Assembly (NCBI GenBank): GCA_003194525.1
Contig: NBIV01000112.1
Coordinates: 124,001 to 188,000 of the forward strand
DNA: 64,000 bases
Reading direction: 5' to 3'
From: Gracilariopsis chorda
Taxonomy: Eukaryota > Rhodophyta > Florideophyceae > Gracilariales > Gracilariaceae
Positions within the stretch are counted from its first letter, which is position 1, and each line of letters begins with the position of its first letter. The notes beneath the pieces are model-generated. The model did no database searches. It was not told where the DNA came from and saw nothing but the letters and a program-made list of their open reading frames with translations. Of the stretch, positions 1-64,000 are shown piece by piece. Made by a program: the position numbers and the translations under genes.

Positions 1-910
1 CGATGCCGCAAAAAGCATCTGCTAGAACGTCATCTTCTTTCAAACTGTTTATGATCTTTCTGTGCTCCGTTTCAAGCCTCGAGTTCCAGTATACTTTAGA
101 AAAGTCCATCTTAAATGTGCATCCATTCTCCTTCACTGAGGTAATCAAGTTGTCTTCACCTGCAAGAACTTCCATAGCAAACGTGCGATACGGACCGCCG
201 GTGTTTTCAAGCTTGTTGACGATTGTCTTCACTCTCGGACCAAGCTTGTCCAACATGACTTGGCCGATGAGCTGCTTAAACGGGGCTTGTTCATCTCTTA
301 GATTTAGGTGTGCGATATGGCCAATTGACTCAAAAGAGGAGGGAATAGTGACGTTGTCGGGCATTATCTCTTTCAGAACGCTCTCAGCGGACCAGTTCGC
401 ATAATCGACCTGCACTTGCTTGGTGAATACATCATCCGGCTTTACCTGTTTCAAGAATGACTGAACGGGAGATGGTATTTTCTCAGGGAGCTTGGACTCA
501 CGCAAAGTTTTTGCAACTTTTTCCTTCGTAGCATCAATCAATGATTCGTCAGTGTTCCCCCTTGGAGAATTGGCATGTTTGAAGTGTGGATGCTCAGAAA
601 AATACTTAAGTAAGAGAAGTATGGTAGGTACAGCGGCGTCATGGTTATCATCTTGCGAGAGTTTGACAACTGAGAGGATTCGATTCAAGTTAAGGGTGTG
701 GTTCTTGATTGCTTTTCTAGTACCATGACAGAGCTTTGCCGGTACCCGGAGAGCATATACGCTCCACTTCTCTGAGAACGAGGCACGATCTAGGGCAGCT
801 GCAGTCTTTTCGGCGGGCGTGGTGTTATCGACAGCCGGTACCATCGCGGAGAAGATTTTTTGCTTTGGAAGAAATGCTCTGAACAATGTCTTAACGAATG
901 CAGAGGCCAT
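1..910 (-). CDS. TRM5: tRNA (guanine37-N1)-methyltransferase TRM5, C-terminal part beyond the left edge
   Basis: The minus strand is open from ATG 910 to the window edge (303 codons). It encodes the N-terminal and middle part of Trm5/TRMT5, which uses S-adenosylmethionine to methylate N1 of G37 next to the anticodon and so prevents +1 frameshifting. The recognisable blocks are LDRASFSEKWSVYALRVP near the N-terminus, SFESIGHIAHLNLRDE, IGQVMLDKLGPRVKTIVNK, FAMEVLAGEDNLITSVKENG and FDFSKVYWNSRL-like residues before the edge (written here as MDFSKVYWNSRLETEH). The SAM-binding half lies outside the window. The first 23 residues (MASAFVKTLFRAFLPKQKIF) look like an organelle leader, and a second Met at about residue 23 (codon near 844) would give a cytosolic form, as is known for Trm5 in yeast and human. 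Upstream the frame is open to about 1120 but has no earlier ATG. Confidence 0.93.
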   Translation of the reverse strand, partial: MASAFVKTLFRAFLPKQKIFSAMVPAVDNTTPAEKTAAALDRASFSEKWSVYALRVPAKLCHGTRKAIKNHTLNLNRILSVVKLSQDDNHDAAVPTILLLLKYFSEHPHFKHANSPRGNTDESLIDATKEKVAKTLRESKLPEKIPSPVQSFLKQVKPDDVFTKQVQVDYANWSAESVLKEIMPDNVTIPSSFESIGHIAHLNLRDEQAPFKQLIGQVMLDKLGPRVKTIVNKLENTGGPYRTFAMEVLAGEDNLITSVKENGCTFKMDFSKVYWNSRLETEHRKIINSLKEDDVLADAFCGI

Positions 911-1628
911 CACAGATGCATGTTGTTCTTCAAAATTTGAATCGAGGGTTCGCGGGGTGCAAGTGCTACTGTGCGGCGGCGAAGCAATCGATAAGTATCT
1001 CTTTGTCACGGGCGCCGGGGTGGGAGTATGGAGTTCGTGGTTTTGGTCTTCTTTCCTTGTTATATCAGAAGTAACGAGGAAGATGTGAAATTGCTCGAGT
1101 CTTTGAGCTTGAAGGAAGATTCATGCGCGGAGGTAGGCCGCACACGCGCGCTGCACGGCGTTGGACCGGAACGCAGTGCTCGGTGGATTGCTGTTGCGCG
1201 TCAAGGTTGGCGAGTCCCGGCTCTGTTCTGGTTCTCACAGATCAACGATGGTTGACGTGTTAGTGTACAAGGGTAGCACACAGAATAGATATGTGGATCA
1301 CGGCTCAACACTTCGGATCAAAAATATACAGTTACTGATGGCACCGATGTCATCATTGCAGGTCCTCACCAGCACAGCAAAGCCCATCTTGTCACGACAT
1401 TCGCCTGAGAAGCAAGAAGCGCACAGCCGCCCGCAGCGACATTTTGCCTCCAGCTTCTCATTCATTTTTCGCATCGAAGATCGCCAACCCTCCGCGTTCC
1501 TCTCCCCTACTACATGCATCGCGTCTACCCAAGGACTGATCCTTGCAAGGTCTACGTTCGCACCGCTATTCAGGGCCTAGCAATACAGACGTAGGCTCCC
1601 CCCGCTGAGATCATTCCCACTGTACTAA
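911..1628. promoter_or_regulatory. Divergent intergenic region between TRM5 and ALG3
   Basis: About 720 bases separate the TRM5 start (minus) from the ALG3 start (plus), so both promoters should lie here. I see no TATA box or convincing shared motif. The short ORFs on either strand look like chance. Confidence 0.5.
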
Positions 1629-2951
1629 ATGCAGCGACCCTACTCTTCGAAGCTGTCGAACTTTGCGGACAGCCTTGATGAATTGCTGAGAAAGCGCTTC
1701 TTTCTTATATCCACTCTTCTTGTCGCGTTGAATCTTTCCGGATGCATTCTTGTCATTAGCAGAGTGCCATACACAGAAGTCGACTGGGTTGCGTACATGG
1801 AGGAAGTCGCTGGCGTCGTGGAGTATGGCGAGCTTGATTACAAGCAACTTCGAGGCGGAACGGGACCGTTGGTCTACCCTGCGGGCTTTGTTTACTTTTT
1901 CTCCTTGTTGTACAAACTGACTGACCACGGTAACAATATCTTCTTGGCGCAGTACATCTTCGCAGTGTTTCATTCTGTCACGCTCGCGTTGGTTCTATGT
2001 ATATACTACAAGTGCCATACACATGTATCACCCAATGGAAAACCTCCGTTCCCACTGTATATCGTAGGCTTTCTTTTTCTGTCAAGGAGGATTGTTTCCC
2101 TGTTCGTGCTTCGTCTTTTCAACGACGGTGTCCAAGCTATGATAATGTACATAGCAGTTCTTCTCTTTATGCGTAACCGATGGACCATGGGATGTCTCAT
2201 CTACAGTTTCTCTGTATCCATCAAGATGAATGCTCTTCTGTATGCCCCTGGTCTAGCTGTCCTATTGTGCCAGGCTCGTGGGTTTGGTGGCTTTGCTAGC
2301 CGTGTGATTGCGATTTGCCTCGGGCTGCAAATCACACTTGGTTTACCGTTCTTGTTTCATGCTCCGACGAGTTATTTGTCTCGTGCGTTTGAGCTCACAA
2401 GAGAATTTCTTTACAGATGGAGTGTGAATGGTGCATTCTTATCTGAGGACTTGTTCTTGGATAAGAAGCTAGCTGTTTCTTTACTTTCCATACATCTTTT
2501 TGTGCTCATACTCTTTGGTCACTATCGATGGACTGCAAACGAGGATGGCGGAATACCTAGTTTGATTATTCCTCAGCGGTTTGATCGTAAATCTTGGCTT
2601 CAATTTCTCTTCAAAGACGAGCACCGAAAACTACGCCCTTTCCATGTTGCAGCTGTATTGTTCTCTTCGAACTTTATCGGCATCGTTTTCGCCCGAACTT
2701 TACACTATCAGTTTTATGCTTGGTATGCTCATACAATCCCTTTCCTTGTGTGGGGAGGACCTTATCCATGGGTTGTGAAAACTGCGATAATTTTTGCTAT
2801 TGAGATCGTCTTCAACATATTTCCACCTTCTTCATATGCTGCTATACTTCTCAATCTTTGTCATGTTTCGATCCTTATCTCGCTTTGGCGAGAGGCGAGG
2901 GCTAATCGAACAACCATATATGAAGCTTCGGATAGAGCGAAGGTGAAGTGA
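1629..2951 (+). CDS. ALG3: Dol-P-Man:Man5GlcNAc2-PP-Dol alpha-1,3-mannosyltransferase (ALG3, GT58)
   Basis: This is a 440-residue polytopic ER membrane enzyme that adds the first lumenal mannose, from dolichyl-phosphate mannose, to the Man5GlcNAc2-PP-dolichol N-glycan precursor. The family signature is clear near residues 47-85: VPYTEVDWVAYMEEV followed by YKQLRGGTGPLVYPAGFVYF, which carries the acidic lumenal loop (D52) used by this glycosyltransferase class. Further hallmarks are LRLFNDGVQAM, SVSIKMNALLYAPG and LHYQFYAWYAHTIPFLVW. About ten hydrophobic segments follow one another, and the length is close to yeast Alg3 (458). The ATG at 1629 is the first in frame and gives a complete N-terminus. 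No intron is visible. It is divergent from TRM5 and convergent with the next gene. Confidence 0.96.
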   Translation: MQRPYSSKLSNFADSLDELLRKRFFLISTLLVALNLSGCILVISRVPYTEVDWVAYMEEVAGVVEYGELDYKQLRGGTGPLVYPAGFVYFFSLLYKLTDHGNNIFLAQYIFAVFHSVTLALVLCIYYKCHTHVSPNGKPPFPLYIVGFLFLSRRIVSLFVLRLFNDGVQAMIMYIAVLLFMRNRWTMGCLIYSFSVSIKMNALLYAPGLAVLLCQARGFGGFASRVIAICLGLQITLGLPFLFHAPTSYLSRAFELTREFLYRWSVNGAFLSEDLFLDKKLAVSLLSIHLFVLILFGHYRWTANEDGGIPSLIIPQRFDRKSWLQFLFKDEHRKLRPFHVAAVLFSSNFIGIVFARTLHYQFYAWYAHTIPFLVWGGPYPWVVKTAIIFAIEIVFNIFPPSSYAAILLNLCHVSILISLWREARANRTTIYEASDRAKVK

Positions 2952-3318
2952 TACATCCTACTACCGGTTTTAGGTTCATTTATGTACACTGCCTTGTATA
3001 GCAGGTGTTCAGCTTCGCTGTACTGAGTTTTGGTATCCCTGAACAACATGCTAAAGCCGAGATGCCTGTGCAAAGTCATGAAGAAGGGGTGATGTACGTA
3101 GATACCCTATACAAACAGGTTCACGCTTCATTCACCTCTGTCAGGGGCACAGGTCATCATATTCAATGTCGACGCGATTTTTGATGCCATCAATTGTATG
3201 CAACCTAAATTGTTCAACGAACCCTCAGGCCGATGTTCGTGACACAGAATACTTCGTCAGGCTTTATTCGCAAAACCGTTCCTGGGGTGCGGCTTCAAGA
3301 ATACAACCATAAATACTA
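2952..3318. other. Convergent 3' spacer
   Basis: There are 367 bases between the convergent ends of ALG3 and the next gene. I see nothing beyond short chance ORFs. Confidence 0.5.
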
Positions 3319-4344
3319 TCAAACCACTTCAACCCACAGCTCGTTCCGGCGATTCGACGAGAGAATTCCAGGGGTGTTGTCAACAACGATTCTAAAATCA
3401 GTTGTTGATGCGACTTTCATGTTCTCACATGCTTCAATTGCCCGAATCATTTGGCTATGCAGCTCATGAACGCCAGCGTCTGTGACAGCGCCGATGAACT
3501 CCTTTACGGCGAATCGAGCGACCGGTGATGGCTTATCCTCTAATTCCGTGGGAATCTCTAGGGGATCAAAGAATGATAAACGAATTCCTCTGTTACGCTT
3601 GTCAATGGCTACTGGCGATGTGTCTGATCTTTGTCGCCATACGCACACGAAACAGGAGTATTTGTTGAAGGGGAAGATCGGAAAGAGATTCATTGTGAAA
3701 TATTCCAATGACGTCGCTGCCCGAGGCCCTGCCCCGGCTCCGGGAAACAAATCCCTCACCTCGAAGGTTGGTTGTTCTGTGGATACAGAGTATGTTGGTG
3801 CCGGATCAAGCCATGGGTCATTAGGACCATTGTCTGAACTCTTGGACGAATCATTTGGCCGCGTAATGTGGACTTCATTCCTTCGAATGAAGAAGGGTTC
3901 AACCCCACCTTTCTCGAACGTTCGGAGTTGATATCGTGTCTCGTCGTAACCCAATGCGCTAAGAGCGGATAGCACATTAATGTTACCGGCCGCGACTCCA
4001 CCGAATGAAGTATGCGTTTTGCTTCCATGTTCTGCACTTGGCTTACGGTCCTTTTCAAATGCGATTGTGATATCTTTTTCGCAATCGTGATTCACGACGA
4101 ACGCCCCCGTTGACGAAGCCAAGTTTCGGTCGTAAACGTTGAGAAACCAATTGTATCCTCCCAGAAGTGGAATTGGCCACAGATTAGCACAACATGTTCC
4201 AGTTTGTCCTTCTTTGGGAACGAGTCCAACGTCAGGGGTTTCCGCCGAAGCTCGAGTCACAAATAGGTGCCGCTTGCTGCTGCATTTCGGAGCAAATTTG
4301 CGCCGACGTTCGTTCACCAGTATCTGGGGATGACAGAAGGCCAT
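3319..4344 (-). CDS. Unrecognised protein with plastid-type leader
   Basis: This 341-codon ORF belongs to no family I recognise. The N-terminus (MAFCHPQILVNERRRKF...VTRASAE) is rich in Arg, Lys and Ser and has a Phe at position 3, as red-algal transit peptides often do, so a plastid destination is plausible. The body has a hydrophobic block (LWPIPLLGGYNWFL), a Gly/Asn segment (SFGGVAAGNINVLSALSALGY) and a C-terminal region with FAVKEFIGAVTDAGVHELH. An alternative start exists: an ATG at 4577, then a possible intron 4546-4449 (GTATGA...CCAG, 98 nt) joining in frame to an open stretch upstream of 4344. That model adds about 45 residues including VGDIRALLLKYFPINNPG and would bury the leader. I prefer 4344 but cannot exclude the two-exon form. 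Confidence 0.6.
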   Translation of the reverse strand: MAFCHPQILVNERRRKFAPKCSSKRHLFVTRASAETPDVGLVPKEGQTGTCCANLWPIPLLGGYNWFLNVYDRNLASSTGAFVVNHDCEKDITIAFEKDRKPSAEHGSKTHTSFGGVAAGNINVLSALSALGYDETRYQLRTFEKGGVEPFFIRRNEVHITRPNDSSKSSDNGPNDPWLDPAPTYSVSTEQPTFEVRDLFPGAGAGPRAATSLEYFTMNLFPIFPFNKYSCFVCVWRQRSDTSPVAIDKRNRGIRLSFFDPLEIPTELEDKPSPVARFAVKEFIGAVTDAGVHELHSQMIRAIEACENMKVASTTDFRIVVDNTPGILSSNRRNELWVEVV

Positions 4345-4577
4345 GCACAGCCGCTTTGGCCGCTCTTTTGCAGAGCTTTGGCCAGGGTTGTTGATGGGGA
4401 AGTATTTAAGAAGCAGGGCACGAATATCGCCAACGCGTGCTACTTGAGCTGGTTTAAGAAACTTCGATTTGATCCGGATGTATTGCGGACACCCAAGTCA
4501 CGGGAGGACAGAATCGGTTGGCAGGGGTGAATTCCCCAGGTCATACCTGTGCGGCAGTGCTGTGCGGACATTTTCAT

Positions 4578-5376
4578 AATCACATTTGCTGCGGGGGCTA
4601 CGTGAAATGTGATTATCAAAATGCGGTAGATGCTGGGCGCGTTATTGCTGAGCTCAAATTATGCGAGGAATTGGACTGAGGCACAAACTTGTTCTTGTGA
4701 CCAACATTCGGTGCTCGCAAGGAGGCCAAGGTCAGGACATTGCAAACGTTCGTGTTGTTTTTTCATGTGAGGCCGATGGGAAGTCGCTCGACCCAACCTC
4801 AAGCTGTATAGATGAATATGTCGTACTGCTATGTCCGTCTCTCACCATAGTGCTTGCGCTGCCCTCCAGGCTGAGACCAGGATGTCACAAAGGCAGGCCC
4901 TGAGACAGGGGGAAGGTCCTAAGCTTTGACTCAAATCCTTTTCAATGATTCGCATGTTTTCTCTTTCAGATTTGTCTTCGCTATCGTTCCCATCCGCCCT
5001 GCAAGATTGAACGCGCTGCCACCGAAATGGTTACATTATGATGAGCGAAAGGTTCATCTCCACTGCACTCTTCCTGTCCTTCTCTATCAGAGAAAGGCCA
5101 TCATCTCGAACTTTTTGAATCGGTTTGTCCGATGCAATTCTCAATGGAAGTCGCAGAACGGTGTATCCCTTTGGGAGGATCTACGTTCGTGGTCAGTAAG
5201 GATTCATTTCCTCTGCGGTGATAGTGTTGGGCGCACCCGCACGCTAACGGAAGCACCCAAGTTTAACAAGGGATTAGCATTACAGAGGAATATGTTTACA
5301 AACCCCAAGAGGGTCTTCTGGACGCGGAAGGGAACCGCACAAAATTGATGTTATCTAGGAATATATGGCATGGCAG
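4578..5376. other. Intergenic, no supported gene
   Basis: About 800 bases lie between the USP 3' end and the start of the previous gene. A 140-codon plus-strand ORF at 4926-5348 has no recognisable domain and no neighbouring signal, so I do not call it. Confidence 0.4.
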
Positions 5377-6786
5377 CTAGCTCGAAGCGTCATTATCTGG
5401 CTCTGTTGTCAACTCCGAAGTGGCGCTCTGAGTATAAAACAGCAGGTACGCCGTTCGTCTTGACCGCGCTGCGGTGAAGAGCTTCTGCTGCAGCTCCCTT
5501 CTCGACACTACTGAAACCATGGAATCGTCATAGACATACCACTCGGCCTTATCATGTCTATAGATATAAGAATAATAATGCCCTGAAGACGCGCCGTTTC
5601 CCTCGTGCACAATCACTGCGCTAAGGTTGTACTCTATATCCTTCTGCTCGCACTCGTCGGTACACCACTCTGACATGCGCATTTCAAAAGGGCACGGCAT
5701 GGCAACCGCAACCTTGCCACCCGACCCCGTGTATGGAGAATCGAAAGCAAAGAGCTTGAGGTGCACGGTCAACACTTGGGGTAAGACCTCAACTCGCCAC
5801 CATCTTTGCGCCTCCGTATATGTATTACAAGTATCGCAGCTATACTTGTTGACACCGGCGAGCTTCTCCCTCGCACCCGTCTTGGACCAGGCCCAATCCA
5901 AGTTTCGTCCAGCCTCAACCGGGAGCGATACATCCAAAAATTGCTCGGCGCGGTTTGACATGGTCTCGCAGAAGTCGCATCGCGTTGCGGTGATAGCCTT
6001 ACCCTCGAACAAATCCGGTACCAAAGTCGGGCGGAAACGTTTTCGAGGGTATGCGGTATCGATGGAGCTGGAAGGTGGATCGGATTGCTGGGTGAGAGAA
6101 TGCGGTGAAGGTTCCGATACACGCCTCCTCTTCGCTGAGCGCGGGCAGGTTGTGTCGGTGGCCTTGATGGGGGCGGCAACAGAGCTATTCGGAACATCCT
6201 GGTTGGCGGGTTTGGAAGCCTCGCCGCCGCGTATTCGGGTGAGGTGGTCCGAGGTAGTGGAAGCAGAGGATGAGGGTTGCGGTTGTTTGCATTGCGAGCG
6301 ATGATCTGGGGGCGGGGAGTTCAGGGCGGCGTCGACTTTGTCAAGCAAAAAGCGAAGGAATTCGTGTGCGTCTTGTTGACCGACGGCTTCAAAATCGCAT
6401 CGTTCATCGCGAAGGAGGGAGACGAAGGAGGAGGGTGAGACATAATCGAGGTTTTCGCGTAGATCGTCGAGTGGATCGGTATCGAGGGTGTCGCATTCGT
6501 CGTCTTCGGCGACGGTGGCATTGGGGGGGCGGGAGGTCTGGAGCAGTTGAGCTCGGTCCAGAGTTGCGAAAAGGGTCTGAAGAGCAGTTGCTAATTCGCA
6601 TGCAAAGTCTGGAGAGCGCGGACAGCGCCATGGGGCGAGTGCTTGGCGGAAGGAGGGTAAATTGTACAAGACCTGCAAAACGGAATTGATGTAGCACGTG
6701 TTGCCGAGGTTGAGCAGGCCGGGGGGGTGCGGCAGTGGCGGTGGAGTTGGTGGAGGGGTGGAAGGGGGGGTGGCTGGGTCGGGCAT
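5377..6786 (-). CDS. Ubiquitin-specific protease (USP/UCH family C19, USP1/USP12/46-like)
   Basis: This is a cysteine protease that removes ubiquitin from proteins. The Cys box GLLNLGNTCYINSVLQVL holds the nucleophile (about Cys31 from the ATG at 6786). The His box is VIVHEGNGASSGHYYSYIY, and WYVYDDSMV carries the third catalytic residue. Between them the fingers region has two CxxC pairs (RCDFCETM and SCDTCNTY), and the block EQFLDVSLPVE resembles USP12/46 and USP1. The protein is 469 residues. A low-complexity insert with Ser/Pro-rich and basic stretches sits between the Cys box and the fingers. The frame stays open upstream to 7299, but that extension is proline-rich, crosses the GGTACC array and has no conserved sequence, so I take the ATG just before the catalytic domain. 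It ends in TAG. Confidence 0.9.
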   Translation of the reverse strand: MPDPATPPSTPPPTPPPLPHPPGLLNLGNTCYINSVLQVLYNLPSFRQALAPWRCPRSPDFACELATALQTLFATLDRAQLLQTSRPPNATVAEDDECDTLDTDPLDDLRENLDYVSPSSFVSLLRDERCDFEAVGQQDAHEFLRFLLDKVDAALNSPPPDHRSQCKQPQPSSSASTTSDHLTRIRGGEASKPANQDVPNSSVAAPIKATDTTCPRSAKRRRVSEPSPHSLTQQSDPPSSSIDTAYPRKRFRPTLVPDLFEGKAITATRCDFCETMSNRAEQFLDVSLPVEAGRNLDWAWSKTGAREKLAGVNKYSCDTCNTYTEAQRWWRVEVLPQVLTVHLKLFAFDSPYTGSGGKVAVAMPCPFEMRMSEWCTDECEQKDIEYNLSAVIVHEGNGASSGHYYSYIYRHDKAEWYVYDDSMVSVVSRRELQQKLFTAARSRRTAYLLFYTQSATSELTTEPDNDASS

Positions 6787-7719
6787 GTCGGAGGCGAAGG
6801 CGTGGTGCAAGACAGAATGAGAGGTGGAGTTATGCGTGGGTAGGTGTTCGGGATGGCAATGGTGATGTGGGTTGAAAGGGGCGGTGTTGACGGTGAAGGT
6901 GAGAGTGCGGGGTGGAGAGTACGATTTCGGGGGGGGGGGAGGGGGGTGTGACAGGAGGGGGTGGGAGGGGCGAACGGTGGGGAGGGGTAGACGTGAGGAT
7001 GATGGTGGAATGAAAGTTGGGCGGAGAGGGGGGGAGGGGGCGGGACAGGAACACGGCACAATGGCGAAGAAGAACGGTGGGGCGGTTTGGCGGGAGCGCG
7101 GCGTACAACAGATACGCCTGGTAACGGCGGTGAGCTTGGCGAGCACCGCGTTGAGCGCACTGCGTTTGCGTATCGCGTTGCGTACGAAGGATGGATGGGT
7201 AGGATTGGTACCTTTGTACCTTTTGGTACCGTTGGTACCGTTGGTACCGTTGTTGTACGCGCCTTTTGGTGGCCGCTGCGCTTGCAGCAGCCGCTGCACA
7301 GGCGCTGCAATCGACGCTGCTGCGTTCCACGTCGCACACGTTGCTCGTGTTTGCCGCCATCCTTTCTGTTTACTACACTGCGTATACTACTGCTGTAGTA
7401 GGTACGTTTGGTAGCAAAGGTATGGGATACCTTGTCTTGGTAAATAGGCGGCTGCGTGTCGCTTCGCGCAAAGTGTTGCTTGCGATGTCACCATGGCGCA
7501 ATCGCTGTACCTTCTCCAGTACCCTTGGTACGCGCTTTCCGCCCTTCCGCACTATCTACGCAGCCGTGACGCTTCCCCTTGCGTACTGGCGTCCAAATTA
7601 CGAACACGCCGTTTGTACAGTCAGCCAATCCACAAAGCCCCCAACTCCTCCTTCCCCAAACTCGTATTTGGAGCAACTCTTTACCCCACCACACAACACA
7701 TCAATCCAGTACCTGTACC
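6787..7719. promoter_or_regulatory. USP upstream region with poly-purine tracts
   Basis: About 930 bases between the FAP 3' end and the USP start. The part 6860-7060 is strongly G-rich on the plus strand (runs of up to ten G near 6930). The array of GGTACC units described separately lies at 7207-7248. The long ORFs here on both strands are products of the biased composition. Confidence 0.45.
7207..7248. repeat. GGTACC array, 9-bp period
   Basis: Three exact GGTACC boxes at 7225, 7234 and 7243 are separated by GTT, giving a 9-bp period. They are preceded by GGTACCTTT at 7207 and TGTACCTTTT at 7215. The box is palindromic, so it reads the same on both strands. It lies about 420 bases upstream of the USP start. 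Variants occur near other genes in the window (9999, 11331, 11493, 15562, 16231), which suggests a shared regulatory element; that is inference. Confidence 0.7.
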
Positions 7720-9639
7720 TTACACTTGTCTTGTACCCGTACTCAAGCTGACAGCCTCAGAAACACCCTGCTGCGCTTGCAACACCAAGTCCGCCCCCTT
7801 TTCCGCAATCATCATAGTCGGCGCGCCAGACTGCCCCCCCGGTAGAGTGGGCATCACCGAAGAGTCGATAACCCTCAACCCCTCAACTCCTCTCACCCTC
7901 AGTTCACTATCAACGGCACAGTCCTCCCCACGTCCCATGCGACACGTACCTACCATAGCATTCGCTGTATGACACGTATTCAATACATACTTCTCAAGCG
8001 CTTGGTCCGACACAACCTCTTTTCCAGGATACGCCTCACGCCCGCGATATTCCTTCAGAGCGTCTTGACATGCTATCTCCCGACACAGCTTCAACCCTTG
8101 AACAAGTGTCCGCAAGTCCTGTGTATCCGCCATCCAGTTGCCATGAATTCTCACACTATCACGAACATCTGTCGATCGAAGAGAAACCCATCCTCTAGAC
8201 CGCGGTCGCGCAGCCACGCTCTGCAAAGTGAACCCAGCCGGCCGGTTGGATTCATTCTTCAAATACGACCCAGCCGTAGCGAAATCCGCCAAAGAATGAT
8301 AAGGATCCGGTTCCGAAACAAAAGGAATAAACCGTAACTGCAAGTCACAGGTACCCATACTCCCATCTGACTTCACAAAGCCTCCCGCCTCGCACATCGG
8401 CGATGTCAACGGCCCCTTTCCACGAAAGATGTAATTCAGAATCGTCCCAATGTTCTTCCCAGTTCGTTCCGTATAATACACCGAACTGTTTCGTTTGTCC
8501 AATTGCGGCGCCTGACTCTCGTAGCTCAGCATCACTGCTGCGTGGTCTTGAAGATTCTGCCCTACTGCTGGAACATCTGCCACAATGGGAATGCCCATGC
8601 CTTCAAGATGCTCCGCTGGACCCACCCCGCTAAGCATCAGAAGCTGCGGGCTCGCATACACGCCTGCTGAAAGTAACACCTCCTTCTCCGCTTTGACCGT
8701 CGCACGATTCCCATCCGCCTTCACGTACGAAACTCCTGAAGCCCTTGGCACTCCGTTACCCTGTTCAAATATAATGCGCTCAACCGTTACACCTGTTTGC
8801 ACAGTTAGGTTCCGTCTAGCTCGTATACTGTTGAGATACGCTGTCGCAGGAGATTCACGATTTCCATCTCTCTGCGTAACTTGAAAGATACCCACGCCAT
8901 CTTGAGACCGTTCCCAGTCGTTGAAGTCGTCATTACGTTGTAACCCACATTGTACAGCTGCGTCTACAAAAGCTGATGACATTGGATTCACGCGCGCCAG
9001 ATCATCAACAGCTAGCGGACCGTTGCAACTGTGTGCCGCTGACTGTTGCTTTAAGGCTGCGCGTTGCCCCTCGGAGCGTTTAAAGTAGGGCAGAACATCC
9101 TCAGCATGCCATCCCTCAGGCCATGATTCGTAATCTGCAGCGTTTCCACGATGATACAACATCACTGAAATGGCATGCGATCCACCCAAAACCTTTCCGC
9201 GTGGGAAATATAAGCGACGTCCGTTTAAGTGCGGCTCCGGTTCTGTGACGAAGGCCCAGTCATGTTTTGAGCCTAGCAAGTAGGGAAAGCCTAGTGGCAC
9301 GCGAAGGTAGAACGAATCGTCCGGAGGCCCGGCTTCTAAAAGTAGTACACGCGTTTTACCATTGGCTGATAAACGATTAGCGAGTACGCAACCAGCGGCT
9401 CCGCCTCCAATTATGACGTAGTCGAAGCTCTGGCTCGGCGGTGAGGTTGCGGTGCGAGGTAGGGTTTCGGAAATCGTGTCTGCTGGGGCGGCATTGGTTA
9501 TGGGCGTTCGTGTGGGAGGGACGACATGTGCCGGGCGATGCGAACGGCTTACGGTGTGAGTGAATGTGCTGGATAGTTTCGAAGCATGGAAGATCGATGG
9601 CAATGGAACAAAGGTGGGAATGGTGGGACCGGAAAACAT
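7720..9639 (-). CDS. GMC oxidoreductase with fatty acid photodecarboxylase (FAP) signature, plastid-type leader
   Basis: This is a 639-residue FAD enzyme of the glucose-methanol-choline family. The ADP-binding fold starts at about residue 72 (FDYVIIGGGAAGCVLANRL, then LLLEAGP), followed by PRGKVLGGSHAISVMLYHRG and SAGVYASPQLLMLSGVGP. The C-terminal active site has CHTANAMVGTCRMG and VIDSSVMPTLPGGQSGAP. What sets it apart is SPMCEAGGFVKSD then DLQLRF. Ordinary GMC enzymes have Ala/Phe/His where this has Cys416, and His/Tyr where it has Arg436. These match the Cys432/Arg451 pair known to mark light-driven fatty acid photodecarboxylases, which turn free fatty acids into alkanes and CO2. The spacing is 20 rather than 19, so the alignment should be checked. 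The leader MFSGPTIPTFVPLPSIF fits a plastid transit peptide. The ATG at 9639 is the first in frame. Similar length to Chlorella FAP (about 650). Confidence 0.82.
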   Translation of the reverse strand: MFSGPTIPTFVPLPSIFHASKLSSTFTHTVSRSHRPAHVVPPTRTPITNAAPADTISETLPRTATSPPSQSFDYVIIGGGAAGCVLANRLSANGKTRVLLLEAGPPDDSFYLRVPLGFPYLLGSKHDWAFVTEPEPHLNGRRLYFPRGKVLGGSHAISVMLYHRGNAADYESWPEGWHAEDVLPYFKRSEGQRAALKQQSAAHSCNGPLAVDDLARVNPMSSAFVDAAVQCGLQRNDDFNDWERSQDGVGIFQVTQRDGNRESPATAYLNSIRARRNLTVQTGVTVERIIFEQGNGVPRASGVSYVKADGNRATVKAEKEVLLSAGVYASPQLLMLSGVGPAEHLEGMGIPIVADVPAVGQNLQDHAAVMLSYESQAPQLDKRNSSVYYTERTGKNIGTILNYIFRGKGPLTSPMCEAGGFVKSDGSMGTCDLQLRFIPFVSEPDPYHSLADFATAGSYLKNESNRPAGFTLQSVAARPRSRGWVSLRSTDVRDSVRIHGNWMADTQDLRTLVQGLKLCREIACQDALKEYRGREAYPGKEVVSDQALEKYVLNTCHTANAMVGTCRMGRGEDCAVDSELRVRGVEGLRVIDSSVMPTLPGGQSGAPTMMIAEKGADLVLQAQQGVSEAVSLSTGTRQV

Positions 9640-10215
9640 TTGAGGGGAGTGTAGGGGTAAGAGCAAGTAAGAGAAAGACAAAAAGCCTCGGGGGGAAAGA
9701 TGGTGGGATTGGAAATAAATGGATTAACTGTGCGGAATGGAGGCCGTTGTTGAGTCTTCAAACAGCGTGCGAGTGTTGTGCAATGTCGGTTGGGAGTGTC
9801 GGAATCTGAGCAACGGAGATCACTCGTTGAGAGCATGGGAGGATCTCAGTGGTGGCGATTGGTTGTTGAAGGATACGTGGACGACGTGTTTGATCGAGCG
9901 AGCACTTGCAGATGACCCACGAACCTATACGATCAAGGAGGTTCGGTAATGGCTGGCTGTATCATACAGTGCTAATAGAATGCACGACTACCTACCCTTG
10001 GTACCGTTGGTACCTTTGTACCAACGGCAGCGGAACACAATTGAATAGCAAAGTTTGCAAAAGGGAAGCGCTAGCGATCCAGCCCGGCGCTGCACACTGC
10101 CAACCGAAGTTTGGATTCTGTTGGTGAAGCTCAAGTCAACAAAAAAAAGGCGCTGCTGTTACATTGTTTTAAGGGTAGCCAAACAGATCGCAGTACTTAT
10201 ACAAGTGCAAGGGTT
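9640..10215. promoter_or_regulatory. FAP upstream spacer
   Basis: About 580 bases between the FAP start and the 3' end of the DUF2358 gene, both on the minus strand. It contains the GGTACC pair at 9999-10026 and otherwise nothing I recognise. Confidence 0.45.
9999..10026. repeat. GGTACC pair upstream of FAP
   Basis: GGTACCGTTGGTACC followed by TTTGTACCAACGG. This is the same 9-bp spacing as the array at 7207-7248, and it ends with the reverse-complement half CCAACGG. It lies about 360 bases upstream of the FAP start. Confidence 0.65.
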
Positions 10216-11139
10216 TCAGCGTTGTTTTGGGTCGCTTGCAGCGCGCTGCTCCAAAATTTGTTCGATACTCGCGGCAGGCGGGGCACCAAAGCGCTTGAAT
10301 ACAACGCTGACAAAGGCATCAAGGGCCGTAACGGACCAAGTTTCCACGTGAGATTTCACTAAACGTTGTTGATCAAAGGTGTAAATGGTGCATCCAGTGT
10401 ACGGCTTGATCGTAGGTTTCCAAGGAAGATTGAGAGCACCCTCTAGTCTCCACTCGGCTGAAATACGGTTTTGGTCTAAGACTTGAATGTGTATGAGTTG
10501 CACATTGGATAAACGACGGCAAAATAATCCGGCTGTGGCGGAGGTGTACTTCTGAAGGCCGCGAACAGGGACGTCTGGATCTGGTCCATCGAACAGACAG
10601 TCATCTCTGTAGATCTCTGTGGTGAGTCTTCCAGTAATGTAGTATTGTCTTTTTTCAAAGTCTTCCTGAATAAGAGTTAAGCATGTGTCGATGGGCAGGT
10701 TGGGCGTCTTTGCCGTGGTCGGGGCGCACGGTAGAAGCGAGGATGGTAGGATGGACTTATGACGGGTGAGGATTGCCCAGGTCAGTACTTGTCGAATGGC
10801 GTCCAACGTATCGGTAAATCTGCGACGCCAAAAGGGACATTTGACGGTGTTTGTGCGCTCGGTGAGCGCATCGAGACGCGATAATAACTGCGTTGACGGC
10901 GGCGTAGGAGGAGAGTGGCGACTGCACAACACTCGCGCGCCGGCGTGGCTGCGCCTTCGTTGTCGCAGCAACGGCGAATTCGAGACGAAGGCGGCGGATG
11001 ACATGGTGCTCGGCGCTAAGGCGCAGACACTGAGCTGCGTGTGGCGGCGTGCTTCACTCACGTGCTCCATGTGGCGACGGCGATGGTGCGCGGCCATCCG
11101 CGGGAGGCGGAACGCGTACTCTCCCCGAGCGCGGCACAT
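10216..11139 (-). CDS. DUF2358 family protein, probably plastid-targeted
   Basis: The C-terminal two-thirds match the DUF2358 family of plant, algal and cyanobacterial proteins of unknown function, which have an NTF2/SnoaL-like fold. The visible blocks are CLTLIQEDFEKRQYYITGRL, TEIYRDDCLFDGPDPDVPVRG, LSNVQLIHIQVLDQNRISA and EWRLEGALNLPWKPTIKPYTG, with the end WSVTALDAFVSVVFKRFGAP. Several in-frame ATGs exist (11139, 11097, 11070, 11004). I favour 11004 in practice, because MSSAAFVSNSPLLRQRRRSHAG looks like a red-algal transit peptide with the FV motif and gives 262 residues. The upstream part is Arg/His-rich and unconserved. Its neighbour FAP is also plastid-type. Divergent from TFIIE-alpha. 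Confidence 0.87.
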   Translation of the reverse strand: MCRARGEYAFRLPRMAAHHRRRHMEHVSEARRHTQLSVCALAPSTMSSAAFVSNSPLLRQRRRSHAGARVLCSRHSPPTPPSTQLLSRLDALTERTNTVKCPFWRRRFTDTLDAIRQVLTWAILTRHKSILPSSLLPCAPTTAKTPNLPIDTCLTLIQEDFEKRQYYITGRLTTEIYRDDCLFDGPDPDVPVRGLQKYTSATAGLFCRRLSNVQLIHIQVLDQNRISAEWRLEGALNLPWKPTIKPYTGCTIYTFDQQRLVKSHVETWSVTALDAFVSVVFKRFGAPPAASIEQILEQRAASDPKQR

Positions 11140-11600
11140 GTCGTTCCGATGCTCAGGAGGTGCGTAAATATCTCGGAGCGCCCAATGTTCCTATGCCACG
11201 TATCCACGTGGCACGGGTGTGGATCGGTTCGGCTGGCGATCATCTTTTGGGGGTTAAGACTATGTTGACAGCAAGGCCTTGCGGTTCTCTACTTTTGCTG
11301 TGCAGTACCACTCTAACCCTTTCCTCTACCTTTGTAGTACAAAGTTTGTACAACCGTACAACGGTAACTTAACCCTAACCTTTAGCTTTTCAGTACTGTA
11401 TTACAAGGGAAGAGTTACGCGCGAGAACCCTTTCAACTCTGTTGCTCGCATTGTTTACACTTTTCCGTATACCCTTCGTACAACGGTATCTACCGTTGGT
11501 AACTTACAAGAGCAAGAACCACCAGAACAAGCCTTTATTCTCTGTGCTCTGCAAGAGCCACTGATTGTCTGAACAGCCGCGTCATTCATAGATCGCACAC
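11140..11600. promoter_or_regulatory. Divergent promoter region, DUF2358 / TFIIE-alpha
   Basis: This 460-bp region shows a G-box-like CCACGTGG at about 11207, an approximate GTAC cluster at 11331-11367 (TTTGTAGTACAAAGTTTGTA and CCGTACAACGGTAAC), and CCGTTGGTAACTTA at 11493. That last 14-mer recurs exactly at 15566. TAACCCTAACC at 11368 resembles the plant telo-box. These are candidate sites only. Confidence 0.5.
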
Positions 11601-12884
11601 ATGGCAGAAGTGCCACGGGAGGCCGTGGAGTTTGCTAGACGGCTGGTTCGCGCTTTCTATCCCGATGAGTTTGTCGTTTTGATGGACGCCGTCTTGCGGC
11701 AGAACAACTTTGTGTCCCATAGAGATCTTGCGCACCGCCTCCGAATGCAGCCAAAGGAAATGCGTCAGGTTCTGGTGCGCATGGAGCATGCCCGCCTCAT
11801 GCATCGAGACAAGCGAGAGCAAAAGCGCATTACCATTCGCGACGGGAAAAAGCAAACTCGTGCCATTCAGACGGATTACTGGTATGTGCCTCTGGCAGAG
11901 ATGGTGGACGCTTTCATGTACAGAGTTTGGCGCATCACGAAAGAGCTAGACGAAAAACGGAGAAATGTCGCTGAGCGACAGAAATACATTTGCACCCGCT
12001 GCGGAGCAGAATTTCAACTCATCGACATACTAGCTGGAAGTCGACCGGATGGCCAATTCGAATGCACTAATATGAATGCACGAGCTCTCCCGTGTGGTGG
12101 CCTCATCAGGGAACAGGATAACAGTGCACAGATCCGAGAGATGGAAAGACTAAGAAACATGATCGAAGATGAACTGCGCACTCTACGAGAACGTGCAGAC
12201 CACTGCTCACGACTGGAAATACCGCGTCATCCACTGGAAGGGGCTGATGAAAAGACATGGGGCGAGCATGTGCCAGAAACAGTGGGCGCACATGGTGAAA
12301 GAGTGGATGAGGACGGAATTGATCTACAGCTTAAAGGAGAACATGGAGAAGGCAAAAACGATCCAGATGTTATGGTTATTGAACCAATACCAAGAGAGAG
12401 GAAGGATGATGCATTCATCCCTGAAAAACCGAGCTGGTTCAAGGAAGGGGGTGGCGAAGAGGAAGAAGAATGGGATGATACGGAGCAACACGTGCTGGAC
12501 AACAAAGCAGGCACAGCAGCCAGCTTTGCGCGTGAAGAAGATGAAAAGGCATACTATGACATGTACGTGCAGCAAATTTATGGGACAGCGACACCATCTC
12601 AAGACGCAGATGCGTCAAAGACGGCCAATGAAGCTGCTGTTGATCTGGATGGCGAGGACGAAGTCGTGGAAGTTGTGGCTGAAAACGAAAAGGAAACAAC
12701 GGAGGGTGCACAAGCAGAGGATGATAAGCAGGATGCGATGGTATCTGTGGCCGGAAAGATGACGAAACTTTCTGAGGTGACGACTGAAATGGAAGAGCAG
12801 ATGACAGCGGAGGAATATGCCGCATATTTCGCGCTCTCGCAGCCAAACAATTCGGCTGATGAAGACGATGATGAATTTGAATGA
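11601..12884 (+). CDS. Transcription initiation factor IIE subunit alpha (TFIIE-alpha)
   Basis: This is the large subunit of general factor TFIIE, which recruits TFIIH and helps open promoters for RNA polymerase II in the nucleus. Residues 1-115 form the TFE/TFIIE-alpha winged helix (FYPDEFVVLMDAVLRQNNFV, then DLAHRLRMQPKEMRQVLVRM and TDYWYVPLAEMVDAFMYRVW). A zinc ribbon follows with Cys131, Cys134, Cys155 and Cys165 (YICTRCGAEFQLIDIL ... FECTNMNARALPCGG), then a basic coiled segment (REMERLRNMIEDELRTLRER). The rest, to residue 427, is acidic and ends in DEDDDEFE, like the acidic tail that contacts TFIIH in other eukaryotes. The ATG at 11601 is the natural start. No intron. Confidence 0.95.
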   Translation: MAEVPREAVEFARRLVRAFYPDEFVVLMDAVLRQNNFVSHRDLAHRLRMQPKEMRQVLVRMEHARLMHRDKREQKRITIRDGKKQTRAIQTDYWYVPLAEMVDAFMYRVWRITKELDEKRRNVAERQKYICTRCGAEFQLIDILAGSRPDGQFECTNMNARALPCGGLIREQDNSAQIREMERLRNMIEDELRTLRERADHCSRLEIPRHPLEGADEKTWGEHVPETVGAHGERVDEDGIDLQLKGEHGEGKNDPDVMVIEPIPRERKDDAFIPEKPSWFKEGGGEEEEEWDDTEQHVLDNKAGTAASFAREEDEKAYYDMYVQQIYGTATPSQDADASKTANEAAVDLDGEDEVVEVVAENEKETTEGAQAEDDKQDAMVSVAGKMTKLSEVTTEMEEQMTAEEYAAYFALSQPNNSADEDDDEFE

Positions 12885-13749
12885 GAATGTCGCAGGACAT
12901 GAATGAAAGCTGTGGATTGTGTACTTGTTCCCCAAAGATACCTAAGGTATGTGGAATGTGCGGAATAGAACAGCTACCCCGACAGCTGAACGGAATCACT
13001 GGGCCCGAAATGAGAAGAACTTGTTTGCTCGTCTCTGACAAGAAACGTGGTAAGCACCCCGCCTTGCTTTGAGACGCGTGCCAGCCCAGACGGTAGTGTA
13101 AAAGAAAACGAGCTTGGCCCGTTGTATTGCGAAGGACAAGGGCTTACATGGAAGATGCAAAGTCACGTGGCGAAGGAATGACGGGCTGTCGCGTCGTACG
13201 GATGATAAGTTTAGGCAGGATGCCACTGTTGTCGGGGCTTGTGTCCGGCCATGCCTCGCGTTTGTAATCGTCTGAACGCACGCCTAGATATTGTATCGGG
13301 CCAGGCCCTGTTGGTTTGATAGAAATGGAGATCAATCACCTCAGCGCAATATTCGAGATTGAGATCACGTATGAAGCGCCATGCGCACTGGAACTGTCAA
13401 GACATGGAATTGAATGTCATGGAGCCTGTTGTAGAAAGAGGGGCACAGATACCACACTTGCGATTTGTATCATATCACGTGAAAGCTTTATCGAAAGCGC
13501 CGAAGCGTGCACATGAACCGACAACGGAACGGCAGTAACATACCGTACAGAATGAAGTTGTGAGTTATAATGCTGTTTCATTGAAGCTGTACGGTCAAAC
13601 TGCTCTTTCTTAGATGTTGATTAGTTTACTCTGTTACTACGGGTGAGGATATTTTTGTTTAACCTATGTCATTTGGTAGTGGTACGAATGGTAGTTTTTG
13701 TGTTGGTTGTTAAGAACGTGATGCAATTTCCAGGAAAAGGCAAGTGAGT
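12885..13749. other. Convergent 3' spacer
   Basis: About 865 bases between the convergent ends of TFIIE-alpha and the helicase-associated-repeat gene. I see no gene or strong signal. Confidence 0.45.
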
Positions 13750-14913
13750 CTAGCGAAACGGTGTAGGATTGCTGAGGACTTTGAGGCTGGAGATGGGAGG
13801 TAGCACGAAAGAAGTAGAAGGGCTCCTCTTGGAGCCGACACACCTGAGCGAGGAGGTTCCACCATGAAACGACGGTAAATCAGAAGAAGCCGGACGCTCC
13901 GCAGCATCAGGGGTTGGTCCAGGCAGCACGAGTTTGGGAATACGCGGCGAATCCGAAGAGGGCGACAGCAGGGATGCAATAGACTGAACATGCGCCCTAT
14001 CGCTCTTTGCGGGAGTGGTTGTAGGAACGGGAGTGGCAAGACTGTTATGAGCAGTCAGAATGCTGACGGGGGTGTGATGGGCATGGGGCTGCAAGTGAGC
14101 ATGCAAAGGAGAGATGGGGTGCATATAGTTGAAGAGCGGCTTCTGCACGAGTGGGGATCGTGGCGACTTGTGACGCTTTGTGGGCGGCTGCGGGGTTAGA
14201 TTGTGGGCGGTGGTCGGGGTGGTTGGGCTGGTGCGCTTGCAGGGGAGCGGGGTGCTGTTTGCAGCGGCGGAGGCGCGAGCGCGGGCGGCTCGGCGACGCC
14301 TTTCCGCGAGGAACTGCTGAGGGTTCCAGATGAAGCCAGCTTCGTTGAGCAGACGCTCACGATGGGCAGAAAGCTTTCCCTTTCGCTTGCTTTGACGCTG
14401 AGTGTTGACCCACCAACCGAGCTCACCCTCGTTGAACGGGACACAGGCGTGCCCCTCCGTGGCGCGAAAATGAAGAAGTTTGTTGAACTTGTCCATCCAG
14501 TCGGCCTCGGCGGTGTTCCAAATGAAGCCAATGGCGTCGAGCTTGCGGACGCGATGGAGTGGAAGCTTGTCTTTACGGCGATTAGCGCGCATTTTGGCGA
14601 CCCACATGCCGAGGTTCGGGTCGGAGATGGGCACACAACAGTGGCCGTTGAGACGGTAGTAATGCAGCAGGTGGGCGTAACGATGCTCCCAGGCGGCCTC
14701 GTTGGTGTTCCACACAAAGCCGAGACGGTCGAGTTGGGCTTTTCTGTGGAGGTCGAGCTTGGCCTTTTTGTGGAGCTCGCGTTGACGAACTACCCAGCGG
14801 CCGAGCTTGCCTTCTGCCTTGGGAACGTTGCAGTTGCCGTGGAGACGCTTCCATTGGGAGAGTTCTGCGTAACGACGCTCCCAGAGCAAAGTGCTGTCGG
14901 CATCAGTGTCCAT
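13750..14913 (-). CDS. Stand-alone helicase-associated (HA) domain protein
   Basis: A 387-residue protein. The first 210 residues are three tandem helicase-associated domain repeats, each about 67 residues: WERRYAELSQWKRLHGNCNVP...LGRWVVRQR, then WEHRYAHLLHYYRLNGHCCVP...LGMWVAKMR, then WMDKFNKLLHFRATEGHACVP...LGWWVNTQR. Each ends with a DRLGFVWN-type motif. The domain was named from bacterial helicases, but in algae and stramenopiles it is often found without a helicase, as here. It is probably a nucleic-acid-binding module. The C-terminal half is Pro/Ser/Thr-rich with basic patches (KRHKSP) and looks disordered and possibly nuclear. The ATG at 14913 is supported by the first repeat starting about ten residues later. 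The molecular role is unknown. Confidence 0.88.
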   Translation of the reverse strand: MDTDADSTLLWERRYAELSQWKRLHGNCNVPKAEGKLGRWVVRQRELHKKAKLDLHRKAQLDRLGFVWNTNEAAWEHRYAHLLHYYRLNGHCCVPISDPNLGMWVAKMRANRRKDKLPLHRVRKLDAIGFIWNTAEADWMDKFNKLLHFRATEGHACVPFNEGELGWWVNTQRQSKRKGKLSAHRERLLNEAGFIWNPQQFLAERRRRAARARASAAANSTPLPCKRTSPTTPTTAHNLTPQPPTKRHKSPRSPLVQKPLFNYMHPISPLHAHLQPHAHHTPVSILTAHNSLATPVPTTTPAKSDRAHVQSIASLLSPSSDSPRIPKLVLPGPTPDAAERPASSDLPSFHGGTSSLRCVGSKRSPSTSFVLPPISSLKVLSNPTPFR

Positions 14914-15561
14914 TGGAGATGGAGTTGTGTGTGGGAGGGAGAGGAAGGTGGGTAGATGGGTGGATGGATGATTGGGGTGGCAAGTGTGGTGGAATATGGT
15001 GAACAGGGATTGGGAAAGCAGGTGAGCGAACGCATCGGGGGGAGGGCGGTTTTTGCTTATATACGGGGGGGAGATGTAGTGAAAGGGAGGCGATGGGTAA
15101 GATAGGGGGACGGGGGTACGTGGGATACGGAGCGGAGGAAGCGTGTAGCTGAACGGGGGTGGGGAGCGCGGGGTGAGGGGCGGAAGGGGAAATGGCTGAG
15201 ATGGGGGGCGGAGGATGCGGAGGAAGCGTCAGCCAGCGGGCACGCGCGTGTCAGAACAGATGGCGGGGCGACCGCGTCAAAATTGTTTGGAGCACGTAGA
15301 TATGTACCGAAGGGTAGGGCGATGGGGCGGCGGTAGGGTTTTGTGCTGCTTGATGACAAAGAAAGGCGATCACGTGCGCAACACGTCTGATAGCTCGTCA
15401 CTGGCTGTTCCGTAAGCGACAGCACGTGACAATGTACACGTTTGCGGCGCGCTGGCCACGTGGCCCCCGCCCGCTGCGCATTGGCTCCGCCAATTTGTTT
15501 CGCGCGTGCGTAATTAGACTGCGGCGCTGTGAGCTACACTTCGGTCTGTGAGCTGCGAAGC

Positions 15562-15579
15562 GGTACCGTTGGTAACTTA
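15562..15579. promoter_or_regulatory. GGTACC/CCGTTGGTA motif
   Basis: GGTACCGTTGGTAACTTA. The last 14 bases (CCGTTGGTAACTTA) are identical to 11493-11506 upstream of TFIIE-alpha. Confidence 0.55.
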
Positions 15580-16230
15580 GAGAAATGGGTTAATTTGACA
15601 AGAGTGGGGCCAAATCTGTTTTTCGTTTTTGTAATTAGCCAATTTTTGGTTATGTAAAATTGCGACTTGAGCGCAGATCCAAACTACTAGTGCTTGCCTC
15701 TCAAATGGTCCATTTCAGGAACGTTGTGTCTATGCAAGTACCAGAATCGGCAGAAATGTAGTTGTTTACAAGGCGTGCAAACTGGAAAGTGAAGCACTCA
15801 AAGGAAAAAGCTCGTGCGTCCTCTGTGCGGAAGAAAGAAAGAAAAGCGGTTCGGCTGTATTAAAGAAGCATATTAGTAGTGGTAAACATTTATTGTGTAG
15901 CTGTTGGCTTTTTTCCCCAATACACGGACCAAACGCCTTTACTCCTGCATTGCATTGCATCGTAACATTGCCGCAACTAATAAGTTAGTTTTACAACATT
16001 CCGCTCTATTGCGGTTCAAACTAACAAGAGCCAGTGCCACTATGACAAAACAGAACGCAAGTTTTAAGAGACGACAAAAAGTCCAAGCTCATCTTCGTCT
16101 CAAATTAACCCCCTTCGTCGTCTACAGTACCATCGATACTGGCGTACCAAAAGCTACACAAAATTTTACACATTTTAGGGTCATGAATGTGTTCCAAATT
16201 AAGCATTTCTGACCGCCTAACCCTTACATA

Positions 16231-16242
16231 CGGTACCAACGG
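16231..16242. promoter_or_regulatory. Inverse GGTACC motif upstream of ABC1K
   Basis: CGGTACCAACGG is the reverse complement of CCGTTGGTACCG as found in the 7207-7248 array. It lies about 100 bases upstream of the ABC1K start codon. Confidence 0.55.
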
Positions 16243-16337
16243 TGTAGACCCTACACCCACACAAACGACGCCCGAACGGCTTGCGCTTCGCTGCGCTCCG
16301 TCCGCGAACCGAAACGCGCGCCGCTCGTCCCGCACAC

Positions 16338-18071
16338 ATGGCGCCGCAGCTGCGCTCGGTGGCGCGCACCGTCGCCGTGGGCGCGTCCGCGGCTGCCGTC
16401 GCCGCCGTCGCGCTGGAGCGTTCCCCCGCCGCGCTCGACCCCGACTCCTCCCTGGGAGCCGCCGCCTCCCGCGTCGTCGCTCTGGTCCGCTTCTCCAGAT
16501 CTCTCTACGCCGCCGCGCGAGTCGCCTTCGACTATCGCGCCCTCTTCAAACGCCACGCTGAATACGCCTCCCCCGAGTACCGCGCAGACCGCGCCCTTGT
16601 TCACCGACGATCTGCCCAGCGCATGCTGCACCTGTGCCGCGTGCAGGGCGCCGTCTACGTTAAGATTGGCCAGCATGTGGCCAGTATGAGCCATGCCGTG
16701 CCGCCTGAATATCGCCAACAACTTCGTCAGCTCGAGGATCGCGCCGCTCACCGCCCGTTTTCACAGATTCGACGCGCTTTGGAACGCCAACTTCCGGCCG
16801 GTTTGAACGCTACTTTCTCGCACTTTGACCCTCAACCCGTGGCAGCCGCATCGCTCGCTCAAGTTCATCGTGCCACGCTCCGAGATTCTAAGCGTGACGT
16901 CGCCGTAAAAGTGCAGTATCCCGGACTGGAATCTCTTGTTAGTAGTGATCTTACTTCCATTTCTATGCTCTCTTGGTTGCTCTCTTGGCTCTTTCCGTTC
17001 TTTAATATGCATTGGGTCGTCGACCAGTTCCGCGTCAACCTTCGAAACGAACTCGACTTTCAAATGGAAGCACGCTCTGCTCGTCGTACTGCCAACTTCT
17101 TCCGCGATCATCCGCGCGTATTTGTACCCCATGTGTACGATCAGTACTCTACCGACAAGTTACTCGTCATGGATTATGTCCATGGTTTCCGCGTCGACGA
17201 TGTTGAAGCCATGCATCGTCAACACATCGTGCCGCAGCAAGTGGCACAAACCGTTGTCGATGCATTTGCACATATGATCTTCATCAATGGTTTCGTGCAT
17301 TGCGACCCGCATCCGGGAAATCTTATGGTCTCGCCTACTGACTCGGGCCACTTTCGACTCTACCTGCTGGATCACGGCCTTTATCGCGAGCTCAATGATA
17401 ACTTTCGACAGAGTTACTGTAGGTTGTGGAAAGGTTTTGTGTTACGAGATACTCCGTTGGTCGAACAGGCTTGCGATGAACTTGGTGCCCCCGGCTTTGC
17501 AAACGTCTTCTCCATGTTGTTGCTCAACCGCACCTGGAGCTTTGCCAAACAACTTGGTACCGATATTCGCGTCAAGATGAGTCCCGAAGAATTTGGACGT
17601 ATTCGTGATGATTTGAAGGAGGGTGGCTTGAAGTCTCACGCTGATGTATCGCACTTTGTTGAACAAATCCCTGATCAACTCATTCTTGTATTCAAGATGA
17701 ATTCTTTGGTGCGTAACGTTAACAAGGCACTGGGTGCCCAAGTTAACCGCTTCAAGGTTAATGCTAGATATGCTGTTAGAGGCTTGCGCGTTTTCAATAA
17801 CAACACGCCAGACCGCCCACAGCGACATGCTCATGCGCATACTGCCACCGTTCTGGCAGGTACTCACCTTGAAGAAAGTGTTTGGAAGGTGTGTGAACTG
17901 TTGCGAGCCTGCGCTGACACGGCTGCTCTGTGGATGGATTGCGTTAGCGTTGAAGTGCAGTTGTTTGCGCTCGACGTCGTGCTTTATATGTTCAAAATGT
18001 GGTACGGTTTCACTCCTTATGGTGGTACTCGGGGTGGTGGAAACAGCGATGATGTTATATTGATTGGATGA
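16338..18071 (+). CDS. ABC1/ADCK (UbiB-type) atypical kinase, ADCK1-like
   Basis: A 577-residue ABC1K protein, a family linked to coenzyme Q, plastoquinone and organelle lipid homeostasis. All the family's unusual motifs are present: YVKIGQHVASM (the KxGQ motif), AAASLAQVHRA (the Ala-rich loop replacing the usual Gly loop), VAVKVQYPGL (ATP lysine), ELDFQMEARSA (the ExD motif), FVHCDPHPGNLMV (catalytic loop) and YLLDHGLYREL (DFG position). DHGLYRELNDNFRQSYCRLW is typical of the ADCK1/Mcp2 branch, which is mitochondrial in fungi and animals. The start at 16338 (MAPQLRSVARTVAVGASAAA) gives an Ala/Arg-rich leader that fits mitochondrial or plastid import. An ATG at 16281 in the same frame would add 19 residues with no clear purpose. 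Confidence 0.94.
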   Translation: MAPQLRSVARTVAVGASAAAVAAVALERSPAALDPDSSLGAAASRVVALVRFSRSLYAAARVAFDYRALFKRHAEYASPEYRADRALVHRRSAQRMLHLCRVQGAVYVKIGQHVASMSHAVPPEYRQQLRQLEDRAAHRPFSQIRRALERQLPAGLNATFSHFDPQPVAAASLAQVHRATLRDSKRDVAVKVQYPGLESLVSSDLTSISMLSWLLSWLFPFFNMHWVVDQFRVNLRNELDFQMEARSARRTANFFRDHPRVFVPHVYDQYSTDKLLVMDYVHGFRVDDVEAMHRQHIVPQQVAQTVVDAFAHMIFINGFVHCDPHPGNLMVSPTDSGHFRLYLLDHGLYRELNDNFRQSYCRLWKGFVLRDTPLVEQACDELGAPGFANVFSMLLLNRTWSFAKQLGTDIRVKMSPEEFGRIRDDLKEGGLKSHADVSHFVEQIPDQLILVFKMNSLVRNVNKALGAQVNRFKVNARYAVRGLRVFNNNTPDRPQRHAHAHTATVLAGTHLEESVWKVCELLRACADTAALWMDCVSVEVQLFALDVVLYMFKMWYGFTPYGGTRGGGNSDDVILIG

Positions 18072-18089
18072 TGCTGCCGTCGACTGAGG

Positions 18090-18110
18090 GAATGAGCGAT
18101 ATGCTCATTC
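18090..18110. terminator. Perfect 8-bp stem-loop just after ABC1K
   Basis: GAATGAGC-GATAT-GCTCATTC begins 19 bases after the stop codon, so it lies in the 3' UTR. It could affect mRNA stability or 3'-end formation. No function is shown. Confidence 0.4.
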
Positions 18111-19698
18111 AAAGCTCTTTGATTTTAGAATTCATGCGTTTTCATACAAAGGTGGGCATAGTCTTTGTGACCTATCCGTCCTTGTCGGGCAGATGGGTGA
18201 CTGCCTCACAAACTTGAGAAGATTGCAGTGAGATTGTCCGATTTAGCTATGCTGTACGGTTGATGAGCATCTGTGGGAGTGTAAGTGAGCAAGTGAGTGT
18301 GTCAGGTGTCGACGTGTGACAATGGAGCATTGCCTCGTCTAGCGTTGATTTTCGTTCGAGAAGGTGTAGTTTGTGTGAAACGTACTTAAGTATATATATA
18401 GCACTATTTGTACACAAAAACCGTCCAAGTCGTGCCCTTCGAGACATGCACTGGAACTGTAAACAACGGAAACAATCTATTTCGCACTTCGAACTCTGCC
18501 CAAGTCAAGCATGGAGAAGCAGCAACGTGGAGTCATGCGTTTCTCATCAACGGGAATCTGTTGCGTGAGTGGGATCCACTTTCATGGATTGAAAGTTTTC
18601 GGTTCTCTTGAGCGTAGTATGTACAAGACCCTTAAAGCCAGAGGGAGACGAAGGTGGGTCCTTTTTCCTTCCGTTAATGTGTGATGCGTTTAAAGGAAAA
18701 ACTCATGGCTGTCGAGCGAACACCAACACGGTCTCGAGGTTGAAGAAGAAGGGCAGGTGTGCAAGCTGCATCACCCGTGTGCATAAAGGCCGACGTGGAG
18801 GTGGACTGTCTACTCTTGCGGCGTCTGTAACGCATATGCACACTTTTTCTGGGTCTCGCCAAAGGCCTCCTGTTATCAACGAGTGTTGCGTTCCCTTTGA
18901 ACATCTCGTATCTACTAGATACACCCGATTGGGGATGCTTTTTGTGAAAAGACGCGCGTAGCTTTTTCCAATGACGAAAAGCGCTCTAGGTTCGTTATCG
19001 TCATATTTACTGCGTTCTGTGCTTCAGTAAGCGCACTACGCTTTCAAGGAAGGTTTGCAATGAGACTGATGTTAGGCTGCCTCTTCTATTCTGCCCCCAT
19101 CTTTAACCGGAGGGCCTTTGACACGATAGAGTTGCAAAAAAGCTGCTCTTCTGCGATGCACCACTGGAAAGAAGCAAGCGACACTTACAAATAGTGAGAC
19201 GCTGCAATGTGGCGAGTCAAATTTGGTATTATGTCCAAGGACTTTTGAGAAGCCTCTGTGATATATACCTATTTGGATTGAAGCAAGAACACGAGGTCCA
19301 CATTCAGATATCCGTTGGTGGAAGCACTTATCTCCAGTTTGAAACTGGAATGCGACAAACTGCTCTGGTAAACATGCGTGCAAAGTGTGTACCGAACACC
19401 AAAAATTGTTGCTTGGTTTGTGAAAGTATGGAAAAGAACCATTTGTCGTCTCTCACACGACATTGTAAGAGACAAGCTAACCTCATGTTTCTCTTCAACC
19501 ATGGTAACTTCAAATAACGTATCACCTGCACAATCAATAAAGTCAGTGATTGTTTGGTATCTTGTTTTTTGAGCTCAGGTAAGCAATTGTCCACCATGAG
19601 CGATGCTTTGAAGTCACTTGGACGAAAATACGTTGGAAATGCGTTCAACAATACGCAGCTTCTTCAAGGAGCTTGTCTCCCTATTGCAAGAGAAAGCT

Positions 19699-20040
19699 TC
19701 ACATATCTGATTGGATAAAACCTTCGTGGTTCTCCGTTAAAAGAAGAGCTACTTTTAGTATCTCACACAGACCGCTCTCATGTGCCGCCAAAGCCCTATG
19801 AAATACACATACCCACTTGCTTCTGTCGAATACGACATTCATATTTGCTCTAATGAGGATTTCTTCTTTACACCTTTCATAATTTTCCATCTCTATGGCA
19901 AAAAACTGAAGGTGCAACACAGAATCTAATGGTAAGTTGTCCACTTCCACCGTCTTTGAACTCATCTTTTGCTTGCATGAGAAAAAGGAAAGTCCAGCGA
20001 TTATTCTAATGCATAACTGCGTCCTTTTACACTGGCACAC
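19699..20040 (-). pseudogene. Degenerate ankyrin-repeat remnant
   Basis: The 113-codon minus-strand ORF contains LHLQFFAIEMENYERCKEEI, then NMNVVFDRSKWVCVFHRALA and ESGLCEILKVALLLTENHEG. This order resembles two ankyrin repeats (LHxAA...ANVNxxD...TPLHxA...GxxEIVKxLL) with key positions worn. Further weak ankyrin-like text in other frames (KLSLAIGRQAP, about 19,690-19,660) suggests a longer, broken gene. This is an impression from reading and needs a profile search. Confidence 0.35.
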
Positions 20041-21938
20041 AACTCAAGCAAGATCCGGTGTATGACAACACAGTGGCGACAAGCTCGTGATGGGATGGAA
20101 TCAGCCCGTAGGTCACGGATTTTGTGAGACTAGAACCATTAACCAAACATGTATACCAGTGGAAAGGTATTAGTTGTTGCAAAGAAGAGGTCCGAGACAT
20201 GATTTCAGTTCTATGAGGACTTAAACGAACATAGGCAGGAGATTTGAGACATCCTAAAAGCAGAATGCTGAAAGCAGCTGTAAGAGTACGGGACTCTGTA
20301 GAGGACGAATACGAAATTCGAAAAGGAGATGATATCTCTCTCTTTACTGGTGTAGGAAAGAGGAGACGCTTAAATGCGAGGTCTGACATGAGCAAGTGTT
20401 GACTAACATTAATGAAACGTTGCTCATGAAGGTTGTCCGAAAGGCAGTACAAGTAAATAGGTGTCACGTTGTGCGGTGGCGAGATACGCTCTTGCAGCAG
20501 CCCTCTACCTAAAAAGTCTTAGGGATTTGTGCGAATGTAAGTCGGACATGTCGATTTTGAAATGTGTGAAAATCCACACACTTGGAAGCTTTCAAGTGTA
20601 ATCTCAGGAGGGTATCAAATGGAAATGAAGATTGCAACTTGCAGTAGAGCGTTTTAACCGTGGGACAAGGTCGCGATCACGGTCACGACGATTACTTCCA
20701 CAAACACTTAATCATGGACCAGAAGCGTGACATATGGCGACATGTATCAATGCTGCTTCTTTAAGTGAAAGCGAGAAAAACTTCTTGGACGTTAGCGTGA
20801 CGAGTGAGCCTTCACCGTAGATTTTGCGTCGAAGGGTCCAAAACCTGGAGTCTCACACGGGCGGAGCAGCCGTTTGCGGCTCCAGAAAGAACGGGGCTTT
20901 GCAGTCACAATGCGACCAAGTGTTCGAGGCCTGCCATATCAAATGATATTGAAAACTAGCATGCTTATGGTTTTGTAAAACATATCAATTCTAAACTGAT
21001 AGGAACATCCAATTTCACCTCATTAACAGCCATTGTGTGCCTCAGACAAGTTACATCGACCGTTTGTTCTGAAGAAATAACAGTGATAGAACAGAATTTG
21101 AGCACGGAAAAAAGAGACAGAACAATGTTCTTTACACATTGCAGTGCCGCCCCGGCACTCTCAAATACTTTCTTCGGTTGTGACATGCTTAGAACCGTAA
21201 TGCCAACCTCTGCTTGACCTCTGCTGTCTTGCGGCTGAGAGCAACTCGTAATAGTGGTAAGGTATCTAGCTCTGGGCGAGGAGAACGATATGTGTCTCCA
21301 CAGAAAAAAACACTATTCGGGAGAGTTTCCATTCTCTCGCCTTATTCATCCTTTCTTCTGAATAAGTGCAGTCACATTTCAGAATTGGTATGACGGTAAG
21401 CTTCCGGAACAACGAGAATACGCTCAACTCCCAGGTGTAACGCGCAACAACGGCAAGATGGGACAATTATAACTTGGGAAGTCTAAAATTGAGTTTGGGT
21501 ATTCAAAGCGTGTCCGTTTTGGCTATCACGAGTTCTTGCCTGCCGAACCGGAATGCTCTCATAAGATTGCTTCGTACGCATAGCAGAGCATTGTCTATCA
21601 AGACAATCACTAAAGCTAGCCATCTCGCAACAGAAAGGGGTCAAATCTTGACATTGCATCATACGATAGATCAGGACTCAAAGAACCAAGATGGAAAAGG
21701 GGAAAGGCATGCATAAACCCAAGACTTGTACACGGGTACAAACGCACTACGAATTAGGCACCATTTTCGTCCATGTGCGTTCCAGGGAAGACGCATGTCT
21801 ATTTTTGCTGTTTGACGGAATGCAATGCAGGGAAAGAAATTCCTGCTCATTTGAAACTGCGAGGTTTGTGTACGACAAATACTTCAATTGGGATTTCTGG
21901 GGAAATGCGCAGCGTTCCATCCAACCAGAGCACGATTG

Positions 21939-21960
21939 AGCTTTCACGTCCGTGAAAGCT
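21939..21960. repeat. Perfect 10-bp inverted repeat
   Basis: AGCTTTCACG-TC-CGTGAAAGCT, a near-continuous palindrome in gene-poor DNA. Confidence 0.5.
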
Positions 21961-22351
21961 GAGAGGCCAGCATTTCCCACTAATTTGAATAGAGGAAACA
22001 AGCCAGTAAGTAACTAGGTCAGCCCGGTCTGTGGCTGTCTCAAAAGTATATGTCCTTTAAAGTAGAGGTTATTTGGATATATTAATAAGTTTAGGTAGGA
22101 CAAGAATGTCGTCAAACAACATTGAACAAGAACATATGGTTACACGTTGATTATTGAAGGCAAAAAGGGCCGTTTTTTCTCGATCTCGATGCTCAAGGGG
22201 TGGAGAGGGAACTAGTGGAGATAGAGAGAGAGGCTGGGAGATAGAGCAGAGATGGGAGGAGAAGAATTGTTGGTGAGACCTCCCTTTCAGACACCCCGGG
22301 CTTCAAATAGGTTGGAGGAAAGAGCATATGGATGCCTTAGGGCACAAGGAT

Positions 22352-22375
22352 TAAGGGTTATAGGGATAACCCTTA
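22352..22375. repeat. Perfect 10-bp inverted repeat of TAAGGGTTAT
   Basis: TAAGGGTTAT-AGGG-ATAACCCTTA. The arm TAAGGGTTAT also occurs at about 24,121 and in the loop of the large hairpin at 36,947-37,008. Confidence 0.5.
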
Positions 22376-25300
22376 GCAGTTAACCTTGGTATGTGCTGCT
22401 CGAAAAGCGCGTGACAATATGACAGTTGTATTCATCATAAACCGGCACATACAAAGGATAAGTTCTAATCTACCTTTAGCCAACATCGCGGATGCGTTAC
22501 AATAGCAGACATCAGCCATCACCTGTAGGCAGCTTCACAGAAAGGAATCCCATATCGAGAGCTGTTCTCCAGGGGCTGATCCAACCAGAAATGGTAACCC
22601 GGGGTTACCCTCGCCAGAACTCTTTTTTTGTACTCGCACACTGGTCACAAGAACCAAGTACAGAGAAGCAGTGGTGAAATCTGCTTCTATGGGAACAACC
22701 TCCTAACCAGAATCAAGTGTTGATTGATGCATGGGCTCAAAGGAGATTAAATCTATGTAGCTCTTGGCGCTTGGGTACAGTCGTATTTTCGACACACGAT
22801 GGTGAAGGAAAATATTCTGAAAAGAACATGTGGCATTGCTGCTTGCGGCCTCAGTATTAACCGCATAGTTGATTGAACAGCTTTCGCGCAAAAGACAACA
22901 CTACCAGTTTAATATCGAGAAGGCTCCTCATTGCACTCGGTGATGGCAAGCATCGCTCGTCATCTGTTCTGTGAATCGGTGACGAGCATTGCAACGGATA
23001 TCGTTTGTTCGTTTTGTTTTGCTTGCATTTCCACGAATAGAAGTAGAGACAGCCTTTTCCTAAGTGTTCTTCTTTAGAAAGATGAAGAGATGGAGTTTCG
23101 CTGAAGAGAGCAAGTGCCCACCGCAAAGGGGTGACAGTTGTTCCAACCGCACGGAGTGCCCAAGATGTGTACTTGAAGGAATTCACCGAGTATACGGAGC
23201 AATTTCTTACATGCGTTATCTGTAGCCAATCAGTGCGTTCGGTATGAGAGCAATTACGTTTTATCGTGTTCGACATCATGCCGCAGATACTCATACATTA
23301 TCTTTTGTTTGAAACAAGACGATGGCCCTTATTCGACAATGTGGAATCATATGTGACATGCCATTTATGAGGGGTAGACGGTTTTAACCCTCGTCCTCGA
23401 GAGCGCAACCGCCCGACGCTGTTCTATTATCTGAGTGGTATAGAGCCTTGCTGTGATGGCTTCGCCAGCGTTCTCTTGGCACACCACTCACACGAACTCT
23501 TCATCAAGACAAGAACAGCTTGGAAGGGTGGCTTAACGTTACCCTTGGTACTTGTTCTCCATCGCCCAATAAACGTGGATGCGCCAAGCATGCTCTCATC
23601 TGCAGTTGCTTCAAAAGCGTTGACACGTCCTCGTTTCGCAAATCGACACGTACAAATAGTACGAACAAGATCGAAGGTTCACAGTCCACCAATACAATTT
23701 TAGAAATTAGTAGCCTTGATGCACGCGTATTTATACCACTGAATGTTTTCAAAAACACTCCTTTCAGGTCCAGGCTGCGACGAAGTTGCTTCTGTTTTAC
23801 CCTGAGACGGGGGCCCCTGAGACGCTGTGCGGCTGGGTGTACAAACGTTCTCCTTACAGTTTATCACATCTCGCTCACATTCGAGATTCGTTATGTTGGA
23901 TTGTTCGAAGAATTCGAGATACCGTTGGTAGTCGCTTGGGATTTGTCGCGACATACTGCTTACGGACTGCTCATCAGGGAGTAAGCTACTACAGAATGCG
24001 CAGTGGAAAGCCATTGGCTTGAATAATCCAGTTCAGTCTTGATGATGTGTCATCCTTTCCCGATGTGCAAAATGGTGACATATCATCAGCATTAAAAGGC
24101 CAAGACAGCAAGAGCACGGTAAGGGTTATCTCTGCACATCTGAAGGACGGCGCTTTAAAGAGGCTTTATTTTTAAAAGTCCTCGATATGAGGAAAAAGAA
24201 TTTCTCCCGCCAGCATCGATGTGATTTTAAACGACTGATATGTTTGCGCGATTTGTTGGCGCGATTAGAGTCCATTCTTGCACGAACGTTCGGGGTGATT
24301 ATCGCGACACAGTCCTGGGGTACTATACCCCGTGCAAGTACAGCAAAAAGGTTACTCGCTCTCCGTGGCTATGCTGTCGAACATAACATCCAAACACAAG
24401 CCGACGGCGAAGCATAGACGCGTAGACCGGATGCGTGGACTCGTTGACGGCTGTAAAAAGTTTGTTGCGATGGGTCAAATGTTAAAGGCAACAAACACTT
24501 TTGGAACGATAAACTGCAGCTACGGCCGACAACATGAGAATCTCAACTCCCCTCTCATGCGAAAGGTGGGGCGCAATGTTCCAACAGTGTGAATACACCC
24601 GTGTCACGTTTTGTACCACTGTAACTTTATAAAGATTGGAGTCGTTCGCAACGTCCGTTACACAGCTCTTGAGCGGTCAAGCCTGCACCTAAACAAGAGT
24701 TGTGATGCAACATGGCCTTTATGGTCCAAGATTGTAATGCGACGGACTGGTTTACAGGCGTGGCGACAAAGGCAACCTACGGCGTTCGTACTCCGAAAAT
24801 TGTAGGCTGCTTTCATTCATTTCCTCTCTCCGAACTTTAGATAGAGGAAATAGAGCCAGGCTAAGGCAGCAAGCGTTGTAGAGTTGTAGAATCGTGAACG
24901 GCTTACTGTTGCTTCTATACAAGCACAATGTGAGTAGAGAAACATGTATGGCATGATGATAAAGGACAGACAGCCATTGGTGCTCGTCTCGTCGTTCGAA
25001 GGCACAGTTAGAATTATACAACAGCCTCCAACCGTTTTTCGCATGTCAGGCCGAAGGGAAGAGATGGCTGAGAGCGTTTCAAATAGCGAAAACTTATGGG
25101 GGAGTGGGGTTTTAAAGATGGTTGAGGACAGAGGCACAGAACAGAATATAGGTTCGAAGCCTTGCGCGAAGGCTGCGCATGGGCGCCTCTGCCCACGACG
25201 CAAGTGCAGCAGAATGGAACCACACATGACAGAGTCTCAACAGGCGGGTTGGACCACAGAAGCGCTTCTTGTGGCGCTCAAGCTACGGTTGAGGAAGACG

Positions 25301-26379
25301 TGTTGTAGGTTATTTCATTTGTTTTCCCAAAGATGTGTGATGGGATTTACAAGGGGTGGCGTTAAACCTTTAAACGCATCCTGGCAGGATGCGGTTACAT
25401 GATACTTTAATTGGATTGGAAATGACCAAACTGGTTTGCAGGAAGGAGATTGGTGTTCATGTGTTGACTTTGATGTAGCCATAGCGGTAAAGTTATCAAG
25501 CAAAGCAAACATGCGTTTTGCGCATGCGGAGCTGTGAGGTGAAGGTTATGAAACGGGCGTTTTGACTAAGATTGTCCGGTTGTGTAGTGTAGATGAAGAG
25601 ATTGATCACTTGACGGCAGTGACATGGGAAGGAATGATGACGCATTTGCATGGTATCTACGGGAGAGAGGGAAGAAGAAATGGCTGTGAATAAACAGATG
25701 ATGGTACGTTTTAAGAATGGTTGAGGTGGGGAGATGGGCGCTCATTGCGAGAGTACAGTATTAGAAAAGGTGGCGTGGAATGTTAGTAAGGGATGGTGCG
25801 TGCCGAGGGGGTTGATCACTGATGAAGGTGGGGAGGAATGGGGTACCGCTGGGTAACGCCCTACCAGCGCTATCAGTAGACGTGTGGGGTGAAGAGTAGA
25901 GAGTGTGTTACGACACTTGAGGTTGTGCGCCGGCGGAAGCAAGTGAACCGAAAGTCATGAGAAGCGGATGTGATAGGAGAAGAACAAGAGCGAGCATTTC
26001 CGGAGAGCGAGACTCACGAGTGCGTTGGGGGCACGGGTTATATGAATGAATTGATGAACGGTACCGGAAGGGAAGAAGGTGGACGAGAATGGTGCGTGTG
26101 GTGCAACACGGTGAGGCGCTGAATGCGAACGGGGGAGGACGAATTGACAGCAGTGGAGTGGCAGCGTAGCGTGTGATGCGAGCGCTTGCGACGTGGTTTA
26201 CAAGGGAGAGAAAGGGTGGACGAATGGGGAAAGCTGTTGAGGGCGGGGGCGGGGGAGGAAAGCTGATTGACAGGGGCCGGCGTGGGCAGTTTGTCGCGGT
26301 TGCGGAGGGGAGGCGAGGTTTAATGTGCAGCAGCTGCACAGACGGTTCCACCGGGGGCGAGGGGCGGGGGGGGCGGAGA

Positions 26380-26730
26380 GAAGAGATATGCGTCGCGCAT
26401 GCGGCGTCGCTCTCTCTCGCGGCTCCGCGCGGGAGGCGCCGTTACGCCGACGCCAACAAATGAATCAAACGCGCGCGCGTGGCGCCGTCACGCGGCGCAC
26501 GCCGCCGTCACGCGCTCTGATCACTTTGCGCGTGCGCGCGCCCCACGTGACGCCCCCCGCTCGCTGCGCCGCGACCCGTGCGAGCCGCGTGCCACCCCCC
26601 CCCCCGCCCGCATTTGCACTCATACAAACTTCGCGTTGCGCCCTTCTCAACGCGCTCAACGCGCTGCGCCTGCGCGCAAACCGCTTACTTAAGGCGCCCG
26701 CCTCCACGCGCAATGCCTCCCACACCTCAG
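26380..26730. promoter_or_regulatory. GC- and CpG-rich promoter region of the zinc-finger gene
   Basis: Dense CG dinucleotides (for example GCGCGCGCGTGGCGCCG near 26,470) and a CCACGTGACG box near 26,543, immediately upstream of the zinc-finger ATG. The pattern resembles a CpG-island promoter. Confidence 0.45.
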
Positions 26731-26743
26731 CCCGTCGTTCGTC

Positions 26744-27354
26744 ATGGATTGCCCCAACTCCAACTCCAACCCCCCCCCCCCAGACGCCCCCCCAGACTTC
26801 GATATGGTCGCCCTCGTACAGCACTTGTACAGCTCCAGGAGGGACGAGTCCGTGCCCGGCCAGCTGCTGTACGCCTGTAATATTGATAAAATGTGGCCCA
26901 CGTTCAAGCCCAGGCGATCGCGCTCTCAGCGACTGCACAATGATCGCCCCACCGTCTTCTGCGAGATTTGTGGCTTGACGTTTGCCAGTCGCGGAAACCT
27001 CAACCGCCATCGTCGCGTCGCCCACCAAGGCATGAGGGTGTACTGCGACTACGCGCACTGCTACCAGGTACGTTGCCCCCCCCCCTCCCCCCCCCCCCCC
27101 CCCCCCCCCCCCCCAACCGCTATCCACCGCTCTGCTATTCTCACATGTCATTCTCACTCTAACTGCCGTTGTTTCGTTGAGCCATGTAGAGCTTCAGCCA
27201 GCGCGCTGATCTCAACCGGCATTATCGCCGCGTGCACCTCAAACTGCCGCCCTCGTCGTCGTCTTCGTCGTCGCCGTCGTCGCCGCCGTCAAAGCGCAGC
27301 AGCCGCGGCAGCGCCTCATCGTCGCGCTCGTCGCCGCCCAAATCGGCGCAGTGA
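26744..27354 (+). CDS. Two-finger C2H2 zinc-finger protein, two exons
   Basis: Exon 1 is 26744-27067 and exon 2 is 27190-27354, joined in frame to give 162 residues. Finger 1 is FCEICGLTFASRGNLNRHRR followed by VAH. Finger 2 is split by the intron: VYCDYAHCYQ ends exon 1, and SFSQRADLNRHYRRVH begins exon 2, restoring C-x4-C-x12-H-x4-H. This makes the splice model strong. The intron (122 nt) runs GTACGT...TAG with a CTAAC branch-like site at 27159, and it carries a C10-T-C28 tract. The C-terminus is a Ser/Pro-rich tail (SSSSSSSPSSPPSKRSSRG). The N-terminus has NSNPPPPDAPPDFD, then an acidic/hydrophobic stretch. It is likely a nuclear DNA-binding protein; the target is unknown. Confidence 0.87.
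27076..27114. repeat. Poly-C tract inside the zinc-finger intron
   Basis: C10-T-C28, 39 bases, just after the 5' splice site. The opposite strand is a long G-run able in principle to form G-quadruplexes. The length may vary or be miscounted by sequencing. Confidence 0.85.
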
Positions 27355-27592
27355 GACACAGTCACATACAGTAAATATACAAATACGTCGCTTGCAGTAA
27401 ACAAAGCTAGCACCCGTGTCAGTGGCCCTGTCCACGCCGCCACGCATCACTTGTGTTCGCGCTGGCGACAACGCTGCGCAACGGCACGCAGACGCCCGAA
27501 TAAAGCGCGACCGCGCGGCAGCAGCCGATCTCGCGCGTAGGCAGCGCACCTGTCGTAGCGCCATAAACCCGCGGTCGCAGCGCGCGTCCGTC

Positions 27593-28357
27593 ATGCTCCT
27601 GGCGCACGCCGCGCGCTTACTTCGCCGCACCCTTCCTCTGTCGCCGTCAACTCTCCGAACCCTCATCCCAAACAGATCCAACATGAATTTCGCCCTCCCC
27701 GCTCTCCCCTACGCCTATGACGCCCTCGAGCCCTATGTCGACGCCACCACTATGAACATTCATCACACAAAGCATCATCAGACCTACGTTAGTAACATCA
27801 ACAAAGTGCTCGATGGTCCCCATGGTTCCGCCTTGAAGGGCCTTTCTCTCGCCGCCATCCAGGCAAACATCCCCTCTCTCCCAGAGTCCATTCGTACCCC
27901 CGTCATCAACTCTGGCGGCGGTCACTACAACCACGCCATGTTCTGGACCCTCATGGCCAAGCCCGGATCCGCTAACGTCACCCCTATGGGTTCCGTCAAG
28001 GCCAAAATCGATGGCGATTTCGGCAGCTTTGATCAGATGAAGACTCAGTTCAACGCCGCCGCCGCCGCTCGTTTCGGTTCCGGATGGGCCTGGCTCAGCG
28101 TCGGCTCCGATGGCAAGCTTTTCATCTCCTCCACCGCCAACCAGGAGAACCCCCTCATGAAGGGAGTCGTCGCCCAGTCGGGAACCCCGATCCTTGGTTT
28201 GGACGTCTGGGAACACGCATACTACCTCAAGTATCAGAACCGTCGTCCGGAGTACATTGCTGCTTTCTGGAATGTCGTCAACTGGGATCAGGTCGCCGTC
28301 AACTACGATAGTGCCACTGCCGGCAATACCGCCGTCTTCGACACCCCTGTCGCGTAA
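27593..28357 (+). CDS. Manganese superoxide dismutase, probably mitochondrial
   Basis: A 254-residue Fe/Mn-SOD that converts superoxide to hydrogen peroxide and oxygen. The metal ligands are visible: His in [13 protein letters not shown], His in [11 protein letters not shown], and Asp and His in [19 protein letters not shown]. The Mn-type features are the Gly-rich GGGHYNH and the Gln of [11 protein letters not shown], so I call Mn rather than Fe. The ATG at 27593 gives [19 protein letters not shown], a typical Arg/Leu-rich mitochondrial presequence. The mature protein would start near [19 protein letters not shown]. The frame is open further upstream without conserved sequence. It lies 238 bases downstream of the zinc-finger gene, in the same direction. 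No intron. Confidence 0.96.
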
Positions 28358-29687
28358 ACTTTCCCTTTTACATACACTGGTAAACGAAAAGCTACTCTAC
28401 CTCTCTGATCTGCATGCTCTAGCTAGTACATCTACAACTCACTCGTCATAACCCGATTCATCCATCTGCTATCGAACAATCACTAACCCCTTCGATCCTC
28501 GATCGCGCCCTGTTCCACACAATTCTCCACCCTGCGTTCGTCAATGGTGCGCCCGATCGCCCGCATCGCCCCGATCGATCACTTCGCACATGCACGACGT
28601 GTTGCGCATGCCGATCCCTGGTCAAGCCCGTCTCTCCAATGATTTTGCACCCTTACTCTTTGCACCTGTCGCGATCAACCGTTCCCGTTCTCCCCACCAT
28701 CCTCCTGCCGCTCTTCCCGTCATTGTCCAAACACAAAAAAAGGGTCACATCTTCCTACGTTTCTTTACCGATCCGTCACGTGCTCATCCTTCATCGTCAC
28801 CATTCCACTCTGCCCCGATCGCATCCCACCCTCCCCTCACCACTCCTTCCCACCAAACCACGAGACATTTCAAACTCATTTTGTGCCTCCCTCAGCAACC
28901 AAACGCTTGCGCGTATTCCTTTACCTATCAGCGCCACCGCCAACACCCCCACTGTAATTTTTTTTGGGGGGGAGGAAGACGAGCAGGGGTACATCAGACA
29001 ATCGATGATATCGCTAACGAAACCCAACGTATGCATTTACCCTCTATCGTCCCCCGCCCCTCCACTTTGCTCTTGTAATAAACGCTTTGCTAAACAACTT
29101 GTCGTCTTGGAACGACCAACAAATTGCACGGCTCTTTCACGTCCTGTCCATTCGTGTGATCCTCTTTCGTACTTGGGACAGGAGAATATGAAGAAGAATG
29201 CACGAGCTTTGCTACGCTTCTCTGCCTTCAACGCTTTTATTTCCTTCTCTGACATATCTTCCGTTCAGAGAACTTGAACCTCTCTGTCACTTTGTCGATA
29301 TTACCACTTCTGTCTGCTGCCCTGCACACTTTGAAATTCTTGCGTATCACGATGGTCCTTTAAACCCCAGCGCAAACCCGCGCTGTGGAAGGCTACTGTG
29401 TGTCATTTGTTTGCCACCTGTTTCAGATCCTCTCTATTTTTGCGGTTTCCCTCATAGCTGAAGCTTAGTCTACTAAGTATAGAGCTCGCATTTTTCTGCT
29501 TCGAAAACTGGAACGCGGCCAACGAGATATCGTCTTCCACTCTCCACTACTGCTGTCACGATGCACAACTGAGCGCGTTCCTATTCATGCCTTTCTTGGG
29601 GAGTCCAACCAAGCCATTGGGCTACGCATGTCATTCAGGGACCTCTTGCCGCCACTTCGTACGTCACTTCGTCACGTAAAAACATCA

Positions 29688-29711
29688 GATCTGCAAAGAT
29701 ATTTGCAGATC
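29688..29711. repeat. Perfect 10-bp stem-loop
   Basis: GATCTGCAAA-GATA-TTTGCAGATC, lying 113 bases before the larger hairpin at 29,825. Confidence 0.55.
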
Positions 29712-29824
29712 GCATTATTATGCTTTTCTGTCGGTGGCACTGTGCTAAGTTACCGTCTCCGCCATGCTGATGTCAGCCGCATATTTCCTTGAGATTTTTT
29801 TGACATGCACCGCTCGTCCAAATG

Positions 29825-29871
29825 CGGAGTGCTTTTGTTGTGGTCATCATGACCACAACGAAAACACTCCG
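29825..29871. repeat. 22-bp hairpin with 3-nt loop
   Basis: The arms at 29825-29846 and 29850-29871 pair with only two mismatches, and both can be G-U in one strand's RNA. The loop is TCA. The tight, near-perfect stem could be a small-RNA precursor or a cruciform. Translations of both strands give CFxCGHxDH, which is a by-product of the palindrome. Confidence 0.6.
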
Positions 29872-31019
29872 AACAAGGATGATGGTCAACCATTGGATGA
29901 AGGAGGTCGCACGCGTCGTCATCTGATCCCACCATCCCTTTTTTAGATTGCGTAGATGACTCGTTACCCTCGGTGGTGAACCACATACGCCTTCGGCAGA
30001 TAGCAGTCGCTATCGTTAAGCGTCCCCATCGCCTTGAGACTAGTACACACGGAATAATGACGGATGCCCCATTAAGCTCGACTTGAGAAGAGTTTATAAC
30101 AAGGATACCACAATGCTGTTTTGCTCTCAACTCGTCAGTTATTGGCATTTTTGTTCTGCGAAAAGGTTTACATGCTCCGAAACCCCAGATGTTCCATCGG
30201 CTGCCCTCGAACCGCTGAGGCCATCGATTTTGATGGCCACGTCCGCATTACATCCGTCCGCATTGCTTAAGAGGGGAACGGTTAACCTTCTAACCCTCAA
30301 CGCTTATCTCAGCAACATTCAAAACGCTGCCAATTAGAAATTGCTCTATGAAGAGGAGGGAAGTAGTTTACAGCATGTTCTACCATAAGGTCTACCATAT
30401 AAGCGTCTGGTGTCCAGCTTACAAACCAGACTTAAAAGGGCACATGAAATGAGTTCTTGATTGCTTGCGGGATTACTCTTTAGTGGTAGGATATGGCAAC
30501 TGAAATTCAAGGTTGTACTACCAAGGGTGAGGTGCATATTTGAAACCGATGGGTAGATAAGCTGAAGGGTAAAAAAGGATAGCAATCTAACCGTTACATT
30601 TATAATCAAAATAGCGCACGATGCAGAAGCCGTCTGCTCTGAAGGGAATGCGATCTTGTATCATCCTTGGGAGCAGCAGCGATATAATTTCTAAGTTATA
30701 CCTGTCTTCGAAGACGAGAAGGAACTGCTAGCCGTTTACGGCCGAGCCGCCAGCGTGTCGCGCTTTGTACAAATGATGGCTATCTGTCCAAAGAAAAAAA
30801 TCTCGTAACAACTTCCCATGCACCAGCGCTTCATCTAATAAGATGACAGACCACAATAACCTGTAGCTTGTGGTTCCCACTTGGAACGTACAAACGTGCT
30901 GAAGAAAGGGAAGGAAACGGAGATTATTTGTATCACGGTCCAAGCGTACTCGCAGATGCCTTGTTGGAATCCTTTCTCAACAATTGATCATTGCACACAA
31001 ACGACTGAGATACTCTACA

Positions 31020-31034
31020 GGTACCAAAGGTACC
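31020..31034. repeat. GGTACC pair in gene-poor DNA
   Basis: GGTACCAAAGGTACC, two boxes with the same 9-bp spacing as at 7207 and 9999, but here without a recognised gene nearby. Confidence 0.55.
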
Positions 31035-33171
31035 AGTATATCGTCTGGATGAGGCATTTGCTCTAACATTGCAAATGCGCAAATTGGAAGAACGTAGCAC
31101 AGTTCCGTCGGTGTTGATGTTCCAACGTGAGGAACAGCACGTGTCCTGGTTGCTCGGGGGACTTTCATCCTTGAAGGGTTTCGGACATAATTCCTTGCAG
31201 GAATATGCCGCACTTCTTGGCGGGAAGTCTTGTTCGTTCGCTTGTTTAATTGGGCAGTGTCCTTAATTTAGGCCAGAGATCGTAGAAGTATAACTATCCA
31301 CTTAACTGCTAAATTCCTCTGGTAGAACCTATCGCTGCCCCTTTGGCTTCCTCGTCCGTCGTCACTTTGTACTTTTGTGCAGCCTTTCCCGCTTAACGGC
31401 TGTCGTCTTTTTGGCATTGCCCAGGCAACTCTACCGAATAGAAAAGAAACGGTAAGTAGTTGTATTTCTCTTATGTGAAATGATGTGTACATCAACGCTC
31501 GAGAAAAAAAGCATATATGCATGGCTATTGAAACAACAAGAACCCTCCTCTCTTATGCAACCTCGAGGTGTTTTCTTGCAGAGTTTTGTTTCGACATAAG
31601 AATTGGTCTCCTTTCCTCTGGATGAAGAAGATTTATCTCTCGCGCCAAGTGTATCGAGTCACGAATGGTATCGAGTGAAACCCTTGACAAAGAAATCGCA
31701 TTGGTGATTCCATGGCAAAAGCGGAGCTCGTTGTTCATTAAGGCAACAAAAAGAAGCTGTATCATTGGTATAGACTGTATTCGTGTAACTTGTTGTTTCA
31801 AGAACGAAGACAGAGTGAAGAAAACAGCACTATCGCACTTCGGACTTGCGGCATGGGAGCTTTGGTGTCGTGAAAGTCTACTAATGACAGCAGTCTGCGG
31901 AGAGTAGACCTTTCGAAAACATCTTGAGACCGAATGTTTATCAGTATCATAGAGTTGTAGAACTGCCGATACGTCTATAGCCTTACGGAACATGCTTTCA
32001 GAACCTCTTGTGTTGATTCACAGAAACAAAGATGTGCTGCTGCAATATGGGATAGAACAACCGGACTTGCCGCAAAGTGAATATGCACCGCTATTCACCG
32101 CTGAGCTACATCTTGTACCGTCGGAAGGATAGATGGCTAACCCTGTGGATAACTAAGATGGTGATGGACGGAATAAGTTTTGTTGCAGTACTGCTTCTCC
32201 AAATTCATGAATAAAAAGCATTGTTGAAATGAAGGCTCATAAAAACCTCATGACAACGAACTCCTGGATTCTACGAATTTGCTAGAAAGGTTCATGCATG
32301 TGTAACCTAGTCGCAGGTTGAAATCTTCGAATGAAGTTAGTGGAGAGAACCCGAAGCTCGGCATCGTCTTCGACGGTAGGAATGGCCATAGCGATATTGT
32401 GCTAAGAACAAACAGCTGGCACAGTCACGTGGTTGGAACTGTCACAAAAGCTTTGCACAGTACTCGATAATAAGGAAATCGCCGAGGTCTTGTCGAAGCA
32501 AGCAGGACCAGGGAATGAAATGCCATAAACGACAATAGCAGATGTAGAACGAAATAGTCTGGTCGGAAGGATCGTTAGAGCTAAACCCATGCGTGGGCTG
32601 TTACTACCACGGGTAGTCCTAGAGTGGAAGCGGTAAACTGGGCGTAGCGATGCATAATCATGAGCAAATAGTTAGATCTGGTCTCAAGTCTTACCTGCCT
32701 TCGCACAAATTTCTTCTTACTGATATCAGCGGTTTCCTTTTTGCCAGCGATAACTCAACGCCACTTCGCTCGTTGGTGGAGGTTTTGCAATTGCGTGTGA
32801 GAATGGTTGTTGTCTATGATGTACATTCTATTTGCATAGGAGGATTCGAAGGCCGATGCGCAAAAAGACACTCTTAAATGTAGGGGACATCCAATGATTT
32901 TGGACTGTCACAAAGTTGCCTGGTAGCCAACACATCACCACATGGACAGTCTCCACGAGCATGCACATGCAAAGGGTCGGTTCTCGAAATCGATACAACA
33001 CAAGACCTTTTAACAAAAGAGTTGGAAAACGAGAGGCCCAGCTCTCGCGGACAGGTAAATAGAACTGCAGGAACAATAAACAGGAATTTACAAGCAGGTA
33101 CATAACAACCACATGGTCAAAGCGGTCTGCGGAGTACAAAAAGAGTCTAAGTACAAAATAGTCTCTGGGTA

Positions 33172-35838
33172 TCAAGCGCGTGTAGAGCGTGGTTTGGAGT
33201 GACGCCATCTGAAAAACAGACCTGCTGAAAACGATGTCTTTTGTTCTGGTTCTTCTTCCGCCGATTGCTCCGTACCAGATTGTTGCCTGTTTCGGCGTTT
33301 CTGCCTAGCAGTAGTCTCCTCCAAAACTCGAACAGCATCGCGAACATGCGGTGCAATAGCAGGTTGAGATTTCCATCTTTCCTGCATTTGAGATAGAATA
33401 CGTGATATGTGATCCACATTAGCAGCATACGAACTGTTTCTCAGCTCGTGAAGAATGCTTTTCAGAAAAAGTACAGCGCGTAACGCGACTGTAGAATCTG
33501 TGATAGAAACCTGCACCAGGTCACTGGTAAACTCGAATACATGCGACATTTGAAGCGAACCACACACGTCGGTACCTAACGTACTCATATTTCGTATACA
33601 TTCGAAAGCGGCGTTGATGAGGGTGAGATTGCCCTGTTTGCAAATTTCGATGATAGCATCCTTACTTTCCATGACGGACGGAACGATGCTGCTGGACATG
33701 AAGACGGAGGTGGCATCGGCCATGCGTTCGCTCTTCGCCATCTCCGAAACGACGTGGAACGCAATGATAAGCGTTGTTCCGCAAGGTTCGTCGGCTTGGA
33801 CGCAGCGGTCAATAAGTCGTGAAATGGCATCCAAACAACCACGAGTTGTAACGGCCTTGTTCTTCCCCGCGGGAGTACGGACGAGCGCGTACAACAAACG
33901 CACACAACGTGCGTCAATAGTCGGGGACTCAAAGTTATCACAACACTCAGCCACAGCGGCGACGACATTAGCGTCAATAAGAGTTTGAGCGTGGGCACCA
34001 ACCAGCGCATGTAAGACGTCGAACGCGGCTTCTGCAACGGGCACATCGGCATCAAACGAAGTGAAACTACGAGATAGGACACGAAGAGCAGCTGAAGCGC
34101 CGCCCAACTCAGCGACTATAGCTGCAAGTTGCGGGGAAGCTGCCGCAAGTTTTGCAAGAGCGCAAGCGGCGTTGAGAAGAACTGGCAAAGCGGCAGGATG
34201 CCAGCGCAAGCAGTTGAGTACGATTTCGCAAGCTCCAGAACTACGAAGGTCCTTTTCGACGGGCGGGTCTTTGGCGTCCGCCAAGCGAAGCACAAGCACG
34301 CAAGCGGACTTGCATAAGCGTGGGTGTGAGCGACCATAACGGGACAGAATGCCGGCGACGGCGAGAAGAGAAGAGCGTTGCGACACGAAACGGCAGTTGG
34401 GGAGATTATGTTGGTCTAGGAGAACAGCCATAGCCTCCAGGGCTGCGGTTGCGACGGCCGGCTCACGCTCGTGCAGCACGAGCGCCTCGCACAGTGAGCC
34501 GATATCATCGGCGAGAACCTGCTGCTTGAAGGCGTACTGGAGCGAGTGCGGCGGGGAGGAGGGGGATTGGTCGGACGCGCCGGAATCGCGGTCAGCGTCC
34601 GGTGCGTAGCCAGAGGAGGTGGGCTGCGAGAGCGGCGACACAGATGGCGCAGGCATGTCGAAGGCGAGCCAGCGCGGGGGCGAGTTGGGCGGCGAGTTTG
34701 GGCGCACGCGCGTGGGCGACAGCGTCTGCAGCGGAGGCTTTTCATTTTGAGCGCTTTTTGACAGCGCGGCGCGCAATTTGCGCAGGCGCGCCGCCAGCGC
34801 AGCTGCGGTAGGGCGCTCACATGCGCGCTGCGCCCACGCGGCATTGGTGATGTCCGCCAGCCCGCGCACGCGCGCCTTTGGCGGAGCCGCGGGGCGCTCC
34901 TCGTTCTGCACCACGGCCACGAAGATGCCCCACTGGTGCAGGTGGCGCCATGGGCGTGTGCCGCCGTCCAGCTCGTGGAGCATCACACCCAGCGCGAACA
35001 CATCCGCCCTTTGAGCCGCTTCGCGCGAACTCAGTGCGCCACTTCCGCCCCACGCTTCGGGGCTCAGATACGCCGGGGTGCCGCGCGCCTCCACCTCGCC
35101 CAGAAGACGTAGTGCGCGCTGGTTGTCGTCCGGATGCTCGGAGCTGACGCTGTCGCAGTCGCGGCTCATTTCAGGCGCACTGCGTGCGCTGGGCGCACCG
35201 TGCACCCACTGCTGCCCGCCGTCGTCGTCGTCTGCACCGTCCTCGGCGTCGAATGCCCGGCTCAGTCCAAAGTCCACCAGCTTGACGCGCGTGCCGTTGG
35301 CGAGGCCGCTTTCACACGGCGCCTCGGTCAGCAGCACGTTGGACGGCTTGAGATCTCCGTGTGAGAATGACCCGCGATGCACATCAGCCACGGCGTCGGC
35401 GAGCGAAATGGCCAACGTGAGTGCATCACGTTCTGACAAGTCGAGCTCGAGCACTTCGGCAAGTGAACACGCCAATCGTTCCACGGCCAACAGCGGCGCG
35501 CCATCGGCCGGTTTGCAGAAGCCATAATACGTGGCTACAGAGCGTACTGATCGTAACGCACGGTAGCGTCTCACCTCGCGCGCGAATTGACGTTGCGCCA
35601 CTCGGCGCAGTTGCGCGCTTCGCGAATTGCCGCGCGCTAGTTGCTCATCGGAATCGGCGTCGCAGAGAGAGTGCGCTCGTTGAACGCAGGGCAGTCGCAC
35701 CTGCTTGAGTGCGACGGGGTAAACGCTATCCAGCACGCCGGCGTACACGACGCCGAAGGAGCCGCGTCCCAGCACGATCGGCGTCCCATACTGATCGTCG
35801 AGCGACACGGCCACGCGAGATGCGTCGAGCTGCAACAT
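33172..35838 (-). CDS. Protein kinase (TKL-like) with armadillo-like C-terminal region
   Basis: An 888-residue protein. The kinase domain occupies about residues 10-360: Gly loop LGRGSFGVVYAG, ATP lysine in VALKQV, catalytic loop SHGDLKPSNVLL, VKLVDFGLSRAF, GTPAYLSPEAWGG and RADVFALGVMLHELDGGTRPW. The catalytic loop has Gly where most kinases have Arg (HGD not HRD), a non-RD kinase. An acidic insert (DAEDGADDDDGGQQ) sits in the activation segment region. A Pro/Ser linker (PTRVRPNSPPNSPPRW) leads to about 400 residues of helical, Leu/Ala-rich repeats (for example LPVLLNAACALAKLAAASPQ) that look like armadillo/HEAT repeats. The tail is basic. The ATG at 35838 (MLQLDASRV) is the first true ATG; the open frame upstream starts only with GTG. 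The substrate is unknown. Confidence 0.9.
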   Translation of the reverse strand: MLQLDASRVAVSLDDQYGTPIVLGRGSFGVVYAGVLDSVYPVALKQVRLPCVQRAHSLCDADSDEQLARGNSRSAQLRRVAQRQFAREVRRYRALRSVRSVATYYGFCKPADGAPLLAVERLACSLAEVLELDLSERDALTLAISLADAVADVHRGSFSHGDLKPSNVLLTEAPCESGLANGTRVKLVDFGLSRAFDAEDGADDDDGGQQWVHGAPSARSAPEMSRDCDSVSSEHPDDNQRALRLLGEVEARGTPAYLSPEAWGGSGALSSREAAQRADVFALGVMLHELDGGTRPWRHLHQWGIFVAVVQNEERPAAPPKARVRGLADITNAAWAQRACERPTAAALAARLRKLRAALSKSAQNEKPPLQTLSPTRVRPNSPPNSPPRWLAFDMPAPSVSPLSQPTSSGYAPDADRDSGASDQSPSSPPHSLQYAFKQQVLADDIGSLCEALVLHEREPAVATAALEAMAVLLDQHNLPNCRFVSQRSSLLAVAGILSRYGRSHPRLCKSACVLVLRLADAKDPPVEKDLRSSGACEIVLNCLRWHPAALPVLLNAACALAKLAAASPQLAAIVAELGGASAALRVLSRSFTSFDADVPVAEAAFDVLHALVGAHAQTLIDANVVAAVAECCDNFESPTIDARCVRLLYALVRTPAGKNKAVTTRGCLDAISRLIDRCVQADEPCGTTLIIAFHVVSEMAKSERMADATSVFMSSSIVPSVMESKDAIIEICKQGNLTLINAAFECIRNMSTLGTDVCGSLQMSHVFEFTSDLVQVSITDSTVALRAVLFLKSILHELRNSSYAANVDHISRILSQMQERWKSQPAIAPHVRDAVRVLEETTARQKRRNRQQSGTEQSAEEEPEQKTSFSAGLFFRWRHSKPRSTRA

Positions 35839-38800
35839 GTTTGGCCAAGGGGAAGTGAGGGAGGGAGCGTAGGGCGGGAGAGACTTTGTCGGAGAAAACA
35901 CACAGACGGAGCTGATAAGGGCGCAGTGGCAGGCGAGAGTGGGCTGTGTGCGCTATGGCTGGTACCCAAAGCGTCATCGTTACCGTGCAATTCGTCAGCG
36001 CTCGCAGACACGCGAGGCGGACGATGGTTGTTGGTCCAGGCCAGGCAGCACGCAGATTCGTTTCTGGCAGCTAACGGCCAGCAATGCTAACGCGCGACAC
36101 GCCGCTGTGCACGTCCAATGCGCGCGCGCGAAAGGCGCGTCCTCGTTGGCGCACTTCAATTCGCCCCTCTCGCATTACAAACACTCTTCCGCGCCTGCAA
36201 GCGCCGCCCGCCACCGCACGCTGTCCCTTGCTGTCCCTCGCTGTCCCGTCTGCTATTATTCAGATAGCGCACTGTACTGTGTAGTGCACTGCCCATTTGC
36301 GTGGCTCACCGCTCACCTTCATCGTTCCTTGGCCCCGCACCGGCCCCTGCATAACCCGTGTCTCAATACTCACCCCCTGCGAGTCGTAGCCGCGAGCTCA
36401 ACCCAACCAACTCCTCCACCAATCTCTACTGCAAACTTCCCGGAACGCGAACGGGCTGCCACGGAAGCTAAACTCCAATTGCTGCTATGAAGGCTGCGAA
36501 CGGTGGTTTTTCGACAGCCATCTGCACTGTACCGTCGTTCTTGCAATAATCGTACAATAACAAGCCTTTACCTCCAACCACCAAACCCGCCATGTGTTCT
36601 AACAAAGTGCACGTACTCCCCTATATCCGTACAAAATGTGTGTCTCATTTTCATAAATCCGTTCGACGCCTGCGACAGTCTGCACCACCATTAAACATGT
36701 CCAAGATCTGCTTTCGGACCATTATCCGCGGCCATCAATCGCACTTTCTAATCTAAGAATCAGTGCTGTACCTTTGTACCTGTGCCGCACTGCGTCCAAA
36801 CACCCTTCAGTGGAGAGTCTTCCCGTTACCCGCTCACGTTTCATCATACGCGTTCTACAGATTACTGCTTCGTGTCCCTTGTTTGCCCGCATTCACTCGC
36901 TGAATCCAGTCGTCGCGGAAAGCTGCGTCGCTCTTCGTCCGTCGAATTGCTCTCACACCATCAAAGAGGGTAAGGGTTATCATGCCCTCTCTGATGGTGT
37001 GAGAGCAAGTTGATGCGCTCTTTCGCCATGCTGCCAATCAAAAGTACTCCCTATTATTTGCTTCGCATGTTCACACAGTGATCACGTGCCGATACCCACA
37101 GGTATGCCAGCGTTCCGATATCACAGTGCCCACTATGCATTCGCACAACGTTTGTCCCGCACTGTTCCGCCGCCTCTCTTCTGTACTTGCAACACTCTAG
37201 CTACAAAGGTAGGTGCAAGGGTTTGCCAACCATACACCTTCGCTTTGCATTCCAAACAATCATCGCTCGCGGTATCAAAAACACACACTTCACCCTAAGA
37301 ACGGCGTAACCCGTAACACGTAACCCTGTTCCCCCTTGTAGACATTGCTCACTCCAACAGAGCACCATGCAGCATCATGCAATCCCCCATTCCGCTGTTC
37401 ATTCACACGTAGCACATGCGCTCTTGCACTCGCCTTTCCAACGTGAGATGCCACCTTTCGTACTGCAAAGAGCAATCATACTGACTGCGCCACTGTCAGT
37501 GCATTTCGTGTTACCGAAGAAACAAGGAGTACATGAGGGGAACAATGTGTTCAACACGCAACACAAGAGGATTGCTACGTGCATCGTTGAAACGAGTGCA
37601 ATCGTACGCAGCGAATAGGACTGCAATCTGCATCTATCGGCCGTTTTTCCGAAATGCGCATGCAGCGCGGTCAAGTAAGCAGCGCTTGGTAAAGCGCTGC
37701 AAACCGAAAAGCGCACAAGGTCAAGTGACAGAGACACAAGCGCATTTGACGGTTGCCAATGTTCTGCCAGATCAACTCGGACTCCGACAACTGGATATGG
37801 TGGCAGTGTGTGTGGTAATCGTGAGATATACGAGAAAGCGCAAGGTTCTCAACTGTTCCACAAAATATAGCGTTCCGTCTGCTGCATTTTCTCGACGAAA
37901 CGGATCAGCAAAGGCTTCTTTCCTTCGGAGGGAGCTGCCGTAGTCTTTGAGGTGGAGAATGGGTGTTTCTGTTCATCAAAAGCCATGTTAAGGAGTGAAC
38001 TGTTGGAAGGCTACCCTGTACGACTTGCCCAGCCGAAAAGAAAAAAAAAACGTGAACAAAAGCTTACGTTGGCAGCATTCATGCCAACAGGACAGCAGTA
38101 TGTGGATCGGATGAAGCGCCAAGGCGAGTATACCAAACAAGCGCACACAGATGCAAACCAAATGCAACAACAAGCACATGGACAATGTTCGGGCGCGGTC
38201 GAAATCAGCAACAAGGTTTCGGATTGGACGCAGAAGGAGCGCACACCCATCATGGAGCCATTTACATCACTGGGATCAAATAAATGAGCTGTGACGAGGG
38301 TTGCGTGAAACGGCACTCGAATGAGAAGAAAGGGGTTTAAACGAACAATTTTGCTTGCGTCGCAACGAATGAGAAGCAGTTCGAACAGTATGGGCTGAGC
38401 GGGGCATTGGACGTCTGCTTCACATCAAATAACATGATGTATGATCGCGATCGCAAGGGGCGAAAACGCACCACATGTGCAGAGATAGACGCCGCTGTGC
38501 GCAGACGCATTTTGGCGGCGGCTTGAGGGAGAAACGGAGCGTGCGAAACAACGGAAAGCGCGAAGTGGTGCATAGGGTGAGCGTTGTGCAGCTGTTGCGT
38601 TGGCAGGGAAGAAGATTCCAAACACGGAAAGCAGAATGGACTGGCAGTTGTTGGGTGCGAAATGGGAAGAGCTTTCGCCAAAAGGTTGCGATTCGCTGCT
38701 CCACAGGGAAGGGAAAAGGTGCATTTTCTCGTTGCACATGAAGGAGGCGCCGAACGGCTAAGCAGCCGAACGAAGAGCTTAAACAACAGCGCCAAGAGCT

Positions 38801-39343
38801 TTTTGATAGTGTACACAGCGGCGGAACTACGGGGCGGCAAGTTGTTGCGCGGCGCTCAAGCGCGACAACTGCAGCGCTGCTTCGATTGAGGCACAGCTAC
38901 AACACAACAACACAACACGCCACGTGGTATGACACAGAGCTCAGCGTGACCGATGAAAATAGCCGCGTGACAAAATCCAAAACCCCCCCCCTGCACAGGA
39001 AGCGGTGCACACCCCCCCCCAACGTCAAAAAGGGCCACAAAAACAAGTCCAAAAGAGAGGACAACTCAAAAAGAAAGGTTAGGTTTTTTACTACGTGAAA
39101 CAAAAAAAAAAAAAAACAAAAAAGAACATCACAAACGGGGCAGTACAGAAAATCGGCAAAACAAAATCCACGAGCACCAGCAGTTACCAGGACGTACACA
39201 GAAAAAAAAGGAGACACACACACGCACTCTTCGCAAAACGAAAAAAGAAAAGAAAAAGAAAAGGGAAAGCGGAGAGAGAAGAAGGGGAGCTTTGAGAGTG
39301 GCAGGGGGGGCAAAAAGGAGGCAGCCGTTAAGAAAAGCAACGC
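35839..39343. other. Gene-poor region, 3.5 kb, with hairpin and A-rich end
   Basis: The kinase promoter lies at the left, including GGTACCCAAAG at about 35,960. A strong hairpin sits at 36,947-37,008. ORFs at 35,939-36,490, 37,533-37,943 and 37,952-38,287 have no domains I can defend. From 39,050 to 39,300 the plus strand is A/G-rich, which would be a T/C-rich 3' UTR of the next minus-strand gene. Confidence 0.45.
36947..37008. repeat. 24-bp near-perfect hairpin
   Basis: Arms at 36947-36970 and 36985-37008 pair with one mismatch in 24. The loop of 14 bases contains TAAGGGTTAT. It is not next to any gene end, so a simple terminator is unlikely. It could be a small-RNA precursor, a tiny MITE or a cruciform. 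Confidence 0.65.
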
Positions 39344-40549
39344 CTAGCGCTGCGCGTTATTGTCGTTGGTGGAAATGGGATCTCGCTCCAGACTGGGCAT
39401 ATCCCCGCTTTCCTCAGCAATGGACGCCGGGCCAGACGCCTGTGGCGCGTCGGAAATCGCGCCGGATCCTTCTCCACCGGCCACCATTCGTTCCTGCGCA
39501 TCGAACGTGACAGGCGGCACGGTATCGCCCTCACGGTCCGGCAACTCCGGCGACGGCGCTGCAGCGGGTTCGGGAAGCTCGGGTACAACGGGCGGCAGCG
39601 GAGCAGGTGGCACTGGCGCTTCCGCCCCAGTTGCAGCAACGTGTGCCGTTTCGATTGCTCTCTGCTCGGTAGCTGGCGGTAACTGTGCCTCAGCAGCTCC
39701 CAGCACTGCGGAATTGTCGCCGATTTCGTCGCGCTCAAACTTAGTTCGCAAGTCAATGAAGTCTGTACGAGTAGCTGCGGGGCCTGCACCAAGCACGTAG
39801 TCATGTGGAGGTGGGGTGGGTCCTCTCTTGACAGGCGGCGCCCCTTCCTCCGACGAAGAAGCGGTTGCAACGACTGGCGGTAAAGCGACAATGGGTTCAT
39901 CGCCGCCGGTGGTGGGTGGAACGGCGGGACCCATGTCTCGGGCCTGATCCTTGTGGAATGTGGAGGGATCAGCCACCACTTCGCCACCGTGCGAATCGAC
40001 GCCGGCTTCGGCGGCTGCGTACTCTCCTGTGGGCTGTTGCGGTTCGCGACGGCGTAGTGCAGCGAGAACGATGAACACTATGAGTAGCAGTAGAGCGAAG
40101 AAGCCACCAACCAAAGCTCCTATCAAGGCGGCGGGCGTTCGTTCCGATTCTCCTTCCACGTTGTCGTCCGAGGTGCTACCGTCTCCGGGGATCGGAGCAC
40201 CGACTTGGGCGCCGGAATCGTCGTCTGGATTTGTTGAGGGGGTTGGGGAGGGAGGTTGAGGGGTGGCGGTCTGCGGTTGGGTGGTTGTGTTGGTTACGTC
40301 GGTTGTTGGGGGGAGCGTTGTGGGGGGGAGCGTTGTGGGGGGAAGCGCAGTTGGTGGGGGTGGCGGAGGGGGTGACGGAGCGGGGGAGGGCGGGGGCGAG
40401 GGTCCGGCGGGGACGAGCACGTCATCGGGTTGAGCATCCGGGATGGGAAGCTGTACGACCTGACGGAGGGAAGCGCGAAGCGGAACGGCACTGGCGACGC
40501 ATAACAAAGCGGCCAGCGCGATGAACAAGACGGTACGGGGGGGTCGCAT
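39344..40549 (-). CDS. Type I membrane protein with Pro/Thr-rich ectodomain, function unknown
   Basis: A 401-residue protein with no known family. MRPPRTVLFIALAALLCVASA is a clear signal peptide. The ectodomain is short and Pro/Thr/Ser-rich, with repeats of ALPPTTLPPTTLPPTT and the run SPPPSPAPSPPPPPPP. It resembles O-glycosylated or extensin-like stalks and carries N-glycan sites in VTNTTTQ. A single membrane segment (ALIGALVGGFFALLLLIVFI) is followed by the stop-transfer RRRE. The cytoplasmic tail of about 220 residues is acidic and Pro/Ala-rich (APPVKRGPTPPPHDYVLG, then VPPAPLPPVVPELPEPAAAP). The layout suggests a wall-linked surface receptor or anchor; this is inference. The ATG at 40549 starts the signal peptide, and the longer open frame upstream is unconserved. 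Confidence 0.75.
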   Translation of the reverse strand: MRPPRTVLFIALAALLCVASAVPLRASLRQVVQLPIPDAQPDDVLVPAGPSPPPSPAPSPPPPPPPTALPPTTLPPTTLPPTTDVTNTTTQPQTATPQPPSPTPSTNPDDDSGAQVGAPIPGDGSTSDDNVEGESERTPAALIGALVGGFFALLLLIVFIVLAALRRREPQQPTGEYAAAEAGVDSHGGEVVADPSTFHKDQARDMGPAVPPTTGGDEPIVALPPVVATASSSEEGAPPVKRGPTPPPHDYVLGAGPAATRTDFIDLRTKFERDEIGDNSAVLGAAEAQLPPATEQRAIETAHVAATGAEAPVPPAPLPPVVPELPEPAAAPSPELPDREGDTVPPVTFDAQERMVAGGEGSGAISDAPQASGPASIAEESGDMPSLERDPISTNDNNAQR

Positions 40550-41867
40550 GGCGTGTGGGGGGAAGAAAGGGGAGGTTAACCGAATGGAATCGGGCGGCAA
40601 GGAGAAGCGCAAGGCGGGGGGGCTGTGCGCTAGGAAGGTGGGGCGCACGTTTATGGGGCCGTTTAGTGGCGGCGATCCGGCTGTGGGCGCACGGCGTGGG
40701 TATGCAACATGGCACAGCGGGTGAACGGCTCGCGGTGGCACGCCTCGTGGGCTGCGGGGGGAGGGGGGGTGGGGCGCTGTAATGCGCGCCTTACAGCGGC
40801 GCTGGGGGGGCGGCTGTCTCGGTTTGTTGATGGCACGATGGCGCGCACTGCGCGTTCTCGTGGCGGCTGGTGCTGACAGCTGCTGTTGGGCGGCGCCATT
40901 CCCGGATATTGCGCGACGGCCACTTGGCGTTTGCGCTTGGCAATCGCTGCGTTTGTCACGCGTTGCGCATCACGCTTGCCGTTTCGTGCCTTTTGCCTTG
41001 CGCTTCCGCGGCAGCTACAGTTGCAGCTCTTCCGCAGCAGTGGCGCGTCCCTACCTTCGCTATGCGCGCCCCTTTTTCTTCGCCCTCCCCCGTCCCCACC
41101 ATAACTTCACCCCTGAGCTCTCACACACCCCGTTTGTGCCGCTTCTCCTGCCCGTGCGATGGCTGCTACCGACTTTGAAGCCCAAACGCTCTAAGCGGCA
41201 AGTCTTATCACTTACCCCACCAAGTTGTACAGTGAGAAGCTCACTTCGCACGTTTTGGCTTCTCTTTTTTTGGCAGCTCATACAGCTCTCATCCCATCGA
41301 CCTCGCTTCGTTGCCGTCATAACCCTTTTCTTTCATCTGCAAACAACCGCATTGGTACAGGCAGCGCGTCTTACCCAAATTACGCCCTACCGCACTTGAC
41401 AGGCGCCGCCCATGCACACACATAAACGAAAAACGTCGCTGTCAACAACATGCAAACGTGAACAGCCTGGGTCGAGCTTGTATTTACCGCCGGCTGAAAT
41501 GGAATCACATCTGCACCTGCTGGAAAACTCACCTAACTGTTTCGTTAAATCACGACAAGTTCGACAAGGAAACTGTACTTTTGGGGGGTGACACCGGTGC
41601 AGACAAAAGGCAAAAACGACGCTGCGGCTGTGTAGCTATCTACTCGGTTGCCGCCACCCAAACGACCATACTGTAACTCTAGCTAACTTGCCTGATCGAT
41701 TGGAATCAGTTGCCGAGATTCAGCATGTTCCCCATCTCTCCCGGTCCTTCGACTCTAATCACGATTAAGCATCCATCATTTGATACGCGTATATGACGCG
41801 TGATTCTTCATTTCTTCCCTTGACTGTTTGTAAACCCGAAACCCGAAATCAACTACTAAGGGACGCG

Positions 41868-41884
41868 CTCTCTCTCTCTCTCTC
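41868..41884. repeat. (CT)n microsatellite
   Basis: A run of 17 bases of alternating CT. Confidence 0.8.
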
Positions 41885-42279
41885 ATTTGTAACTTATCTC
41901 AGCAACACTATTCGAGCCGCGCAAAGAAACAGCTTGAAACACCAAAGATCAACACATCGGAGCACACTGTCTTGCTGAAAGTTTCATTCTGTTCAAATCT
42001 ATGTAAGCTACAAACGAACGAACGAACGGTGACTCATACTCAGCGCCGTAGAGAATGTCCTCACAAATCGTCTGCCACATTGTCGGCCCATCATCACGAT
42101 GGGCCCGTCATGGTGGGCTCCACTTCAAGGCATGTACAACCTTTTCCATTTGCCGTCAAGTCTTCTCAAGTTCAACTATTCTGGGCAGTACAACTGTTGT
42201 TCTCCTCGAACAATCGCAGCCTTGAGACCACTCATAAGATGGTGAGTCTCCTTTGACCCCTTTCCCAAACTCTTTTCTG

Positions 42280-42297
42280 ACGGCAGTCTACTGCCGT
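42280..42297. repeat. Perfect 8-bp palindrome
   Basis: ACGGCAGT-CT-ACTGCCGT. It lies just downstream of a splice-donor-like ATGGTGAGT (42,238) and upstream of an acceptor-like ATTCTCAG (about 42,374). No exon could be confirmed. Confidence 0.4.
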
Positions 42298-42608
42298 GTT
42301 GCACGCAAACTGTATTCTATTTTATACCATAACATGCAAAAACATATTATACTCTCAGCCTATTAATTCTCAGAATGCTTTGGCTTGTAGTGCTTTGGCA
42401 GATGCAGCATTCCGCATCATCCTTGTCAAACACAACGGAAGCACCTCTTCCAGACCATCACGTCACCGTTTGTCCCACCCCCGTACATCGAACGCAGTGG
42501 GTCACTGCTGCCCTTCTCGTCCGCAGATCCATTTCTAGTGTCATCATGCCCCGTCCCCTTCCACGCATGCAGTGAACACCCAATCTGCTTGTTGTTAAGG
42601 ACGGAGAA

Positions 42609-42698
42609 TTCCACCGGAAGCTCCAACGTTGGAAGCTTTCTGACGATACCATGAGAACATTCTCTTCTCAGTGAGGAGAATGCTCTCCGTCGGTGGAA
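42609..42698. ncRNA. Possible three-way-junction structured RNA
   Basis: An outer stem (TTCCACCG at 42609 with CGGTGGAA at 42691) encloses two hairpins. The first is AAGCTCCAAC-GTTGGAAGCTT (about 42618-42638, one bulge). The second is GAGAACATTCTC at 42653 with GAGAATGCTCTC at 42676 (one mismatch). The nested pattern over 90 bases is more than a single chance palindrome. It matches no RNA family I know. Confidence 0.3.
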
Positions 42699-43019
42699 AT
42701 AATCAACCTCAACGATTTCAGCTGGTCAGGAAGCTAAGGCCTCATGGACAAATCCGAGGAGCTGAGCTCCCTTTTCATCGCGATAGATACGCCATCATTT
42801 CAAAGCGCTCTCTCTGAGAGCTTTGCTGTTTTGTATCATCTGAGAGAAGTTGCTCAGAATATAATTGGCAGCTCGGGTGAGGTAGTTCGCTATGTCCTTC
42901 TTGTGCACTGCACATCCGTCCACCACCAGTGTCCAAGTTCTTGTGGTACTACGAAAATGCTGTTGTACCCAACCTTCTTTCCCATGGCAAAGAAGCAAAA
43001 ACGTTCGCAGAGCGTGACG

Positions 43020-43200
43020 TCATTCATGCCTGGGCTCCCTACTAAATAGTGTAGACCACTTCGTTCTCAAATGCCGCCGACGAGCGGCGTCCCAATGCAG
43101 AGAACAATTGTGGTCATGGCCTTCTGGCCTTCTCGACAGACGTAACTGTGGCCTGAACGGAGATAGGGCATGTGAAAGCGTCACCAGCTTCTGTCTATGG
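43020..43200 (+). mobile_element. LINE 3'-end fragment (zinc-binding tail)
   Basis: One frame reads NSVDHFVLKCRRRAASQCRE. It is close to NSAEHYVLRCPKRTDSRRRE in the LINE fragment at about 47.1 kb. This is the His/Cys part of the C-terminal zinc-binding motif of non-LTR retrotransposon polyproteins. Ends are uncertain. Confidence 0.4.
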
Positions 43201-44359
43201 TAAGAGGATTACGAGGAGAGAACTTGTATTCGCATGACCGCTTCAGTCTATAGGCTATATCACAAGCTATTGCAATGATTGTGCTGTGGCGGTCTCGGAG
43301 TAATGTTGGATGTCTTTGGTCGCACGAAAGCCACTTCCAAGGCTACTCGCACGGTTTTATAACACCATTTTATCTAGCGGTGGAACCCAGATGCGGTAAG
43401 CCATAATAAGACATACGCTTTGTTAGAATTGGTTCATCGCGAGTAGCTTAGCACAGTTGTGGCATCACAGCAATCCGAAAAGAAGCAGCATTTGCCAAAG
43501 TCCAGGGTGCTACTCAGCTGCTAGCTGAGTGGAACGGCACAGAATTCTGGGAATGCAGCAACTTCAGAGAGCTCGATGTGAAATGGGTGTTAAGCAACAA
43601 AGGGCGAAGAGATCGGGGCAAATTTGAAGGCTCCGCAGAGCGGAGTTTTCAGGGGAGGAATGCACTTACTCTTCCCCTTGTTTGCATATCTGATCAAGAC
43701 AGAAGTAGAAAACTGCACCTTCGAAACCGGATGAAAGAAAGGTGACTTGTTGCGAAAGCGCAGGCAGAGTTGTGGCCAGTCATGTGAGCGTTCATGATGA
43801 TCGGAGGATGCGACGGTGCAGGTGAAAGCTGTGGCGGCAGAAATCAATGCCGGTTCTTTGATCCAAAAGAAGAGAGCAGGAGCTATTTTGGGGATCGAAG
43901 GGCTACTTGAAATACCTAGCGAGACCCTCATTTTAGACCATCGGGGTTATCTAGAGAGAAGGCTACTAGCATCAGGATCACCCATCTGCGATATGACATG
44001 TAACTGTACGTGTACTAGTGTACCTTCGTACATTTGCATGGATATCGCGACACCCAGCTCGTGATGGGTACCAAGTTTGTGCAACCAACGGTACCTCCGT
44101 ATCTTATGGGATGAGGCGGAAGAACAGGATGTGCTACGAAACAATGCTCATATCATGATGATAGCTGATAGCTGCTGAAGATCGTGCGCTCGGACTTGTT
44201 TGAGAGGGGGGATGAAGATTCTTGCTGTTACCATTCGATTGGTATGTCGAACTCATGTAATCATCGCCTACTTCACACACTGCCACGAGTTGTAGGGGCC
44301 GACCTTTGCATTTGTGAACGTTTCTCGGCGTTCACTTCTTCAGGAGACGCGTTCGTACG

Positions 44360-45080
44360 ATGAATGCCTGGCTCACTTGTACCAGACAAACGGCTGCTCC
44401 ACCAACTCATTTCTCGATACCGCTCGCAGCGGTGGTTGAGCGCCAGCTAATGTATCTTCTAAGATTCTGTGCATGTCTTTTACGCGAAGAGAAGGAATCT
44501 GACCACTCAAGAAATGTGCATTCTTACACCAAAGTTACCGCTGTTTTGTCAGAATACGCCTGGGCTGGGCAGTTTCAACTGGAATACTATGCCATATACA
44601 TATATATCGAGAGACAACAGAGGATGCAGACTGAATATCACAACTATGGTGCACGTGCTCAGGTTTACGATCCCCTGCTTCGTGCCACGGAAAGTCGGGC
44701 CACGAAGCTAATGGCTGCGGTTCGCAACGTTACCCCTAATTTTGCTTCGGAACGGAAAACAAACCTGCTTTGTCTTTCACCGGCCGGCGGAGTACACTTA
44801 TTGTCGCTTTCCCCTTTCAGAGCGCGGTTCCGTCCTATTTTCGGTGCAAGTCAAACACAAACACAGTCGAGAGCAATAATATCGGACGTTGCCGTACTTA
44901 CAGGCTGGATGGCCCTGCCGAGTCGCGAAGGTTAGCTGAGGAACTACAGAAGCGATTGCTCAGCAACCAACACGCAGGACGGCCAGCCGCACGTGCCGTC
45001 ATGTCTATTTCAGTAACGAAGCTGGTGCGCCTTGGAACCAATGTCGACGTCAGTAACGTTGAAGGCACCACTCTAAGCCC
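44360..45080 (+). mobile_element. Probable LINE-derived fragment
   Basis: The 191-codon ORF at 44,360-44,935 has no recognised domain, but a neighbouring frame reads FRCKSNTNTVESNNIGRCRT followed by an AESRRLAEELQ segment. That recalls the Cys-x-Cys...Cys tail of the LINE fragments at 47-48 kb. Weak evidence. Confidence 0.3.
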
Positions 45081-45460
45081 TTGAGTCATGTTTGACATAG
45101 CGATAATTAGTCCTGTTTCAGCGTTGTGATATCTGAAATCTTAGCGCATCGTCTGAACCACCTGTCGGATATAATGTGGTAACTCTACCAAGACGACTTT
45201 GGAGCGTCCTCCGCCACCAATGCGTTTGCACTACAAGCCACTGGGCCCACTGGCTGAACAGTTTTGCCCAGCCAGGTGAGCGAATACCGTTCACGTGCGC
45301 TATTGGGCAATACCGCAGGGACACAAGTGGCGTTCACCGGCTGCACCACACCCAGAAGAGTGGTGAAAAGCACCTTGACGGAGCACTAGTAAGGCTTTCG
45401 AGCCTAATTCTTCCGTACATCGCCACGGAAGCGTTCTAATTCCACAGCGGGAGCAAGAGA

Positions 45461-45498
45461 CGCGTGTTCCGCGCAAGAGGCGCGTGTTCCGCGCAAGG
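45461..45498. repeat. Short direct tandem repeat, 20-bp period
   Basis: CGCGTGTTCCGCGCAAG is repeated exactly at 45461 and 45481. Confidence 0.75.
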
Positions 45499-45818
45499 TA
45501 CACACTGATCGCTCTCATTGAGGTTCAGCGACAGTCAGCGCGCTCTTTCTTTGTCATTCCTTGTCCTTAATGCCTGTTCGTGCTTTCACCGTACACATGC
45601 TGTCTCGTGCACTTGCGCAATGGCATGGCTGTTCACACACACTTTTCTTGCTGATTGTATCATGCATGTCTGAATGATACCTAGCGAACGGTAGTTGTAC
45701 ACTATCATCGTACAGCCGTTTTCCAAATGCTGTCTGTGCTCACGCAGACAAACTATTTAGACGGAGTCTGGCAGCGAACAACGGGCATGGTGAGTAACAA
45801 CCCCTCGCAATCATCACC

Positions 45819-46592
45819 ATGTTAGCCACCCTCCTTTCGCTCTTCTTACTTCCTTTGTCACACCCATTGTATCACCAAGTTCACCCATGGCAGCTTTCCC
45901 TGCACGTGCCCTCGTTCAACTTGTTTTCGAGGAGAATAGCGCATCACATTATCGACAATGAAAGCCATTTGACGCTCGTACTTTCGCACCCCGTCTTGAA
46001 GAACCATCCTGATTTTCGGATAAAAGTTATATCTCAACCCCCGCTTCTTCACCTCCGTCTCACCGAGCAATGCAATAATTGCAATCCAATACGTCTCTCG
46101 CATTCTGTCTTCTTGTCTGAACATGTAGCACGTGCATCTGTCTATGCTCGTCACACCGAGAGCGAACAAATAGTTTTGTCATTGGAAAAGCTAACTACTC
46201 GTATCGAGAAGCGAGTCGAGAATTGCATGAACTCTACAGAAACTTACCAGTGCCTGGGAAATCTGGTACGCGCTACATGTGGTTCCAATAATATGCGTTC
46301 TGCTCTTTTTCAGGTAGTATCATGTGATCATCAGTGTGCAACAAGACTTCTCAAACAATGTTTGGCTCCACAAGGTATCATCACATGGAGCATAAGACTA
46401 CTTTCCACGTTTCTGTTCGCTGTTGTCGCCGTAATCATAGTGGTATCGTTTCTATGGGGCTTCTCTTTTGCTTTTCTCGCTCTTCCCTCCCAGCTTTTGA
46501 CAGTGCTATACCTATTTCGCAAGTGCTCTGTTAGTTTTTCTGATCGAATTGCTAAGTGGGTGAAAGAAGAAGCGGATTATCTTCCGTCTTGA
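45819..46592 (+). CDS. Unrecognised membrane protein with signal peptide
   Basis: A 257-residue ORF not assigned to a family. It starts with a hydrophobic leader (MLATLLSLFLLPLSHPLYH) and has a soluble middle with many Cys/His (TEQCNNCNPIRL, VENCMNSTETYQCLGNL, SCDHQCATRLLKQC). A long hydrophobic stretch near residues 190-232 (LLSTFLFAVVAVIIVVSFLW) comes before a charged tail (WVKEEADYLPS). An internal stretch 46266-46313 looks like a 48-nt intron: GTACGC at its start and TTCTGCTCTTTTTCAG at its end. It has no stop and a length divisible by three, so both spliced and unspliced forms stay in frame. It sits between LINE fragments, but its ordered structure suggests a real host gene. Expression data would settle both points. 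Confidence 0.6.
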   Translation: MLATLLSLFLLPLSHPLYHQVHPWQLSLHVPSFNLFSRRIAHHIIDNESHLTLVLSHPVLKNHPDFRIKVISQPPLLHLRLTEQCNNCNPIRLSHSVFLSEHVARASVYARHTESEQIVLSLEKLTTRIEKRVENCMNSTETYQCLGNLVRATCGSNNMRSALFQVVSCDHQCATRLLKQCLAPQGIITWSIRLLSTFLFAVVAVIIVVSFLWGFSFAFLALPSQLLTVLYLFRKCSVSFSDRIAKWVKEEADYLPS

Positions 46593-46639
46593 TACCTTGC
46601 TGCTGTCTGGTACGATGGTGTCTTTTTGCCATTTCTTAG

Positions 46640-47333
46640 TTGTCATGGGAACCTACTCAGGTGCAAGGAGACCCGACGCAGACTCTAGCTGAAGTCACTT
46701 TTATAATCCATCATAGGATATATGCTCTGCACCGAATACCGCTGTGGCGAGGGATCACCCAGGAGGCTGGCGAGTCCCGCTCAGAGCGCATGCAGTTCGC
46801 GGAGATGTGCCGACCTTCCGAAACAGAAAGGCTGCAAAAGACAATGAAGTTACGCCGGACGTAGCCAAACGGAGATACGATTGGGTCTACCAGGGGTATT
46901 TGGATGTCGGGATTCGACGGTCGAGCAGATGATTAGCCTTCTACATCATACAAGTCAATACGGTTGCCTTGGAATCTGGGGCAATAGCAGTAAACACGGA
47001 CACACTCGCACACATCATACGATGTGCATTCGTGATTTTTGTTCTACAGCTTGCAAGCTACATAGAAGGGAAACCATCACAATGTGACTGTAACACGCAC
47101 GCTATCAACAGCGCTGAACACTATGTGCTTCGTTGTCCTAAGCGGACAGATTCTAGGAGACGCGAGCTTCCTGCCGCAGCAGAGAGAAAAGGTAAGACTC
47201 TGGCGGAGATAGTCCGCTAGTGGCCACAGAAGTTGTTAGCCTTTCTAAGGAGGGAGAGGTTTTTCTCATACAAAGAAAAAACCTCTATCAGTATGCCGTA
47301 ATCAGACATATTGAACCCAAAATAAAGAAGAAG
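46640..47333 (+). mobile_element. LINE (non-LTR retrotransposon) 3' fragment A
   Basis: Only the C-terminal end of the polyprotein is recognisable: CDCNTHAINSAEHYVLRCPK, then RRRELPAAAERKGKTLAEIV, and after a stop the continuation QKLLAFLRRERF. It ends with AATAAAGAAGAAG at 47,321, the 3' tail, as in fragment B. Upstream parts (46.64-46.95 kb) are in broken frames. The reverse transcriptase is missing, which is typical of 5' truncation. It lies head to tail with fragment B. Confidence 0.6.
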
Positions 47334-48073
47334 CAATGGCCGTGACGACAGTGTCTTTTGTTCTTCGCAGTTGTCACCAGCTTTGGAAAAGCAAGAAACG
47401 CGCTTTCTAAACTCCTGTGAGCAATATCTGCGGCATCTGACCACGACGGCAACTTCCTGTTGCTGCATCCTGATGATGACCCTCGCGCGTCATAGTCCAA
47501 ATGCGCAAACTCCTGCCCACTTTAAACCAAATACCCATAACTGCCTTTGTCAGAGTTGGAGCTCGCTCAGCCGTGGGAAAGCCGCTGTCGTAGCCTCGGC
47601 TACTGCCCCGTTTCGCTGTATCTACACGTGATTCTCGCGAGCTCGGCGTTTGCAGGTATGCGAGCCGAACGATCTGATCAACTCTCCTACAAAATTCGGA
47701 ACAGTACGTTCGTCGTAGGCGAGAAGGATGCGCGAAAGGCCGAAGTAACGCTCGCACAATTCTACACCAAACACGTTCCTACATTGCATCCTGTGGCGAC
47801 ATTTCTTGAAAACAAAACGCTCAGATGTGACTGTGGAACGAACGTGAAGAAAGACGTTGGGCATGTCGTTTATCGATGCCCTCAGACAAATGCAGCCCGT
47901 AGAGAGTTGTTAGCTGGTCTCCCAAGGAAATGTAAGGAAAGTATACAGCACTTAATCCCACATGAGCCACAGAAGTTCTTGGCCTTCCTGAAGAGAGAAA
48001 GCGTTTACTAAAAGCTCTCCTTCAGCTTAGTAATAGAAAGCTGTTGTCCACAATAAAGAAGAAGAAGAAGAAG
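47334..48073 (+). mobile_element. LINE 3' fragment B
   Basis: The ORF end at 47,547-48,011 holds the tail of a non-LTR polyprotein: ARKAEVTLAQFYTKHVPTLH, then LRCDCGTNVKKDVGHVVYRC (the C-x-C...H...C zinc motif) and PQTNAARRELLAGLPRKCKE, ending EPQKFLAFLKRESVY. The final PQK(F/L)LAFL(K/R)RE is shared with fragment A. The copy ends in AATAAA followed by GAA repeats (48,052-48,073). The open, little-damaged C-terminus suggests it is younger than fragment A. The 5' junction is not clear. Confidence 0.65.
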
Positions 48074-48629
48074 GGACACCGTGCGAATCGCCATTTGTCG
48101 CAGTCATGGACTAGTCCTAGTCGGTACTTGGCCTATTCAAGGCGTCCTAGAACTCCTGGAGTACTTTGATTTGGCCAAGGACGGCGGAGAGGGATCCTCC
48201 GGAAAGCGTTTGCGCCCTCGCGCCGTGCGCAATGCGCTATTTCGCTTGCCATGGTCTGCCGTCCTTCCAAGAGTCTAAGAAGACGATATGGTTACATCGC
48301 AGGGGAGCTAATCGATTCCGAGATATGTAAACCTACCTCCACTCAAGTAGAGGGTAGCTCTTCGAGTTACTGCAGTGCTTTGGGAATTGGCGGCGCGGCT
48401 TGCATTGTGCCTACCCCCACTTAAAGAAAGACGGTATCAGGATTGAACAAGGTAAAGGAGATCATTTATTGGATCCAAGGTGAAGCTGTCTGTGGAAACC
48501 ATACTTCGCTTGCTCTCGTTATGCCAATAGGTTATGTGTAGCTAGGGACTCGAACGCCTTCCTTAATGTACATATCACAAGGTGATGATCAATCAGTCCA
48601 ACAAATCACAGGCAAACCGTCGATTTCAT
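48074..48629. other. Spacer, no gene seen
   Basis: About 555 bases between the LINE tail and the 3' end of the Tudor-like gene. Nothing recognised. Confidence 0.4.
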
Positions 48630-49740
48630 TCACACCGTCGTCCAACAGATCCCATTCTTTTTCCAAAGCTGAGGCGCCTTCACTATCGGTAGCCCTGAGC
48701 ACTCACTTATTTCCATATCTTCTGTAGCAGGGTAGATTGTTTTGTGCTCTTGCTCAACCAAGTAACTCAGCACATATGCTTCATAGGGCACCTTTGTTTC
48801 ATCTCCAAACGCTTTTTGTGCGAGCACCTGACTGCCTTCGTCGTCATATTCGCCAGGCCAGAACACATATAGTCTCTTACCAACAAGGCTGTTGTCCATC
48901 CACAGTTCTTTCTCTCGCGGAAGGGGCGTCCACTCGCGGTACTTGAGGCTGAGGGTTTCTATGCAGTGATCAAGCATGTAGACAACCTGGTGTTGTTTGG
49001 AGTACGAGCTATAACCCAGTATTAATGCAACATAAACAAGGTTTTCACCTGGCCACACAATCGAAATGCACCTCCCGCAGATGTCTTGATTTGCAGACTT
49101 GCCCTTAATCTCCGGAGTGCGCTTGTATCGATTTGATCGCTTAGCAGGCCTTGAGGATGTAAGCTTTCCCTGGCGTTTCGGAGTGCGTCTTGTCTTCGGC
49201 GGCGGTGCTTCGTCAGAGAGTATTTCAGCCGCAGCATTATCCTTGTCATAGTCCTCGTCATGAACTTCTCTTTGCTTCTGCTTTGCAAGTTTCTTTCCTT
49301 CGGCTTCAGACGGGACATGATGGTTGTCTGGGGTAACCTTGATTTGCAAGTTACCACCCCTTCTATCGCAGAACGAAACAAAGTGTGTTCCAGCCTCTGG
49401 AAGGTACGCCTCGATGTACGCTGTTCGAGGCGCACCTCCAATGCCGGTATCCAAGGAGATGAAATCTCCAACATCGCATGAAACGCTCCTAGATTTTGAT
49501 TTGATCTTCCAGTGGTTGTCTCCATCTGAAGCCTCATGCTCATCCTCCTCATCATCAAACAGATATGGAAGTGCAAAAGCACGTGAGTTGGCAAACGCAT
49601 GGCATGAACTTCGTGTTGTCGTGTGAGAAGCGTAACCATGAGAACCTCCAAATTTTATCAAGCAGAAGATCGATACAAATATGGCTCGCTCTATACATCA
49701 TTACTTCATACGCTGCGCTTGTCTCCAACTTCTTTCGCAT
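48630..49740 (-). CDS. Tudor-like (Agenet/PTM type) two-domain protein
   Basis: The main exon (49608-48630) encodes about 326 residues. Two copies of a Tudor-like strand pattern are visible: CGRCISIVWPGENLVYVALI...HQVVYMLDHCIETLSL, and VGKRLYVFWPGEYDDEGSQV...HKTIYPATEDMEISEC. In plant and animal chromatin proteins such domains (GxxIxVxWPxD...Y...V...YxDGDxExL) read methylated histones. A basic linker (PKRQGKLTSSRPAKRSNRYK) and an acidic N-terminal run (DDEEDEHEASDGD) also fit a nuclear protein. The main exon has no in-frame ATG. One model uses ATG 49740 with intron 49711-49609 (GTATGA...CGAAG, 103 nt). Another joins it to the upstream Nudix/APH gene through intron 49776-49646 (GTGAGG...GGAG, 131 nt). 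Both keep frame; I cannot choose. Confidence 0.6.
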
Positions 49741-51126
49741 TCACGGGTAAACGTGCAAGCGTTTGCAAATCCTCACCAGGCATCCTACCGTCACCTTCGT
49801 AACCTTGCAAAATGAACACAATATTGCCATGGATGGGTACAATTTCAAGTAACTTCCGAAGGTCAGATGCAGTGGCGTAGTTCTCCCACAAACTCAAGTA
49901 TTCGTCCATGACCAGATCGGTTACAGGACTATCAAAGCAGAATGTATCACAAAGAGCAATATCGATTCGAGCCGCACCCCAGTCGAATAGAACAAGAGAA
50001 CCATCGTCGGCCTTCAATACATTTTCAGTTATATCGCCGTGTGTCAATGTCAAAGGACATTTCCCACTATCATACAACTCTCGCAGAAGTTCGTACAGTG
50101 CTGTGCCATGAAGTGTAATGTCTGCTAAACCATCCTCCGCATGATTTGGAAACTCCTCATATATCGCAAGCCTTTCCTGCACAACCTTGTCTGCTAGTAA
50201 TGCCTTTGTCTGTCGGATCAGTGATTGAGAAGATTCAACTTGTAACCCAAGGTCTTTGAGCGCTTCAATTTGCTGCAGAGATTGTACTTGAAGCTTTCCA
50301 AGTTCGATCAAAAGCCTGCAAAAGTCGTCGTCCCTGGTCTCGTCCTTAACATGCTCTCCTTGGTCGCTCATTAGCATCCACTGCTTCTCCTCGTTCACAA
50401 ATATTGGCTTCCTCACTAGCTGCGGCGCAAAGCTTGCGATCAAATTGGTCACTTTTCCTTCTATACTGTTGCTCACCTTTAAGTACACTCTTCCTTTGTT
50501 CGTATTAGCTCTCAGTACAGTGGCATTATCATGAGTAATATGGAACTGCTAAAATCTACCTTGCACTTCGTATCCCAGCTTTGCAAGTGTATCAGTGGCA
50601 GCATTTGTTGTATTGGGGAACCATCCTGGTGGTTCCCACGGTTGCAGATCAAATTCCTCTTCATATTTCTTTTGCATGTAATCCCTCATCATGAAAGTAA
50701 AAGTCTCAAATTCCTTAGTATCGTCTATCCAGCAAGACTGCTCTTCTATCGAATTTACTAATTCACTTACTTCATTTACCGCCTTCCATTCGTACTGCAA
50801 GCTTGCAGGAGCCACAGGCATACCAGTACTCTTGTCGTTTGGAGAAAAGCATAAAAAGTGGAGAAGATTGGGCTTATATGGTCGTTGCGAAAGTCGTTGA
50901 TAGTAGAATACAGCAGTGTAAGTTCATACCTTGTGCCACACATCTTCTCAAAGCGCTGGCTAAGGCACTCGCACACTCTTTTCCCATACATTGGTATTTC
51001 GGGGCATTCTAATCGTGGGAAACAAAGTTTGCCGTCACTGTTGTGCTTCACAATCCCGCTACTACTATCCGCGTGGGAAATAACAACAATGTACGGAAGC
51101 GGTGGACGATGTGGTCGGGCAGACAT
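49706..51126 (-). pseudogene. Bacterial-type Nudix/aminoglycoside-phosphotransferase-like gene with one in-frame TAG
   Basis: Exon 1 is 51126-50930 and exon 2 begins at 50828. The intron between is 101 nt (GTATGA...AAGAG), with phase matched. The N-terminal part (IVVISHADSS, then GKLCFPRLECPEIPMYGKRV) resembles the Nudix-like head, and the later QPWEPPGWFPNTTNAATDTL and YLKVSNSI...VNEEKQWMLMSDQG the APH-like body, of a protein family common in bacteria. The kinase-type site is LTHGDITENVLKADDGSLVL followed by FDWGAARID, with HGD...N and D intact. After 158 codons a single TAG (50551-50549) interrupts the frame between VQGRF and QFHITHDNATVLR, at a place where the bacterial family has continuous sequence (aligned with the E of VEQ). 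No other damage is visible, so the gene may be a fresh pseudogene, a read-through or recoded gene, or carry a sequencing error. The real substrate is unknown; antibiotic resistance is not implied. Confidence 0.65.
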
Positions 51127-53549
51127 GGTTTGTCTCAACGGTGATGGTCATTAGAAAGGCTTTGCCTATGAATGGATGTCGCGGACACTCTTCGGTGATC
51201 GAAGTGAACGTCGTTGCCGAATACAGGCTGATTACAAAGATCGGTGTAGGAAGGAAGAGAAAAAGGAAATGCCCGTCTATGACAACTGAGGGCCTGTCAC
51301 AACAAGCGTTGACGATCGTGAATAGAAGTTTGAACGGCAACGTGTGTTTTAGTGATTGGCTACGAAGCAGTGCCCCACTTACGCCCCGTAACTTTTCTTA
51401 AACAGCTGAAGTCTGTAAGCACCCTACGATTATTTGAATTTCTAGGACCTCTCTCATGACGGTGGACCCCGAGTGCAGGAGCGCAAAGTCGAGCGTGGTC
51501 TCATGAACACCACGACTGGGTTCTCCTTTATATCTACATTTCTAATCTCCTCCAGAACCGCACCAGTTCCGGAAAACAAGACCTAATCTTGCTTGCCACG
51601 CTATATTTGACTTTGATGCAAATGTTTTGCAAGATTTGCCATCTTTTCTTCACAAAAACGTAGTCAATGCTTCAAAAGAGCACCAAAATTGACCACAAAA
51701 CAATGACACACTTTCAGCGCCTTTCTGATTAATTCAATCCAAACAAATGCGGACAAAATCTAATTTTTATCCCTTGCAACAGTCAATGTTTTCAAGTAGA
51801 AGTTTATTTGTTCCACAAGGCTAGTACATCAGTTGTTGCTACCGTCACCTGAGCGCATGTTATCCGCCTCAATCTACGCAAACAGCGATCAAATGCTGAC
51901 AATCAAAATCTCTTTAAATGATCTCACTGTGCGTCTTCTCGATTCTAAAGCCTTGTTCTTTCAAGAATTGAAAATGCAGTACAATTTTATTCGCACTTAA
52001 ATGACAAAACAATGAATACTATCCGGCATGTAGCAAAATATTATGAGTTATATGTCATCAACCATTCCAAAAGACAACCCATATTACGCTCTACCGTTCA
52101 TGTGTACATAAAAACGAAGAGCAAAATAAATTCTATTCGAAAATCTAATAAACCAAAAAAAATCTAAACGCAAAAAATATTTAGGTAGACACTTTTGTTT
52201 TTGTATAACAATCTAAGAAGCTACACATATTTAGTCTCTGCTACGGGTTGAAAAGATAGCAAAAGAAACTCTGCTAATCTGATTTGTGTTCACTAAATTG
52301 TTTGTTGGACGAATCCGTTATTCAAATATTACTGATTTAATACAACGCGTTGTGCTGATATTCGTCATTTGAAATCGTTCGGGACAGAACTCAACCATGC
52401 AGAGACTGGCGCTCTTGTTCTTCCTGTAGCATTCTATAACATGATTTTTCAACAATATATCGACTTCTTTGTGAGATCAAAACGAGATGTCATCAGTCAC
52501 CGTGAACATGTTAAGTTGAATGATCTTTCTTTTGAAATAAAGTCTCCTCTCTCCCTTTCTAAGCATCTATATTCGTATGAAGGGGTACATATTGTGATTA
52601 TAGAGTGATTTTGCGCTAATAAATAGGCCTGCACGAGCCCTTCAGGGATTCCAGAATTTTTTCTTGGCACGACGCACCCCTGCCATTCAAAAACCTCACG
52701 AGCAGCAGACGCAAAGCTCAAATCTCATTTAATGCATGGATGCTGCTGCATGTTGACTGCTTCTGATGCTTGATGGCTGGTAAAACAGTGAATGACTGCA
52801 ATGATAGCCATTCAGCAGTAAACAGGGTGCGCCACTTATCTGACTCATTGCAACGCGCCAGTGCAGTACAATGCAGGGAGATATATACTGCACTGGCATA
52901 TTGCAAAATGCATCTCCCGTGCTGACCATAATCACTATTTTTGATCCCATTCAGGCTCGGCCAATACCGCAGTGTCGTAACGTTTTGGTACTTTGGGCAC
53001 TGTTGCTGGCCTGGGACTTAGGCAAGGCCGAGGTGTTTTGCGGTCGCTACAAGATTAACCCACTGAGTACCACAAATCGGAAAAGTTCAGGTGCTCTTCT
53101 GTACTGCACTGATCAATAGATGGCGACAAGGATGTCTGAGGGTTTCTCAGACCTAATACCAGTTTGCTGTACAGGATCCGCGGCGGCCACCGTCTCGTAC
53201 CTCTTGGGGCTAGAAAGCACAATTTTTTTGTGAGTAAATGCAAACCAATCCCTTCAACTAAACATAGGTTAAACGACAAACGGCTTGAAAACCGCCTGGG
53301 CACACTCCGCTTGTCAAATTCCAACATGATTGTGTCCAGAGTCCTTGTTCTGCGCAAGAATGCATCTGGTAAGCGTACGGCTTGCAGCATTTTTTTTAAT
53401 TGCTCATGTATCTAGCCCAGTGGTGCAAACCACTTTCTTTTATTTTCAACTTTTTAATATTCGAAACTATTCTGTAACTCTGGCAAAATTTTTAGGGGTT
53501 TAAAAAACTAGAATTGATATTTTACACTACTATGTCGTGAGGAGGTCCA
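51127..53549. other. Gene-free region with AT-rich core
   Basis: Between 51,401 and 52,368 there is no ORF of 60 codons on either strand, and the composition is visibly AT-rich (runs such as AAATCTAATAAACCAAAAAA near 52,141). The flanks are more mixed. Short ORFs at 52,369-53,415 have no domain. Confidence 0.55.
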
Positions 53550-53835
53550 CGCACGAATTCTGGTGGAGCCCAACCAAAATTTTGGACGTGCCAGAGGGAA
53601 TTCGGGAGTTGCTAAAGCCAGTTATGGAGGCACCAGGGCGAACTCAGGAGGGGCAAGGGCGAATTCTGCAGGTGCCAAGGCACATTCTGGAGGCGCCAGA
53701 CTCAATTCGCGGGAGGCACCAGTCCCAATGCTGGAGACGCCAGACCTCATTCGGGAGGAGCCCGAGCAAATTATGGAGGTGTCAGAGCCACTTCAGGAGG
53801 GGACAGGGTGAACTCAGGCAGCGCAAGGCCAGGAA
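53550..53835 (+). repeat. Imperfect 21-bp minisatellite encoding heptads
   Basis: About a dozen units with consensus near CAATTCGGGAGG(C/A)GCCAG(A/G). Unit starts at 53725, 53746, 53767, 53788 and 53809 show the exact 21-base period. Since 21 is a multiple of three, every frame stays periodic: one gives ANSGGAR-like heptads, another (I/M)LEAPx(R/S)-like. The array sits just upstream of the Helitron and may be part of an ORF belonging to it. Confidence 0.65.
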
Positions 53836-53875
53836 CTGGACGATCTCGACGATTACCAGTTCCCCCCGCTCCAGA

Positions 53876-54334
53876 TGTGGTGTCGGTAAAGGAGAGAGAA
53901 GCACATGTGCAAGGACCCATTGTTCCAGTCGCGGAAGAAGACGAAATTACTCCTGCTCCTACGTCCGTCGCTGTGGCAAGTGGTTCCAGGCCCACATGAC
54001 GACCAAATATCTCTCCTATGCCTCCACTTCTCCCACCAATGAGAGCGACACATCCGTGGAGGGAGATGCGCGTGCTCGACCGCAAGATGGAGAAGAATAA
54101 CAGATGCCCGTTCCTATGGAAGTGAAAGAGGACGAGATCATCCCCGCTCCCTCACAGCCGCCGCACCAGCCTGCTCTGCTGCAGGCTGAACAAGAAGAAG
54201 AGCAGATGCCTGTTCCACTGGAAGCTGAGGAGGATGAGATTACTACTGCTCAATTACAGCCGCCACAGCAGCAGCTTCATACGACTACCATGCAGACTGC
54301 TGGGCGTATTGATCGAGGGCTCTATCGCGTGTAA
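53876..54334 (+). repeat. Degenerate acidic repeat ORF segments
   Basis: The motif PVPxExxEDEIxxAPxQPP recurs at about 53,905 (IVPVAEEDEITPAP), 54,104 (MPVPMEVKEDEIIPAPSQPP) and 54,207 (MPVPLEAEEDEITTAQLQPP). Units are 100 or so bases long and in two frames. It is probably a decayed, low-complexity accessory protein of the neighbouring element. Confidence 0.45.
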
Positions 54335-54479
54335 TATGCGTGGGCTCTCGTGGCAGTTAGAACTTCGAATGATCCGGCAATCCGGGCAAGCGTTCCGGGG
54401 TTTGAGTGGCTTTCCACTACGGATCAAAGGCGATGCGGAAGATACGGCGAGCACTCACACACGCTCTCCTCCTGCCCGT

Positions 54480-57400
54480 AGCGGGACTGGACATTGAGAA
54501 TTCATAGCTGCAAGTACTGCGGTTGTGTTTTGCTTGGCATAGAGGAAACTGGAGTGTGCTGTGGAATGAGAAGAACCTCCGATGGGGCGTCGCGTTCTGC
54601 AGAGAGCATGGCAACGAGTTAATTCAAATTCTGTACAGTCTGAGGGCGTTTCGATCCCATTTTCTCAATTATAATACACTCTTCGTGACCGCACAGGCGT
54701 TCATGCATATTTTGTACGTTATGGGAGGCGGTTCTTCCTTTCTGAGACTTGAAGAAAACGCTGCTCTTGCTCTTCCCATGCAAAACCAGAGCAACACGCG
54801 CTACAGCTTTCCGTGGAGTACCGATCCACCTTCTTTGGATCCACCTCACTATGTTCATGCCAATCTGCCTCCGTTCATTTAAGACATCTAGGTAAGAGAC
54901 ATCGTGCCCGATTTGTACGCTGTGATTCAGCCGAAGCCAGACGTGGTGCGGAAAGGGTACCGATCTATGCTTAGAACGCAACAACAACATGCGGGGACCG
55001 CCGTGGATATCAGCGTGCAAGTAGCGTAACAAGGATTAGTCGTACTTGGATACGAAGGAACCCAAAGTGCCAGAGTCAATGCTCCTCATGCAGGTGTAGT
55101 TCCACTCACTGACGATGCTCCTGTTGGGGGGCCAGCCATGATGAGAACGCCCGTCGTGGATCCGACTGCCTTATACCGAGCCGAGTATCAAATGCTGCGC
55201 TTGGTAAAGGGACCGTACCAGAAAAGCGTGCTGTAGTGACGGCTGCTGCTGCTGGAGCTGGCGTGAATTCCAATGCCGCAAACAATGCGCAAGTGCGGTA
55301 CCGACGTCTTAACCCGGCATCCAAACTTGCAGAGAAAGGCGCCTTCCCTCTTCTCTACCGGTACGGCGATCAGCACGAACACTGTGACATTGGCTTGTTT
55401 CTGGATGCACGTAACTACAGACAGCAAAGCCCATGTCTCAGCGTCAATGAATGGAAGCTTCAAAAGCTCACTTGGGCTAGGAACCCAAAGTGACGTCTGT
55501 ACTCAGACAACATCCTCCTGAACAGTGGACCATTGATACAGATGTGTATGCTTCGCACCCATACAAGCATTGAGAACAGGGAACTGCGTTTCCTGGAGAG
55601 AAAGCAATAGGTCCGCATTGTACGAGAGCAAGAGATCCAGCAAGCACAGCAACAAACCGGTCAAATGTCACTATCCCACTTTGCGCAAACGCTACCCATT
55701 TTTGTGACCGATGACTTAGTCAACTCAGCAACGTACTGTAAGATCAAGAGCACGTATGTACAGGCGATCGTAGCCTGCAGAGTATCACCTTCTCTCTTCA
55801 ATACAATCACCATGAACATCTGGTGAGAGACATCCAGCGTTTTGCGATGGACACCAGCAATCGTTGTGCATTTACGGCATAGAGTAACCGCCCTTGACCG
55901 TTTGACCGACCGGATCTGATTTCAAGGTATAAAAACAGTACTCCAATAGCTTCATAAAGGACTTGGAGAAGAACTCTAAGCACATCTTTGGAATGAATTG
56001 CTTGGATATTTCATCAAAGATTGAGTTTCAAGACCGCAATCTGCCCCATCACCACATGCTCGTGTGGCTCGAAGGGGAAGTAATTGAAGACTTTGATGTG
56101 ATTGTTCAGCTGCTTCGTGCAAAATTGTCCCTTTCCGGTTATGAAGACGCATTGCGTGCCCTCATTCGTTCCATGCACAGGCACAGGCACAGACACTCCT
56201 TCTATTGCCAGAATTGGGCTGGGCGATGCAAGTTTGGATACGACTGCAACATGATTTTGCCTGTGACATACATTGAAGAAGGCATGAGTCGCGTGATATA
56301 CCGCAGCAGAAGGTCAGAAAACCTCAAGATTGTGTCGTAGAACCCAACTCTGACCAAAAAGTACCGCTCCCATATCAACGTAGAACGCATGCAAGGGGAG
56401 GAGGAGTGGCATATCTGATGAAATACGCCTTTAAGCCGCCCAAAGCTGATGAGGGGTTGCTCAACTTGAGTGGCACTAGTGAGATAGGTGCGCAGAACAA
56501 GCATCCACAAGAGCTGCAGGTGCAGAACGGAATTTGCGCATACATGCGTGCGCGTGTGGTGGGCGATGTCAACACAGTTTGGAGAATTTTTTAGTTTCTT
56601 CATGTGCAAATCATACCTAAAGTAGAGCGACTGGTCACTCAATTGGATGGAAACCGCATGCTTCTGTTCAGAGGTCCAAACCAGCTCCTTTCCACATCGC
56701 AGGCGTCTACGATGGAAAGATACTTTCCAAGGCCCGGAGCATATGCAAACCTCAACTACCTTTTTCACTTTGAAAATATGCGTATGTATCGCACGATCCC
56801 TGCCGGTGTGCTTAATCAACAAGACCAAGTCCGCACTCAGGTGCCCACAGACGACTGCGATTCGCCCATGTACGTCATAGAACGTGGTAGAGTGCACGTA
56901 TGACGAGCAGTGCGTCGTAAGGATCAGAGGTATGACAACTTCTGACATTGAGCTCTTTGCTCTTCGCTTGCTGCTCATGAATCACGGCTTGCGCTCTCAT
57001 GGAGACGCAAGCACTTTCAACGGACAGCACTATGGAACGTATCGTGAAACGGAGATTGCAAGCAGACGGCCCATGGACAGAACCGAGTTTGATATTGCGT
57101 TCCAAGAAGCAGTGCAGATCTAGAGCACGCCCTCCGAGCTACGACGTCTGGCTGGTACATTATACCAGCAAGGAGCACACCCAGAGAAAATGGCCGTTGA
57201 CAACTGGGAGGCGCTATGTAGCTACATAAATACATTCGATGATAAGCAACGAAAGCAAGAGATGTATCGGTGTGTGTGGGTGGTCTCAGACTGACACTTT
57301 GGACGACTGCTACGCGATTACAGCTTTCTCTCTCAACCCTTACAGCAGAATGATGCAGCATTGACTGAGAAGAATCGAGCTACACCAAATCGAGACGCAC

Positions 57401-58090
57401 GCGTGGTGCAAAATGCTTCAACGTTGCAGTCAAGGTACGCGACCCTAAACACTCTCCAAAAACAATCCATTGCCACCTTCATTGCCGCAATTCAACACCG
57501 ACAAGCGCTGAAAGAGCAAAGAAGCACTTCGGAAAAGGTGTTCTTCGTGCAAGGATCCGCCGGAACCTGGAAGACATACGTGCTCAACCTCCTTCGCTAT
57601 ATCGCTGAGTCGGAAGGAATGTTGGCCAAAAAGACTGCTATAACAGGCATTGCAGCATCGTTATATGACGTTGGCGGCACTTTATATAGCTCACTCGGAC
57701 TGGGTGTAGCTGATGAAGATACCACAAGCAGCACTACAGCAACTTTGTCCAAGTACGGTCCCCGATCTCAACCTGCGGAACTGGTACGCGAATACAACTG
57801 CTCGTCTTAGATGAGGCTTCCATGCTCTCACGAAACCTATTTGAGCTCATGGATGCATTGTTCAAAGACCTTCACTGTAGTGGAATGGAAAACTGGCGTC
57901 CGTCTGGGGCTTGACAATCTTTTTATCCAGCGACTACGCCCAGCTGCTTCCAGTCGTGCCGCACGTATACATGGAGGCTGAGCCCAATGGAAGTGTGTGG
58001 TATTCCAGTAATGCCTGTAAGGCCTCAGTAGCGGTGTGGAAAGCCACAGACGAACCACGAATGTGGGTGTTGCCTTACTAGCAACAGGGC
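54480..58090 (+). mobile_element. Decayed Helitron (Rep/helicase rolling-circle transposon)
   Basis: Helitron protein blocks appear in order but in shifting frames. An N-terminal Cys motif (KYCGCVLLGIEETGVCC, about 54,510) and FRSHFLNYNTLFVTAQAF come first. The Rep HUH motif follows (DRNLPHHHMLVWL, 56,041-56,070), then the two-Tyr motif AYLMKYAFK (Tyr codons at 56,412 and 56,424) and YMRARVVGDVNTVWRIF. The PIF1-like helicase starts near 57,430 with Walker A GSAGTWKT (57,553; Trp in place of the usual Gly), then LDEASML and motif III DYAQLLPVVPH. Helicase motifs IV-VI are absent, and the element breaks off near 58,090, shortly before the LTR element. Several stops and shifts show it is dead. 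The terminal TC and CTRR ends could not be placed. Confidence 0.8.
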
Positions 58091-58377
58091 TATAAGAACA
58101 GGGCCAAGATTTGTGCACCAGAGGTGAAGATATCACCTGTGTGAAACGGCGTTACAGAGGGGCGGAGACTCAGAGCAGACAGTTTGATACTTTTATCAGA
58201 AGATCCTGTTGCAAACACAAAATGTAGTGCAACGCCCTCAGGGAGGGATTCTTGGTACTTGAACGCTTTCCCGATATTATCGGTTGTGTAGTGTGTATAT
58301 GAACTACGCCCCACTATGGTGGATATGGACACGTGGGACACGGTTTTGGGTCAATTGGCGGTTGGCCACAGTAGTGG
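58091..58377. other. Junction between Helitron and LTR element
   Basis: About 290 bases with no recognisable coding. They may be the eroded Helitron 3' part or the beginning of the LTR element. Confidence 0.35.
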
Positions 58378-61300
58378 ATGTTGCCACGAAATGTGGAGTA
58401 TTTTAGTTGATTTTATTTATTATTTTCACACCCATTTCTGGGAAGCTAGTACTTAGTGCGACGGCGCACTGCCATCGCACCAGTAAACCTTCCCAAACAA
58501 GGGACCCCAACCTGGGGAATTGGCTCTAGTTGTTACCGCTTGCGCGCGTGCTCTACTCCTCCTTGGAGGGAAGCGCCGCGAACCACGGGACATCTAACCC
58601 CCTTGCACATCTAAAGGGACCCATCACTGGGAGTCATATTATTCCAATTGCATTGATGTTTTGCCCTGTATAGGGATATTGTTACCGGCATCGCCGTTCG
58701 CCCCCGTCGCTCTCGCGACTCACTTCATCCTCTCTTCCTCCTCTTCGCCCTTCCTTCTTCCCCTTTTTAGGGTAGCACCTCCCGCTATCTGCGGCTCTCG
58801 TGTGCGCATCCGCTCACACACCCCCACTTACGTGGAAACATACCTCTGGCCAGGACGCATTCCCGCTCTCGCAGATACCGATTCTTGTCCTAAACCCTCT
58901 TGCGCTAGTCGCGAAGGGTGGCCTCGGTCTTACAAACAGGCTCCGCCGTGCCACCCCTAGAGGGGCTCTACCCAACTGGGTTCACCTCCACGGAGGAAAG
59001 ATCCCGAACGTCTTTCGGTGTTTCTCCCATTTGGGGCGTTGCACCACAAAGTGGTGTCCCGACCTAGAATCGGTTTTTTTTCCTCTTACGAGGTTTGTTT
59101 TCATTCACCGGAAGTTCCGTCATCGTTTCCCGTCGTAACGGTATTTTCTCATGTCGAGAAATCCCTCCGATGCGGAGCCATTGGTTTCGCTTAGTCGCTC
59201 CCGCGACAACGTGGACACTTCCGAAGTTCGGTTCGTACCCCGTATCCCTATACGGACAAGTTCCAGCCGTGCTGGCGCCGCTTCATTGTGGAATGATACC
59301 CCCGACCGGGAACCCCGGAACCTCCTTTTGCCCTCGTTATCACCCCCGCAGGGGAATGCAGCATCGACTCCGGCTGTTGCCGCAGCGCCCCAGGCACCCC
59401 AGCCTGCTCCCACTGTCGCCGCTTCAAGCCCCCGTGGAACGGGCGATAACACCCCCCAGGGAACTTCCCTGGAATCCCAGGTCCGCGCTCTGTGGACCGC
59501 CCATGACACCCTTGTAGGGGAACTAAAATCCCTCCAAGAGGTGGTCTTGGAAACCCCTGTAAAGGAGGTTGCCGAGCACCTCCGTATTTTACGGTCTGAC
59601 GTCAACTCCGTGTTGGAGAGTTTGGGACACCCGCCACCTTCATCGAAGGAGTTGAAGCCCGATTTGATCGGATTGGTGCCCGCCTGGAGACGCTGGAGCA
59701 GTTCATTCTCATGGACAAACCATCCCTGGATGATCCAGTAGACGAGGCATCGCACAACGACCAGCATGCTGGGAAGAAGAAACGCCGTCATCGACGGAAA
59801 CACCACCGAAAGTATTCGGACTCCGATTCTTCAACATCGTCGGACTCATCCCGAAACCATTCGGTTAGCTCGAGCTCCTCGGAATCCGACTCGGAGGACG
59901 AGAAGCGAGGCTACTCCTCCCGCTCGAAGCGGTCATCGGCCACTCAAGGTGTGATCCGAACCCGCCAGAAGGGGAGAAGACACCCCGGTCCCCGGGAATT
60001 GAAACCGACAAACCCGGATTACCGGAAGCTCTTATCGTACCGGTACTACCGGCTCGAAGATTCGTCACTTGGACGTACGCCCCGTGGTATGGGAAAGGTG
60101 CGAGAATGCATTAAGCGAATGCAGCTCTCGCTCCGCAACCATTATTTTACTGGAGAGGATCCGGTCCTAGTACTGGATTTCCTATCCCGCTTTGTAGCGG
60201 AGGCCGATATCCTCGGTATGAATGAGGGACAAGCCTATTTGGCTTTACCGTATTTCTTACGGGGAGTGGCGGAGGACCAATACAACTCTGTCAAAGGATC
60301 TTCTCGTGCGTCCGAGGGAGGGGTCACTTACTGGCCGGAGGCTGTGCATTATCTTCTGCGCTCCTAGGCCACAAACACCGCTATTCAGCAGGCTATCCTC
60401 GCTTTGCGAGATACACGCCAGCGTGCTGGAGAAACAGAGACCGATTACTCGGTGCGCCTTAACAAGGCTTTCCACAGATGTGGTAACGTATACCCCGCTG
60501 GGGAGCGCAGTATCATGTTAATCGATGGTCTTGACCCGGCAATACGGATTTTAGTTACCCGTCATCGGGAGGACAAGCGGAGGATCACCTATCTCGTGCT
60601 GGTCCAACACGCTCGAGCGGAAGGGGATGCACTCCGTGCAAGAACTCCGAACAATCGGTCTAAATCCGCCAAGACGTTGTTGCTGGAAAGCGAAGCTTCC
60701 TCACTCCCGCTCACTGCGGATGGGAACCCTGGACAGGGATTTGATACCGTGTATTTAGTGCAGGGGGATGGTGTGTCGATAACCACCAGTGATTTGCCAT
60801 CGACGACGGAGATGACCCGTGATACGGGAACAGAAGACCCCGTTTTGTACGGTGGTAACGGTCGGGTCCAACCCCAGTGACTCCCGTTATCAAACGGTCA
60901 ATCTTGTTATCAACGGCCTGGATGGACTGACACACGCCCTGCGGTTCGCTTCTCCGATACTCGGAATAATAATCCGCGTGTCGCGGTGTTGGCTCTCATT
61001 TGCCACCTTTGTTATGCCCATGGCCATACCTCGCCTCAGTGAATCCGCTCACTGAATGATATGGCCAAGTTGGTGGCAAACTACGAGGCCCTCACTCCAG
61101 AGGAGAAACGTTCCGTCCCGACGGCTTCCTACCTCTGTGCTAAAACGGACTTTTCCCATGCCCTACCACAGACCCCGCGTGCGCGGCAAGCTTCATACAC
61201 CCCGATTCGGGAGATCACGCCACCATCTGTTGCAACCCCCGCTTATGCGGATCGAAACCCCCGTCAACGGGATGAAGCACTTGTTGTCGAGGAAACCAAC

Positions 61301-64000
61301 CCACCGCCGAAGGCGGAAAACTAACTGAGGGAGTCTCCCCTTTGGGAGAGGCGTCCTCAGACAAGAGGCTGTTGGCGCCCGAGGCTTCCTCGCCTCGCTC
61401 CCCGGTGAAAGTCCTCTCGAGGAAAGACACCGCTGACGCGGACTCTGCGCACCTCGGTGTGTTGCGTCGCCCGTGGATACGGAGTAAAAATCCCCGGATT
61501 CCCGGTAGAGTCTTGGTCCTGGCCAAGCGCAATTACAAGGTCTATGGCCACCTTGGCCTTGATCCCCAGTTTATGGTGAGGTTTCTCACCGTCCTGGATA
61601 CAGGTGCAGGCCCCAACTTTGTTGTGGAATCATTGTTACCCCCACTTGTGCGCTCTCGTATCCGCTCTGACGCGGTCCCCGACATTTCGGATGCGAACAA
61701 CAATCCGTTACAAACGGTGGGCACAGTGGACCTCGTCGTGACACTTGGTACCTCTGTGGTGAAGTTGGACTTCATCGTTTGCCGTTCATTGGCAGCACCC
61801 GTCATACTGGGATGTGATTACTGCGACAGATTTGTCGACGCAATCAGGCCCCGCCTCAGGCGTGTAGAACTTGACGACGGATCGTCGGTTCCGATTGTTC
61901 GCCGCCCGCTAAAGCGGTCCTCTCGGAAACAAGTTCCGCTCCCTGCTGCGCAGGAACCACCGCCCGCGTCCCGCGAGTCCACCAAGCTCCGCGTCGCTGC
62001 CTCGGTTTCTATACCGCCTGAGTCCCAAGTCTGGGTGCAGGTAAATTCCCGTCAACACGGTCTTCGGGTTATACAACCCCTCGCCTCGTTGTACGAGAAA
62101 TCCCAGCTGGCGCTGGCTACTGGAATTGTCTCCATTTCCACGGATGTTCCTTTCCGGATACTGGTTGCCAACCTTGGCAAACACCCCCAGTATCTGGTAA
62201 AACACCAAGTAATTGGGAGTGTAGCCCCCCATCCTATGGGAATGCTGCCAACGAAGATGACAGCCGCCGATTTACTCGGAGTTACCACCTCTTCTGAGGA
62301 GTTCGCCCCGCAGTCCGAAGACGTCAAGTCTAAGGAGGGGGAGGAAACCGCTACTTCAGCGTCGAACATACCGAGTAACTCGGAATTGCGAACCACACCT
62401 GTTCCACAGGACAATGCTCCATCGAGCAACGACTGGATTGATCCGGAAAAGGCACTTGAAGCGCTGGACGTCAGTCACGTGCCAGAGTCGCACCGCGACA
62501 AACTCCGTACAATGTTATGGGAATTCACCACAATGTGGGATGGCTCGCTTGGTGAGATTAATGCAACGGAACACCGGATCGATTTTTTCCCCGGTGCGCG
62601 ACCGGTTGCACAACCCCCTTATAGGCAGGTCCGAAAGCTCGGGAAGAGGAGCAGTCCCAAGTGGACAAGATGCTCCTCGCAGGTGTGATTGAGCCCGCTC
62701 AATCACCCTGAGCATCCCCAGTTGTACTGGCTTTGAAGGCCGACGGAACCTGGAGGTTCTGTGTCGACTACCGCTGGCTCAATGCCGTGACTGTTAGGGA
62801 CTCGTACGCTATCCCTCGTATGGACGAGTGTATTGACTCCCTCGGAGACGCCACCGTTTTCACGGCTCTCGATGCCAATTGGGGATATTGGCAAGTACCT
62901 GTCAGACAGGGGGATCGCCACAAAACCGCATTCACCTGCCACGCAGGAACGTACCGCTTCAAGCGGATGCCATTTGGGTTAACCAGTGCCCCCGCCACCT
63001 TTCAGCGTGCAGTAGATATTCTACTCAACCGCTTTAAGTGGCGGAGTTGTCTGGTCTACCTTGATGATATTATCATCTTCTCCAACTCGTTGGACGACCA
63101 TCTCACTCACGTCCGAGACGTGCTGACCGTACTCCGCGATGCGGGAATTACCCTCAAGTTGAGGAAATGCGAGTTTTTCACAGATACTGTGAATTATCTG
63201 GGTCACATTATCCGTCCTGGACGGTTTGCGATCGAGAAAACTCGAGTCAAATCCCTCGTTGAGGCGAATGAGCCCCGTACTCAAACGGAACTGCGCTTTT
63301 TTGGGGGGCTGGTCAACGTCTATCGACGGTTTATCCCGAACTTTTCGGATACCGCGGCGCCCCTGAACGCGTTGTTGCGAAAGGGGAACCCCCCAAAACT
63401 GGGAACATTTACGCCCGAGCAATCGGAAGCCTTTAACTCCTTGGAGGAGGCTTTCACATCAGCACCAATCCTACATCTCCCAAAACTTGGGTTGCCATAC
63501 TCCGTAGATACGGACTCGAGCGACTACCAAGTCGGGTATGCTCTTTTTCAAACCACCCCCGAGGGGGAACGGCACCCAATTGGTTATTGGTTGCGCTCGC
63601 TCAATGTTCATGAGCGGAACTACTCCGTATCGGAGAAAGAGTGCCTCGCCGTCTTATGGGCGATGAACACTCTGCGCCCCTACCTTATGGGAGTTAGCTT
63701 CACCGTGTACACGGATCATTCCTCACTGAGGTGTTTGATGAATATCTCCGACCCGTCGGGACGCCTCATGCACTGGAGACTCCGCCTCGCGGAATATGAC
63801 TTTCAAGTCATTTATAAAAAGGGCGCGCAGAACACCCAAGCCGACGCCCTGTCGCGGTTACCCACAAGTGGGGAAGCACTCTCAACGGAGGATGATGAAG
63901 TCCCATGTTTCATGGCCATAGACCCGGATGATCCGGAATGTGCCGTCGAGGCTGGGCCAGAAAACTGGGACGAGGATGCTGACTTTGACGAACTACTCGC
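58378..64000 (+). mobile_element. Ty3/gypsy LTR retrotransposon, right part outside the window (fossil)
   Basis: An element on the plus strand running beyond the right edge. The first 0.75 kb is non-coding and probably contains the left LTR and leader. Its start is a guess at a TG near 58,378, since the right LTR is not in the window. A gag-like region with a basic, Ser-rich part and a zinc-knuckle-like Cys/His cluster covers roughly 59.1-61.3 kb. An aspartic protease (LDTGAGPNFVVESLL) lies near 61.6 kb. Reverse transcriptase with the YLDDIIIFSNS catalytic box is near 63.05 kb, followed by RNase H (VDTDSSDYQVGYALF) and the ADALSRLP end near 63.85 kb. The order protease-RT-RNase H is that of Ty3/gypsy. 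About four or five interruptions separate the coding parts, so the copy is broken, but the pol domains are well preserved and the insertion looks fairly young. Integrase would lie to the right. Confidence 0.9.

What the first reader, a model, noticed from the sequence alone, without database searches (positions are those of the whole stretch)
7720..9639. A GMC oxidoreductase with the Cys/Arg pair of fatty acid photodecarboxylase
Seen: Cys416 in SPMCEAGGF and Arg436 in DLQLRF, with the HxxN motif in CHTANAM, in a protein with a plastid-type leader. Known: FAP is a rare light-driven enzyme, and Cys432 and Arg451 of the Chlorella enzyme are diagnostic and absent from other GMC enzymes. Inference: this locus makes alkanes or alkenes from fatty acids in the plastid.
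Basis: partly seen in the sequence, partly recalled or inferred. Interest (0 to 1): 0.75.

Follow-up and report, generated by a model that had tools for sequence, protein, structure and literature searches.

The report
Red-algal light-driven fatty acid decarboxylase
This gene very probably makes fatty acid photodecarboxylase, a light-powered enzyme that turns fatty acids into hydrocarbons in algal chloroplasts; the enzyme family is already reported from red and green algae.

Summary
Window 7720-9639 (minus strand) is one open frame of 639 codons, called P0001 here. Its best match among solved structures is Chlorella FAP (CvFAP; E 1.5e-123). Cys416, Arg436, His557 and Asn560 fall in the columns of CvFAP C432, R451, H572 and N575. 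Of 88 prokaryotic GMC relatives, 1 has the Cys and 0 the Arg, and 88 keep a His and an Asn that both FAPs have replaced. P0001 and CvFAP share 14 near-private residues, against at most 6 in 2502 other pairs at up to 46% identity, and a loop longer than in any of the 88. The leader resembles those of six of seven phycobilisome linkers in this genome; its six other GMC proteins start with secretion-like segments. The tree joins P0001 to CvFAP at 99/87 but leans on active-site columns: 86/1.6 without eight, unresolved without 16. Only one FAP reference was in reach, and CvFAP Y466 is not conserved. Best reading: plastid FAP of a red alga, a new member of a known kind. Activity is inferred, not shown.

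The parts
7720..9639 (-). FAP coding sequence, 639 codons plus stop in one open frame; start codon 9639-9637, stop 7722-7720
   Evidence: homology to CvFAP over residues 66-629
9442..9639 (-). N-terminal plastid-type leader, residues 1-66
   Evidence: composition; pLDDT under 50 for residues 1-65; comparison with phycobilisome-linker leaders
8539..9426 (-). GMC_oxred_N flavin domain, residues 72-367
   Evidence: Pfam PF00732 E 7.2e-48
7804..8205 (-). GMC_oxred_C domain, residues 479-612
   Evidence: Pfam PF05199 E 4.1e-32
8392..8394 (-). Cys416 = CvFAP C432
8332..8334 (-). Arg436 = CvFAP R451
8227..8334 (-). loop Arg436-Thr471, 36 residues (34 in CvFAP, 20-30 in 88 prokaryotic relatives); carries the CvFAP Y466 position, here Leu450 or Ala451
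7957..7971 (-). His557-x-x-Asn560-Ala561 = CvFAP H572, N575, A576; column 561 is His in 88 of 88 prokaryotic relatives and in the six paralogs
7825..7833 (-). Gln603-Ser-Gly605 = CvFAP Q620, T621, G622; column 603 is Asn in 88 of 88 prokaryotic relatives

Best explanation
The gene encodes a fatty acid photodecarboxylase (FAP) of a red alga, made in the cytosol and imported into the plastid. Inferred mechanism, carried over from CvFAP: FAD absorbs blue light, a fatty acid carboxylate held near Arg436 gives an electron to the excited flavin, CO2 leaves, and the alkyl radical is quenched by back electron transfer with a proton from Arg436/water, with a role for Cys416, releasing an alkane or alkene one carbon shorter (C17 or C15 from C18 or C16 acids). 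Shown here: homology, residue columns, predicted fold, loss of the usual GMC residues, leader type, and that it is the only one of the GMC genes found in this genome with these residues. Inferred: import, light-driven activity, substrate and product.
For: Best hit among PDB sequences is CvFAP, E 1.5e-123 against 6.4e-108 for the best non-FAP chain. 40% identity to CvFAP over 569 alignment columns. C/R/H/N columns match. 14 near-private shared residues; the next highest of 2502 other pairs at up to 46% identity has 6 (paralogs not included; with paralogs the highest for CvFAP is also 6). Shared replacement of the His of column 561 by Ala and the Asn of column 603 by Gln, 88 of 88 prokaryotic relatives keeping the originals. 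Shared longer loop. Tree clade 99/87 and AU rejection of three rival pairings of P0001. The AlphaFold model (mean pLDDT 83.3) finds CvFAP in the first nine Foldseek rows, eight entries. Leader like those of six of seven phycobilisome linkers in the same genome, unlike the six GMC paralogs. Neighbouring genes are eukaryotic (ALG3, ubiquitin hydrolase, TFIIE alpha). FAP reported in red algae, and bound to thylakoids in Chlamydomonas (PMC8260119, whole text). Heptadecane is reported as a major red-algal hydrocarbon in other species (PMC7863916, passages), and no match to aldehyde decarbonylase PF11266 was found in this genome.
Against: Prokaryotic GMC proteins are as similar overall as CvFAP: L057 424 bits, CvFAP 396 bits. 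Without eight active-site columns the clade drops to 86/1.6; without the 16 shared columns it is unresolved, AU p 0.49. Only one FAP reference. His557 also occurs in 3 of 88 prokaryotic rows, among them the closest ones by score. CvFAP Y466 is not conserved: the position reads Leu450 or Ala451 depending on the alignment, whereas PMC11664916 reports Tyr in green and Lys in red algae. P0001 departs at two flavin-loop positions that 87 of 88 prokaryotic rows and CvFAP keep (S155H, N158S). Having the residues does not guarantee activity: in PMC11664916 four of five FAP candidates tested made pentadecane from palmitate (passages). No activity, expression or localisation data here.
Confidence: 0.87

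Rival explanations
1. A FAP homologue whose photochemistry or substrate range differs from CvFAP: same active-site core, but an altered tunnel loop and flavin loop, so that it acts on other acids or is a weak or promiscuous photoenzyme.
For: Y466 position changed to Leu/Ala, T430 and G431 positions to Pro414 and Met415; S155H and N158S in the flavin loop; loop residues 449-451 and 454-458 have pLDDT under 50, so the loop cannot be modelled with confidence.
Against: C, R, H, N and two Gln positions are all kept. In PMC13397541 (passages) Y466 donates the proton in 4 of 72 reactive trajectories and is said not to take part directly in proton or hydrogen transfer in earlier work.
Confidence: 0.09
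2. An ordinary GMC alcohol or choline dehydrogenase of bacterial origin that reached similar active-site residues by chance or convergence.
For: Comparable overall similarity to bacterial GMC proteins; NCBIfam names it choline dehydrogenase, but below the curated cut-offs (506.7 of 605 and 429.9 of 732.1 bits); clade support falls without active-site columns.
Against: The His that 88 of 88 prokaryotic relatives keep is Ala and the Asn is Gln; 14 shared near-private residues against 6 at most; AU tests reject three prokaryotic pairings.
Confidence: 0.03
3. Bacterial contamination of the assembly rather than an algal gene.
For: One open frame without an evident intron; prokaryotic relatives at 36.5-43.5% identity.
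Against: Eukaryotic genes on both sides in the same window and a plastid-type leader; flanked by a short repeat found 152 times in the genome.
Confidence: 0.01

Closest known systems
CvFAP, fatty acid photodecarboxylase of Chlorella variabilis (PDB 5NCC, 6YRU, 6ZH7)
   Same: Fold, both GMC domains, C432, R451, H572, N575, Q486, Q620, A576, longer loop after R451; CvFAP is named chloroplastic in the PDB
   Different: About 40% identity; Y466, T430, G431 and G462 positions differ; S155H and N158S are its own
Algal FAP family incl. red algae (Moulin et al. 2021; not held; known here through the commentary PMC8260119, whole text)
   Same: FAPs reported conserved in red algae and predicted chloroplastic
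Bacterial choline dehydrogenase/GMC oxidases (PDB 9LQ0, 8B7S, choline oxidase 2JBV)
   Same: GMC fold; 36.5-43.5% identity for the 80 nearest prokaryotic relatives
   Different: 88 of 88 prokaryotic relatives keep the His of column 561 and the Asn of column 603, and none has the Cys/Arg pair

Membership tests
Fatty acid photodecarboxylase | GMC fold with FAD-binding N and substrate C domain | tested here: met
   (predicted fold)
Fatty acid photodecarboxylase | Cys at C432 | tested here: met
   Cys416; 1 of 88 prokaryotic relatives has it
Fatty acid photodecarboxylase | Arg at R451 | tested here: met
   Arg436; 0 of 88
   His557, Asn560; His in 3 of 88 and Asn in 0 of 88 prokaryotic relatives
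Fatty acid photodecarboxylase | Tyr (green) or Lys (red) at Y466, as reported in PMC11664916 | tested here: not met
   Leu450 or Ala451 according to the alignment; alignment and model are uncertain there. Not strictly defining: the same paper shows it varies between algae, and Y466A variants work as photoenzymes
Fatty acid photodecarboxylase | Falls in the algal FAP clade | tested here: inconclusive
   With CvFAP 99/87; weak or unresolved without active-site columns; no other FAP in reach
Fatty acid photodecarboxylase | Plastid targeting | tested here: inconclusive
   Leader composition and comparison with linkers of the same genome fit; no import test
Fatty acid photodecarboxylase | Light-dependent hydrocarbon formation | not testable with these tools
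   none
Ordinary GMC alcohol/choline dehydrogenase | Conserved active-site His (YHPxGT) and Asn (GNxNAP); their catalytic role is recalled from choline oxidase, no call | tested here: not met
   Ala561 and Gln603; 88 of 88 prokaryotic relatives keep His and Asn

The most novel reading that the evidence does not exclude
A divergent red-algal FAP branch with a remodelled substrate tunnel (no Tyr or Lys at the Y466 place, Pro-Met before the Cys) and a changed flavin loop (His155, Ser158), giving other chain-length preference or radical chemistry than CvFAP. This overlaps with the best explanation: it would still be a FAP.
Probability: 0.2. Interest if true: 0.5.

Novelty: new member of a known kind. 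Interest (0 to 1): 0.33.

Why it matters
FAP is described in the papers read as needing light in every cycle, one of few such enzymes. A red-algal copy fits an old origin in algae and is a candidate enzyme for the heptadecane reported from red seaweeds. Its changed tunnel loop makes it a possibly useful natural variant for enzyme work. FAP in red algae is itself already reported.

Tried and rejected
More FAP references: three scans of viral contigs (queries P0001, the P0001+CvFAP alignment, CvFAP) gave no relative; the Moulin 2021 paper is not held; searches for photodecarboxylase with Chondrus crispus (0 papers) and with Gracilari (1 paper, which cites Gracilariopsis only in its reference list) gave no sequences. 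A reading as bacterial contamination was dropped because of the flanking genes. 'Phe near the N terminus' as a mark of plastid import was dropped: five of six GMC paralogs with secretion-like N termini have it too. The sigma-70 scan upstream found nothing above shuffles, as expected for a nuclear gene. One AU test (all prokaryotic rows plus P0001 against the rest) did not finish and was not repeated. Species: the genome size (91.3 Mb) resembles Gracilariopsis as I recall it; not tested, so not claimed.

Full report
What is there. Window 7720-9639 on the minus strand is a single open frame of 639 codons. It has both GMC oxidoreductase domains (Pfam PF00732 E 7.2e-48, PF05199 E 4.1e-32). The window is part of a 91.3 Mb genome in 1081 contigs. 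Seven phycobilisome-linker matches on seven contigs (of 14 control genomes one rings, a cyanobacterium) and eukaryotic neighbours (ALG3, ubiquitin hydrolase, TFIIE alpha) point to the nuclear genome of a red alga; a glaucophyte is not excluded by this alone. The species was not established.

Residues. The best hit among PDB sequences is CvFAP, E 1.5e-123; the best non-FAP chain, a chloramphenicol-inactivating oxidoreductase, has 6.4e-108. Cys416, Arg436, Gln473, His557, Asn560, Ala561, Gln603 and Gly605 stand in the columns of CvFAP C432, R451, Q486, H572, N575, A576, Q620 and G622 (the numbering fits with a single offset). Of the 88 prokaryotic rows, 1 has the Cys, 0 the Arg, 0 Gln473, 3 His557 (L057, L104, L105), 0 Asn560, 0 Ala561, 0 Gln603 and 0 Gly605; 88 of 88 have His at column 561 and Asn at column 603. 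None of the six paralogs has the Cys or the Arg; six of six keep His at column 561 and have Gly at column 603.

Is that more than chance? Counting residues shared by two rows and by at most 2% of the rest, P0001 and CvFAP share 14. Of the other 2502 pairs at up to 46% identity (of 4005 pairs among 90 rows, paralogs left out) the highest has 6. Counted with the paralogs, the next highest for CvFAP is also 6 (L004, L005) and for P0001 it is 5 (L002). The stretch from Arg436 to Thr471 is 36 residues long here and 34 in CvFAP, but 20-30 in the 88 prokaryotic relatives.

Tree. With 48 of 99 rows (thinned at 62% identity) P0001 and CvFAP form a clade at 99/87. Holding P0001 with L057, L105 or L106, or CvFAP with L057, is rejected at AU p 0.003-0.012; these groups were chosen after the tree was seen, so the p-values are optimistic. 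The result leans on the active site: without eight active-site columns the clade is still in the best tree but at 86/1.6; without the 16 shared columns, which were chosen because they favour the clade, it is unresolved, neither shown nor rejected (AU p 0.49). In that last tree both still lie outside the 40 prokaryotic rows (90/87), with the six distant paralogs as the root. Overall identity alone does not separate FAP from bacterial GMC proteins: L057 424 bits, CvFAP 396 bits.

Structure. AlphaFold2 on P0001 plus 23 prokaryotic translations gave mean pLDDT 83.3 and pTM 0.84, with residues 1-65 and short stretches of the 449-458 loop under 50. Foldseek against PDB lists CvFAP in its first nine rows (eight entries, best E 3.0e-64), then a bacterial alcohol oxidase at 9.0e-57. 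All share the GMC fold, so this is consistent rather than decisive.

Leader. Residues 1-52 have no acidic residue and 24 Ser/Thr/Pro. Six of the seven linker loci of this genome have a leader of like make-up; for the seventh (L095) no clear leader was seen in the frame examined, and it was left out of the composition count. The six GMC paralogs instead begin with hydrophobic, signal-peptide-like stretches. The ranges nearly touch or overlap: peak hydrophobicity is 0.74-2.03 in the linkers, 1.35 in P0001 and 2.12-3.47 in the paralogs, and Ser/Thr/Pro counts cross (L003 13, L094 12). So this is support, not proof. Among the seven GMC proteins found in this genome this one alone looks plastid-bound.

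How it would work. From CvFAP work: light-excited FAD takes an electron from the carboxylate, CO2 leaves, and the radical is quenched. PMC13397541 (passages) finds, in simulations, proton donation from R451, directly or through water, in about 83% of reactive trajectories and from C432 in about 10%; PMC13097135 (passages) says that activity is strongly reduced or lost when C432 is changed to serine. Both residues are present here. No match to the cyanobacterial aldehyde decarbonylase family PF11266 was found in this genome (other hydrocarbon pathways were not searched), and heptadecane is a reported major hydrocarbon of other red algae (PMC7863916, passages). Activity, substrate and localisation remain inferred.

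Departures. The Y466 position is Leu450 or Ala451 according to the alignment; PMC11664916 reports Tyr in green and Lys in red algal enzymes (passages). T430 and G431 correspond to Pro414 and Met415. S155H and N158S change positions that 87 of 88 prokaryotic rows and CvFAP keep. These are the only hints of something beyond an ordinary FAP. The same paper also shows that a FAP-like sequence need not be active: of five sequence-based candidates tested, four made pentadecane.

Novelty. The commentary on Moulin et al. 2021 (PMC8260119, whole text) states that FAPs of red algae are conserved and predicted chloroplastic and that selected algal FAPs made hydrocarbons in E. coli. This gene is therefore a new member of a known kind; whether this very gene is already listed in a database or in that paper could not be checked.

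Noticed in passing
window 7225-7248, 10000-10014, 15562-15576, 31020-31034: Short repeat GGTACCNTTGGTACC: 5 matches in the window with up to 1 mismatch against 0.05 expected; GGTACCGTTGGTACC has 152 exact matches in the genome, 0 for the reversed-pattern control. Sites lie on both sides of the FAP gene. Perhaps a promoter element or small dispersed repeat.
   Followed up: partly
L002-L007 (own genome): Six further GMC oxidoreductases, 24-29% identical to P0001, with hydrophobic secretion-like N termini; two lie close together on contig C90. Perhaps secreted oxidases.
   Followed up: partly
window 10216-11139, minus strand: DUF2358 protein upstream of the FAP gene (PF10184 E 6.9e-12).
   Followed up: no
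L058 4001-5623: The only one of 88 prokaryotic relatives with Cys in the C432 column, but with His at the Arg place and the usual His kept.
   Followed up: no
L057, L104, L105: Two haloarchaeal and one Streptomyces GMC protein, among the closest prokaryotic relatives, carry the FAP-like His557 without the Cys, Arg, Asn or Ala. Possibly near the stock from which FAP arose; the tree does not resolve this.
   Followed up: no
L106 (Trichormus variabilis plasmid C): Cyanobacterial GMC protein 43% identical to P0001 with Thr in the Arg column; not resolved as a neighbour of FAP in the tree.
   Followed up: partly
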